DNA from: Armillaria gallica
Taxonomy: Eukaryota > Basidiomycota > Agaricomycetes > Agaricales > Physalacriaceae
DNA length: 64,000 nucleotides
Reading direction: 5' to 3'
NCBI GenBank assembly: GCA_037576215.1
Contig: JBANDB010000013.1
Location: 496,001 to 560,000, forward strand
Below, in pieces: positions 1 through 64,000 of the stretch (position 1 is the first letter of the stretch; every line of letters starts with the position of its first letter). The notes under the pieces are model-generated. The model was given only the letters and a program-made list of their open reading frames with translations, did no database searches and was not told the origin of the DNA. Both the position numbers and the translations under genes were made by a program.

Positions 1-864
1 GTTGACGATTTCACTGGGGATTCTAATGACATCTCCCGGTTCTTCCAAAAGTGCGAACTACACTTTGATTTGTTCAACTGCCACTTCCGGCACCACCCTC
101 ACAAAGTCATCTTTTGTGTTTCCTGGCTTGGGGGAGATGCTCAGAAATGGTGGAAACTGGGAGCCAGAATCCTGGGAAAGAACAATCAGGGAGAACAGCA
201 GTACCCCTCCTACAATGTCTTCCAAGAAACGATCAGATGAAGGTTCTGAAAGGATGTGGATGCACAGATAAAACATGCGCAGTGGGAGAAACTCTGACAA
301 TCAACCTTCCAGGACAGCAACCAGTTCTTCCAGAAATTTGAAGAACTCACCTATGACGCCGGAGTACACAACAATGAGCAAGTCATGCTCACCCAGGTCA
401 AGAAAGCCACCCAAGAAACGAGTAAAAACACAATATACTCGGCCAACAGAGAAGTCCCAACTGATTATGAAAGGTGGAAGGCTCGTTTACTCCACATGGA
501 CTATAACTACCATCTCAAGTGGGCGGAAGGAACTATGGCAGGGCAAATTGACTCCAAGCCACAGGCACAGAAGACAACCATGCCCCAAAAGGGTGGTCAA
601 ACATCAACATATACGCCGGAGAAGAAAATGGCAACAGGAACAACATACGGAGGAAGAGGAGCTCCGATGGACATCGACACAGCACGTGTGGTAGCAAAGT
701 GTTTCCGATGCGGCAAGCTCAGACACTTCAAACGTGACTGCCCCGACCAGCCAAAGAGTAGAGAGGAAGCAATGTGGTGCCTCAATTACTATTGGGACAA
801 GCACCCAATGGTCAAAGCACCAATGGCCATGATCGAGGAAGTAAAAGACAGCACCAAGGAGTAA
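1..864 (+). pseudogene. gypsy gag, nucleocapsid region (decayed)
   Basis: Frame 1 is a gag-like polypeptide from the first base of the window. It includes a capsid-like segment with the Trp-rich GDAQKWW near 132-152 and a CX2CX4HX4C zinc knuckle (CFRCGKLRHFKRDC) at about 700-741, the nucleic-acid binding motif of nucleocapsid. Three TGA codons interrupt it at 238, 247 and 295; the frame then stays open to a TAA at 862-864. The true start is upstream of the window. The following frame (frame 3, -1 relative to gag) is already open before this TAA, which would suit a -1 frameshift between gag and pol. Confidence 0.8.
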
Positions 865-1919
865 ATGATTCAACTCACTCGGCGAAGGACTTAGTTTTAT
901 CTGGTATGCATGTCATGCCCGCTAGTCAGACTCATATATCTGTAGTATCTACCACACATTTGAATATACCTGCGACTTTGCAATCAGACCAGAAACTAAG
1001 CAAGAATCAACCAACTGTACAGCATGCCGCGATAGTTAAACTACTGGCTAAATGTTCAGCAAGTAACCCATCACGGGAGAAAGCATCAAACGACAAGTCA
1101 CCTACCATAGTGACACCCATCATAACAGTTAGACCAGATGGGGCAGGGGACCAAACACTTAGTGTTCCCTCTGACAAGATGGCTCCACAGAGCTCCAGCC
1201 TTGCTGGAGGATTCGAGGGAATAGCTTTGGCGAAACCTCCTCTGGTAATGGAGATCACCATAAGGTTACCAAAGTCTAAATCCCTTATCCATCAAGGGGC
1301 TTTGGTGAAGACTGAGGACTTAACTGACCCCATGCAAAAGACCCCTACCAACAGGAATAAGAGGGCCCAAACAAGGCGAGAGACACCTAAGGTGTGTATG
1401 TATGAAATTCCCAATGATGAAGACAATACTAGTTTCTAAATGAACAAGAAAACTAATTTAATACCCTCTATAGAAAAAGCGGTGACCTCGCCAACGGTAG
1501 TTGAACCTGCACAGGTCGACGCGAAGGCTAAGGAGGCCCTGCACAAGTGGCTCAAACCATTCGGAGCCAAGTGGACTTTGCACGGCATAGTGGAAGCCAA
1601 GACGGAATCGGAAGCAAAGGCGATCTTAAAGAATTGGATTCATAAGATGCGTGTGGAAGAGGTCATTGATGAGATGATCGAGGGGATGTGAAAGGCAACA
1701 CAAATTAATGCTCTTTGGTGGCTGGAAGAACTGCAACAACCAAGATGGTACATCAGCAAACTAAGCAGAAAAGGGAAGGATCTAGCAGTCGACATCCAAA
1801 TCAAGACTCTAGAAAACTGAACCAAGATCTCCACCTCCACACTAGTAGACAGTGGATGCACCAGTAGTGCCATCAACTGAACGTTTGTGGAGCAACACAA
1901 CATCCCTACTCACGCCACG
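865..1919 (+). pseudogene. gypsy ORF2 5' part: linker and N-terminal half of aspartic protease (decayed)
   Basis: Frame 3 continues after gag. It first encodes a Ser/Thr/Lys-rich linker without recognisable domain, then a charged segment at 1440-1688. It ends with the retroviral-type protease active site LVDSGCT at 1842-1862. Stops in this frame are TAA at 1437 and TGA at 1689, 1818 and 1878. The protease reading breaks off at about 1919, where an insert begins, and resumes at 3580 in frame 1 with the matching C-terminal half. Confidence 0.65.
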
Positions 1920-3579
1920 GTGATACGCTTGGTATCAGGCTACCCATAGATTTTGTGAATTTCTATCAAATAGCGCAGTCTACAAGTGGTACAGAGAGCT
2001 ATAGTGAAGGCTTTACACTGATAGCTAGTATACTACATAAGATAGTGAGCAATACAGTATCAGAACAGACTTAGAAGCAACATCTAGATGAGTCAACTCT
2101 ATAAGCCTTCAACACTGAATGCTATTCCCTGCCCAAAACAAGACTAGTTACAGTTGGAACCAAGGGACACATCGAGATGGGTTACAAACCTAAAGCAGAA
2201 CACAGAAGGACTAGATTACTCATCATCTCGACGACCTGAATGAACCTAGAAGAGAATTGCTAAGTCCACAATGGTTCACAATGTGAAATGAACTTAGTCT
2301 AGAACACGAATAAACTTGGAATAACTGAATAACCAATGCTTGGCGCCGAGATAGCTAAAGATCATGCAGTGATTGAAGCAAATACAATCTCGGTCCAACA
2401 ATCGATCACGATCAGTGGTTACATCCTCAAAATACTGCACAATTCATAGTATTGAATAGGAATCCACGTGGCAAGGCATGAAGGAGAAGCAAGGAGTTCC
2501 TACAGACCATTAGGACACTCCTCGGCAATAGAATGACCGCTAGTCATTCTGTCCAACTGAATAGAAACCTCAGAATGGCACAATCCTTGTAAATTAATTA
2601 CTCATCATTTGTATTGATACCCAAAGCTTGTACCATAATTACTTTTAGATACAAGCTCCTATACCTAGACTAGAAATCGTATAAATTAGCAGCGACTAGA
2701 TGCATAACGGCAGGAAAGCATTCCCCTGTGTTTGTGCTAGTAGCCTTATAGCTATCTAAACAATCACTGGTTTTAATTGCATATCCTCAACTGAAGTGAA
2801 TTAAGTTTACCAAGTCAACCCCAAAAGGGTGGCTATAAGTAATCTAGAAGAACTAAGTAGGAAGAAGAATCGTCCCTACGTTTGCGCCTTGCTAGTTAAT
2901 TGAACTGCTCCACATACAAAGGCCTCGTGCTCCCTCACCAACTAAAGTGATCTAGATGTGCTAAGTCAACCACAGACCAAAGACGTTACCTAGTTGAAGT
3001 GAAATAAGCCCTAGAATGCTTTAAGTTCAAATAGTTAATGAGTCAGTGTACTCTAGAGTCTGTGTACTCTTTGCAAGTCTCGTACTTGAAGCCAGGACCT
3101 GTGTGTTCTTTGTAGAGTCTGTGTACTCTTTGTAGAACTTCAGTTCTTTGTTGCAAGTGCATGTGCTTGTGTTGTAATCCAGTCTGTGTACTCCAGAGCA
3201 ATTACGCTCTTTGTAGACCTCTAGGTCTTTGATTGTTCAATTGTGAAAAGCTTGTCTAGTTTAAAGCCTTACCAGCTCTCCTAGATGAAGTTGTTTTGAG
3301 TCTAAGCCACTCAAATTATACCTTACAAACCCCCACATCCATATACCTTGCTATTGCGATTAGTGTATCTTGTGTAAACACTTCTAGATTTGAATCAAAG
3401 TTGTTTTGAAACAAACCCAATTGATTATCGATATCTAAGTACACCACAAGTGCTTCTACTGTACTCACCCTCAAACTTAATATTGGTGATTGTGTGTGTG
3501 TGTGTGTGATTAAGTATCTAGATTGATGATCTAGACACTTGTTTCATTTGCGCACTGCCCGTTACTGAGCACATCAATG
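1920..3579. mobile_element. 1.66-kb insertion inside the gypsy protease, class uncertain
   Basis: The protease frame is cut here and flanked by GCCACG on both sides (1914-1919 and 3580-3585), which fits a 6-bp target duplication. Just inside the junctions the ends read TGATACGCTTGGTATCAGGC (from 1921) and, on the reverse strand from 3576, TGATGTGCTCAGTAACGGGC. These match at 14 of 20 positions and five of the six differences are transitions. The TG...CA ends would also fit a solo LTR. There is no coding potential. Inside are approximate repeats of GTCTGTGTACTC/CTTTGTAGA at about 3050-3220 and a (GT)n run at about 3489-3508. One base on the left and three on the right remain unexplained. Confidence 0.6.
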
Positions 3580-6500
3580 GCCACGCCAATTCCAGTCTAT
3601 AATGCAGACAGAACAAGGAACCAGGGCAGGGCAATTACCAAATACACCGAGATCTGTCTTATGATCAGAGATCATGCAGAACAGATAGACTTAGCTGTTA
3701 CCGACTTAGGTGATCGACAAATCTTTCTTGGTCATGATTGGCTAGCGAGGCACAATCTGCTTGTCAATTGGAAAACTGGGAAATTAACATTTGCATGATG
3801 TCAATGCTGTAAAACCCCATTCGTGCTTCCCGACACAGATCCCGATGACAGGTGGGATGAAGAACTAGAGGAGGGAGAAACTATCCTCACAATAGACTTC
3901 ATGCAAGCCATCCTCATACGTGCTCATCACACCAACAACCTTGCCACTAAAGCCAATGCAGAAAAGAAGACCAAGATGTTCGAAGAAATGGTTCTGGACT
4001 GGTGCAGGGATTTTAACAATTTGTTTGACAAAGACAATTTTGATGAACTTCCTGAACCAAAGACATGGGACCATGTGATCAAACTCATTCCCAATGTGAG
4101 CATCAATTTAGACTGCAAAGTTTACCCCCTTAATCGAAATGAGCAAGCAGAACTTGACAAGTTCTTAGACAAGAACCTCTCAAGTGGGAGGATATGACCA
4201 TCTAAGTCACCCATGGCTTCGCCCTTCTTCTTCATCAAAAAGAAAGATGGCAAATTACAACCAGTCCAAGATTATCATAAATTCAACAAGATAACAATCA
4301 AGAACCGCTACCCACTCCCTCTCATCTCAGAGTTAATGGATGAATTACAAGGTGCCAAGTACTTCTCCAAACTTGACATCCGATGGGGATACAATAACAT
4401 ACGCATCAAGAACGGTGACAAATGGAAGGCAGCATTCAGAACCAACTGAGACTTGTTTGAGCCCACAGTTATGTTCTTCAGACTTACCAATTCCCCTGCA
4501 ACCTTCCAATGGATGATGAATGATATCTTCAAGGATCTCATTGCATCAGGTGCCATCATGGTCTATCTTGATGATATCCTAATCATGTCCAAAACCAAGG
4601 AGGAGCACTGCCATATCACACGTGAAGTTCTAAAAGTCCTATGAAAGAACAAGCTATTCCTTAAGGCAGAGAAATGCGAGTTTGAGACTTTGGAAATGGA
4701 GTATCTTGGAGTCATCATCAGTGAAGGAAGTATTTGCATGGACCCAGTCAAAATCCAAGGCATAGCGGAATGGCCAGTACCAGCAAAAAAACAGCAGTTA
4801 CAATCATTCCTAGGCTTTACCAACTTCTATCAATGATTCATAAAAGGATATAGCAAGGTCATCAAACCCATGACTCAACTTACAGGAAATGATCCATGGA
4901 AATGGGGAGCAGCACAACAAGGCGCTTTTGACGAATTAAAAAGGCTTCTAGCAGAAGAGGTGGTATTAGCGATACCAACAGAGGGGGGCAAATTCCATGT
5001 GGAGGCAGATGCTAGTGAGGGGGCAATAGGTGCCGTTTTGTCACAAGAGCAAGACAGAAAATGGTGCCCAGTCGCATTTTTATCCAAATCCCTCACTGTT
5101 ACAGAATGAAATTACAAAATTTACGACAAAGAACTACTTGCAATCATGCTCGCCCTTGATGAGTGGAGGCACTACCTGATGGGGGCAGCTCAGGATTTTG
5201 AAATCTGGACGGATCATCAGAATCTCCAGTACTTCCAAAAACCCCAAAAGCTGAACCAGCAACAAGCACGCTGGATAACTGAGCTAGCCGAATATCACTT
5301 CTCTCTTCATCACAAACCAGGAACGGCAAACAAGAAGGCTGACCTGCTTAGTCAAAGAGCAGACCATGAACAGGACAAAGAAGATAACAATGAGATTGTA
5401 GTTCTCAAACCTGAACACTTTCAGGCAATGATCATGCCCACAATAGAAGAGATACAGACCAAAATCAAACATGCCACACTTGACCATCACCGATGGGACA
5501 AGAACATCTCCAGATCTCTCAACCATGACCGAGGAATGAAAATAGAAAACGGACTGATCTACTATGATAACCGAATCTATGTTCCCCAAGATCATGTGCT
5601 ACGAGGAGAAATCATCATGAAATCTCATGACCACATCACAGCAGGACACCCGGGCATTGAAAAAACCAAAGAACTCGTATTGCAAGAATATTGGTGGCCC
5701 AAGATGAAGAAAGACATAGAAGCTTACATTCGTGCTTGCGAAACATGCAAACGAACCAAGTCGAGCACTCAAGCCAAAGCAGCGCCACTTCATCCCAATG
5801 CTATCCCTTCCTGACCATGGACCCACATCTCCATCAACATGGTCACTGGCTTACCTATGTGCAATGGCTACAACACTATCCTCATGATCGTCGACTGCTT
5901 CTCAAAGGAAATCATCCCTATTGCATGTTCCACAGAGCTATCATTGGAAGGGTGGGCCAAGATTCTATGTGACGAAGTATATGCCAAACACGGGATGCCA
6001 CAAGTAGTCATCTCAGACCGAGGCACTGTATTCGTTTCCAAGTTCATGAAAGACCTCTACGACTTGCTCCAGATCAAGGCTAATGCATCCACCGCCTTTC
6101 ATCCCCAGACAGATGGCCAGACAGAATGAGTCAATCAGGAGGTTGAAAAATACCTTCAAATCTTCATTAACCATCTTCAGAACGACTGGGTGGAATGGTT
6201 ATTTCTTGCCACCTTCGCTCACAACAACCGCACCTATTCAGCTACCAGCAAAAGCCCTTTTGAGGTCAATTACAGCTACAACACCTATGTCCTCCCAGGA
6301 GCCAGGCCCCAGACACCCTTCAGGACCCCAGCTTCCATGATGTTTGTCTCCAAGATGCAGGAAATCCATGCTGCAGCCAAACAATCACTCGAAAAGGCCG
6401 CAGACCAGATGAAAGCCCAATATGACAAAAAGAAGCACCCAGCAGTTGAGTATCAAGTAGGAGACAAGGTTTGGCTTGATACGACTAACCTTCACCTCCC

Positions 6501-7062
6501 ACAACCAAAGAAGAAGCTTGTGGACAAACAAACAGGCCCATTCATGATCGTTGCGAAGAAGGGAGCCTCAGCATACACTCTCAAGCTCTCTACCAACTGG
6601 CATATCCACCCAATGTTCAACGAAGCACTCCTTACCCCATATGCACCACCTGCATTCCCAAACCAAGAACAACCACCACTGCTGCCACCAGATCTAGTTG
6701 ATGGCACTGAACATTATGAAGTTGAGAAAGTTCTTGATAGCAGACGTTGCAAGGTTAGGGGAAGAGCCGGAGAACCATGATGCTCGGTCACAGATTACTT
6801 CATAAAATGGAAGGGCTATGGACCAGAATCGAACAGCTGGGTACAGGAAGACCATATGGACACTGACGAACTCATCGAAGAGTTCCTCGCTGAGCATGTA
6901 GACAGAGTCATCAACAAACTGGCAAATTGGCAGTCCTACACAGATCCACAAACAGGCAAGAAGGTGTGGTATGATGAAGATGAACTTTGGGAGTTACTAG
7001 GGGGCCATGACAACCCTTCCATGGACACTAAATTGCTCTTTGAACTAGACAGCATACCATAA
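3580..7062 (+). pseudogene. gypsy pol: protease C-half, RT, RNase H, integrase, chromodomain (decayed)
   Basis: One frame (frame 1) runs the whole length, broken only by TGA at 3796, 4195, 4447, 4642, 4834, 5107, 5812, 6127 and 6778. The domains are protease C-half with IFLGHDWL, RT with [15 protein letters not shown] and the catalytic VYLDDILI (about 4561-4584), and RNase H with HVEADASEGAIGA. Integrase follows, with an H2C2 zinc region at about 5620-5760 and a core with SDRGT and HPQTDGQTE. A chromodomain (YFIKWKGYGPESNSW) lies at about 6796-6840. The first Asp of the integrase triad reads Asn (WTHISINMVTG), a further inactivating change. Near-normal length and single-frame continuity suggest moderate age. 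Confidence 0.9.
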
Positions 7063-7097
7063 CAGCAGTCAGGATGCCTGCCTTAACAAAGGGGTAA

Positions 7098-7477
7098 TGT
7101 TATGACTTATTCATTTTCTTTATCTAAGTGCCTCTTATCTTATCTTCAGTGCTTATCTTATCTTATCCTTAAGATCTGTGACTCCATGGAGCCATGACTC
7201 ATGATACAGTCACCACTGTTTGCCTTGTGTTATTTCCTGCTTCTTTCTTGTGATGGTGCATTTACTATTAGACCCCTCATTTTAGTATATAAGTACTGTA
7301 GCTCAAGCTGTATATTCCCTAGCTTTGAGCTAATGTTTATTCATACCAAAACACATTCATTCTCGCTAAGCGCTAAAAACACTTAGTCTTGAAGTCCTTT
7401 CATCATGAGATCAATCAGTGACTGTACAAACGCAATACAGCTGATTGTTTACTCTTGATTGGACATCGGGTCTTACA
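7098..7477 (+). repeat. 3' LTR of the gypsy element
   Basis: It begins TGTTATGACTT directly after a purine-rich tract (AAAGGGGTAA) downstream of pol. A TATATAAG promoter motif lies at 7286-7293. The end is set at CTTACA (7477), but a second candidate end, TGTTACA, is at 7487. The other LTR is outside the window, so the boundary cannot be fixed by comparison. Confidence 0.7.
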
Positions 7478-7637
7478 CCCTGTTACATCAGCAGCCATGT
7501 TTGAAAGAACTTTCCCACCACCACAAGGGCTACTACTGTGTCTTGCACCATCACACTGCCTATATTTATGCTACTTTTGTGCCTCTGCCAAATCATAGCC
7601 TTAAAAATTCCTTGGGAGTTATATGGCAGTCCTCAGG

Positions 7638-7925
7638 TGTTGACCTATATAGGTCTTATTGATCATTGCAGTGTTTGGCTATGGCTTCCTACATGCTGTT
7701 TATTCTGGACTTTGCATCGTTCCCTCCTTAGTCGTCTCTATCATCTGCTTGACGATTAAGGAGGTAAGCGCTCTTGTATATCTTACCTATCTACATACTG
7801 ACATACTGTACTTACAGTTCTGACTGTGTCCATTGTCGATAGGTCAATATAGTCATCTCTATCATCTGCTTGATGATTAAGGAGTTCTGACTGTGTCCAT
7901 TGTTGATAGGTGTACCAGGTCTACA
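7638..7925 (+). repeat. copia 5' LTR
   Basis: It is 288 bp, with an internal near-duplication: a 33-bp unit at 7731-7763 recurs at 7852-7884, and a 26-bp unit at 7818-7843 recurs at 7885-7910. The same internal duplication is in the 3' LTR, so it predates this insertion. Confidence 0.95.
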
Positions 7926-8226
7926 GGTTATGGGTTTAACTTGACCGTCCCTTCATACATTTGGACCTGTCAAGACCCTTTCGACGACTCATTTCTGTCC
8001 AAACAGTCCTTGTTGCTATTTTTTTCTCTGCACAAACCATTGCCACATCACAAAAACCAACACATCCACTGTACACGCAGGCTGTCCACCTGTCCTGACG
8101 GCTGTCCACCGTCACTGTGCAACAACCCAATCCACGTTGCCTTCACTCGCTGGTATCCCCTCGACGTGTCAACACATATCCATCATTTGTCACGGATCAA
8201 CGACATAATACTTCCACAGAACCAAA

Positions 8227-11200
8227 ATGGCCAATCAGCCGAGAATCTTCCATTACCTAGTCGATGGCCTGAACAACATCATTGGCATGTCTGATGGATC
8301 TATCCAATCCCAAAGCGATGCTACCACCCAAATACGTCCTCAGGTTACACCTAATGTTCCACATAGCACCCAGTCTGCTCCACATGTCAACCCAACAGTA
8401 TATCCTGCAAATTTTCCTTCTTACATATTTTATCCTACTATTTCTGACGCATACATGAACCCTTATCCCAATCAAACCAATCAAACAATGCAACTTCCAC
8501 TGCCCTATTATATACCTTCATACCAAATACAACCGCAACATTACATACAGTCCCTGAACGTTATTCCTTTTCCATCTTTACAATCTACAGAATACAGACC
8601 AAATGGTGTGGATGGCAACTTACCTACACATCTCCCTCCTCCTCCATTACCCCCATGTCCTTCTCCCCCACAACAACCAGCTCCTCCTCCCCAACAACCA
8701 GTACCACCTCGTCCATTACCTATTCCCCCTCCATTCCCAACTGCCCCTCCCACTTACACTACTATCCCAAACATCCCCCCCCAATACATACAGCCCACCA
8801 CACTGCACCAACAACAAAATAATAATTACCTACAAATACCGCAACCTTATGTATATATACCTACACACCATACTTCCGAACTTTCTTTTCCTACCACTAC
8901 TCATATTCCAGAACTAAAAAGCAGAGCAGACTGAGGAGTGAGGAACTTAGGTGTCCTGAACGTACTAACCTCCTGTCAGCTCAACACCCATATATGCGAC
9001 CCTCCCTCTCTGCTGGTACCCCATGATCCATTCAATACTCCATCTTATCTGCCTACCTTGAATGAATACTCGCCTCCCCAACATTACCAAGAATGGGTCA
9101 ACTGGCACAAGAAAGACGCAGTCGTGTATGGTGTTCTTATGGCATGACTCTTGAGATCAATCATTGGGATGCTCCCTCTCCAGAATGGCCCCGTCACTGG
9201 AGCTAGATGCACTGCACGAGAAGCATACCATTCACTATGCCGCCGCTATGGGGATGGGAATATACAATATGCACTGCTCAAACACAAAAAGCTTGCTGTA
9301 ACCAACTGCACTTCAATCGCTGGCATACCAAATTTCGTCCAGAACTGGCTCAACCTCGCACAAACCTTAAAAGAAACAGCCGGCTACCCTCTGTCCTACG
9401 CTACACTCAGCGTCGACTTCGTAAACATGTTACCAGGCCAATACTCTGAACACAAGAACAAAATTGCTCATGAAATCAAATACCCTGCCAACTTCACAGA
9501 ACAATCCTTTCACGAACTTGTCGACGAAGTCCTAGACCAAGCCAATGGTATCCTCTTGAACCGTGAACTCTCCCAGCTATGCACAGTGACCTGACCAGAA
9601 ACATCGTCTAAAGCTCCTCGCCCTCAATGTGGAAACCCCAAATGCCCCTACCCCACAGGTCATATGACTGCCACATGCTGGCACGAGGGTGGAGGCGATC
9701 CCGGCGGGAAAGAGAAATATGAGGAGAGACGCAAGGCGAAACTGATGCCTAGGGCAAACTACGCATCTGGTGAGGTACTGGGAGAAGAACCACCAAATGA
9801 AATACCCCATGACGATCCTTCCAAGTTGAATACCTGTACCGAAATCGCTGAATCCAATGAAGATATTTTTTACTCATACATCTCCGGCTTTTATGAATGC
9901 ATATAACCGACGGCAAACATCTTATTCGATCTCTGCGAATCAAACCCCAAGACTTTTTTCTTAGCCATGCAATCATATAATTCACTTCTAGATTCTGGCT
10001 GCACACATCACATCATCAAAGACAAAAAGCACTTTCATTTGTACAATACCTCCCAAGCCATCCCAGTCACTACAGCGAACTGTGGCACACTCCCCACAAA
10101 AGCTATGGGGGAAGTCAGATTCTCTGTGAACGTCAATGGTCAGACAGCCACTGTTGTTTTACGAGATTGTCTTCATGCCCCTGACTCCCCAATAAACCTC
10201 ATATCTGTCGGTGCACTGACAGAGAATGGGATGTATATCGGATTCAAAAAGAACAAGACAACGTGTTACTTTCCAAAATACCACAAAACCCTTAGCAGCC
10301 TCTCATTCCAAGCTGAAGTCATTGGCCGACTTTCCTTCCTAAACTGCATGTATGTTCCCTCAGATGATAACACCCAGATCACCTCCGCACATGCCATAAT
10401 ACCATTCCAAAAGCCAGACCTCGACGCATACCTATGGCACTGCTGGGCTGGACACCTGAGTCAGGAAACCACCAAATGTATTGTCTCTGGTAAAGCGAGA
10501 GTAAAAGGCATCACATGGAACAGCAAAGCACCCCATGAGTACTGCCCATCATGTATCATTGGGAAACGTCAGCAAGCACCGTTTGACCACAATGCAAACC
10601 ATACCACTATGCCACTGGAACTCCTCCACATGGACACATGTGAACCCATGCCTGTCAAAACACCCCAAAAACAAGAGTACTTCTTTGCTATCTTGAACGA
10701 CTGCACATCATACAATAATGCAGATTTGATGGCAAAGAAAAATGAAGCTACCCACTCGTTTAAGGACACTCAGGCAAAATGGGAAAACCAGACAGACGAA
10801 AAAGTCAAAAAGGTACAGTGCGACTGTGCAAAGGAACTCACAAAGGGTGAACTTGGTAAACATTTCAAAGAGTCTGGCATAGAGGTTCAGGAGACAGCCC
10901 CATACGCTCACCAGCAAAACGGGAAGGCCAAACGTTTTATCTGTACCATCGAGGACGATGTTCAAACCCTACTGGCAGATTCTGGCCTTCCTATGATGTT
11001 CTGGAGAGACACTGTTCTTACCGCTGCTTACACAAGGAGAAGAATACCCACTTCAACCCTTCCAGATGGTAAAACACCCCACGAAGCCATGCACAACAAA
11101 ATCCCTGATCTATCACACCTGTGAAGATGGGGGTGCCAATGCTTCGTGACCATCCCACCCAAACTTCACACCAAAGCAGGCCCTAGACGATTCGAAGCAA

Positions 11201-13242
11201 TCTTTGTCAGATATGAAGAAGGTCATATTGGATGGTGAGTACGCAATCTTGCAGGAAAGTACCACTTCTCGCGGGACGTCGAATTCAATGAGAACACTCC
11301 CAGGCATCTGAGCTCGAAACGATCCCACAAATCAAATAACCCAGATATCCCTGACCCTGACCCTGCTTCCACTCGACCCAAAAGAAACATCAAACCCACT
11401 GAAAAAATGGCCAACATCATCCCAGGTAAAAAACAAGGTTACATCCTTCCTTGCTTACAATCTACTGAAGGGACATCTGCTTTTGCAGCCTTTTTCTGAG
11501 CCAAAACCATGATGGATTCCCTCAAACCCACGCTAGACTCTACCATCACCACCTATCCCCATTCTATGCTCTCCTACTCCACCCCCAACCAGTCCAACAA
11601 ACACTTCTGGGACACCTCCAAACTTCCCCTGTCCTACAAAGAGGCCATGGCCCGACCAGATACCGACCTGTGGCAGATAGCCATAGACAAGGAGCACAAG
11701 AATCTTGTAGACCAAGAGGTAATCGTGGAATCTTTCCTCCCTGCAGGCAAGAAAGCTATCGGTGTCAGATGGACCTTTACAAAAAAGACCTTCCCTGAGA
11801 CCATTGAAAAGGCTAGGCTCATCACCCAGGGATTTGCACAATGCCCTGACGACTACAGAGATACCTATGCACCCATGGCAAAAATTGTCAGTGTTCGTAT
11901 TGTCTTCGCACTTGCAGCCAAAGACGACCTAGAACTCTTTACCTTCAATGTTAAGACCGCCTTTCTCAACGTGCCTCTCTCACAGGAAGTATATATCTGC
12001 CAGATACCTGGCTTCCCCCTCTCTGACCCCAAGAAAGTTCTCCACTTGCACAAGGCCCTCTATGGACTTAAACAATCCTCTCATGAATGGTACAAAACAC
12101 TATGCAATGCCATGGATTCTGTTGGACTCGAATGTTGCATCGTGGACCCTGCTGTCTTCTACAGTCAATGGAGCTCTCCCCTGGATCCCTCTATCACCAT
12201 GCCCATGGACGGTTCTGACCTCTTTATCATCATCCCCGTTCACGTCGATGATGGCCTGTCCGCAACCAATTCCAAATCTCTGTACCTGTGGATCATCGTG
12301 CAACTCAATAAGATCTTCAAGGTCAACAATCTTGGCCCAGCGGAAGTTTTCCTTGGCATCAGGATTGATCATGACTGTCACAACAAAAAGCTCTGGCTAT
12401 CACAGAAGGACTACATTGCAGACCTCTTACACACGTACGACATGGACAATGTCAACCTGACCTCAGTCCTCCTATATAAAAAACTACAGTCATACAAAGC
12501 TGGCTATCACACTCTCCAAGAAGTCGACGATAAGAACCTTACCTTATACTTCCAACACCTTAACGGCCAACTCCTTTACCCTGCTGTATGCACTTGACCT
12601 GATCTTTCCTTCACTACAGCTGCCCTTGGTCAGTACAATGCCAATCCTACTCGTGCAGTTGCATCCGCCACAAAAGAAGTTCTATGCTATTTTGCTGGCA
12701 CATGTGACTATGCCCTCCTTTATGGGGGTGAATGTGCAAAAGACGCAGTCGAAGGACTAGACATCTCTCCCTCAGATGTGGCATTTACAGATGCCGATTG
12801 GGGAACAGACGATACCGACCGCAGGAGCTTCTCTGGCTTCGCCATCTTTCTCTACGGTGGACTCATCTCGTGGTCCAGCGCCAAGCAAAAGTCTACAGCC
12901 CTGTCCTCAACCAAATCAGAGTATATGGCACTCACACACATGATGAAGAAACTGCTGTGGATCATCCTGTTTATGAATGCCCTCTCTTTACTGATGCCTT
13001 CTCCTTTCCCCATGCTATCAGACAATGACAGCTCCCTAACCATCGTGAACTCCCAATCTAATTTCCCACACCTCAAACACATCAACATCAGATATCACTT
13101 CATTCGAGAACAACTCAAAGCAAACACCTTCTCCACACACTGGATACCCATGCATTCCATGACTGCAGATGTTCTTACCAAGCTGCTCTCTTCCATTCTC
13201 CATAAGGCACATGTCAAAGGGCTTGGACTCGTTCCTCATTGA
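8227..13242 (+). pseudogene. copia gag-pol polyprotein (decayed)
   Basis: A single frame spans about 5 kb. The gag part has a Pro-rich stretch (8630-8760) and a zinc-knuckle-like CX4CX5HX4C at about 9631-9681. Protease has LLDSGCTHH at 9982-10008. Integrase has HCWAGHLS and CPSCIIGKR, then a core; the position of the third catalytic residue reads QNGKAKR where the family has Glu before Arg. RT has HVDDG near 12241-12255, but the first catalytic Asp position reads Asn (FNVKTAFLN). RNase H has TDADWGTDD and SEYMALTH. Stops are TGA at 8932, 9145, 9592, 11122, 11236, 11497 and 12595, and TAA at 9904. There is no frameshift. Confidence 0.92.
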
Positions 13243-13261
13243 CACCTTGATGATGGGGGTG

Positions 13262-13549
13262 TGTTGACCTATATAGGTCTTGTTGATCATCATGGTGTTT
13301 GGCTACGGCTTCCTATGTACCATTTATTCTGGACTTTGCATCGTTCCCTCCTTAGTCGTCTCTATCATCTGCTTGACGATTAAGGAGGTAAGCACTCTTG
13401 TATAACTTACCTATCTACATACTGATATACTGTACTTACAGTTCTGACTATGTCCATTGTCGATAGGTCAATATAGTCGTCTCTATCATCTGCTTGACGA
13501 TTAAGGAGTTCTGACTGTGTCCATGGTTGATAGGTGTACCAGGTCTACA
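13262..13549 (+). repeat. copia 3' LTR
   Basis: It is the same length and ends as the 5' LTR and is followed by the second TCAGG. Differences from the 5' copy cluster in two short stretches (about 13285-13300 and 13310-13325). Confidence 0.95.
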
Positions 13550-13554
13550 TCAGG

Positions 13555-15764
13555 CAAGGCATCCAGTATTAAAAATGAATTCTGCTCTGCATCAGACAGG
13601 ATACCAGGGATACCAGTGTTTTGAGAAAATGTGGCTCAAGACCTTCACTTATAGGGCAGTTTTACAACATGGAATTTGATATCTGTATTTTACAAGTAGT
13701 ATAACATCAATAGCAAAGGAATGTGAGCAAAATCATGTCAAGATGGAAGAATAAATGAATGTGTTCCTTGAGCATGTGATAATTTTACATAACAGAACCA
13801 ATGGTTATAGCAAGACCTCCTGGGAAAAAAACAGACTACATATATACTGTCCCTCTCTCTCTCATCAGGTATTGTCTGTCTGTCTATGAGAGACTACATC
13901 TTCTCTATCTCTTCACCACCTGCTTCGCCTTCACTCTCATCATCTGAGTCAGTGTCTATATCCAAAAGATCTGGCAGATCTCCATCATCATCCTCTCCAC
14001 TATTGGGATGTAGAGAGCCTATAGAGGCAGTAGTGGGGAGATCTTGTGATGGTGACAGGCCAGATGCTAGGTTTGATTGAGCAGGGTGGTCAGAAATATC
14101 ATGATTAACCCTGGAATGGATCATGATGGTAGGTCCACCAATGTGCCATAGCTCAGTGATATTCCTATCTCAGTCCTTGCTGATCACAGTATCAACACTC
14201 TCTGCAAGTGAACATGCATCATCTTCCTCTTCTGTGACTACAGTTGTGCAGTGATGTTTGGAGGCTAGTATTGCATTAGAGCCTGCAAGATTGGGAGTGG
14301 GCTTTGGGGCAGCTGGAGTAGCCTTAGTGGCACATTGATGACTAGCATTCTTTTTCTGAGACTTAGTTTGTTTTTCAAGAGATGGAGTTGCATTTGTAGT
14401 CTGGGCCTTGCTGTCCTTGCTGAGAACAGCAGGATTAGTGATGTCAGAGGTAATGCCAGATTGGGTAGACATTGGAATGTTCAGCATAAAAAAGTAGGCC
14501 TGATTTTGTTATTTGTTTTTTGTTTCTGGATCATTGTTTTCAAGATATCTATGTTGAAACTATACAGTTTTGTTCAGCCTGACTGTTAGACATTGGAAAA
14601 TCGTAGCAGGTAACAATGGGTAGAGTGGGTATGAGCAGGTCAAGATATCTAGACCCAGACCCATATCCTGTGGGTAAGGGTCCAATACCTGTTGGTACCT
14701 GCTGTATCCTTGGTTTTCTCTACTGATAGGACCCTCTGGAACCTATATTTATTTTGAAACATAAATAATAATAATATCTATGTTATCATATACACCCATA
14801 GCAACAGTTGGAGGAAACAGGTGAAAAGATGAGGAAAAGCAGTCTCACCACTCCATTAATAGAGTGACCCAAAATGGTAAAATGAACATCAAATTCCTGG
14901 TTGGACATCTTATGTTTCCTCATGTTTCCTCACATTTCCCTTGGTCTTATGAGGAAAAACTTACAAACTTGATTTTTGTCCAGAAAACCACTTCACAATC
15001 ATCCATGTAAGCATGCTACTTACAATGACTGATAATGATCACTAATCTAATCTATTCTGCAGACTTATATTGACTCCTGTTCCATATTTAGCTTCCCCAC
15101 TTTTCTATCCCCACCTTTTTACTCTTGCTCCTTACCTTCTTAGTACTTACCACAATGTCCCCATTCTTCCTCCTTCCTTTTCCACTACTGTACTTCAAAC
15201 CAATCCATATGTGTTGATCTTGTCATTCTCTATCTGATCCCATCTTGAGTGTCACACCATTATCAGTGTGCTTTCAGAGAACAGCAGTTGAGAGGAAAAC
15301 AGAGAGTAGAGGGGCTAGAGAGTGCTGCAGTCTCAGGCTCTCAGCTGCTATCAGAGATGATGGTGGTGTAATTCTGGTCTACACAGCTTGAACATAGCAA
15401 GTGTTTTGTGCAAGAGAAGAAAATGGTTTGAACTTTATCATAAATCATGGTTTAGAGGCTCAATGACATGTTTGTGGGTGGTTTATGTACACTTGAAGTC
15501 CCCAAAACACAGTTTATGATGAAGTCCGAGCTTCTTATCATTCACAAAAACAGCCCTGACTGTCAAGCTCTATGCAAACAGCTGCAAAATGATTCTGACC
15601 TGTCATTTTTTAGGTTTTTGCCACCTCCCTGGAGAGAGGGAAAATGACCATCAAATAGACATGAACCATCACACAACCTCATCTGTCCATCTATGCACCA
15701 CACAAACATTTCTCTAATCACTCTAAATAACATTGTAAATAAAGTTATTAATGGCATACAACAC
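13555..15764. other. Gene-free, CpG-poor repetitive region between copia and SPT7
   Basis: There is no intact gene apart from the decayed reverse-strand ORF listed separately. At about 14600-14720 there are clustered GGGTA/TACCC-type words resembling decayed subterminal repeats of DNA transposons, but I could not find both ends of an element. The 3' flank of SPT7 lies at the right edge. Confidence 0.5.
13894..14487 (-). pseudogene. Decayed reverse-strand ORF, unknown, one in-frame TGA
   Basis: Two reverse ORFs (14487-14173 and 14124-13894) share one frame and are separated only by a TGA at 14172-14170 with open sequence between. The joined reading is rich in Ser/Thr/Lys at first and then very acidic (DDDGDLPDLLDIDTDSDDE). 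It resembles the low-complexity N-terminal part of fungal DNA-transposon proteins, but I cannot name a family. The TGA interruption matches the decay seen in the neighbouring retroelements. Confidence 0.35.
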
Positions 15765-18606
15765 TCATCCTTGCGCGACAATCACCCCAGGGAACATCTG
15801 AGCCTGAGCCTGCGCCTGCGCAGCTTCCAACAACTTTTTCTTGCGCCCATTCCCTGTACCCACACCCGTGGCTCCCTTCTTCTTCTTTGGCGCAGTAGCC
15901 TCTCCTCCTGGTGTAGCCGCCGCAGGAGCCGCATTCCCTGACGGAGCCGCAGAGCCAGCAGGCTTTGACTTCTTCTTCGCAGATGTCCCGCCTGTCTTGA
16001 TGATCTGCCCCAGCGGTCCCATCTTCATCTGACTTGGTGCTGGGGCGTCGTCCGGTATAACAGTGTCTGGCGGCGGTGAACTGGGAGGGGGTGGTGGTGC
16101 AGGTATCGGTATCGGAGCACCTGAGGAGTCTGTGAGAAGAGGGTACGAGTTGAGAGTCGGGGGTGGTGGAGGCGGCGGGGCCGACATCGCTGAGATGCGG
16201 CTTTGATAGAAGGGCTTGAGCAATCCGATCTGGTCGTTGACTTTTCCAACGGTAAGAGTAACGAAAGGAGGTGGTGGCGGATAAGGCGGTGGAGGTTCTG
16301 AGGGTTTGACACTAACGAACAGAATCAGCACATGAACGTCGAAGTGATAGAGGACGTACGCAGCAGACAGAGGTCCCTTTGACCGCTTCTTGCCTTTGAG
16401 AAGGCGCTTCGGGATAGTCAGACTGGACATTCCCAACTCTTCCGCAATACCGAGCTCGCGTAGTCCCAGATAATCCATTCCCAGAGATTCCGCAAAGTCG
16501 CCCCTAAAGGTTCATCAGAGAAGAACAACAAGTAGAATGATAACACAACGTACAATGCCAGGACACCGGCCTCGTCCTCGTCTTCCTCTTCGAATAGCCC
16601 CTCGTCTTCCACAGCTTCGACGGCAGTCTAAAGAAATATTCAGTTTGAGAACCAAGCCGCAGGAAAATCGTATGCTGACTGCTTCTCGGTACGCCCCAAC
16701 AAGCTTCTTCTCTAAATCATTCAATCGTGATCCATAACGCTCAACGTCATCAGAAATGTATCGCTCGAGGTCTTGGACTCGCGTCACACCACTCTCAAAC
16801 AGCGTATGCAATATGATTTCCTGGAGATCCGTTCAGCGACATGAACTGCTTCATCACAAGTATGTGCGCTCACCTCTGCGGTCATCGTATTTGAATACTT
16901 GTCTGACAAAAATCTGATAGTGCGCCCAACGTTCAACAAATAATCCGATGTGACTCCAGCAAGGACGTCCAAAGCCGACTGCGATGTCCCTAATCGACAA
17001 CACTTGAGCTGAGTACAAACCCAATCATAACGCAGGCGTACCTTGAAACCCAGAATGCTCCAAAACTTTCTTGCTCATCCACTGCAAACAATCCGTACTG
17101 TTCTTCTCGCCAATATCCTCTATTCGCATCCCCGTCCTCCCCAAACTCCACGGCCGTGTGTCAACATCCACTACCGCTGCCTCTTCATCGGGCACGATCA
17201 TCGGCTCTCCCAACGATGAATCGCTATCCTCAGTGCCCGTACCTCCCAGTGCTGAGAATTTGGCATGGGTATGCCTCACCCTTCTCATCGTCCGTATATT
17301 GTTGTTCATGAGCGTCAACAACGACTTGGGATTCGGCCTCGGAGGCTCAGGCTGTTTCCGTCGTTTCTTGCGCTTCAGAAGTAGAGATTTGGGCGGGCGG
17401 GGCTGTGGAACTCCAGGCAGACCATTAGGAAGTAGCAGATCAGATTGCGCTGCCGTCCACCACATCTGCGTGATATCGTCGCTTTCAGAGGGAAGGGGTA
17501 TCGGATATTGAGGTGCCACTCGCGCCCGTTTGCGTGGACGATTGATCTGCCCATTCAGCTTCCGCTTCTCGCCCGTTCCAACCTCTAGCCTCACTTCAAT
17601 CGAGTCTTCCTCATCGCTCTGGTAGTCCGGTGCGAACACCCGGAGCGCGTCGCGTGGGGGAGAGTCATGGTTTAGTTTTGCGAACAGCGACATACCGTGC
17701 TGTGTCCGGATCAGTGCAGGCGAGTCGGCAAAAGGGAGATCTCGGCGTTGTAGAGACGCAGCTGTAGGTTTGACAATAGCCTTTGCGAGGGGGCCTGAGC
17801 TGGACGACCGGTGATGCACCATGCCTGGCCTTGAGTATCCGTTCACCATGCCATTCAATTTGGGACCCTGTAGTGCAGCAGGAATTACAGGATCGGCTCG
17901 TTCCTTGCGATCCGTGATATTTCTTAACAGCTTGTCCGCTTTGCCCTTGAGCCGATTGACGCAGTGCCGTAGTGGATGATTCTAACGCGCTGTCAGAACA
18001 AAACAACAAAGAAATTGCAGTAAACGCACATCTCCATTGTAAGTGTAGCAATTCGTCCATATCAAGTCCAAATCGTCCTGGAATTCGCGTTTCGACTTGT
18101 AACTCTTCGCCTTGACTTTTCTCGCCATCGTCTGGAAGTCCATGGGGTTTTGAATGACTATAACGAATCAGCAACCAACAAACGGAATACAGAAGCACAC
18201 ACTGGTATGATAATCCGGAGCCTCCGTCTTGGACACCGGTTTGAGGAAAGCGTCCGCGTCGTGATTGTCCTGTTGAACCGGCGGCTAAAGCTCAGCGCGT
18301 TACATCATCGAAAAACGTGACACACAATAGTAACTGTCCGCAAATCCGCAAGTAAACCATCCAGAGAATCATAAAACGGATCCGACAACTTGTCTCCGGT
18401 GTGCTAGAAGACGATTACTAAAGTGGGATTGGAGTAAAATAACCGCGACGTACTCTGCCTTCCTTGACCGTCGTCAACAGCAATTTGAGGTCGGTATTCG
18501 GGAACGCCTCTCTAACATGACTCTCCGTAAGTGTCCTCAGGAGATTCTACGCATACAGCGGTGAGAAACGCGATAGAAATACAGAAGAACACGGACGCAC
18601 ATTCAT
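15765..18606 (-). CDS. SPT7: SPT7-like subunit of the SAGA transcriptional co-activator complex (bromodomain protein)
   Basis: The spliced reading gives a bromodomain (about 18403-17900) with DPFYDSLDGLLADLR, NPMDFQTMARKV and CYTYNGD, whose Tyr-Asn is the acetyl-lysine-binding pair. A basic, acidic-patched middle region follows, then a histone-fold (Bromo_TP) segment with SALDVLAGVTSDYLLNVGRT at about 17000-16760. The tail has GDFAESLGMDYLGLRELG and long Pro runs. This order is that of Spt7, which scaffolds SAGA in the nucleus. The start is ATG at 18606 with a 6-nt first exon and introns 18547-18600 and 18404-18453. A candidate 48-nt intron near 16310-16360 has no stop and length divisible by three, so both spliced and retained forms would be in frame. 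The stop is at 15765-15767. Confidence 0.85.
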
Positions 18607-18657
18607 GATGGTGGTCGGAAGACAAGCCGAGTCGATCAGGTCGGAGTTTGAAATTGA

Positions 18658-18665
18658 AGTATATA
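18658..18665 (-). promoter_or_regulatory. Candidate TATA element of SPT7
   Basis: GTATATAC lies about 52 bp upstream of the SPT7 ATG on the minus strand, in an intergenic gap of only 243 bp. Confidence 0.35.
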
Positions 18666-18849
18666 TACCCTGGCTGGTTTTGTTTGATCAAAAAATGCCC
18701 ACCCCCCCAGATGTAACAAGGCAATTAGATTACGGTAATTACTTAGGTATCCCGCCGACATACCAGCGGCGTCTGTACAAGTACAAGATGTGCTGTAACT
18801 GGTTGTAAACATATAGTATCGATATCCATTCGGTCGTTCATTCATTATT

Positions 18850-20828
18850 TCATTGACTCGCCGCCTTCTCCATCGCTTTCCGAATAGGATTCTGGCTCTT
18901 TGGCAACGCGCCGCTCTTCTCCAGTCTGTCGAATAACACAAACAACTTCTCCATCTCCTGCTCCTTTTCTTCTTCAGTCATGTCGGGCAGCTCTGGTTTC
19001 TCCATCGTGTTGCCCGTAATCGGGTTGATGATCTTGCCATCGGGCGCGGTGGGTTCAGCAGATGAGGAGGTATCCTCGGGTCCAGGCGCAGACATGATGC
19101 CCTTGTTAAACAAGAACCCAGCCACGTTGCCGTACCCGACAAGGCTTGATAATATCCGCGCGTCCGAGTCGGACATTGCAAACAGCATCTCCCCCACAGA
19201 GTCCTTCAGCCGTGAGTGATACACACTGCCCATGAGCCGCAAACAGCGACCAAGCATATCTGACCGCCCCTCCAACGGAGCCGACCTATCCAAATCTGGA
19301 GGCACAATCCATTCGCGGAGCCGTCCGCGCGTTGTCGCATCTGCGAGGCACAGGCGTGTAATAAGCACAATTAGCGGTGAAATAATATCATCGAGGGACC
19401 CGTCCAGCTGCTCCTTCTTTGGGCGCTCGCGTACAGAGGAATCATCAGGGTCAATGGACCCGGGAAAATAGTGTGAGAAAGAAACTTCGAGGAGGTCGTG
19501 GGCACGCAGGAGAATGTCTTGCTGTATAGCCGTATTCGGTGATGGACTCCTTGACAAAGACCTGCGCCCCGCAACAGACAACACCGACAGAGCCCGGTCC
19601 AATGTACTTGACTTTGGAGGAGTCTGAGAGAGTACCGGTGAATCGCCACCACTGCTGGTAGACGTTTTGGGGCTGCTGCTCGAACTACGACGCTCTGGGG
19701 TCGAAGGGCCGAGCCATATGGGCCTGAGGGAAGACGAGATGGGTATCGTGATAAGGGCATGGATAATATGAGTCAACGGCGACACCAAGGGACTGGGGAA
19801 CGTCGGTGGCAACGAGTAGAATGTTCGTAATAGCGACGGTAACAGCCCGTCAAGATTGGGACTCCAAAAGTCACCCATAGCCTTCTGCCCATCGGTGGCT
19901 TGTGGAGTCTGTGGCTCAGCATCGACCATCTGCCAGCCATCAGCCTCTCCAGAGTCACGACAAGAGATCTCGCGGCGCACCTTTGGGTAATGCAGCAACA
20001 GATTGAACGTGAACTTGAGCAGATCCGCCGTGGCTTCACGTCCAAGCTTGGTACCAGCCTGTATAGCGACGAGCATGGCATCAAGCTTGCTGGCGATGAT
20101 ATCGACGATGCCTCTCCGCTTATGATTATGGTCTTCAACGAGCGAAACGATCCAAGACGGGCCCGACACCGTCGCCAAGAACAATATGCGCGACAGAATG
20201 AAGACCTGATCCGGCGTCGTCGATTTCTACGTAAAAAATAAGCGGGAGCGAGAAAGAAAGCGAAGAAAGGCTCACATCAAGCATGCCCACACAAGTTTCG
20301 CCACCGCCAACATCCTTGCCAATAAAAGTACCCCTGGCATGCTCAAACAAAAGCATAGTATTCGCGATGCACCTTAACGCCTCACTCGAAGCTTCCGGAT
20401 CGTCCTTGAATGAAATTGATAACCCCAAGAGCGCGCTCAGCGTCGATGCCGTCGCGAGCGTCTCGGATCCTGATGGGTTCTTGCCAAGGGTTTTCACAGC
20501 AAGCAAGGCTTGAGCGGCGTCTTGCGGGGGATAAGCTGGGAAGGACAGGCAGAGAACGGAGGCCGCACCCTTGGACGATAATCTCCCATTGCTGGTTCCA
20601 TGCTTGGCAGTGGCTTTGAGGTCGCGTAGAATGGTATCGATAAGAGTTTTACGGGTATCGTTGCTGAACGTGAAAGGCGGCGCTATCAAGAAGAGAACCG
20701 TAAGAACTGTAAATCTCGGAAAGAACGACCGACCGGAGCATACCGTTAATTATGCTCTGTAGCACCACGGATCGCGACGAGGAAGAAGGGAGCGTGGTAT
20801 ACGACTCGAGCAGGTCAACGCCCGACAT
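18850..20828 (-). CDS. RIC8: RIC8/synembryn-type guanine nucleotide exchange factor and chaperone for G-alpha
   Basis: Three exons: ATG at 20828, a short first exon, then two large exons; the 49-nt intron near 20230-20280 restores the frame (TPDQVFILSRILFLATVSG). The protein of about 620 residues is an all-helical armadillo-like repeat with LLKFTFNLLLHYPKV and VSPLTHIIHALITIPIS. The C-terminus has the family signature NPITGNTMEKPELPDMTEEE followed by LFVLFDRLEKSGAL. Ric8 acts in the cytoplasm on nascent and receptor-free G-alpha and supports hyphal growth and mating signalling in fungi. A Ser/Pro-rich insert near residue 400 is likely disordered. Confidence 0.85.
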
Positions 20829-21280
20829 CCACCGCAAGAAAGTGAAATAGCAGTAGAATGCAAGCGAGCAGGACGCAGGCGACGGCGACAAAGGCAAGCA
20901 AGCAAGGTGAAAGGAAAAGGAAGGATTCTTCTGTATCCGTTGCCGTTGCCATGCCTGTCACTTTTTCACTCCGCTCACCTAATTTCAATATCAGTGCCTG
21001 ACTCGGCGCATTGACTGTTCGCGGCTGACGTTGTGAGATACCTGAACGGGCCTCAACGACGATACCTTGGACGACAACGGCGATGACGGCGACGACGGCG
21101 ACAGCGACGATGACAGGATTCATTTTTTATATTCATTCACACTAATCTCACGGCCACCTCTCACCGACACCTCCTGGCGCCCGCTCAACGTTTCAGCAGA
21201 CAGCCGGCATGAAGTTTTTCAATATGTCTAGTAGTATTATTGGCATTGCCTGGACCTTTATTCTCCTGTGGGGCACTATC

Positions 21281-22208
21281 CTACACCATCTTCCCCCACT
21301 CACTAATCGCCAAGTCAATCGCCACCATCAGCTCAACAACAATCGCGTGGTGCTTCGGGACCACCTGGAACGAATCCTGCGAGTAGTCCGATGGCATAGA
21401 AAAGAACGACGCCGCGAGCGAGTGGGACTTGAGGGGCACATCTTCATCGTCGACGAGCGTAGTGCCCTCGAGGCTGTCGGCCGAAACGGATGTCGACGGC
21501 GATACCTCTTCAACTGTAGCAGCAAGCTTTGGAATAAAAAGTGTCTGGGTATAGATGGCGCGTCGTTTCAGGCTGTAAGGAATCTGGCTTCGGCGCTGGA
21601 TGTCCTCAGATCTCCCGAAAGAGTGTCGATTTGGGCTGGCTGGGTGCAAGCTGGATAGACTGGCCGATTTCGCGTGCAAGGCAGTAGGCTGGGCGTGTAC
21701 GAGTTGGATATTCTTTCCTCTGGGAATACGAGTCTGGCGGTTGACTGGCAGCGGCGGCTTCGAGTTTTCACGACCACGAGTGGGCTGCATCACCATCAGA
21801 CAAAGAAACAGATCCCTCTACAAGGATACTCACTCCTCCTCTCGCAGCCTTCGTATTCCTCACCGTCGCCTCAGCATTGACAGATCTCAGCTTTACTCGC
21901 GCATTGGCCAACGGCGTGATCTCTTTGAACATCGGAGACGGCGCTCTCCTGTGCACATCGCGCAACGGAACGACCTCGAAGCGATGCGGAGTCTTGTCTC
22001 GAACGGCGATTCGCGTCTTCATCGTCAAGGGCACCACCAGTTGAGGCCTCTTTGGTGGAGGCAACTCAACAATCGACGGAATTCGCGCAGACGGTCGTTC
22101 GCGCATCGCATGGAGCAGAGCATCGCCAAACTCGGGCGAGACAGTCCATTTACCATTGGCGTTTGAGCGAGGGAATACAAAGTTGGCATCGAGCGAAGGC
22201 GTAGGCAT
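21281..22208 (-). CDS. Conserved-looking basic protein of unknown function
   Basis: Two exons (22208-21834 and 21784-21281) joined by a 49-nt GTGAGT...GCAG intron give 292 residues. The protein is rich in Arg, Ser and Pro with no recognised domain, signal peptide or membrane span; the C-terminus is hydrophobic-helical (VVELMVAIDLAISEWGKMV). Another in-frame ATG lies at 22238. It starts only 53 bp after the stop of APM1 on the same strand, so its promoter must be very short or lie in APM1. I do not recognise the family. Confidence 0.6.
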
Positions 22209-22261
22209 GGTGGAAGACACAAACAGAGAACCGATCATTAGAAAGTAATTACATTTCTATC

Positions 22262-23931
22262 CTACATAGGCGGTCTTATTGGAGCACTGCCCTTTTCTAA
22301 CGCCGTCCGTAAACTGTAAAAGAAATCAGCAACACCGTCAAGTCGAATACCATTCCACGCACCTGTAATCATCTCCATTCTGTGTTATATACCTCACCCA
22401 AGGCAACGCCTGGTACCCACTCTTCTCAACAATCTTCAAATACCGCACCTGGATACCGCTAACGGTAAAGTAGGGTATCTCAAACTTGACCGTGATAGGC
22501 GCGCGCTTCTCCGGCTCTTGCTCTACAACAATCTCAGCTGCCAAAGAAACAACCCAAACAAAGCGCAACTCACCGCTCTTCACACTGGGCAATCCGAAAT
22601 GCGCCCTCATCAAAAACTCCCTCCCTCCTCCAAGCTGTTTTATCTTCCACACAAACGCACTCTTATCAGGAGCATACTGCACCGAACCAGTCGACGCCTA
22701 TCCAAACCATCAGCAACACGCCCAACTAAAAAATCCAACAAACGCACTCTAAACTTGGGACTGTCCGCATCATCCGGTACCGGCACATAAATCTCGACAT
22801 TGCTCGCCGTGCTCCGTCTCTTGAACTGCGCAAGCACCTTTACCACATACTCCACCCGACTACCCTTATGGCTCTCCACCGCCGCCTCGACCCAAACAAG
22901 CGGCTTAACCGGCGTGCTCAACCGATAGCTCATCAACTCAAACTCTCCATCCGGCGGGATAAACGAAATCGTCCGGTCATTCTCGAACCGCGAGAGCCGT
23001 ACACACTGGTGGAATTTGACGTCTTCCATCTCTATAGCCTTTCCCCGGGCAGCTACGAACCGCAGTCAACGAAACACTCGGAAGAACACGCAATCGTAGA
23101 CTCACTCCTCCCCGTACTCTCAAACATGACCTTGTCGTTCAGTCCCAGTCGCAGTTCAGGCATTCCACTGAGGTAGCATTTCATCTTGACTGCACCCAGA
23201 ATCTCTGACCGTACTACATTTCCATTCGCATTGACCTGCCAGCCGTGAGACAGGTATAGAAAGAATAGTAATAGACACGCACCAGCAAATTGACACTCTC
23301 AATAACATCCAAAAACACCTCGTTCTTCCTGTACCTAATCCCCTCTGTACGCCATGACACCGCGTTCGTCACCGCTATCGGTGGCCTCACCTGAACTTCC
23401 AGTTTATGCGATTCCTGCGTGATGTACCTAAAACAAAGCATATCAGCAAGCACCAAGCCAACGCCAAACGGAAGACTCACTCCTGCAGAATTTTGCTCTC
23501 AGTCGTCTGCGGATACCCAAAATCCATCATCTCATCCATCAACTCATATATAATCACAAAATTATCCCTAATACTCTCCTCCTCCAGCTCCTTGAAGTAC
23601 TCAACCAGGACCTGCGTCAGCCTATGCAGGAAAATAACCGTCTCAGCCGCATTGATATTCCTCTTCGACAGCGCCAACACTGCATTCCGAGTCATAAGAA
23701 TCCACCATTCCAATCCACACACAAGCACTCACAATACAAATTGCTAAACCGCACATGCACATAATTGACGCCCTCCTTTGAGAAACACGGCGTCACTTGC
23801 TGGCCCTCCTCCTCGATGTCCAGGATGTACGGCAGGAATTTCTCCACGTACGACGCCGGTACATCGTCCCTATACGACCGCTGGATCAGTGGCTTGCCCT
23901 TGAGGTCGAGGATCGCAATGAGGGAGGTCAT
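22262..23931 (-). CDS. APM1: Clathrin adaptor AP-1 medium (mu) subunit
   Basis: The N-terminal longin/sigma-like half begins MTSLIAILDLKGKPLIQ and contains NLYLLALSKRNINAA and YELMDEMMDFGYPQTTE. The C-terminal mu-homology domain has AIEMEDVKFHQCVRLSRF, ISFIPPDGEFELMSYRL and GIQVRYLKIVEKSGYQALPW, ending YITQNGDDYSLRT after a last small exon. These are hallmark AP-1 mu stretches. The subunit reads Tyr-based sorting signals in cargo tails at the trans-Golgi and endosome. The upstream frame is open further, but the conserved start is at 23931. Several introns of 48-70 nt, all GT-AG, keep phase. The predicted stop is TAG 22262-22264. Confidence 0.9.
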
Positions 23932-24979
23932 CCCCGTGACGTTGGTGGTGGACGGAGAGAGAGAAATGGAGGTGTTGCCAAAAACGGAAATCACCGCCTT
24001 CCTGAACACGTCGGACCTGAAAAGCACGGCGATTGATGGGACCAACGGTGCGGGACTTTCTCTGTGTATGTTCTTGGATAAACTCTCACCTCGTCTAGCT
24101 TGACCCTGTCGCAGCACCTCTTTAACGCGTCGGTTGCCTGCAGACATCAACATGTATGCGCCTCTCATGTAGACCACAGCCTTTCATAGCTAATTGTTGC
24201 ATACAGACTCGTGACGATTAGAACAGTACACCGACATACTCCCATGGCATCCTTAGTAACTGATTCATCAACCTCCGGCGAGCATTGTGCTATTGTGAAT
24301 AGAATTTCCTGATACTTTCCTCTAAGCTACGGATTGCTGTATATACATCGGCGGCGCTGCCGAACATCTCGAAACCCACGGAGAGAGTGAGATGATTGTT
24401 TTATACTTCCTCGCCATTCCTTTACGCTGTTGAGTGCTGATTCCATTCTCTTTAGGCTCTGTGTACTAGCCCTCGGTCTGAGTTTTACGTCCCACGGCTT
24501 CAAATCTTGACTTGCGCTGGCATTTTAGACTACGACTCATGCTCAAATTCGGTTCAACTACCCGACGCCCTCTTTCAGACCCGACCTGTGTGTTGCATCT
24601 GGGTAAAAGCCGCCATCTGAAGACTAGACTCGTATACTGGATCAAAGAATCGGGGACTCGGCTTCTGCCGCTACTGTATTTTCACCGATTCTTGCCAACG
24701 TCGATGCTCTGCGGAAGGATTGAGTGAGAGTTTTGATTTTTCATGGTTTTTGTTACGAACTTATATCATCTGCAGTGCCGACACTTCCCTTTAGACGCGG
24801 CCACCGTTCAAAATAATGCTAACTCTGGACAATATTTTTGCGGTTTTGGGGCCTAAAATATGCTAAAACCCGGACAAGTTTAGCGAGAGCTTCTGAGAGC
24901 CTATGCTAAGATCTTCCCTCACAACAAATCCCTTGGGGGGAAAAGCAGAGCCTAAATTCTTTTTTATACAGAGCATCGC
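23932..24979. other. Intergenic region upstream of APM1, no gene seen
   Basis: Short ORFs only. An AT-rich stretch at about 24800-24920 has imperfect inverted words (GGCCTAAAATATGCTAAAACC and similar) that look like interspersed repeat, but no ends could be defined. Confidence 0.4.
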
Positions 24980-26370
24980 TTAATACTGTTCAAGTGCTAC
25001 GCCCAGGGAAAGTTTAGTAACCCACGTATTGGCATACTTCCTCGTTTCAGGATCGAAAGGCCCGAAGTGATTCTCTTCCCCATCCAGCGTCCAAAACTCA
25101 TAATACACGAAACCGCGATCTTCATAACCATCATGCATCAATCCGCTCTTCTTGTTCTTCAGTTGAAGCTCCTTCATGAATTCCACCATCACCGGCTCCA
25201 TTTTGCGCCAGGCTGATCAGACGTTCAGTGCTACATCACATATAAAGATTCGAACAACATACCTCGCTCAGTTAATGGCTTGCGCTACAAGCTTATGCGC
25301 TGCAATTTTCCTCCAGGGTACCCTATAGATCAAGTCCTCCCATCCAAGTGCCTCGAGCTTCTCAATGACACTGACGCCGAAATGACCATCAGATTCAACT
25401 TCGAAGCTTCAATACACAGACTTACGCCTCGAGTCTCTTTCGACGAATCACACTTAGCTCGTCTTTGCGTGCATTTACTCTCTTTGCCAACCATGTGTCG
25501 CACATATCCCCGTGCTTCAGCAAATCAATCAATAATGGAAGCACTGTACAACGGGACCACACGCACCGCTTCAATAGCAACCAAGTAAGCCTTTTTCTTT
25601 TCGCGCCATTCGTTGAAGTTAGTTTCATCGTCAAGCATACCTTTCGCTTCCTCGTTGACTAACATCATGGAAGGAACATAAAGGCACGTCGTGCCATCTG
25701 ATAAAGTAGTAATTAGAAGCAAGCAGCGCGCTAAAGATGGTAGGGTCGATCGTAAAGAAAAGACGGGAAGATGATCACGGGTATTATCCTCGTTGATCGT
25801 CGGACCAGTGTCGGACTGAAACTTGATTGTACATACCATGAGCATCCGACTTGTTAATGATACGAAGAAAAACATACATCTCTGTGTTTTGCAAGCAATG
25901 CTTACAACAGCGTGTGCGAGTGGCCCACTGAACGAGGCTCGTTGCATGTAGACAGAACTAAAGATGTTGTATGAAGATTTGTTAATGATAAGTAATATAA
26001 CAAGTTACAACGAACCTGACAGTATTTGTCAAAAAGCAGACTAGCATAACGAGGTTCCGACAAGTCCTCAGGGAGATCAGGGAGGCCATTCAAGTTCTGG
26101 CGAGCACTCCTCCAGACACCAAGCGAGTTGCGGTCCAGGAGAATCGAACGAAGAAACTTGTTTGTGCGACACAAATGTAGGAGGTTGCGTGGTTCTAGAT
26201 GGCTGAAAATCTGAAGTTGATTGTCAACATCAATAACCGTACAGTGTTGTAGTACTCACCTCGAGAAGAACATCCAAGGGGGTCTCTGACACACGTTCTA
26301 GTAGCCCTTTGAGTCGACGTCGCCTTTTGGCCTCAATACCAGGGGTGCTATGTGGTCGTTTTGGTGCCAT
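24980..26370 (-). pseudogene. F-box protein, tandem copy 1, with a frameshift near the 3' end
   Basis: It starts ATG 26370 with a basic N-terminus, then an F-box (ERVSETPLDVLLE, intron, IFSHLEPRNLLHLCRTNKFL). Next come LLFDKYCQFC and TRCCKHCLQN, the paired-Cys motif typical of a large Agaricomycete F-box family. F-box proteins recruit substrates to SCF ubiquitin ligases. The exon before the last has GTAGCGCAAGCC where copy 2 has five more bases. This shifts the frame and gives a TGA right after LVAQAIN (about 25270). The last exon (24980-25210) remains open in the correct frame, so the damage looks recent. A sequencing error is possible. Confidence 0.7.
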
Positions 26371-26826
26371 GCTCGGCCAGGCGTGAGGATCGCTGTCAAT
26401 CACGTCAAAAAAAAACAGATCGCTAGAGTTTATATAGGATTCTAGACATGCACGATGACCGTTGATCGGCAGTCGGCAATCGCGGCGGTATACAAAATTG
26501 CCCTATAGGATACGTATCCATAGTAAGACTGACGTAAAGCAGATACATTCGAACGCGATTTCAAGAATTTTCGGCGGAAAAAAAACCAAAGAAATCGGAA
26601 TAAGTATTGCAGTGACTAAAAACGGCTTATCAGCTACACTTTCAGCTTCGCATTTTAAGAGCTTTCGCGTCTGCATATACACTGACCAAGGCTATTTAGA
26701 CCAGCGGAAAATATAGCTCAAATGTGGTTTTCGCACACCAGCGTAGTACTGAGCTCCCTGACGGCACCACTGAACCAGAACAGACACCAAGAGAAAAGAA
26801 CGGCAATTCCCCCTTTATAACATGAA
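26371..26826. other. Intergenic gap between F-box copies 1 and 2
   Basis: Contains the upstream region of copy 1 (26371 onwards) and the 3' flank of copy 2. I see no gene or RNA in it. Confidence 0.4.
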
Positions 26827-28210
26827 CTACCATGAAGGTCCTTCATCGGAGAGCTTCTTCGTGACTGGGTCGAAAGGCCCGAATATGTTGTCTGCTCCAT
26901 CCAGCGTCCACGATTCATAGCTAAAAAACTTCCCAGAAGCACCGACGGATTTTCCCATTGAGAATGGGTCTCTTTTGTTCCTCTGCTGAAGCTCCTTCAT
27001 GAACTCAACCATCACCGGTTCCATTTTGCGCCAACCTGTGAGCAACGAACGATGAGCCAACGCATCGGATAATAGACTCAACATATACATACTTCGATCA
27101 GTCAATGGCCTGGAGTACGCTACGAGTTTGTGCGATGCGATCTTCTTGCGAGGTATCCTGTCGATTAGAAATTCCCATCCTAGCTCTTTGAGCTTTCCAA
27201 TGACGCTGGTACCAAAGAACTAAAAGTTAGAGAGACGAAACAGTAAGACATAGGATGTGAACGGACTCGTCTACTCTCTTTTGACGAATCCTGCCGAGTT
27301 CGACTTTATGTGCCCAGGATCTTGCGGCCAACCAGGCTTCACACTGTTCACCAAGCTGTGGTAACACAATCAGCCAAGCGTCTTCAACTGGAACAATGCC
27401 GCATGTACCTCCTCGATCGCGTTCAAATAAGCCTTTTTGTCTTCGTACCAGTCTTCGAATTTATTCCCTTCGTCCGGCAAGGCTTTGACTTCCTGCGTCA
27501 AGGCGATCATGGAGGGAACGTGATAGTATTCCCTAAGGTCAACACCTAACCAAACTGAGACGTCGTAGCCAAAAAAAAAAAAGTCAGAGAAACAACTGAC
27601 CAGAAAAATGCGATGGGATTATGCTTTTCACTTTGATCAATTCATCAGGTATTATTGGGGTGAAGCTAGATCTATCTGTTAGTTCGTGCCCAAATGAACT
27701 GCAAAGACCTACATGGCAATATTCTTGAGGCAACCATCACAGCATCGAGTTCGCATCGACCATTGAACATAACTTGCCTTAGCAGACGCTAAGCATAACT
27801 AGTAGGGTATACCAATGAACGGCATATTAACTGAAGAGTACACATCGACACACCTGGCAATATTTGTCGAACAGTAGGCTTGCGAAATGAAGTTCCGACA
27901 AACCATCTGGAATATTAGGTAGATTCTCCAAGTTTCGACGAGCACTTTTCCAGACAGAAAGTGCAGAACGGTCAAGAAGGATAGCGCGAAGAGACTTGCT
28001 TGTGCGACAGAGATGAAGCAGATCGTGGGGATCCAAATGGCTGAAAATCTGTTCTCCTTTGTTACAAATGCACCTGACACCGACAGATACTCGACTCACC
28101 TCAAGGAGGATATCCAAAGGTATATCAGACACGCGTTGCAGCGACCCTTTCAGTCGGCGACGCTTAGCAGCACATGGTTTCCCAGCATTGCGCTGTCCGT
28201 GCTTTGGCAT
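26827..28210 (-). CDS. F-box protein, tandem copy 2 (intact)
   Basis: ATG at 28210 is followed by a basic N-terminus and F-box (QRVSDIPLDILLE, intron, IFSHLDPHDLLHLCRTSKSL). Then come LLFDKYCQ and MRTRCCDGCLK, and a helical C-terminal region with FEDWYEDKKAYLNAIEE and ELGWEFLIDRIPRKKIA. The last exon has WRKMEPVMVEFMKELQQRN, ending at TAG 26827-26829. Seven or so exons can be joined in phase, giving about 390 residues. The expected second Cys of a CQxC motif falls at a splice junction and is not recovered. Likely role: substrate adaptor of an SCF-type E3 ligase; target unknown. Confidence 0.75.
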
Positions 28211-28889
28211 GTTCGCAGCTACACAAAAGGGAACAAAAAGGGCCAACTATTGCTACGTGTCCAGCTGCCAACGCGCTTTCACTTACGTGATTCTCTAAAA
28301 ACGCGTTGATCGTGGATGTCAATCAGAAGCAGAAGCACGCAGGAGTGCACCTTCAATGTTCAAGTACGCATTTCCTATTTGGCCGTTTTAAAGTTTGCTT
28401 TGTTCTGAATCATTTTCTAGTCAGACAAGTCAGGGAAAATTCAGGCAATGACGAGTCCGTCTAGGGCAACACTTGGTCAGGTCATGATGGCATGTCCATG
28501 AAAAACCAAGTAGAGAGCGCGAATAGATGCCTAAACATTCGGAACGAGACAATGATGTTATTTCTCTGTTGCATTTGTAAGCGTGTGTAACGGGGGAGGT
28601 ACTACAGCGTTAACAACAGTTATTACTAATTGCTGTTGAACCTCAGGCTATTACCTACCGTGACTTCGATCCCTACTGTTCAATCAGAGATCTCGATGAG
28701 TGTCCAACTTGTTCGAGACCTCTCATAGTGTCTCCTTCTGCAGAACGATAAATGTGCAGACCAATGTCTTGATAAGTATGTCCTCCTTGTCGGTTGGCGT
28801 TCTGAGGATAGTTTGTATGGTATTGAGGGGAGCAACCCATTGAGCGAGGTACGGGGAGAGAGCTTGCGGGTGAGGTAGATCTCATCTGA
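28211..28889. other. Gap between F-box copies 2 and 3
   Basis: No convincing gene. The left part is the 5' flank of copy 2 and the right part the 3' flank of the decayed copy 3. Confidence 0.4.
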
Positions 28890-29248
28890 AGCTTATGCGG
28901 CGATAAACTTGGCAGTGTTTGTCAGGCAAAAATTCCGGTAGTGGGTCGGGATACTGAGGAGAACCTTTATCACCGAACTATTCTCCAAGCGGGGAGTAAA
29001 GAACGGTCAAGAAGGATAGCATGAACGGCACAGCGCAGATGGATAAATCGAGGCAGCGGGAGACTTGGGCCGTCGTTAGAAAAAGATGAGCGGGGTGGCA
29101 ATATAGCACTCACCTCAAACATCTCAAAGAAAATATCCAGCCGTCTCTCAGACACCACGCTCAGCAGCCCCTTCGGTCGCGGCGGTTCTTGAGATGCGAA
29201 TCTCCAGGCCTCTGGGAACGTTCCGCTGTGGCCTTTGGGAGAGGACAC
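28890..29248 (-). pseudogene. F-box protein, tandem copy 3, relic
   Basis: It starts ATG 29248. A region alignable to copies 1 and 2 (PKGLLSVVSERRLDIFFEMFE, then FIHLRCAVHAILLDRSLLPAWRIV, then LPDKHCQVY) is separated by stops and frameshifts. Only the N-terminal third remains. The array thus reads, from 3' to 5' on the minus strand, recently frameshifted copy, intact copy, old relic. Confidence 0.65.
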
Positions 29249-29701
29249 GACAATCAGGACCCTAGGCGGCTTTACTGGTGGCCACGCTGAGAAGGGGGGC
29301 GGGGAGGTTGAAAATGGGTGTTGTTGAATGAAGTTAAACAGTGAGCCAATATGTTTATAATTTGCCGCAAGTCTGGTGGTTTACGCAGGTCGCATGGATT
29401 GGTCCTCATATACGCAATGAAAATGTAATGGGGAGTAAAGTCGAGGAATGCCGGACATACCGGTATCCACATCTCTCTGGAGGGTGCCCGCCCTTTCCAT
29501 CTAATCACCGCTAACCATATTGAGGAGGCGGATGCCGTCCTATAGCGATGTCCTCCGATTTTTACTAGGATGTCTGGGGCGTAGCCTTGCTGTCGCAGTT
29601 GCTTAACTGACGCCAAGAATGGGAATGGTTATGGCCGCCGTGGCACTGCGCTCGGACCACTATTTATTCAAAATACACCTAACAAGCAGCCGTAAACAGT
29701 A
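29249..29701. other. Gap, no gene seen
   Basis: A reverse ORF at 29272-29616 lacks any recognisable domain and looks like chance. Confidence 0.35.
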
Positions 29702-30320
29702 TCAGAGCCATCCCTCAGCATCCACCGCATTTGTAGTCAGAAATCTAGGAAGGGGAATCGAGCGACGCATGTACTCGGCAGCCGTCGCCTTGGTCACAAG
29801 GTCTCTCTCGAGCGCATCAACATCAGCGCACTTTACGAACATCTCTGCAGCGTGCAACGTGCGAATGGCTTCTTTAAACCAAACTCGGCAAGTAAACTTG
29901 GGTTCCCTGGCACGGTCAGTATCCGGGGTACACATGGGTATGCTGTTCAAGAAATAATCGAGGTATGAGTGGTCCCAGTCCTCTGGGATCTGTCCGATCT
30001 TGGTAAAAGTGACGGGCATGCTGTCCTCGGACTGGGGATTCACCCAGAGTACGCATTCGTACTGCCAAGGCGCGGTGCCAATCTTATTGGTGGCGTGGAA
30101 TTTGTAGCCTTGTGAAGAGTCCTAGAGATTGGCTCATCAGCTAGCAGACGATATTAAATTACGGATACTCGCCACTACAAGATATAGGCTCCAATGAAAT
30201 GCACCCGCGATATTGGTCGAAGTCAATACGGCATATATGTCGTTTTTTTCCCTATAGTCAAGCTCGTTCAGTGGGATCTGTGCAGCAGAATACGAACGCC
30301 AGTTACATGGAGGCTGTCAT
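29702..30320 (-). CDS. Small basidiomycete protein of unknown function
   Basis: Three exons can be joined in phase: MTASM-EKNDIYAVL (start 30320, intron about 30250-30305), AGAFHWSLYLV, then DSSQGYKFHATNK from about 30122, running to a stop at 29702. The total is about 170 residues. HWSLYL and GYKFHATN recur, as I remember it, in many hypothetical Agaricomycete proteins of this size; no function is known to me. No signal peptide or membrane span is visible. Confidence 0.6.
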
Positions 30321-30575
30321 GCTTGGTCTAATGGAGAAAGAGGTGATAAGAAACGTGTGCCTACAACCCAACGAATGTAACGCACAGGGCTCGTGACTAT
30401 AAAAGCTATTGATACGCGAGGAGTTTCTCAGTATGCGGTCATACCTCGAGACTAAGAAGCAAGGTAGGAAATTCTGGCCCTAGGTGGATTCGCCGGAAAA
30501 GGTGCATAAACAAATATCCGCAAGAGTGTCCAAGTTAATGATATATATCTTGATAAAATCACAAAGAGCTTCTTG

Positions 30576-32178
30576 TCAGATTAACCATGGGCCAAGGAGG
30601 TAAGCAAACAGAAAACCTATTAACATCACCCCGAAGAGTTCCCACCCTCGACTAATCCCTGACTCTCCCATCGAAATTGCTTTCTTCAGAGCTTCTTCTA
30701 TCGATAGAGCCATCGCGTCCATGCTAAAAACACGCCTCGCTCGTTCCTTCGCCCTCTTCGATATAGCATGCCTATCTGCTTCGCCCAAGCTGTCGATCTC
30801 CTTTAGGACCTCGGCCCACAGGTCTGCTTGAGGAGTACGCAACCAACCTGTACGCTGATCTGCCGGTCCATCCACAACACTTTCAACGGGTCCTCCACTA
30901 TCGCATGCCAATACCGGCAAACCGCAAATCATAGCTTCGACAGGAACGATGCCAAAGTGCTCATTTGTCGGTGTATAGAGCAGAGCCTTCGTCGATGAGC
31001 TCTTCAATAACCAGGAACGCTGGGCGGTAGTGAAGTTGAGCAGGAACAAAACATCAGGGTTATCGCGAGTGGTGTTCAGAGGGGAGATTTTAACAGCGTT
31101 GGGAGTAGAGGGGGTGATAACATCGTATCGCAAGGCATGTCTCTTGGCAAGGTCGATCAAGGAATACAGGGTGAGCATGTTGTCTTCAAGCCGAGGATCA
31201 TATCCTCCAGCGATAACCAGGCGCGTCCTGGGCGCAAGGCTGGGTAGGGCCTGAGCAAATGATTCAATAGCTAGGGCTGCGTTCTTCTTCTTCTCGAATC
31301 GATTCACAGAGATAAAGGAAGGACGGTCACTGGAGGATAGTCAGAACAGGTCAGATAACACAAGACAGCGCCTTACGAAGCTATGGCGACAACGTCGGGA
31401 TCCGAGGTATCAACCTCAGCCTCGTACGCAGCAATGTTAATACCTGGATACACTACTCTTGGGGTTGCTGAAATAGAGGTAAAATACGCCTTGAATACGC
31501 GCGCAGTAAACGAAGAGTTGGCCAGTATTATGTCCGCTTGTCCTGTGAACAGTAAGCAAGGGCGTTCAAAAGTGGTCGTGTACGCACGAGTTGTTATTTC
31601 TTCCCACCAGTCCATCGGAAACCGGTAGATCCTCTTTAGCAGGCTTCCCTGTTTCTGCATCGCTGACCCTTCGATGAACGCGCCATTTGCAAGCAACTTG
31701 TCCGGGAAATGGCAGTAGAATACCACTCTAGTCTTGCCCAGCATGCGAAGGAATGGTATACATGTTGATAGTTGGTCGACGAAGAATACATCATATTTTT
31801 GAGATGAGGACCAGAGAATATGGGCAGTGAGGTGCAGTTGCCTAGCGTGTGCGAAGAGAATATGGAATTTTCCCTTTAGGGCACGAGGAACCGGGGGTTT
31901 GACGTTGAACACAGAGAGACTTCCTGATGAATTGAGAGAAATTTCACGAGGAAAATGCATGGTTGCTCACCATCTTTGGTCTCCTCAAAGCAATGGCTAG
32001 GATCGTGGTGAGAGGTGTAAATGTCGACGGAATGGCCCAACCCCTGCAATCCAAGCGCAGCATCCACGACGAGACGTTCTGCGCCACCTACAATAAAGCA
32101 ATGAGTTGGAAGTAAAGGCCAATGAGTATTGGAAAGCATACCGATTCCGAGATCTGGGTGGAGAAAAGCTACTCTCAT
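30576..32178 (-). CDS. ALG2: ALG2 mannosyltransferase of N-glycan assembly
   Basis: A GT-B glycosyltransferase (family 4). The N-terminal domain begins [20 protein letters not shown]. The C-terminal nucleotide-sugar-binding domain has [30 protein letters not shown] and [19 protein letters not shown] (an EX7E-type motif), then a hydrophobic tail [16 protein letters not shown]. Alg2 adds the second and third mannoses (alpha-1,3 and alpha-1,6) to dolichol-linked GlcNAc2Man1 on the cytosolic face of the ER. Four introns of about 45-60 nt all keep phase, for example GIG|GAER at the first. The start ATG 32178 matches the family start. It shares a 163-bp divergent promoter region with RFC1. Confidence 0.93.
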
Positions 32179-32341
32179 GGTCGTGGAGGGGTGCAGATGG
32201 AGAATTGGCAATGGGACTGGACGGGCCTGAATGGAGTGAATGGACACGATTAATCGTGACTGTGACCTCACGCGCCGAACGTGACGCACAACGCGTCCGT
32301 TCTACCGCTGCCGCTGACTACCATCTTCTTCACACGCAACG
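32179..32341. promoter_or_regulatory. Short divergent intergenic region between ALG2 and RFC1
   Basis: Only 163 bp separate the two start codons, so both promoters must lie here or extend into the genes. No TATA box is evident; the sequence is moderately GC-rich. Confidence 0.45.
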
Positions 32342-35300
32342 ATGAGCTCGGCAAAGGCGTCCAAGGCGTCCAAGGCAACCAAGGCGCAAAAGCCGGCCGG
32401 GGTTGATATCAGGGCCTTCATGACCGGCTCGTCCAATAGCCAAGGCAAAACCGGTTCATCTGTAAGTGGCAGTCGTTTTATTCCAAGCCTGTGGGTTGAA
32501 AATACGCGTAGCAACCGGCAGCGTCAGGCTCGTCACAGACGAAGAAAAGCTTGAGTCAAATGGCGGGTACGAAATCTTACCTTGAGACACCAATCTGCAG
32601 CTTATCAGGTCGGCGTAGGTTCGTCGAGTCTCAAGCGCAAGACAGCGGTGCTCTCCAGCGACGACGACGAGGAACAAAAGAAGACTCCGCCAAAGAAAAA
32701 GCCAGCAACTGCGTCGACTAACGGCAAGCCTGCGAAGTCGTCAAAGGCCATTGAGATCAGTGAGTGTCCTGGTTTTACTCAATATCAACAGTCTGACTTC
32801 TTTTTAGGCGATGATGACTCTCCGTCACCCCCTCGAAAGCCGGTAGTGAAGCGCAGGAAGCCTGCTGCTCTTATCTCGAGCGACGAAGACGAAGAAGACT
32901 CGCCGCCCAAGAAGAAACCTGCCCCATCGATCTCGAAGCCCAAGGCCGTCACAACAAAACCGCGACCTTCAACAACCTCCAAGTCCAAAACTATTGGGAA
33001 GAAAGCAGAAGGTTTCGTGTCCATCAAAAATCACAAAGATGAGGATTACGCTTCGGCTTCCGACGAGGAAGAGGACTTGATCCCTAAGCCGAGCAAACCA
33101 CCTCCCAAGAAGAAAGCCAGCACCTCGAAGGATGCTGATGGCAAGGGCAAGGAGAAATCAAAAGAAGAACCTAAGAAGTCTAAGTGCGTTCCCTCTTCTA
33201 CCGCATTTCCTTGTACTGAGATGACCCAAAGCTGGGCCGCTGTGAAAGCCGCAAGGTTGGCCGCACCTGTCGCCCATGGCTCCAAAGATATCCCAGACGG
33301 CCAGCCTGACTGTCTCATGGGCCTTTCATTTGTTTTCACCGGCGAGCTAAGTAGTTTCTCCCGGGAAGAGGCAATTGATTTGGCGAAACGCTTCGGCGGG
33401 TACGTGTGTATATCGCCTCCCATTCAATATCTTATCTCTTCCTAGACGAGTGGTGGGACAACCCTCGTCACGGACTGATTTTGTCGTCCTAGGCTCCGAT
33501 GCTGGGCCGTCTAAGCTGGCCGCCATTGCAAAGCACAAGATTAAGACCATGAACGAGGACGAGTTTTTGAATTTGATCGCTACCCGGAAGGGTCCTGGCA
33601 ATGGCAAGGTTGATGAAAAGACGAAGAAGAAAATGGAAAAGGAGCAGGAGGCCATCAAGAATGCCGCCAAAGAGATGGAAAAACGAGAAAAGCAAGCGGC
33701 GAAGGAAAGCAGGGACGCGGCTGGCAGGTAATGTCTGTCTCGCCAGTTAAGGTCTGGCGCGACTAAACATCCTTGTAGTTCGAAGGTAATCGAACCATCT
33801 TCCCAACTATGGACGACGCGATACTCTCCTCAATCTCTCAAAGAGATATGTGGAAACAAAAGTCAAGTAGATAGGCTGCTTCAATGGCTCAATGACTGGT
33901 ATGTGGACCTCTATTCCTAAAATTTCATTCAATAAATATGGTCCCAGGCCTCAGAGTCTCAAGAGTGGGTTCAAGAAACCAGGGAAGAACGGAATGAATA
34001 TCTTCAGGGCTGTCCTTATCACGGGCTCCCCTGGTATCGGTAAAACGACCAGCGCGCACCTTTGTGCGAAACTTGCCGGATTGACACCCATCGAGTTGAA
34101 CGCAAGTGATGCGAGAAGCAAGAAGCTCGTTGAAGTACGTCGCGCTTTCTCGTTTCTTGAGCAGGATACTAACTCTGTTGAACAGAACGGGATGAACATC
34201 AACAACATGTCATTGGATGGGTTTCTTGGTGGCGCCCACGTTCGTGCATACCTATGCTTATCATCTGTGGTCTCAGCTGGCGCTATTTTAGGCAACGAAC
34301 TCCTCAGGCGTCACTATCACTGATCGAAGTTGTCTTATTATGGACGAAGTCGACGGTATGTCTGCTGGCGACCGAGGTGGCGTCGGTGCGCTCAATGCGT
34401 TGATCAAGAAATCCAAGGTTGGTAGAAGCCTAGTCGTCGTCTCCGCCAGCTAAGCTACATTCGATCTCCTAGATTCCCATTATTTGCATTGCCAACGACC
34501 GTAACGCACAGAAATTGACTCCACTAAAGGGCACAACATTCAGTATGAACTTTTCGAAGTACATGGTGTTAGTAGAAGAGATGGAAACCTGCTCATGCTT
34601 TCCGTTATAGACCTCCCGCCGCGCAAGTCCGTTCCAGAATTTTGACGATTGCATTCAAGTAATGTCCCTCTCAGTATCTCTACAACCCTTATTCACGGTA
34701 TTTGCAGGGAGAAGATGAAGGTTCCGGCGAATGTGATAGATCAGCTCATTGCTGGTTCACAATCGGATATTCGACAAGTTCTCAATATGCTATCGACCTG
34801 GAAGTTGTCCAGTGACTCGATGTCATTTGATGAAGGCAAAGCATTGTAAGTGCTGTCAACTTGACTATTACCAGTGATTCATTATGGAACGAAGGACGAA
34901 AATGAACGAGAAATATGCCATCATGAGTCCGTTTGACATTACATCCAAGATGCTGGGGCCGTATTTGTTCTCGGCAACGGCTCGAGAAACACTGGGCGAC
35001 AAGATGGAGTTATACTTCCAGGATCACTCCTTCATTCCGTTGTTCATTCAGGTGCGCTAGACCTGGTCTGTCCCTTATTTCTTGGTTCTCAACGTCGTAC
35101 AGGAGAATTATCTGAAGACACAGCCTGCCAAGCTTCGGAATCTTGACGGACCGGACAAGGTCTTGAGAGAACTCCAGCTGATGGACAAAGCAGCTGCGTC
35201 AATCTCCGACGGTGATTTAGTTGACGGTCTTATACATGGGTTAGTCGTGAACCGTCATTCTGCGATCCCCTCTGATATGTGGGTGCTACAGACCGGAACA

Positions 35301-36164
35301 ACATTGGTCACTAATGCCACTTCACGCTGTGTGCTCAGCTGTGCGACCAGCATCTTTCCTCTACGGTCAAGGGGCTCACTATGGTGGCCCAAATCCCATG
35401 TCTTTTCCACAGTATGTCTCTGTTCACTCTCTTGTTGGTTGCATGCATTGACTGGATGAAACCTAGATGGCTTGGGCAGAACTCAAAGCAGAGCAAGCTC
35501 AATCGTCAGTTGGGTGATGTCCAGATCCGAATGCGACTCAAGGTATCTGGAGACAAATCGGAGATCCGACAATCATATATCCCTGCGTTGTTTCCTCACA
35601 TCGTTAAGCCTCTGGCGGACGAAGGCTCGGTTTGTCGTACTGTTGTTCATTGTCCGCACGTGTCTGACCAAACTCCACACAGGGGGCTATTGACGATGTT
35701 ATCGAGCGAATGGATGAATATTATCTCTCAAAGGAAGACTGGGATACTATCGTCGAGCTCGGCGTCGACCAGAATAGGGATGAACTCACTCTCAAGAAGA
35801 TATCTCCTTCTGTCAAGTCCTCATTCACGCGAAAGTATGTCTCTGCTATAGCCATATGTACCTGTTGCTAATCTCGTTCTTTCTAGGTACAATGGCCAAG
35901 AACATCCTATACCCTTCCACAAAGGCCAAGATGTTGGCAAGGCGCCCAAGAAACTCGCTGCTGGCCCAGCTCCTGACTTGGAAGACGCTTTCGAGGTGAT
36001 TCGGTTTCCTGTACCCTCTGCCTTTCACTGATGCCCTTTTCTATTAGTTGGATGATATTGTTGACGATGCTTCTGATGACGAGAAGAAGCCAAAGAAGGA
36101 CGATATCGATAACGACAAGCTCATCCACGTTGCCAAAGCGAAGAAGAAGGCGGCAAAATCGTAA
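32342..36164 (+). CDS. RFC1: Replication factor C large subunit (clamp loader)
   Basis: The N-terminal part is long, Lys/Ser/Pro-rich and acidic (PPKKKP repeats, DSDDEE-type patches). A BRCT domain follows (LMGLSFVFTGELSSFSREEA, then TDFVVLGSDAGPSK; about 33310-33560), then an AAA+ domain. Walker A is ITGSPGIGKTT (about 34018-34050) and Walker B LIMDEVDG (34334-34356), with GSQSDIRQVLN as sensor region. The C-terminal collar has ENYLKTQPAK and ends in a Lys-rich tail at TAA 36162. RFC1 loads PCNA at primer-template ends. Many introns of about 50 nt; near 34520-34610 the donor GTACAT at about 34559 keeps frame (FSMNFSKPPAAQVRSR). Confidence 0.93.
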
Positions 36165-36908
36165 TTTAGACGACGTAATACCTCGTTGTATCTTCCAATC
36201 TATGGTTTTGGTTTTTCACCTCGACAATTCTTCACAGGGCGTATCAACATGGCGCTGTGATTAACCCATTTTGATTTTGGAACGAAGGAACGAACGACTT
36301 GAGTTATAGATGAATGAAGGCTACCCTGGAACTGGGATCTGGAGACGTCGTTGGGTGATATATAAAAAAGTGACGATCGATACTATTTTCCAAGTATGTC
36401 CTGTCATATGGCGGTCGGCTGTTCAGCATTTGTTCTCGGCTATGGGGCAGAGGACGCAGGAGTTGCTCCCGACGATGACCCTGTTGAACGATCAACTCAC
36501 TGGAAAACAAAACAACACATATTTGGTCGTCACAACTTGTCTACACCGTACATTCCTTTTAATGTGGTAATGCCCGGGGGCGGTGGTGCTCACGCATTTT
36601 CTGGTCATCTCCGATGAGGAGGTGAGCACTGTCCCCCCATTTTTATTGCCCTTCGACTACAGTGAACTAGGCGAGTTCTGTTCCCTTTGAAGTTCATATT
36701 CTGTATCGATTTTCCGCATATTGGCACAGGTAAATTTTTCCCCAGGTCTGGTGCATGGGACTATCAAATGGGCGCTTAATTTCGGGTCTTGAGCACTGAG
36801 GATAAGTATCCAGATAGACGCTGCGAATTCTTCGAACAACGTCATCATTTCACACTTGTGATATATACAGGCCCTTATCAGCCTCCATCTCCAACTGCGA
36901 CGACCGAC
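36165..36908. other. Intergenic region between RFC1 and the MYND gene
   Basis: No gene seen. ATATATACAG at 36861-36870 is a TATA-like element about 40 bp before the ATG of the MYND gene. Confidence 0.45.
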
Positions 36909-39167
36909 ATGCAGGATCTCATGCAGAACCTTACCACCTCTCTCTCCAAACTCTCCACAAATGCCGAAGGTTCGGGATATGGGCCGGCCATGCCACCACC
37001 TCTACATCGCCTCGGCTGCGCTAATCAAAGCATCTCCTCATATCGATTATGCCCAAATGATGCGACACAGTCCTGTAGTGGCTGTTTTCTCGTTCGATAT
37101 TGTTCCAAGGAGTGTCAGACGGAACATTGGAAATCTCATAAACAAGGTACTTATTCATTATATATTCGTATGCGTGCGAGATAACTAAGTAATCCTTTCG
37201 CAGATTGTAAAAACCCTTTGAAGTTGAAGTCGTGGTCGCCCATGTGGGTTAAAGAGAGCAGGAAGCCGGCGTTTGTGACTGGTCCCAATGAGAAACATAT
37301 ACCGCAGAAAAAGTTTGGCATTCCAATGGGGTTGTAAGGGCGTCTCCTGTTCACCAGTGGTTCACAAAACTGATACCTAGGTCGTCAGGTGGGGGAACAT
37401 GATGTCCATTGATGTCATCAATGCAAAAAATAATGAAGGTGCAGATGGAATATGTGACAAAGATCTATCGCTTGCTTTCATAGGTATGTGTCGCACTTTA
37501 ACCGTTTCCTAAGAAATTACTCATTCTGTGCATTACTAGCTTCCGGGGATCTGCGTAACGTCGTCAGGACAGTCAACTCGCTGCCGGAAAACTACACTGG
37601 AACACTTAAAATCGTACTCAATGACAAAAATTGTAGGATTGTATGTCGCAATCTTGTTATTTTGACCATTCTTGGTATCGTCGAGGATGTGGTAAGTATT
37701 ATTATTACTTTGTGTATTCCCTCGGCGTTATCTGACCTCATACTTTACCTAGGAGGAAGCCGCTGAGCAAGCGCTTCACTTCTGGTACTCGGTTTTCCAA
37801 CCACTGTCTTATCGGTTCCTTGTCTTTCCACACTTTCCCGATGCCCCAACTCTTCAACACCTTGATGGTACCCCCGCTCGTCTGACGTCCTCCACCACAG
37901 TGCACACGAGATGGGACCCTAACACAGCCATGTTCCTCCTTTCTCTGCTCTCAGGAGATGAGATCGATCTCCCCCAGGCTAAGGATACGTGGAGCAGAAC
38001 GATGTACGCGCCGGAGAGAATCGATCATCGTGAGCGACATTATACGGATCTCCGGCCGTCCCATAGAGTGGCTTTCGACGCATGGCGTAGATCTGGACTG
38101 CTTCTTCCCTTTGGTGCGATGAAAGATCATATGTGTGTTCCGAATGCATGGCTTTTCTCTGACCAGGGAGATCTCCTGCTCAATGATAGCTCTAATCCGC
38201 TTGAAGGATGGGAGTAAGCAGTATCTTCTTTTCTCTTCGTGACTCTGATTAGTTCCCAGTTACACTGAAGTGGTCGAAGCAGGAAAGGCGCACGGTACTA
38301 CTGCCGACGATCTGATGGGCGGCATGTTCTTCTATGTGAAAGACCAGCTCGTCGAATTTTCCAAGCGACTTCGGAGATTCAAGATTCACATTTATTCTTA
38401 CGACAAAGATGCCAAAGACCTTCCAACAGTTCTAAGAAGCGACATATCTTCTCCCAAGACTTTCGATCGAATCGAAACTTCCAATATCACTGACAAGAAC
38501 TATGTTGGCTTGTCTATTCTCTCCCACTGGGGCCCCCTGTTAAACGGAGCTAATCCTCATGCCGCTATCATTGGCCTGTTCATGAATTGGACAACTTGGA
38601 AAAAAGCAGGTGAGGCCACGTCGTCCATGGCAACGATGCATCGCGCGATGAAGGAGATGGCATCGTGCAAATTCACAGTAAATACTCTCCCTCAATCCGC
38701 CCATACAAACAGTCGTGACTCTGTGATAGGACTTACGCCGTGTGTCTGGTCATTCTTTGCACAATGCCATGAATGGCCTGGATGCCTTCCACGATACCTC
38801 AATCGCATTCCAAGAATACCTGAATGAGGAGAAGGCTGATATGATTTCTAGAAAGGTAGGGCTCAAATGTCGAAGAATCAACAAGATTGTTCCACATGTA
38901 GGCTTTGTTCATTCACTGTCGTGCCTATTATCTCTAATACCCTACTTTATTAAGCGGTGTTTCGCCGAACTCGGGACATCACCAAGTTCACTGCCGTGTA
39001 TTGATACGCTCGATAAGTGGTATGCCATGGTGAGTCCACCTTACGTTCTTTATCACCTCCGAGTCGTTTGTTGAGTGCGATTACATGTTCAGGCTTGCCT
39101 GGGTAATTCGAGCTGCCTTGAGCGCTATGTTGAGTGGGTCAAGGTCCCGAGGGGGTCAACAATATAG
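36909..39167 (+). CDS. MYND zinc-finger protein with DUF4470
   Basis: The start chosen is ATG 36909, after a TATA-like element. A MYND-type finger (CPNDATQSCSGC, RYCSKECQTEHWKSHKQ, then DC after an intron) lies near residues 50-80; it usually binds Pro-rich partners. A DUF4470 segment follows (ASGDLRNVVRTVNSLPENY and IVLNDKNCRIVCRNLV; about 37540-37690), the combination common in Agaricomycete MYND proteins. The rest is a large helical region with RWDPNTAMFLLSLLSGDEI. Introns at 38216-38270, 38680-38730, 38900-38955 and 39030-39091 can be joined in phase to a TAG at 39165. It is convergent with the MFS gene. The function is unknown. Confidence 0.8.
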
Positions 39168-39225
39168 TGTCCTCAATTAGCAGATATACATTGGATGAGT
39201 TATGATCTTTGATTCCACTGAAGAA

Positions 39226-39598
39226 TACTGTACCATTTGAATCACTTCGAATGTCACACGTCACAAAGGGTGCATTCGTATTCGTAAAATGGCCATGTGT
39301 CACGCGTCTCAAGGGCCTCATTCGGCAAGGTATAGTGTCACAAACTCAAAAAGGTGCCAAATTCGACGAAAAACGGCTGAAATTTGAATTTTTTTCTTCG
39401 ATATGCCAGTTTTACCACATTTCTTGCCTATTGCTGGTTGTTCCATGACTAGAATATTCAAGTAAATTGTACTTTAATAGCAATATTATTCGGATTTTGT
39501 ACGAATGTCACTGTCACTGGCCCCGTATTCGATCATTCGGTAAGGTACAAATATGTCGCATGTCACAAGCCATTCGAAGTGATTCAAATGGTACAGTA
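39226..39598. mobile_element. Palindromic-ended MITE, TA-flanked (Tc1/mariner-like by target site)
   Basis: A perfect 28-bp inverted repeat occupies 39226-39253 and 39571-39598 (outer part TACTGTACCATTTGAATC). Taking the outer TA at each end as a target duplication leaves a 369-bp AT-rich, non-coding element starting CTGTACC. It lies between two convergent genes, 46 bp beyond the MFS stop codon, and could supply 3'-end sequence to either transcript. The superfamily is inferred from the TA alone. Confidence 0.7.
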
Positions 39599-39897
39599 AC
39601 ATATCGGGGATCAACGGAGTTGAAGGTAGTGGTATAAATTCTGTTCATCTACCTACTTGCGAAGTACTTCCCTGATCAACCTCATTCGCACCTTTCTCCC
39701 CATCCTTTTGCTCGACCATCTTTTCCCGAAACCCACCTTGGTACCCAAACCACGTCTTGCGCTCACAATGTGGTCCACGCACGAGAAGAATCAAAAGCGC
39801 AAGGCCTGTCCATCCGAGCGATAATCCAGCCCCCGCCCTCCATCCATATTCCAGAAACACGCGCGAACCGACGTCGGCGCCCATAACTTGTCCAAGG

Positions 39898-40060
39898 TAG
39901 ACCTGAAACGCGGTCCCTCGATCCAATGAGCAAGCGTCGATTGTAGAGGGACCTGTAAAACTGAGTTTAAATTTAGCACAAAGTCGTTTCAGACCTCGGG
40001 AGCCTTCGGGCTTTCCTTTTTAATTTAGTATCCATATATGGATTTGAGTGATCAAAACCG
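39898..40060 (+). repeat. Left TIR of the Mutator-like element
   Basis: 163 bp, identical by eye to the reverse complement of 41190-41352. Identity stops sharply at 40060/40061. Confidence 0.92.
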
Positions 40061-40112
40061 ATCTGAGGCAATTACTACGCGTCGCGTCGCGTCTTGACTT
40101 CATCTACCTGCT

Positions 40113-41202
40113 CTACTCTTCTCGTAAGCAGTCGTAAATCTTGAAATCGTCGAGATTATTGACACAGTGTCGAGCATACATGGTATTGGGGCGATTGGAC
40201 GTCATTAGGATGAGGGCATAGCCAGGATTTAGTAGGGATGATTCGATAAAATGAAGAACATGCGGAGGACAGGTTGCCGTTAAACCTTGCCATGGAATGC
40301 TGCTGGGGAGCTGCAATTTGAGATCTCCAAGACGACCCCAAGCTTTGCGAAATGCGTCCAAGCCATACCTGCCAGTTCCTGCAAACCAAGTGAAATGAAT
40401 TTCGTCGACGTGAATGCGACCTATGCGCTTGTGAAAGCCATGGTCTCGGACAAGCAGACCAAACCGTGAGAAATGCCCTTCAGAAGATTTGAACAGCTGC
40501 TCCACTGTAATGACAAAATGGCTAGCAGTTGTCATCTGCGAAGCACCCTTTTTGCCGTTATGTACGTTATCCTATACCCAATTGTTAGATGCGACCATAT
40601 CTAAATGGATATTCAAAGTGTACCCTCCACCATTCAATATTTCGAGGTGAATCATCATTTATAGCTACTGTCTTGATGCCGTATTTCGCATTGAAAATTT
40701 CAGTCTGATCTACTTATGAGAGCTATTGCAAATGGCGGGTCAGAAAACATACGTGAGTAACTTGCAGCCGTTTCAGTGGAGATACAGTTATAGAAATACG
40801 GTCCGGAATGCTGTTGATAAGAAGCAGCAAGGCGATGACCAGGGTCTTCCCAGATCCTGTGCCTGCGATGACAAGGGAATCCTGGCCTTCATAAGATGCA
40901 AGCGTGGCCTTCAGTTGATTTTCGCGTGGAACCTCTGCTCCACCAGTAGCGTAGTATGCCAAAAGGCAGAAGCGATACAGAACGACGCGTTTTTCGATGG
41001 GAAAAGGTAGAATGTAGCTAAGGGGAACACGGCCTTCATCAATCCAGGCTATCCTTTGCACCAATTCATCATGAGAGGCACTTCTAACCTCAGAGAAAGC
41101 ATCAGAGACAGTAGATACACCAGAGCTACAGGTTTGTATCAGTCCAAGTGACGAATGACGCGAGAGAGCATGAAAGAACAACGAAAAGACGGTTTTGATC
41201 AC
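40113..41202 (-). pseudogene. Captured fragment of a RecQ-like DEAD/H helicase gene
   Basis: Three exons in phase (41202-40753, 40704-40624, 40571-40113) with GT-AG introns of 48 and 52 nt. Visible motifs: the Q-like lead NQLKATLASYEGQD, Walker A VIAGTGSGKT (about 40840-40870), TVSPLKRLQVT (Ia), HVDEIHF (motif II, DExH type, about 40391-40411), and GLTATCPP (motif III). It corresponds to helicase domain 1 only; domain 2, RQC and HRDC are absent. No in-frame ATG occurs before the third exon and a TGA lies just upstream of 41202 inside the TIR. It is thus a truncated captive, not a full gene. Retained introns show capture at the DNA level. No stops interrupt the remaining frame. Confidence 0.8.
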
Positions 41203-41352
41203 TCAAATCCATATATGGATACTAAATTAAAAAGGAAAGCCCGAAGGCTCCCGAGGTCTGAAACGACTTTGTGCTAAATTTAAACTCAGTTTTACAGGTC
41301 CCTCTACAATCGACGCTTGCTCATTGGATCGAGGGACCGCGTTTCAGGTCTA
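41190..41352 (-). repeat. Right TIR of the Mutator-like element
   Basis: 163 bp, reverse complement of the left TIR. The helicase reading frame begins just inside it and overlaps its inner 13 bases. Confidence 0.92.
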
Positions 41353-42819
41353 TGTCCAAGGAAGACCTGGAGCAGATCAGATTATTAGAGTGAAAAGGCA
41401 GCACATAGTTCTTTTCTCACCGATATGACGAATACAGCATTCAACCGAGCCGTAGCTTCTTTAGAGATACTGACAAAGCGAATCAGCGTCATAGCGACGA
41501 ACCCAAGGCGGAAATCGTCTACCTGAATATCGATATCTGAAGAGAGATTTGCAGCATCTGGCGGAATATGTCTATTCCCAGCACTGCCAGAATAATCTTT
41601 CAACAAATTAAGAAAACTGCTTGCCACAGGAACTGTGATGATACTGACGGGAGCGATGTTGATACCTGCCGCGCCTACCAAGAGGCCTTGGAAGCACGCA
41701 GTGAAAATCGTGGCAAGCACTGAGCTATGCCACGGAAGTAGCTTGTCGAGGACTCGACCCGCTGGATAATACATTCATGAGACGCGTTATTCCAAGTCCA
41801 AGTCTTGTTGAATCTCACCAAGTGGTGTCATGCACACGCCAAAGATTCCAATTAGTCCAAAAAGCCCGATCACCAGCCTAAGGATGGATGATTAGGTAAA
41901 TGAACATCCATCAAACCAGAAGCACATACGTAGAATAGTGATACGGTTCTCCGCCCAGTAAAAAAGTCAGCGTAACCCAAAAGTTCATCAGGCACGCAGA
42001 TGAGAGGAAGTTTACCAAGTATGCCTGTTCCCAACCATAAATGCGAGATATATTTCCCATTAAAGAAACGCACCTGAATCAGCAGCGGTTCTGTTACCGC
42101 AAACACCACCATGGACCTTATGAGCTCCCAATAGCCTAGATCCTGATTTTTCACGGGATAATCTGGGATCAGCGCATAGCATGCAACCAACACGACCCCC
42201 TGCATGCCTACTGCAAAGTAATACACCACCCGCCAGTCTGCAAACTGAGCTATCAATCCTGCAAAGACCCGCGCAATGAGGATTCCTAGGATCAGACCGG
42301 AGACGACGATAGATAGCGCAAAGGCTCGTTTGGAGGGCGGTGCCAAGTCTACTGCGAGGGATACAAGGACTTGAGGTATGTCATTGATTAGGCCGGCGAA
42401 GAAGGAGAGAACAAGGAACGCGTTCCAGTTGGGTACGAGAGCAAGGCAGAGTGTGAGGGAGAAGGAACAGAGGATGAGGGTGAGGATTAGCTGGCGACGT
42501 CGGAGAAGGTCTCCCAGAGGTCCGAAGAAAAAGAGTCCTACGGCATATCTGGCATGGATGAGGGAGGTGCCTATGATATAAGGAATAACACTCGAACCCG
42601 GCCTGTATAATAGTGGCGGCTCTGAATGCAGATGAGTAAGTAGCGTTCTGAAGTGGGAAAATGACCTACTTGGAGGATTCAAGATACGACACCTCGAAAA
42701 ACTCGGAGATTTGAACTAGAAAAAACATCGTTGACTGCTCGAGACATTGTAGTTACTCTAACTCACTTAACAACGGCTGACAATAGTACAAATTTGCTAC
42801 GGCTATAGACAGGTCACAG

Positions 42820-43445
42820 TAGGGATGGTCACCGTACCGTAACGGATACGGCCGTAGAAGTGGCGGTCATCTACGGCCACGGTTGTTCCCGTAGTAACCG
42901 TACCGTCGATGCCCAGTCAGCTCTTGCAACGGCATCGACGGTTACATTTACGGTCGTCACGGCCGTACATACGGCCGTGCGCAGAGCTGACGAAAAAAAC
43001 ACATACGTGCCAGTACATGTGTACTTAAAGTGAGTGATACACCATCTTCCCATATCCTTGACATTTACCTACGTTATTGATGATCTGTGAAAGCAGAATA
43101 TCAATAGAATACATTTTTTAAGCAGTGATGACTCACGAAATCAGCTGAATTGACAATGTACGGCTGCCAAAACTCGGTCACCAGCATTTTCGTGAGTTCT
43201 TCAGTAGTTAATCAAACCCCCCAGTGCGCTATTTCACCTCCTGCACCCAGACAAAGAGGCATTACCATTACTATCCGTGAACGGCCGTATACGGTTAGAA
43301 CTACCCGTAGAATACGGTCCGTGAAGGCCAATCGCCGCACCGTATCCGTACCGTAGGGTCGCAGATTGCAAGGCTCACGGGAAGGTGACCGTATCCGTAG
43401 GTACCGTCCCTATACACCGTACTACGGACACGGTGACCATCCCTA
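42820..43445. mobile_element. hAT-like MITE in intron 1 of the MFS gene
   Basis: It is flanked by a perfect 8-bp duplication GGTCACAG (42812-42819 and 43446-43453), the length typical of hAT. Both ends read TAGGGATGGTCACCGT inward, followed by looser inverted similarity. Subterminal regions are packed with CCGTA/TACGG and CGGCCGT words on both strands, the usual layout of hAT transposase binding repeats. It is 626 bp with no coding capacity. It lies between MFS donor GTAAGTCC (about 43495) and the acceptor at about 42805, so splicing could remove it. Confidence 0.85.
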
Positions 43446-43658
43446 GGTCACAGAAATGAGCCTGGACTTGAACAGAGGTTGACGACGGACTTACTAAAAG
43501 TGCAGGCAAATGCGAGGAGGATATTGAGTCCTAAGCCAAATTGGCAAGGCCTTTCTGGATCGTAGCGGAGTTTTGGGGGGATAGGAATGAGGTTAAAATC
43601 CCGTGTGGGGCTCGGACAGCTCATCCTGACTTTGGGATGCGAAAGGACATCAGGCTGG

Positions 43659-43666
43659 TATTTATA
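43659..43666 (-). promoter_or_regulatory. TATA box of the MFS gene
   Basis: TATAAATA on the minus strand, 35-42 bp upstream of ATG 43624. Confidence 0.55.
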
Positions 43667-44317
43667 CGGCCGAGGTCGCGAAGTCTGCAACTCAATTCTT
43701 TACGAATAGGTATCCGCGAACCATGCAGTACGTATTCACTAAACGTGTTTGATATCTTTCAACTCGGAGTTTGAGTATAATTGGCTGTTACAAGTCAAAA
43801 CGTCGAGAGACCATACTATTAAGGGATAGAAATTAATATTCGAACTCCTCAATGGCACGACAGTCAGTCGCCGTCTGGGTTCTCGTAGTGATCTATTTGC
43901 GTGTTGCTTATTCCCGCGGGAATTTCGCAGTAATAAACTGGGATATTTCGTAGTTAGTCCCCATGTCGCGTTTGTCACAGATGTAGACCAATTTGCCACT
44001 CATTTCGTTAAACAGGACTACTAGCGCTTCCAACTAGTACCGGGATGAACAGAAGAGGTGCCAGAGTAGTATTTACTAGTACTTGCAAGATCAGTTTCAA
44101 GTTCAATGGCTTTCAGTGTTCCTGCTAAAAGTTGAGCTGAGGTTGAACTCGTCCCATATCAGCGCTTCAGCGGCCACCGACGCAGTATAGGCGGGCAGTC
44201 AAATTTTAAAAAGAAGGGAGACAAGAGCCCTCATTGAATTTTGAAAGATCGTGGTGATGTAGGAAGAGAGGAGATCTCGGTCGACCGGACCGACACGCCT
44301 GTCTACTTTCAACTACC
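43667..44317. other. Divergent intergenic region between the MFS and F-box-like genes
   Basis: No gene seen. It must hold the promoters of both neighbours. Confidence 0.4.
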
Positions 44318-45055
44318 ATGTCTTCACTGGTTCCCATTTTACCCGTTGAAATCATCGAGCTCATCTTAGCGATGCTGTGGAGCAGTTCCGACTTACACGT
44401 CAAGGAACGCTTCTTGTTCATGAAATCATCCCTTTATGTGTGTCAGACATGGCGCCTCACGTTCCTGAGGATCTCGCTTACAGACGTTCACATCCTATCA
44501 ATTCCATACTTGGATTACATCCTTCTCCTCTCATTCAGGGAGCCCACCACCGACCTTGCAGTTTATCTCATCAGCCACTGTCGGTCCATCACCATGCACC
44601 CGAGATATATTGGGGGAAACCTTTTCAAAAGCCTTCCTCATGTCAGGCGAGTAACACTTCTATATCACAGCGAGTACATGTGGGCCCCTTTCTACCCCAC
44701 CTGGTGTTTTAACCTCGTCTTCCCCCAAAACGTCGAGCAGCTCGACATGCTCTTCTCATTCGATCAAGAACCATGCCATCAATTCTACTCGAAGAATCAT
44801 TATTACCGGCCAGAGTTTTACTCGCCAAACTCCCCCAATCGATTCAATGGTCATCGGGACTACGAGTCCAGGTTCAACATGCCCCACATTCGTCATCTGG
44901 CCATATACGGCGCCAACCCTGCAATGGTCATACTTACTATCGAGCTCTTTCCTGCCCTGAAGACTTTGCAAACAGATATTGATTCGTCTGTAATTAAGGC
45001 AGGATTTGATGCTGCGAATGTCCGGCCAACGGAAGGCCACATATACGAAATTTGA
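44318..45055 (+). CDS. F-box-like Agaricomycete protein
   Basis: A single-exon ORF of 245 residues, ATG 44318 to TGA 45053. The N-terminus VPILPVEIIELILAML fits an F-box (LP-x-E-hydrophobic pattern). The remainder has alternating hydrophobic and charged stretches such as MPHIRHLAIYGANPAMVI and FPALKTLQTDIDSS, resembling degenerate leucine-rich repeats. It could be the adaptor of an SCF E3 ligase. It is not close in sequence to the tandem F-box genes at 24980-29248. An F-box relic lies about 300 bp downstream. Confidence 0.65.
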   Translation: MSSLVPILPVEIIELILAMLWSSSDLHVKERFLFMKSSLYVCQTWRLTFLRISLTDVHILSIPYLDYILLLSFREPTTDLAVYLISHCRSITMHPRYIGGNLFKSLPHVRRVTLLYHSEYMWAPFYPTWCFNLVFPQNVEQLDMLFSFDQEPCHQFYSKNHYYRPEFYSPNSPNRFNGHRDYESRFNMPHIRHLAIYGANPAMVILTIELFPALKTLQTDIDSSVIKAGFDAANVRPTEGHIYEI

Positions 45056-45560
45056 GATTGGACGCTTAGCAACCTGTGATACCGAAGTTGATCATCGAAC
45101 ATCGTCGCTACTTACTGGGTTTGTTTCATTATTTCCTGTCTTATCAATATGAAACTTGGACATCCTTACTTGCGTTTCTGTTCAGGAGCCATGACGATTA
45201 AAAACCAAATTTGTTCCTTCGATGTAGATACATTCACGCCGCTCGAGAACTGCATTGGATGCAATTATTATGACCTTGAAAAAAGTGTTGAATCAAAGGC
45301 GGAGCGAATCAGACGACGAGAGCTGAAAGTACACCAGATATCGTTTGTACTTCTTTAGCTTTGCCAACTCCCATTTTTCCTAATGAAGTGGTCGAGTTTA
45401 TCCTAACGACATTCAAGTGGAATAGCATCGGCATTTAGGAGTGACTCTTGTTTCTATCGTTCTGACATCAATTAGCGAGTACAACAATATTCATACAAGC
45501 ACTAAGCATAAAACTGTGAGTAAAACTAGGCGGTGGTAGATAGCAATGGAAAGTACTGCA
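45056..45560. other. Gap with an F-box relic
   Basis: Apart from the relic at 45370-45438, no gene is visible. Confidence 0.35.
45370..45438 (+). pseudogene. Relic of an F-box start
   Basis: The reading PIFPNEVVEFILTTFKW aligns with PILPVEIIELILAMLW of the gene at 44318 and then runs into a stop at 45436. Probably a decayed second copy. Confidence 0.4.
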
Positions 45561-47110
45561 TCAATCTCCTCTTGCTGTAGCCTCGCCTGTGGCCGAAATA
45601 GTTGGATGATCTTCGAGATATCGTCGTTTCATTTCCTCAGTGCGGCTGATACCTGGATAATAGTTCATTCCATCATACATGTACTCTGGAAAGGGTTTGA
45701 TTCCCTCTAGAAACAATCAGTCGTCGTAGGATGCATTCAAAGCCATTTACCTTCTGCATCACGAAAGATTTGCAGCTGACTGGGGGTCAGCGCGCGCTCC
45801 TGTTCCTTCAAGAGTTCAATGTCAACCTGCGACTGCCTGTCACTGTCAGAGGATCCATAATCGCTTGACTGTAGGCCATCGTCGTTGCGGTCAGCATTAC
45901 TATCACGAAGGGACTCAGTATTCTCATCATGACTGTCTGCCTCGCCTCTACGTCTTTGTCTCGGTGGCGGTTGACCAGAGGGGCTTGCGGATCTATCACT
46001 CTCCTGCTTTCTCTTCGGCTCATGGGTTGGCCACATCGTCTTGGCAATAGATGTGATAGCCCACGCGAATCGGGCAAACAGCGCATACCCCTCAATGCGG
46101 GGAGGTAACGTCATAGTACGCAGGTGGTAAGGCTCTGCCAACCCAATTCCCCAGGGAGTGAAAAAGAACGCTACGAACTTGCCGCAGAACGGGACGATGA
46201 CGAACGAAGGTCGATTCATGCAATCATGGAGGCCCGATTCCAGAGTAACTAGTTGGCGAACATCATCAATGAGGCGAGCCTTGCCGAATGTGAAAGGTAA
46301 ACGAAAGGTATAATATTTGTAGAATTGATGATCGTTGTACTATACACTGGATTAGAAAATGTATAAGAGGAGGAAGAGGCAATAACGGACCCATGGTGCA
46401 CATGCCTGCGGAATTAGGTGCACGGCTCGAAGCTCTCGATCGAAACCCGTGAGCGCACAAAACTTATCGATGTATATAAGATGATTACCGATTTTGTTGA
46501 ACGAAGACTCCATAATTGCGTCGTTTCGGCCTATGTTGAGCGTCTTGACTTTATCTATTGCCAACCATCGCTCTGGGACGTCTTCCCGGGGGAGCGGCTC
46601 CCAATCGGAGAAATCGGTACATATTGTGTAGTCGGTGGCATCGTCCAGGAAGAACCAGTATTCTATACCAGTAAGAAGATCATTTACGCTTGTGGAGATC
46701 TTCCCCGAGGGGACCGGAGTGGAAGACAAAAACCCCTTGCCACCAGCAAGGACAAGGCACGCGTCGAGGACGAACCAATGAGGGATGCCTAGGTGCTCTA
46801 CGCCATCCTCGACGACTTTCTGGCGGCGGCCTAGCACCAAAAACGCACCAAGTCTTGAATGGAAGACGGCTATTGGTTGGACACGGTCATTTCGAGGGGG
46901 GAAAGGTGATCGTGGTCGGGATGAATTAGCCAGAATGGATGATTGGGCCGTATAGTTGGATGAGGGTCGATTTCGAAAGTGTCCACGACCTGGCCATATA
47001 TCCCTTTAAGCGAATATCCTGAAACAGTATCGATATATCCAAAAAGGTATCTGATGAGTCAGCATTTCTGCTCGTCGACCAACACGGTGACGGCCAGTGC
47101 ATCTGAAAAA
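45561..47110 (-). pseudogene. HNH_2-domain protein, broken by a stop and a frameshift
   Basis: Segments in order on the minus strand are DALAVTVLVDEQKC, RYLFGYIDTVSGYS, HPFWLIHPDHDHLSPLE, then VFHSRLGAFLVLGRRQKVVE. The HNH_2-like CALTGFDRELRAVHLIPQA follows at about 46405-46465, then a C-terminal half with PSFVIVPFCGKF and an acidic Ser-rich tail to TGA at 45561. This layout matches a widespread Agaricomycete family with an HNH_2 nuclease-like fold. An in-frame TGA is at 47059-47061. The frame changes between HLSPLEMTV and VFHSRLG (about 46865-46905, beside a run of six C). No credible 5' end remains before the CBP80 gene. Confidence 0.65.
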
Positions 47111-47172
47111 TACTTGAATTGAGCTCAATAGGCTTGCCAGGACAATAGTCTCGTCAATTATTATACGTGACG

Positions 47173-50100
47173 ATGAGCTACCGCGGACGCCGACGGTACA
47201 GAGGTGAGATTACTGCAAGTTTGCCAAATTTCTAGCCAGACGAATCTTTCTTCCAGACGACTATGACCGACGCGAGATCATCGAGTCTCCTCAGGACAAG
47301 CTCAAATCCGCAATTTTCAAGCTTGGAGAGGTGGTGAGTCGCTCTGCAAAAGCTTTACTGTTCGGCTGTAATCATTGGTGCGCTGTAGGATCCAGTCGAG
47401 GAGCTGCCCCACCTAGAAAAGCAGATTCGTGCTCTCGTTCCTCCTGCCATCTCCAGTATATCGGAGGCCTTTCGGATAGGGTGCGTTTGACGCGTCGTCG
47501 TGCTCTTTTTCCGTCCAGCTCATCGTTATTCAGAGTGACGGAGCAGCCGTACAAAATCCCTTACTACGCTGCCTTACTGCGACTCCTACACGAACAGCCA
47601 GACGGAGAACCCTCGTTGGGTCGCCAAATTCTCGAAGATATATGGAAAGGTTTCCAGACATATGTCGACCAACTGGCGTGGAGAGAAACTCGGTTCTGCG
47701 TGCGTTACCGCCTTTGTATACCACATCCTTACGCTTACCATCTGTTCAGATACACTTCTTCGCTCACCTGACGCTAGCGAACTTGGTCTCCATAGATTCA
47801 CTCGTTGGCCTACTTCAATCCCTCACCGCCGTTCTCGACGAATTCGGTGTTTCCCATGGACGAGCAAAGCGCGCTGCTCTCTGTGCTGCTGAGGGACTGA
47901 TGATTGCTGGCTCTGTTATCAAGACGAACCATGCGTCCAATGCTACTGACATCGTTAATGCAATCTCGGCATTCAACGAAACTACGACAAGCGCAAAATG
48001 GATTGTCCATCCAATGATGTCTTTACCTTCGACGAGTGTCACTACCGACAATGCGGATGAGGTGAGTATTGGAGTCACGTTCTTACTTCCTTTTTTCATT
48101 CGGTATTAGCTCCTGGATATTCTACTAGCATCTCTCGGAGCTCTGGAAAAATCCGGATATGCAGAATCCTTGACCTCGTTTCCCCGTCCGTATGCTGATT
48201 TCCCAGTTCTGGATCTGGAATCCTTCACCCCCTTCTCTCTTCCCTCCGTCCTTGTCCCCCCAGAAGTTATCGAACTAGAAAATGAAATGGGAGACGACGC
48301 ACCGATCAAGAAGGAAGAATGGCCGGAATACTTCATTCGTTTATTTGAAAATGACGTAAGTTTCCTTTGTTTTGCTTCTTCTCATCGTATATCGTTAAAC
48401 TCGAATCTAGGTATCTCCTGATTTCAATACACCTGAAGGATATGCTGTTCGGACGGATCTCGTATCGATACTCGATATATTCGAGGTCAATCGGAAGGAG
48501 TGCGCACGTATCCTTCTCGAGTATCCCAAATGGATGCTTCCAGGAACCTTCAAGCCGAAACCTGGCGCTCCCGTTGTTGATATCGAGCCTGTACCAGGAA
48601 GAGGCTGGCAATTAGAGAGTACAATCATCGAGGTAAATGCCTCTTGTCTGTCATACCACTTGCGACTGACTATCTCTCTCTCTCCAGACGATCCTTGGAG
48701 CTTTCTTCATTCTGCCTGAATCATCACAGAAATCCATCTACTACATGAGCGTCATCACGGAACTCTGTAAACTGTCACCTTCCACCGTGGGCCCCGCGGT
48801 CGGAAAGTCGATCCGTAAGCTGTACGGATATCTGAGCGACGGATTGGATCTGGATATAGCTCGGCGGTTCTCTGAATGGTTTGCTGTGCATATGAGTAAC
48901 TTTGGGTTCCAATGGGTGTGGAAGGAATGGTCTGTCGAGTTCTTGTCTGTTCACTGCATGTGGTTCTGATTGAGAACTTGTAGGCTTCCCGACCTTGCCT
49001 TGGTGATTCAAAATCCCCGGCGTGCGTTTATGCGACGTGCGTTGGAGTACGAGATCCGGTTGGCGTATTACGAACGCATCGCGAAGACCCTGCCGGAACC
49101 TATGCAAGATCCCGAGGTGTATGTTGTACCTAAGCAGGCGCCAGGGCCCAGTTTTGAGTTTGACGATCCTAGTAAGATTTCTGCACTATGATTTGAATTA
49201 TTCTAATGTACTTCCAGTCAATCCTCACCACGACAATGCACAATCAGTGCTGAATTTGTTTAGAGGGAGGGCGAACGCTGAAGACGTCATCTCCCACCTC
49301 GACGCGCTCAGATCTGCAGTTGAGACATCCGAAGACGGGCATGTCAATACCGACTCGATAGTTCGCACCATCGCCATTCAATCACTGTTACATATTGGTT
49401 CCCGCTCTTTCTCCCACCTTTTGAATGCCATAGAGCGTTACCTCCCCCTCCTCCGACACATCGTCAATAGCGGCGCTACCGGAAACGTAGAAGCCAAAAC
49501 GGACGTTATGAATGCCGTAGCCCGTTTCTGGAAATACAACTCGCAGATGGTGGTCATAGTGTTTGACAAATTGATGCAGTACCAGATCGTGGACCCGACG
49601 GACGTGGTGGCGTGGACGTTTCAGCATGGGAGGACGGAGGATGATGTGCTTGGTAGTCCGTCGGCGCTGGGCGTGCTGCAGTGGGACTTATTGAAGGGTG
49701 CGTTGGATAAGGGAAATGGGAGGGTGAGTATCGCGAGGAAGAAGTTGACTGTGCTGAGGAAGGAGGATGATGATACTCGGGCTAGGGCTATTGCTGAGGA
49801 TGGCGCCAGCATGGAGGTCGACGCTGAAGCCAAGAAGAGTAATTTTGTCTTCTGGTTGTGTGTGATCTCAGTTACTGACTTGATTATTTTTCAGATGAGA
49901 TGCCCGAAAATCCTGCGCTCACCAGTGCTATTAAAGCATTTTCGACCTTGACAAAGGAGCAGAAATCTGTCCTATCACGGACGTTGGAGGGTTTCATGTC
50001 TTACTTGGTCCCCTCGAGCCCCGACGTGATCACGGAGAAGGCATGGCACAATCGGGCGAACTGGGGCAAGGAAGAGTGGAATACCTGGGAGACGTGGGGA

Positions 50101-50316
50101 TGGTATCGGCATTTCTGCAGAGTGGTATGTCTCCCTCCGTTCCCCTTGTCTGCGGGTTGTGCTGATCTAGGATTGCCTTTTTTTTAGTACTCGCCGTATT
50201 TGCGCACGTTCTCGACGACGCTGTCGACCGTGTCGTTCGCGAGGTTGGAAGGCTCGACGGACCCTGCGGCTGTGTTGGTACAGAAAGTGTTCAATGTGGC
50301 TGTTGGGCAAGAGTAG
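47173..50316 (+). CDS. CBC1: Nuclear cap-binding complex large subunit (CBP80/NCBP1)
   Basis: It starts MSYRGRRRYR, then an MIF4G-like helical repeat protein: IPYYAALLRLLHEQP; FFAHLTLANLVS; ALCAAEGLMIAGSVI; EYPKWMLPGTFKPKPGAP; SNFGFQWVWKEW; and the hallmark PRRAFMRRALEYEIRLAYYE. The C-terminal part has ALGVLQWDLLKGALDKG and ENPALTSAIKAF, ending VFNVAVGQE. CBP80 holds CBP20, which binds the m7G cap of nuclear RNA polymerase II transcripts, and supports splicing, 3' processing and export. About a dozen short introns were joined in phase; the stop is TAG 50314-50316. Confidence 0.92.
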
Positions 50317-50900
50317 GTTTATGTATGCTGTCTTTGGAATCCGTCTGATGCTTTGAGATAATATATGAATATGATATCGCGTGCTAGTCGTTCAGATATC
50401 GGAAAGTCAGGTGGCTAAGTAATTATACTTCATTGCTCCTACCCTCCTCTCTGTCATGCTCAACTGGTTGCCAAGGGGTCCCTTAGCGGCCCTAGTTGAA
50501 GTGCTTTGATGCGGTTCTTTTTATCCGGTATCGATGATAAACCTAAAAACTTGAGCGCTTGAGCGGTAGAATCTCGGGAAGATCCTTGGCAGATAATTAT
50601 TTAACGTTTTAAAGGTGGCCTTCGTTTTCTCACCATCGTGGAGCCTTCTGTGGAGGTGATTGTTGGTTGCACCGGAGAAAATAAGCCGCTCTTGGGCTTT
50701 TTTCAACTGCCGAGGCCAAGCTAGGCGATAAATGCGAGATGCGGCCTAGTTGATTATATAACCCGGCTACTACGATCAAATCATGCATATATTATCTTTT
50801 GTTGCCGATCCATGGTATCTTCTTTTCCTTTCCTTCCCTCGACATCAAATCACCGTCCGTCACGCCGTCCTCTGGCAAGCCTTTCCTTTCTCTTTCAACC
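50317..50900. other. Intergenic region and 5' leader of the Sel1 gene
   Basis: No gene seen. Two ATGs in other frames occur before 50901 (for example at 50811) and could act as upstream ORFs. Confidence 0.35.
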
Positions 50901-52624
50901 ATGATGGCCACGAGTAGACCGTACCAGCCCTCGTCACCGTATTCCTTGCAGCATTCATCACCGCTCGAGGCACTAGGCAGACGCCAGAATATACCACAGC
51001 CAGTCAGGCTTCCACCAGCTCATTCCTCGAGCAGCTCCAGACTGAATCCCCAGTTCACTTATCCTACTCAGAGTTCTTCAAGCTCGACGCCACCAAGACA
51101 GCAATCGCAGCATCTGGGCCATCATCTCACCCCTTCCTCGCCACTTCTTCACAGTCATTTCTCTCGCGGATCCACAGCGACAAGGTCGTCGAAAGATGAC
51201 AATTCGTACCTAGACTTTTCAGGCGACTCGTCGCAGGCATATCACGACGATTATCACTACTACGACGAGGAGAGCATCTACTCGTCTGTCCCAGCTATCC
51301 GCGACTCATGGGAATCTCATGGCACCTCGCCTCACAAGCACCTGGCAAACGACTATGTTATCGACGACGATGACGAAGTATACGACGCCTATGCTGCGGG
51401 CCCAGACTCCCCTGTCCCGACCGTATTCGTCTCGCCAGTGCCAGACGAACCCATTCGGCCCGTAGGCAAAGCTCCCATCCTTCGCTCTGCAGTAACCAAC
51501 AATTACTCAAGACCCGTCCGCCCTACCCTCCCCTCGGAAGAGTCTCCAGCTGAGCTGGAAGATCGGAAACGAAGGGTTCTTGAACGGAACGGACGGAGCA
51601 ATCATTCATCGCCCACTTCGAGCTATCGATGCCCTTCGCCGTCTCACTTCCCTGCACCGCCAGATAATTTCCAGAATTTACCCTTGTCTCAGCCAGGATC
51701 ACGTTCGCCAAGCCCGACAGAGACAATACATAGCCCAGCAGCGAATCCCTATCCTAGCCCCAACATGCTCTCCGTACATCGTCCAGAGGCAATCTCGCTC
51801 CCCCGTAAGCCGCCATCCGTGCGTGCAGACTCTCCAGCGAGTCTATACTCCACATATTCCTTCTACCAGCTCGACAACGGCAGCTCGAGCCCTTCATCAC
51901 CTCATTTCCCACCAGGAGCTCAATCGCAGCCCAATGTCGTGTCTCAGCCGACTACACAATCTCCCTCGCCAGCCCTGAACGCACCCACAACACAAACCGA
52001 CTACCTTCAACTGGGTATAACACACCACGAGGCAAACAGACTGACCGAATCTGCCTCATGCTTCGAGAAGAGCGCTACGCTCGACGGAGGCTGCGGAGTG
52101 GGGATGCTTATGTGGGGTCTCACACTGCGGCATGGGTGGGGGTGCCCGAAGAACGAGAAGACGGGGTTCAGCTGGCTAAGAAAGGCAGCTGAGCTTGCAC
52201 TGGGTGAACTCGAGCAACAGCGAGGCATGAGCGGGAAAGAAGAAGTCAAGAGTGAGCTGGTCCTCGCTATATACGAAGTCGGGCAGTGTTTTTTCCATGG
52301 CTGGGGAGTCGTCAAGGATCAGAAAATGGCTGTGGTGAGTTATCTGTTGTCTTCATCTATCATCGAGTGTTGATCGGAGCAATAGAGCTATTACACCACT
52401 GCTGCCCGACTGGGGGACCCTGATGCGCAGAGCGATCTGGCGTTCTGCTTAGCGAACGGGAAAGGATGTAAGAAGGACAGGAAAGAGGCGGCGAGGTGGT
52501 ATAGGAAAGCTGTGGGTTATCTTTCACTGTCTTGTACTTTTCCCATCAGCTCATGTCCCGTCAGGTTGCCCAAGGTCAGAGTGATATCGGCTTGGCATGG
52601 ATTTACAAGGAAAAGTTTCAGTAG
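50901..52624 (+). CDS. Sel1-repeat protein with long disordered N-terminus
   Basis: Exons 50901-52334, 52386-52511 and 52565-52624 give 539 residues. Residues 1 to about 400 are Ser/Pro-rich and likely disordered. From DYLQLGITHHEANRLTESA on there are Sel1-like repeats: CGVGMLMWGLTLRHGWG, EVGQCFFHGWGVVKDQKMAV, SDLAFCLANGKGCKKDRKEA, ARWYRKAVAQGQSDIGLAW. Fungal proteins of this build include chitin-synthase activators of the SKT5/Chs4 type and Dsf2-like proteins. I cannot decide between these, so the cell-wall link is only inference. Confidence 0.8.
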
Positions 52625-52789
52625 CGCTGCTAGCTATATCATTATTATACGTATGTACCCTTGAACATTCCCTTTTCTTTTTGTTTTCTTGCTGCAATGT
52701 AACATTTATGTGCATGGATACTACTTATAGACACCTTCCCCTTCAGTGTGCAGACATCCACAGCTGTACTCCAATTGCCGTTGGATAGC

Positions 52790-53150
52790 TCTCATTCTCA
52801 AGGAAGTCACGACTTTACCTTCCCTCACATCCACTATCTCTGAATCCCTTGATGGCTACGTTTCTACGCTCAAATCTAAGAACGAATCGTTGTGTTCTTC
52901 CCGTCCTTACCTTGGTCAGAATGCTAGCATGACAGACTGGAATCTTGGGATTTGGCACGGAAGACACTTCTTCTCTGTGTGGGACTGTTTCCCTCAACTA
53001 GGAATTTCGGATACACGCTGTCCAGTTTGGCTGAGTTTCCATGCAGCCGGTGTCGCTCATGGATACATCCGATCGCACTGATGGGGAAGAAATCTGTCTA
53101 CAATTGACTTCGATAGCACAAGAATGAGGGCTGGGCATTGGTGGCCGGAA
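52790..53150 (+). pseudogene. Kinase-family relic P1 (internal deletions)
   Basis: Fragments align with the intact copy at 61462. They are LILKEVTTLPSLTSTISESL (N-terminal domain), a frameshifted piece matching the middle (WNLGIWHGRHFF against the RLESWDLDRKTL region), and HAAGVAHGYIRSH with STIDFD (catalytic loop region). Most of the gene between these is deleted. Asp of the HGD loop is Tyr here. Confidence 0.65.
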
Positions 53151-53406
53151 GATCTGTTGTATGGTTCACATATCCGAGATGGTAACGAGCTCCGCAGCAA
53201 TGCCACCTAGTGATGAAGCATCCTTCTGAAATTAGTGCCTACTAAGATAGTCCTCTGGCTGAATTTCTACCTGCAATATTCATTATACGAGCAAACGAAT
53301 GTTGAATAAATGAAGAATCTATCTTATTCTCGATTTTCGTGTTGTTATGGGTAGATCGGGCCGAATGCCGATCAAGGTTCCCACTTGTGCTCACTTCTAC
53401 AGCATG

Positions 53407-55712
53407 ATCCAGACTTGGACGTTCCCGCCCCAAATTGGTCGCCGTTACAACCCACGACAAACACTTGGACGGTTCGCTCATTCTAAAACGAGTCAAAGTC
53501 CTTCCTTGTCTTATCTCCACTCTCACTGAAGCTCTTGATGATCATGTGTCGTCATTCAAATCCCGAGACAAACCATTCGATTCTCCTTTCATGACCATTA
53601 GGCGGGACATTTATAGTAAACATGTTGTTGCCACGGCGTCCGACGTCTCTAACCGCTACTGTGAAAGAGGACACTCTTTTGTTCAAGCGGCATCTGTGCT
53701 TTCGTTTCATCCTGACCAACCTGAGTTAATGGCTGTCTTCTCGATGTCAGAAAGTTTGGATGAAGGACCTCCTGATTTTCACTCGGAGCAATACTCTCTT
53801 GAACACGCGTACAAGGGAGGGCCGACTCAGCCTGTCATGGTCAACGCTTTAGACGATGACCGGAAGGCCCTTCTTTTATCAATGCGGAAGAACCTTCCCC
53901 ACATGGCTGTTTATGAAGCCTTTGCACTGTCGGGGAAGACAGTATTGAAGGACATGTCAGGATTGTCAAGTTTTGCCACCTTTCTGTGGAACAGAGGAAG
54001 AGGATCACTTTACCAAGAGTCTCCTTCCCACCGAGTTGCACCTCCCGATGTCTCTAAATATTTATGGGCGACGAAGCCCGCTGCGAGTTCTGTGCAGGTG
54101 ATCGATCCTACCCGCTTTCGTCGTAGCGAGCGCCTTAAAAGCTTAGCTCCGACGGCTTCATCTAGTGTCAAGAGTTCCGACCGTAGCACACGTCCTGCTC
54201 GTAAAGTGGCAGTTCCAACACACACTGTCATCACGCCGAAGAACCCTACCAACCATAAATGCCAGGCGAGCACTGCAAATTTTGTACAACGTGTAAGCCA
54301 GCAACTACATCCTGCTCCGTTGTACTTTACCCTGATTCATAATTGCCTTAGGCTTGGGCGCTGGGCGTTGATTCCGACTCGACAATAATTGTATTTGACT
54401 GTGGAAATTATCTTGCATCAGACACCGCAAAACGCAGACGCTGTACATTTCCCACTTAGTGGAGGCTAGCAGCCGTACCGACCCAGCATATGGCAAGTCA
54501 TGACAGCAATAAATCTAGCGATTATACGTGATGCCATGGACCGTACTCCGCTTTTAGATCCATAGCTTCGTAAGAATAAGCCCTCATCACAGTTAACTTT
54601 GCACAAACGTCGACGCAGCAGAGATGATACAGTACATGTCCGGAGGTCCCATCACAGGCTTGGAGAGCCGAATAAGGTCGCACCAGAGGTGAGTCTCATT
54701 GAATGTGCTAAAGCCGGTTAAACTGATGAGAGATGTCCTAGGACATCCTTTCTGAACTGAGCAGTCGCAACGTAGCGCTTCTGTATTTCAGAAATGGGAA
54801 ATCTAGTTGCCCGTATCCTTCTTTTTTCCGACGAGCCAGGACCTCGAGTCGAAAACGCTCCTATCGTCATAATGAATGCTCGATTTTGGTACTCGGGAGG
54901 AAGTTGGGTCGAGAAGCAGTGGGGGAAGTCTACTACGAAGCATCTCTCGAAGTAGATTTTGGTGACAGGAACTGTTGTAAAACGGGGGATCAGTTCGTTC
55001 CCAGTATATACACGCGCGGTGTCGAGCCAATAGTATTGCGCTTGGCTGAGCTCTGCAAACGCATGAGGATGTACACTACAGTACCTACTTTTATACTAAA
55101 AGGATATCTTCTTCCTTAATAAGCAAGATCGGCATGATGCCGGATTGCCATATTCCAACAGGAACATAGCACATTATTCCGACAAGGTGATAGTCAAGCT
55201 TGCCCTTTCCGAGAGACAAAGGGAAAGACTTCAACACGAGTATAGCATATACCGCCATCTGTCTGAAGGGCCCATGCCGGTAACTAACATCCCTCGTGCT
55301 TTCGGGTTCTTTGAGGGTGTCGAATCGGAAGCAGGCGCTCTCATCCTGAGTCGCGCTGGCGTAGCACTGGCATATCGCTCGAGTCCGCCAGGTACAGGTG
55401 TCACAGTCTCCGCTGAAGAACGGTATGTTACCTCAGTGTGGCAAGATTCTGATATACTCATCAGCATATGTTAGAGCTACTTACATCGAAATACTCACTT
55501 CCATACATAAAACGGGTGTCGCTCACGGCGATATCAGGTCTTGGAATCTCCTCGAAGATGATAAGGGAGGATACTTCATTACTGACTTCGACAGAGCAAA
55601 ATTACGTGACTCACGATATTAGATGGCAGCAGAACAGGATCGGCTAGGTCTTCTACTAAATGGTGAAAATATCGACGACTATTCCGTCACTAGCTATCCT
55701 GCGTCATTCTAG
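53407..55712 (+). pseudogene. Kinase-family copy P2 (decayed)
   Basis: The N-terminal domain is open from about 53407 to 54290 (LILKRVKVLPCLISTLTEA; FALSGKTVLKDMSGLSS; FRRSERLKSL). Relative to the intact copy, the second part has a one-base loss near 54490 and a stop at about 54562, and the start region has no in-frame ATG. The kinase half follows: LVLGRKLGREAVGEVYYE, then VIVKLALSERQRERLQHEYS, TGVAHGDIRSWNLL and FITDFDRAKL. A TAG at 55621 splits it from its last segment (DRLGLLLNGENIDDYSVTSY), which reaches about 55712. Catalytic motifs survive but the gene cannot give a full protein. Confidence 0.7.
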
Positions 55713-56705
55713 TGCAATGTCTGGCCAATCCTACCTCTATCATTGTCGCTTCTTTTCGAGTTCACTTCGAACGACTTTCTGTACTTCTTTCAAAAAAGAA
55801 AACACCTTCGCTTTTGGAACGACAATGGCTGGATCGGGCTTTGTATTCCCTCAAGTATGAAGCTCATTCAAAGAAAGCCATGATTGAAAGGCTGGAATCT
55901 TGGGATTTGGATCGGAAGACACTTCTTTTGGCTATTTGGGACATGTGTACGCGTTTTCCGGGAAATTTGTCTTGGAGGATATGTCAGGTTCAGCTACTCT
56001 TGATATCTTCCCTTGGAAACGCCGTGGCACGTCGGGACATCAACAGTTTACAAGTGCAGCTCACGTATCGTTGCCGGACGTGACAACGTACCTCTGGGAA
56101 TATATGAAGCTCACGTATTGGTGAATATACCTTCTGGAAGTGAGGCGCGGTATCCAGAAACGGTTATAGTCAAACTCGCACTCTCTGAAGACCAGAAAGA
56201 GAGGACACGGCATGAGTATGCGATATGCCGACGTCTACTATATGGACCTGTGCCCGTCGCAGCAGGAGATATCCCCACAGCTTTTGGAATCTTCGAGGGC
56301 ATTGAATCCGATGCGGGAGCTCTAATTTTAAGCTACAATGGTCAATCATTGGCACATCGTTCAGCACTCCAGCACTCCTTGTCTCTGGAATCACCGTCTC
56401 TCCAGAAGAAAGGTGCGTTCGGCTGACATTGCACGGTCAAGACTAAAGTATGCATCACAGGGCTACGTTTTACGAATATTCCCATGCAGCTGGCGTCGCT
56501 CGTGGGAACATTCGAACTAGAACATGGTCGCTGATGGAGAAGGAAACCTCTCTATCATTGACTTCAATAGGCAACATTCAGGGGCCATAGAGCACAAATG
56601 AGGGCTGGGCATCAGCGGCTGGAAGATCTGTTGGATGATGAGCCCATCGACGGCTTTTCTGTGACGAGCTATGAGGCATTGACAACAAACGACGAGACAT
56701 CTTGT
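55713..56705 (+). pseudogene. Kinase-family copy P3 (deletion fusion)
   Basis: It starts within the N-terminal domain (YSLKYEAHSKKAMIERLESW, then frameshift to FVLEDMSGSATLDIFPW). At about 56100 TTYLWEY runs directly into EAHVLVNIPSGSEARYPE, joining the N-terminal domain to the kinase lobe and removing the whole linker and the glycine loop. Then VIVKLALSEDQKERTRHEY, a stop, AAGVARGNIRT, and LSIIDFNR: the HGD and DFD motifs are mutated to RGN and DFN. Its 3' end abuts the 3' end of the pseudokinase gene. Confidence 0.7.
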
Positions 56706-56714
56706 TAATACCCT

Positions 56715-59385
56715 TTAGTATCTATTCCATACTGTCTGATATAACATCCTTCTGTCCTTCTCAAGAGCGGCATCCCACTCTTGTTTCAAGGTCGAGAGAC
56801 TAATTATGCACCCATAACGCGTGCAGGGGAGGGCCTTGTGCCTTGGTATCCACTTCCACGAAGATGCAGCCTGGTCACTGCCCGTTCTGCGCTGTGGTTG
56901 GCGGTAACTAGCTTTCTTTGATGACTTGCTTCGAGCCTTTTTCTTCGATGGACGCCTCGGTGAGATTTCTCGTTGAATATTGCCGCTATTAGCCTTCTGC
57001 ATCGTCAATAAGTGTCGATGATTTTGACCGTTTTTCCAGCTAATAATGTGTATGTTCCACTGGCGCTTCTTTTCTGGGCCGGCCTGCTTCTCTTGCTCGT
57101 CCTTTGTCACAAGAATACTTTCTGGTCCTAAGCTTCCGTGAGTGATCCTTTCGGAGTGCATTTTTTGAACCGCCGCTTCCACCTGAGAACTGGTATCCTT
57201 CAATGACTGCACCTGACACGATGATGGCGACACTCACTAGATATCTTTGGGAGTACGATTTCCGAACTTTACGGAGAACGGATCGCCACTATCCAGAAGA
57301 GCGAGAAACGTATAGCCCTCGCACTCAAAGAGTCCAAAATGTTTGGGTATTCCAAGGCTTTCGGCAATGGTTCCAATCTTCGACAATTCGGAATACATCT
57401 TGTATTCATTGCGAAGGCCCTTCATTTCGAGCGCACCCTGATTAAATTTGATGACGATTCCCCGCACGGCAGTTTCACCATTGTCGGCGTAACAATAATA
57501 GGATTGAGCGCTTTTCGGATAATGACCCATAACATGCACCTCCATTTCTGCGTCGTTCGAAGGACTTGCAGTTGATCTTGTCACTGTCATGCTGCCCGGT
57601 GTTCCCAAATGATCTATGTATGTATTCCATGAAATCTTCAAGGAACCTGCTTTTCCCAGTTGCCGGAAGAGCTGTAGTTCCTGATGAAATATTGTCACTA
57701 ACGATTCAGAGGCATATGATCGTTTGTGCTTACCTCTGAAGTCAGCTCGAGAAGCGAGCTGAAGTTCTTTGAATCCGAGTCCTCCAAGTTGGCGCTACCC
57801 TGCAACATCTTTTTCGCTTCATTTGCAGTCGTCGTGGACCCGGAAAGTCTAGGCATCTTCGAGATGTTTGTTTCTTCGTCATGGTAGGGTTCTGCGCCGT
57901 CATATTTGAATGTATAAAGCTTGGGAAGTTGTGAGAGTGCCTTCAGCTGTTGCAACCGTTTCGCCCGCTGAATAACATCATGGAGTGCTGCAATTTGTAG
58001 GCCAGCATGGATTTTGAAGTATCCTGCTGGGAGACTATGGGGATCGTCTAGATCTATGAGCGGTGACAGATAGAGACGTTGCAGTTTTCGATCCCGTATG
58101 CCAATGAATTCTCGACTCCCAGCATTCAAAACCATGAAAGTTGCGTCAACGTTTACTGCTTCGGCCCACACCTGTTTCGCATATCAGACGTGATAACACA
58201 GGGAATAGGCAGAATCACAGGTACCTGCTGGACAATTTTCAGCGCCTTTTTGAGGTCACCCTCGTTAAATGGCAGCCTGTCATTGGCACCTCCGTTGTCT
58301 TCGATATCATCTCCTTCGACTTCATCAGACCCGTCGCCTGATATTCGTCTCTTCTTAGTTCCCTTTTGTGTTTTTCTTTCAGCACATTTGAATTTCCATC
58401 TGCTCGTGTCCAGAACCGAAGCCACAGAAGAGTCGATTTTAGATCTATCAAATCTGACTCCGCCGCTGTTGGAAACACCAGACTCGATATCCGAGGCGTC
58501 TGCAAAGATATCTCCATCCTCGCCTGTTTTGTGCCCCGTGACGGTGAACTGAAACCTGTTGTCCGGCTTCTTGCAAAACTGTGTGTCACAACTCTCGGAT
58601 GTAGGGCAGCGAACCCAAGGGAACTTTGAGCCAGCCAAATGGCTAATAGCTCGCATGACGCCTTCACCCCCTGCGTTCATACTCTTGAACTCCCAGAACA
58701 GGAAGTCCCCCAAATTCTTCTCGATGACGAGCTGAATATCTCGGTGAAGGTCGTTGGAAAGACCGGCCTTTGCCATGGCAGCTTTATCAAACGAGAGATA
58801 TCGATCTGCAAGAGCACAAGGCGTCATGGATGTAGGGTTCTTCTTGAACTCGAAGATGTTTGACCATCGATCAAGACCAACGAACAGAGTCGAGGCGACG
58901 AGGGATGAAAGCTTCTGTAGATTAGGATATTCCGTCTCCAGGTCAGACTCGGGGCCTATCGTGAAGCCAGAAGGGGCCTGCATTTCTTGGGGAACATTAT
59001 CTGGATGCAATGTATCAGTGGCGGGAACGAGAGGTAGACACCTGGTGCTTCCAGTCGGAGGGAAGCGCTTGAAATCAACAACACCAGCTAGCTGGTCGAG
59101 CATGTCGGGGAAATGTACGATATCTTTGAGAATTAGCCGGGAATGCAGATGCATGTCGTAGTAAGCAGGATCGCGAGTCCCCAAACTACCCGTGAAACCT
59201 GCTTTTTTGGTAAATTGTGGCCGATAGTTGAAGAGGAACTCCAGAGCTTGTAAGTCAATGTCAGCATTTGATACGAATAAACCAGAAGCGTACGTACCGT
59301 CTTCGCCAGAAGATGCTTTTCTGGAAGACGTGGACGCAGCGGAAGGGCCGGCCTGACGCTGATTGCGACGCTTTGACTTTGACAT
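56715..59385 (-). CDS. Pseudokinase-like paralog of the 61462 kinase
   Basis: ATG 59385, basic Ser-rich N-terminus, then a large domain: YYDMHLHSRLILKDIVHFP; LFVGLDRWSNIFEFKKNP; MRAISHLAGSKFPWVRCP. A middle segment has WAEAVNVDATFMVLNAGSRE, followed by a kinase-like lobe. VIKF and LRNEYKMYSEL keep the ATP-site Lys and the helix-C Glu. The catalytic loop reads THGSLGPESILV (about 57108-57150) where the intact relative has AHGDIRTWNMV, and the DFG position reads IISWKNG. It is therefore probably catalytically dead. The C-terminus has a Lys/Arg cluster (SKKKARSKSSKKASYR), a possible nuclear signal. Several introns of 45-60 nt; a 51-nt one near 59250-59300 is stop-free and in frame. The stop is TAA 56715-56717. 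I do not know a named function. Confidence 0.65.
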
Positions 59386-61461
59386 AGAGAGGTCGCGAGC
59401 AATAATGGTAGAAGGATTTGGAAGGTGGTGTAGAATGCAAGAATGGAGATCCTCGGCTGGCGAATTATGCTGTACTGGAGCCCTTCCTGCAAGCTGTTAA
59501 GACGCATAGAGAAAACGCGTGTGAAATGTTCGTGTCCGCGTATACTCTGAGGAGGTTATTGTTCTTTGCGTAAACCTTATGCGACTCGTGTGATCAGCCG
59601 TCGTCAAAGCAAAGAGTTACTTACCTGTGGGAGCACCATCTCGATGCAACGGATCTAGAGATTTGCAGCGCCTCGAAGAAAACCATGGTCTCTATACTGA
59701 TATTTCTGGAGAGTATTCAAAGCGGAAGACGGCGTATCAGAGAAAAGAACAACGGAATCAGCTGGAACAGAGGTCCGTGATGATGAAGGGGTGTAAGACG
59801 TGGAACGTGACGGCAGCCCATTCATTCGCTTAGCGAGCGAAGCCCTCGTCGTGATGATACCGGCGTCTACTCTCAGCATGTCCCAAATATATCTTACTAA
59901 TAGAACAACAAGACTTTGCTTTGAAGTAATTTATGGCCCCCGAGTCGGGTCCGGTATATGAAGAATGGGGACGAGAAATCGCCGTGTGTTGAATATTAAG
60001 GCACCTGGAATGTATACACGAGAAAGCGTCCCTACATAGTGGAGTTAATGCGTAGCGCGAAGGCAAACTGACAAGGACAGAGTTTCACTAGCGAAACAAA
60101 GATAACCAATAGCACTCAGTTCACGCACCTTCCATACCGCGTCTCCAACTTTTATGATCGCAGCACCCCGAGCCTAGAAACAGGCTGCAGCGACAATTCC
60201 GAGATGCGCAATTCCTGCATCTCAAAAGAAGTCACCAAATGTTATAGGATGCATAGAGGTGGAACTCAGACGAGCGACTGGCCAGTCCTATTTGAAAATG
60301 TCTCGACTTTCAACGAAGAAAAGAGATCGGTGATCGATCCGATCGGCCGATTGCAGTGCTTTGCTGGCGCTTTGTTGATCCTACTACCGGCGACTAGTCA
60401 CTCTGCCTGAAGAAGTACAAAGGACCTCGAGATGACTGCCGCCAATGGGTATGGTTGACCGCCGTCAGTTTGATTGAATAGATACCCGTAGAATTTGTGT
60501 TCGCAGGGGCCTTGTACTTCGAACTCGAAACCACACGGGTAATACATCGATGATCGATGAAGCTGATGAAGCTTGCGCCTGTTCATGTCGCCAAGAGTGA
60601 AGTGCACGTGTTGCGGACCTGTGAGAAGCATTGACTCTGGCGGCATGGAGACCAATGACTGTAGCGCAGAGTGTCGGATGAGTTTGGACGAGAGGTATCG
60701 ACAAAACTGTAAAGAGTAAGTCGAGATTGGCGCATCGCCGCCATCGTGTCATGATCGTGGTTGGTGAAAACGGCTCCGAGTCGGCTATCGGTTCGATCAT
60801 CCGGTGATTCCGAGCAGAATGCGTCTATTCGGACATTCTTAAGTCCTTAGAACGTCATAATGGGATCAACGACACTATCCTACCCAGGCTGGTATCCATG
60901 GATAATTGCGCTGTGCAGGGATAGTATATTATGTGGCTAAGATCTGATCCTGTATCACCATCTCGAGGGCTTGGAAGTTGGACACAGATAAAATCACCTT
61001 TCAGCTTCCCGCTTCACCCGTTCGCTCGGAAGACCCCTCTGGATACGTGCCCCCGCTTGTCTCGTTGATCGGAACTTGATAAAACCAAGAGACTTTGCCT
61101 CCACCACCTTCGACCCAGTGAAAAGGTGATATTTAGCGACAAACGAGGGAAAATCTCTCAACACTACTTCAGAATTCACCGTCTAATATCTATAGGTTCG
61201 GACAATCACACGATAAAACAGTTTGGCTGCCAAACTTTTTTATCAATTTGGAAACTCATCGTCACTGCACACAAGTAACTGTCTTTCGTGAAACTAAATA
61301 ATCCAGCGGACGGCTTTGGGCAGCGCGGTTTACACTACCCGGTTAGAGTCCAGACCAGAAAGAAGTCGGCGGCCGGACCGTGTTCCGGATCCACTCGGAC
61401 CGATATGCAACCTCAACAAGTTCTCACGCAACGTTATGTTGATTGAACCTTAACGTTCAAC
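59386..61461. other. About 2-kb gap between the pseudokinase and kinase genes
   Basis: No convincing gene. A reverse ORF at 60398-60655 (YYPCGFEFEVQGPCEHKFYG) could be an exon of an unknown gene, but I found no joined partner exons. The right part is the promoter region of the kinase gene. Confidence 0.35.
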
Positions 61462-63707
61462 ATGACGAGTTCACGAGCTCAGTCCGCCTCATTCTCCGAT
61501 CCTGACTTTGAAGATCTATTTGGACTTGATCCATTTTCTCTTGAGCAGGATCCCGATTCCCCCATTCCTAAGCCATACTCTTCGCCCATCACTTTCTTTG
61601 ACAGGCACTTGAATGACTCTCTAATTCTCAAGAAAGTCGTCGTTTTACCCTCCCTCATATCCACTCTTTCGGAAACCCTTGATGGCTACGTTCATACATT
61701 CAATTCTAAGAACGACACATTCCGTTCCCCCCGCCTCTACCTCTGCCCTGAACTCTATGATTGTCGAGGACCCCCAAAGAATGCCACCGACATCGCGGAG
61801 CGATACCGTCGCGGGTCGCGTGCTTTGATACAGGCTGCCTCCATTCTCGTTGTTCATCCGGATCGACCTGACCTCATCGCACCGTTTAGGATGGAGAAAG
61901 GAGATCCAGGGCCTCCGGAGGAATTTAACTCTCAAAAGTATTCCCTCAAGTATGAGATGTATACCAAGAAGGACATGATTGAGAGGCTGGAATCTTGGGA
62001 TTTGGATCGAAAGACACTTATTCTGTCTTTGTGGGACAATTTTCCTGAACTGGCCATTTGGGACATGTACGCGCTTTCCGGGCAATCCGTCTTGGAGGAT
62101 ATGTCAGGTTTGGCTACTCTTGATATCTTCCCATGGAGGCACTGTGGCACGTCGGGACATCGGCAGTTTATGAGTTCAGCTCACATATCGCACCCAGACG
62201 TGTCAAAGTACCTCTGGGAAACGGCTCCCGTGCCGTCCGGTGACGAGGTCCCGGCTGACGCAGATACCACCCATCCACGTCGCAGCGAAAGACTCAAGGG
62301 ACGTCCATCTGCAAGGAGCTTACCCCAAGATCCCCCAAAGAAAAAGCCCACCCGTTCGTTAAAAGTCAAAGAACCTGCCATCCCAAAAATTGCCGTTCCT
62401 AAGTCTGGACGTGGAACCTCGCGATACAAGACAAATGCTGCGGACTTCATACAACGAGTGCGTATCTCTCTCTCTTTGATGTGAAGCCGTGTAATGACTG
62501 AGTTTAGGCTTGGGCGCGGGCTGTTCACTCAGATTCGACGTTTATCATATTTGATTGCGGGAACTTCCTCAGAATCGGTATACGCCGCCGGAAAACCCAA
62601 ACACTCTACATATCTGAGCTAGTCGACGTCCGAGACTGCTCCAATCCGCCCTTTGGAAAGCTCATGGTGGCAATCAATGCAGCAATTTTGCGCGACGCTG
62701 TTGACCGTGCTCCGCTCCTTGACCCGACTTTGATAAAAGGCAAGCATTTGCATACTGGAAAGTCCCGTAAACGACAACGGGACGTTACCGAAGCAACTGT
62801 CCCCATTAGACGCTCCCGTCGTAGACTTGGAGAGACGCCCGATGAAACTGCACCCGAGGTAGGTCATAAATCTAACATGGCCTTTCCATACTCAATGACC
62901 TGGCCCCAGGAGTTGATACATGAGCTTCTTAGTCGAAACATAGCTCTTCTCTACTTGCAGCACGGTAATTATCATTCTAGCTCACCTTCGTTCTTTAGAC
63001 GACCAAACAGTCTCGGTCGACAGCGTTCATATCGTTATAACGACTGCTTGACTCTTCTTATTGGGAAGAAATTGGGAGAGGGTTCTACCGGACAGGTATA
63101 CGAGGCTCAGGTCTTGGTGGACATGCCCTCTGGAAAGGTAGCACGCTATCCAGAAAAGGTCATTGTTAAACTTGCGCTCTCCGCAGAACAGAAAGAGAAG
63201 GTCCGCCATGAGTATGCGATATATCGACGCCTGCTGTATGGACCTGTACCCGTTTCGGCAGGAGATATCCCTACAGCTTTTGGTTTTTTTGAGGACATCG
63301 AGTCTGACACAGCAGCTCTAATTTTGAGCTACAATGGTCAACCATTGGCCTATCGTTCAGACCCGCCCGCCTCTGGAATCACCGTCTCTCTAGAAGAAAG
63401 GTGCGTTCAGATGACATCATACGGTCAAGACTAACACATGCCTTACAGGGCTACGTTGTTACGAATACTCGAGAGTATCCATGCAGCTGGCGTTGCTCAC
63501 GGGGACATCCGAACGTGGAACATGGTTGCTGATGAAGAAGGCCATCTTTCTATCATTGACTTTGATAGGGCAAAATTCAAGGGCCATAGAAAACAAATGA
63601 GGGCTGAGCGCCAACGACTGGAAGATCTGTTGGATGGCGAGTCTATCGACGGGTTCTCTGTTACAAGCTATGCAGCATTAACACCAAGCGACAAGGCGTC
63701 TTATTAA
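61462..63707 (+). CDS. Protein kinase-like gene P4 (intact member of local family)
   Basis: Four exons (61462-62457, 62508-62858, 62910-63400, 63449-63707) give 698 residues without a lesion. The N-terminal domain (residues 40-260) includes SLILKKVVVLPSLISTLSET, YALSGQSVLEDMSGLATL and FPW. A basic linker follows, then a segment AWARAVHSDSTFIIFDCG. The C-terminal kinase-like domain has a Gly loop GKKLGEGSTGQVYEA, Lys in VIVKLAL, Glu in RHEYAIY, catalytic loop AGVAHGDIRTWNMV (about 63490-63530) and IIDFDRAKF as the DFG equivalent. The HGDIxxxN form resembles aminoglycoside phosphotransferase/choline-kinase-like and fungal FunK1-type kinases. Substrate unknown. Intron 2 (51 nt) is stop-free and in frame. 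Confidence 0.8.
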
Positions 63708-63710
63708 TAC

Positions 63711-64000
63711 ACTTAGTATCTATTCCATAACTGCGTCATCTAACTACCTCCTGTATTTCTCAACAGCGACCTTCCACTGTTGTTTCAAGGTCGAGAAAAG
63801 AAATTTGCACTCCTAAGGTCTGCACCGGATTGCCTTCTCGGTGACCACGTCTTTGGAGCAGGCTGGTAACCGTCCATTCCGTGCTGTTCTCTGCCGTAAC
63901 CACCTTTCTTGAATAACGTCTCGTTTCTCCTTCCTCGTCGTACGAGCAGCCAGGCCTTCAATACGGCCTCTCATAACATAAATACCCCCTCCACAACGTC
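63711..64000 (-). pseudogene. 3' end of a second pseudokinase copy, cut by window edge
   Basis: Reverse-strand sequence aligns with the 3' end of the gene at 56715-59385: FSTLKQQWKVAVEKYRR against LSTLKQEWDAALEKDRRM. The following bases (AGTATCTATTCCAT on the plus strand) are shared as well. It contains two TAG codons in the aligned frame, so this copy is probably decayed. Its position directly after P4 repeats the P3-pseudokinase arrangement. Confidence 0.55.

Follow-up and report, generated by a model that had tools for sequence, protein, structure and literature searches.

How a piece of a helicase gene comes to lie between long terminal inverted repeats (TIRs) inside an exon of an MFS gene is the question raised by a short insert in a 64,000-nucleotide stretch of Armillaria gallica DNA (the window). 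An earlier note, made from the letters, had read the insert as a Mutator-like element of the Pack-MULE type that had captured a host helicase fragment. The alternative is that the helicase belongs to the transposon itself, and the two readings differ in what should be found between related ends elsewhere in the genome.

Structure of the insert and its site in the MFS gene

The insert measures 1455 bp (positions 39898-41352). Its features, in window coordinates, are as follows:

39889..39897, no strand: left copy of the target site duplication (TSD) TGTCCAAGG, 9 bp, by sequence reading
39898..40060, plus strand: left TIR, 163 bp, starting TAGACCTGAAACGCGGTCCCTC; 35 genome matches
40061..40125, plus strand: left subterminal stretch, common to the same end in L009, L011, L012, L015 and L016 and partly in L010
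40113..40571, minus strand: helicase exon 3, 3' truncated; relatives by tblastn
40572..40623, minus strand: helicase intron 2, GT..AG
40624..40704, minus strand: helicase exon 2
40705..40752, minus strand: helicase intron 1, GT..AG
40753..41193, minus strand: helicase exon 1 with the GTGSGKT motif; Pfam DEAD, 2e-6; 5' boundary uncertain
41190..41352, minus strand: right TIR, 163 bp, 100% complementary to the left
41353..41361, no strand: right TSD copy, 9 bp
41353..41366, minus strand: first 14 bases (5 plus the TSD) of the interrupted last MFS exon
39660..39897, minus strand: rest of the last MFS exon beyond the insert, with matches to MFS proteins of Armillaria

Sequence comparison confirmed the outline that had been proposed for the element: the two 163-nt TIRs are 100% complementary (39898-40060 versus 41190-41352), the two TSD copies are identical at 9/9 positions (39889-39897 and 41353-41361), and no transposase gene was found inside the insert (39898-41352). 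The interior, described beforehand as an intron-containing piece of a RecQ-like helicase gene, was likewise borne out. The piece lies on the minus strand in three exons (41193-40753, 40704-40624 and 40571-40113) separated by GT..AG introns, and its frame is open for 326 codons to a stop at 40115-40113, counted from the first residue taken, with no start codon identified in the piece. Both extremities run into element sequence: the first bases of exon 1 fall within the right TIR, and the stop codon falls in sequence common to the left end. Sharing of this left subterminal sequence continues for ∼120 to 190 bp further in L009, L011, L012, L015, and L016 and is absent from the window copy.

The exon-1 frame matched Pfam DEAD (DEAD/DEAH helicases; 2e-6) and includes a GTGSGKT motif, which we take to be Walker A. 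No Pfam match was obtained for the exon-3 frame at 0.001, and no match to exon 1 was found among solved structures at an E value of 0.001. A protein search with the helicase piece returned 23 proteins of 319 to 679 aa at E ≤ 0.001 among 5665 candidates; the query was padded, so eligible candidates spanned ∼310 to 990 aa, with longer fusion proteins outside this range. The closest protein among these candidates, 50% identical, comes from Stygiomarasmius scandens, followed by relatives from Lyophyllum, Lactarius, Tricholoma, and Armillaria. DEAD and Helicase_C domains were present in all four relatives scanned. Because the three relatives compared with the NCBI RecQ family model all matched it well below its cut-off, "RecQ-like" would seem a fair label for the predicted protein and "RecQ" too strong.

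The host gene was interrupted where the earlier note had placed the insertion, in the last MFS exon. This exon follows an intron of 54 bp (41420-41367), and the element begins 14 bases after the splice acceptor, nine of these bases being the duplicated target. By its MFS homologs, the host belongs to Armillaria or close to it: the best homolog was 97% identical over the aligned parts, followed by those of A. ostoyae (90%), A. borealis (83%), and A. gallica (82%); the best named homologs (76 to 90%) are from Armillaria or Desarmillaria. Among the best 120 of 333 homologs, many of them fragments, FLGQVMGADVGSRVF runs uninterrupted across the insertion site in nine, all named Armillaria (P0028, P0029, P0030, P0032, P0033, P0035, P0039, P0042, and P0043; five 76 to 90% and four 60 to 65% identical to the query). 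P0031 and others match both flanks of the site without the exact FLGQVMGADVGSRVF string. Assuming orthology, these nine proteins would represent the empty site in relatives that had been anticipated, at the protein level. The insertion is apparently recent, with the caveat that TIR identity is a weaker clock than LTR identity: both TIRs are copied from the parent, where they may already differ or be homogenized.

Two other irregularities were seen around this gene. In the MFS gene, the match to exon 1 stops at 43496 and the following exon is matched from ∼42809; nearly 690 bp is long for an intron, and this interval possibly contains another insertion. In addition, a 373-bp MITE-like element (39226-39598) with perfect 28-bp inverted ends, TACTGTACC...GGTACAGTA, lies ∼300 bp from the insertion site; the TA at its termini would be compatible with a target of the Tc1/mariner type.

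Related ends and their target duplications

The left TIR proved multicopy, as the earlier note had expected (35 matches in a DNA search of the genome, two of them the window's own TIRs). Two pattern searches and reading of the loci distinguished three related end types, family A (TAGACCTGAAACGCGGTCCCTC), family B (TAGACCTGTGACCGGTCCC), and family C (TAGACCTGTAACCGATCGTC). A TAGACCTG-type start recurs in all three, and subterminal GAGCAAGCGTCGAT is common to A and B. The 13-base end pattern occurred 46 times per strand, compared to 18 and 16 times for the reversed control, and part of these occurrences is therefore chance; the other end pattern occurred 17 and 17 times, compared to 1 and 0 for its control.

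We looked for direct repeats of 6 to 11 bp flanking 30 end pairs. A perfect 9-bp TSD (9/9) was found in 18 of them, in agreement with the prediction that other copies would carry such duplications; L028 became the 19th once one end was shifted by a base, and L011 and L019 matched at 8/9 positions. Nine pairs showed no TSD (L074, L025, L018, L013, L009, L010, L012, L016, and L023), although L023 contains a shared 9-mer that is out of register. L012 and L016 have common flanks and represent a single insertion in two copies. Outside this table lay six further loci (L014, L015, L020, L022, L024, and L027), of which three have a close second end: the 46-bp copy L027 has a perfect 10-bp TSD, CCTAATTAAG (10/10), L020 matches at 8/9 positions at 9 bp, and a TSD was sought in L022 and not found. 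The duplication made by these ends is thus mostly 9 bp and once 10. Fuzzy TIR matches beside L051 and L054 were too loose and were discarded.

The shortest copies, 45 to 85 bp, consist of little beyond two facing termini. Perfect 9-bp TSDs flank the 72-bp L017 and the 68-, 85-, 45-, and 63-bp copies L070 to L073; the 69-bp L074 has no duplication. From the ultrashort copies with perfect TSDs, the sequence requirement for mobility seems to be very small. Three diverged copies of a single family-A insertion with shared flanks were also observed (C1:645994-646542, C1:750608-751132, and C1:771867-772406 in genome G000); they lie within ∼126 kb, one of them inverted, as a local segmental duplication.

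In Academ transposons, TSD length has been linked to the encoded helicase or nuclease, AcademH making 9 or 10 bp and AcademX 3 or 4 bp (PMC10045372, in excerpt). Mutator elements have TSDs of 8 to 11 bp and often long TIRs (PMC6446971, in excerpt). The lengths observed here (9 bp in 18/30 pairs plus L028, 10 bp in L027) and the long TIRs agree with both, and it is therefore the transposase and the cargo that separate the two readings.

The helicase within the three families and the DUF6589 neighbors of its relatives

The cargo was compared across the families. In family A, parts of one helicase gene occur in the window copy, at both ends of L011, at one end of the C8 copy, and in the three C1 copies. 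Family B has the helicase in L048 and L049, each beside one recognized end, which is upstream of the gene in L048 and downstream of the piece in L049, where none was found upstream. Two family-C elements contain it: much of the gene, interrupted by stops, in L055 (3642 bp; TIRs 95.6% identical over 135 bp; TSD GGCTTAGAT) and a piece in L052 (1444 bp; TSD CATTTCCGG). An inward-directed gene starting no more than ∼350 bp from an end is seen in the window copy, at the C8 end, and in L048, L055, and L052; the same is true of L011, apart from a nested insertion. The window exons share ∼44 to 61% amino-acid identity with the family B and C copies, and, family-A copies apart, helicase relatives in the fetched loci were detected at the protein level at ∼37 to 61% over stretches of at least 45 residues.

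Two of these loci were considered as autonomous copies and ruled out. The middle of the 11.5-kb C8 locus, between its two helicase pieces, is an LTR-type element, presumably gypsy judging by its motifs. In L055 (G000 C3) the helicase contains stops, and positions 3200-3545 belong to a very abundant repeat nested in the element (701 first-look candidates, 40 scored). A further nested sequence, 657 bp long, lies in a TIR of L011 (G000 C5:6396262-6398016); its inverted ends are TAGTGTTGCCACGGCTCG and its 8-bp TSD is TAAAAAGG, hAT-like by duplication length.

These observations bear directly on gene capture. A Mutator-type element carrying a captured host helicase fragment would account for long perfect TIRs, a 9-bp TSD, an intron-containing gene piece, and the lack of a transposase, and MULE domains do exist in this genome (at least three PF10551 matches in an exon-wise search). 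However, random capture from the host would not be expected to put one gene at one place in diverged families. No host parent gene and no closer free-standing gene were found in genome searches at the DNA and protein levels; the interior had 15 DNA matches, of which 14 lie in family copies or beside an end, and the remaining one (C8:4033182) is separated from its end by the LTR-type element. The different interiors expected of a gene-capturing family did not appear either: in a comparison that took in part of the TIR copies, family-A interiors consisted of parts of a single element and of nested insertions rather than of various host genes. An autonomous MULE with matching TIRs was also predicted, and the three 9-kb MULE-domain loci, all inspected, contain no pair of TAGACCTG-type ends. 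Two of them have an isolated single TAGACCTG each, and one bears other TIRs of ∼169 bp. We therefore rejected the MULE loci as partners of the window element and regard capture as very improbable. Given that the same helicase occurs in three diverged TIR families, its 5' end mostly lying immediately interior to one of the termini, and that its relatives pair with DUF6589 genes (below), the helicase is most likely the transposon's own gene.

Candidates for a second gene came from two sources. At the left end of L011, an ATG-started frame (MGDNQEVFPRFRD...) reads inward for 103 codons before the helicase junction, with a 74% match to its first 44 residues in L009 and L010, making this family-A left-end start a candidate second gene. 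A genome search found no longer copy (5 matches at E ≤ 1, all in family-A derivatives), no protein relative appeared at E ≤ 1 among 12 candidates of similar length, and the start had no Pfam match; on these grounds the frame was dropped as a transposase N terminus.

The second source was the C7 helicase, which is adjoined by a convergent DUF6589 gene (PF20231, 1.4e-62). A genome search with PF20231 gave 38 matches in 18 places, one of them below the family cut-off, and a helicase search with P0003 gave 26 matches in 19 places. At seven places, C7, C19, C9, C15, C5, C17, and C13, the two genes are no more than 2.3 kb apart, compared to a chance expectation of 0.08 pairs within 10 kb (0/20000 random placements reached seven). 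The pairs at C7, C19, and C9 are convergent, and the other four are divergent by their listed strands. Only the C7 and C19 helicases were found also by the window's own exons; the other five, at 26 to 28% identity to P0003, were missed by these exons and may be other RecQ-type genes. Since the exact 13-base end is not near any of the seven pairs, they are at best other subfamilies. The ends of the C7 pair were not found in the 6.5 kb examined.

The spacing is nearly equal in four of the pairs, with DUF6589 and the distant helicase 2273 to 2278 bp apart (C15:1991226-1995247, C5:3657267-3661289, C17:1588408-1592433, and C13:2126565-2130743 in G000), and these probably represent one larger element in four copies.

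Only L025 (C5:5026493-5028459) links DUF6589 directly to TAGACCTG ends: a DUF6589 C terminus (6.3e-11) lies there ∼110 bp inside the left end, between two family-B ends. The earlier note had named a partner of another superfamily with the same ends as evidence against a Mutator assignment, and L025 supplies this in part: the DUF6589 piece is enclosed by such ends, but the locus has no TSD, and its left end has stayed identical to that of its relative over only ∼35 bp. None of the loci examined combined TIRs, a helicase, and DUF6589 in one complete element. The C7 DUF6589 piece had no match among solved structures at an E value of 1, no DUF6589 relatives were confirmed in viral and prokaryote contigs, and no mention of DUF6589 was found in the literature searched.

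A native helicase could also belong to a Mutator-superfamily or other unnamed transposon outside the Academ lineage, given that TSD and TIR lengths alone do not separate AcademH from MULEs. Against this, the C7 DUF6589 pieces had no MULE Pfam match, the word "helicase" does not occur in the main text of a MULE survey as excerpted (PMC6446971), and AcademH is, in the published excerpts, a helicase lineage with 9- to 10-bp TSDs, both of which lengths occur here. We consider such a lineage unlikely, though less so than gene capture.

A probable deletion derivative and its place among known systems

Taken together, these data favor reading the window insert as a non-autonomous, internally deleted cut-and-paste TIR transposon, with a probability of about 0.8. 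In its full form, a RecQ-like helicase would read inward from one TIR, and a DUF6589 protein would most likely be the transposase. An internal deletion would have fused the left end (the TIR and ∼65 bp beyond it) with the central part of the helicase gene, taking away the second gene together with the C-terminal part of the helicase. Transposase supplied in trans by a fuller copy would then have moved the TIR-bounded remnant into the last MFS exon, where a staggered cut of 9 bp at the target, once filled in, would leave the duplication. We infer that DUF6589 is probably the transposase and that it acts on family-A ends. Of the earlier description, a mobile, non-autonomous, apparently young element with long TIRs and a 9-bp TSD in a basidiomycete exon stands; the label "Mutator-like" and the captured host helicase are not supported.

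Taken singly, the insertion is ordinary, one gene copy having been disrupted by a small non-autonomous DNA transposon. The wider proposal, that DUF6589 (PF20231) is the transposase of a class of helicase-encoding transposons in mushrooms and that the short helicase of deleted copies could titrate or poison that of full copies, seems to us evenly balanced. If it is true, an orphan family of "unknown function" gains a role; the helicase/DUF6589 pairing and the DUF6589 piece between like ends make that role testable.

Among known systems, Pack-MULEs of plants are TIR-bounded, non-autonomous elements that carry a gene piece, are moved in trans, and leave a 9-bp TSD. The window insert resembles them as a TIR-bounded passenger presumably moved in trans with a 9-bp TSD. 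It differs in that the helicase piece it carries most probably derives from the transposon itself and in that no MULE transposase with the same ends was found for it. A gene piece within long TIRs and a 9-bp duplication thus need not be a captured host gene.

Kolobok elements insert at TTAA with a 4-bp duplication. Their KolobokH relatives, known from fungi only, carry a RecQ helicase downstream of the transposase (PMC9587614, in excerpt), and in having a RecQ-like helicase as an accessory gene within a fungal TIR element, the window insert is like them. However, the TSD here is 9 bp of varied sequence rather than TTAA, and, if that target rule holds, assignment to KolobokH, the other helicase-encoding DNA transposon of fungi, is scarcely credible.

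The AcademH lineage of Academ DNA transposons was reportedly described in Kojima 2020 (Mob DNA 11:15). According to excerpts of a later source, AcademH is low-copy in Basidiomycota, and DEAD and Helicase_C are listed among the domains from AcademH, KolobokH, or Helitron (PMC10799480). In Marasmius oreades, insertions of MULE and Academ elements, both putatively non-autonomous, have been noted to be widespread (PMC8290104, in excerpt); the latter are comparable by description only, as non-autonomous elements in an agaric. Helicase and 9/10-bp duplication together fit AcademH. The helicase is encoded in the window copy and in elements of families A, B, and C, and the host is a fungus by its Armillaria and Desarmillaria MFS homologs. 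An Academ-type transposase would be expected in the autonomous partner, and DUF6589, found beside a helicase at seven places and as a piece inside family-B ends, is a candidate for it. The window copy is unlike AcademH in being a deletion derivative without a transposase, and its likeness, with DUF6589 as the presumed transposase partner, is drawn from the helicase and the TSD. We accordingly file the element provisionally, by inference, in the AcademH lineage. The window insert, which would be a rather ordinary representative of a transposon type that has been little studied, resembles AcademH, as excerpted, in being a helicase-encoding fungal DNA transposon with 9- or 10-bp TSDs.
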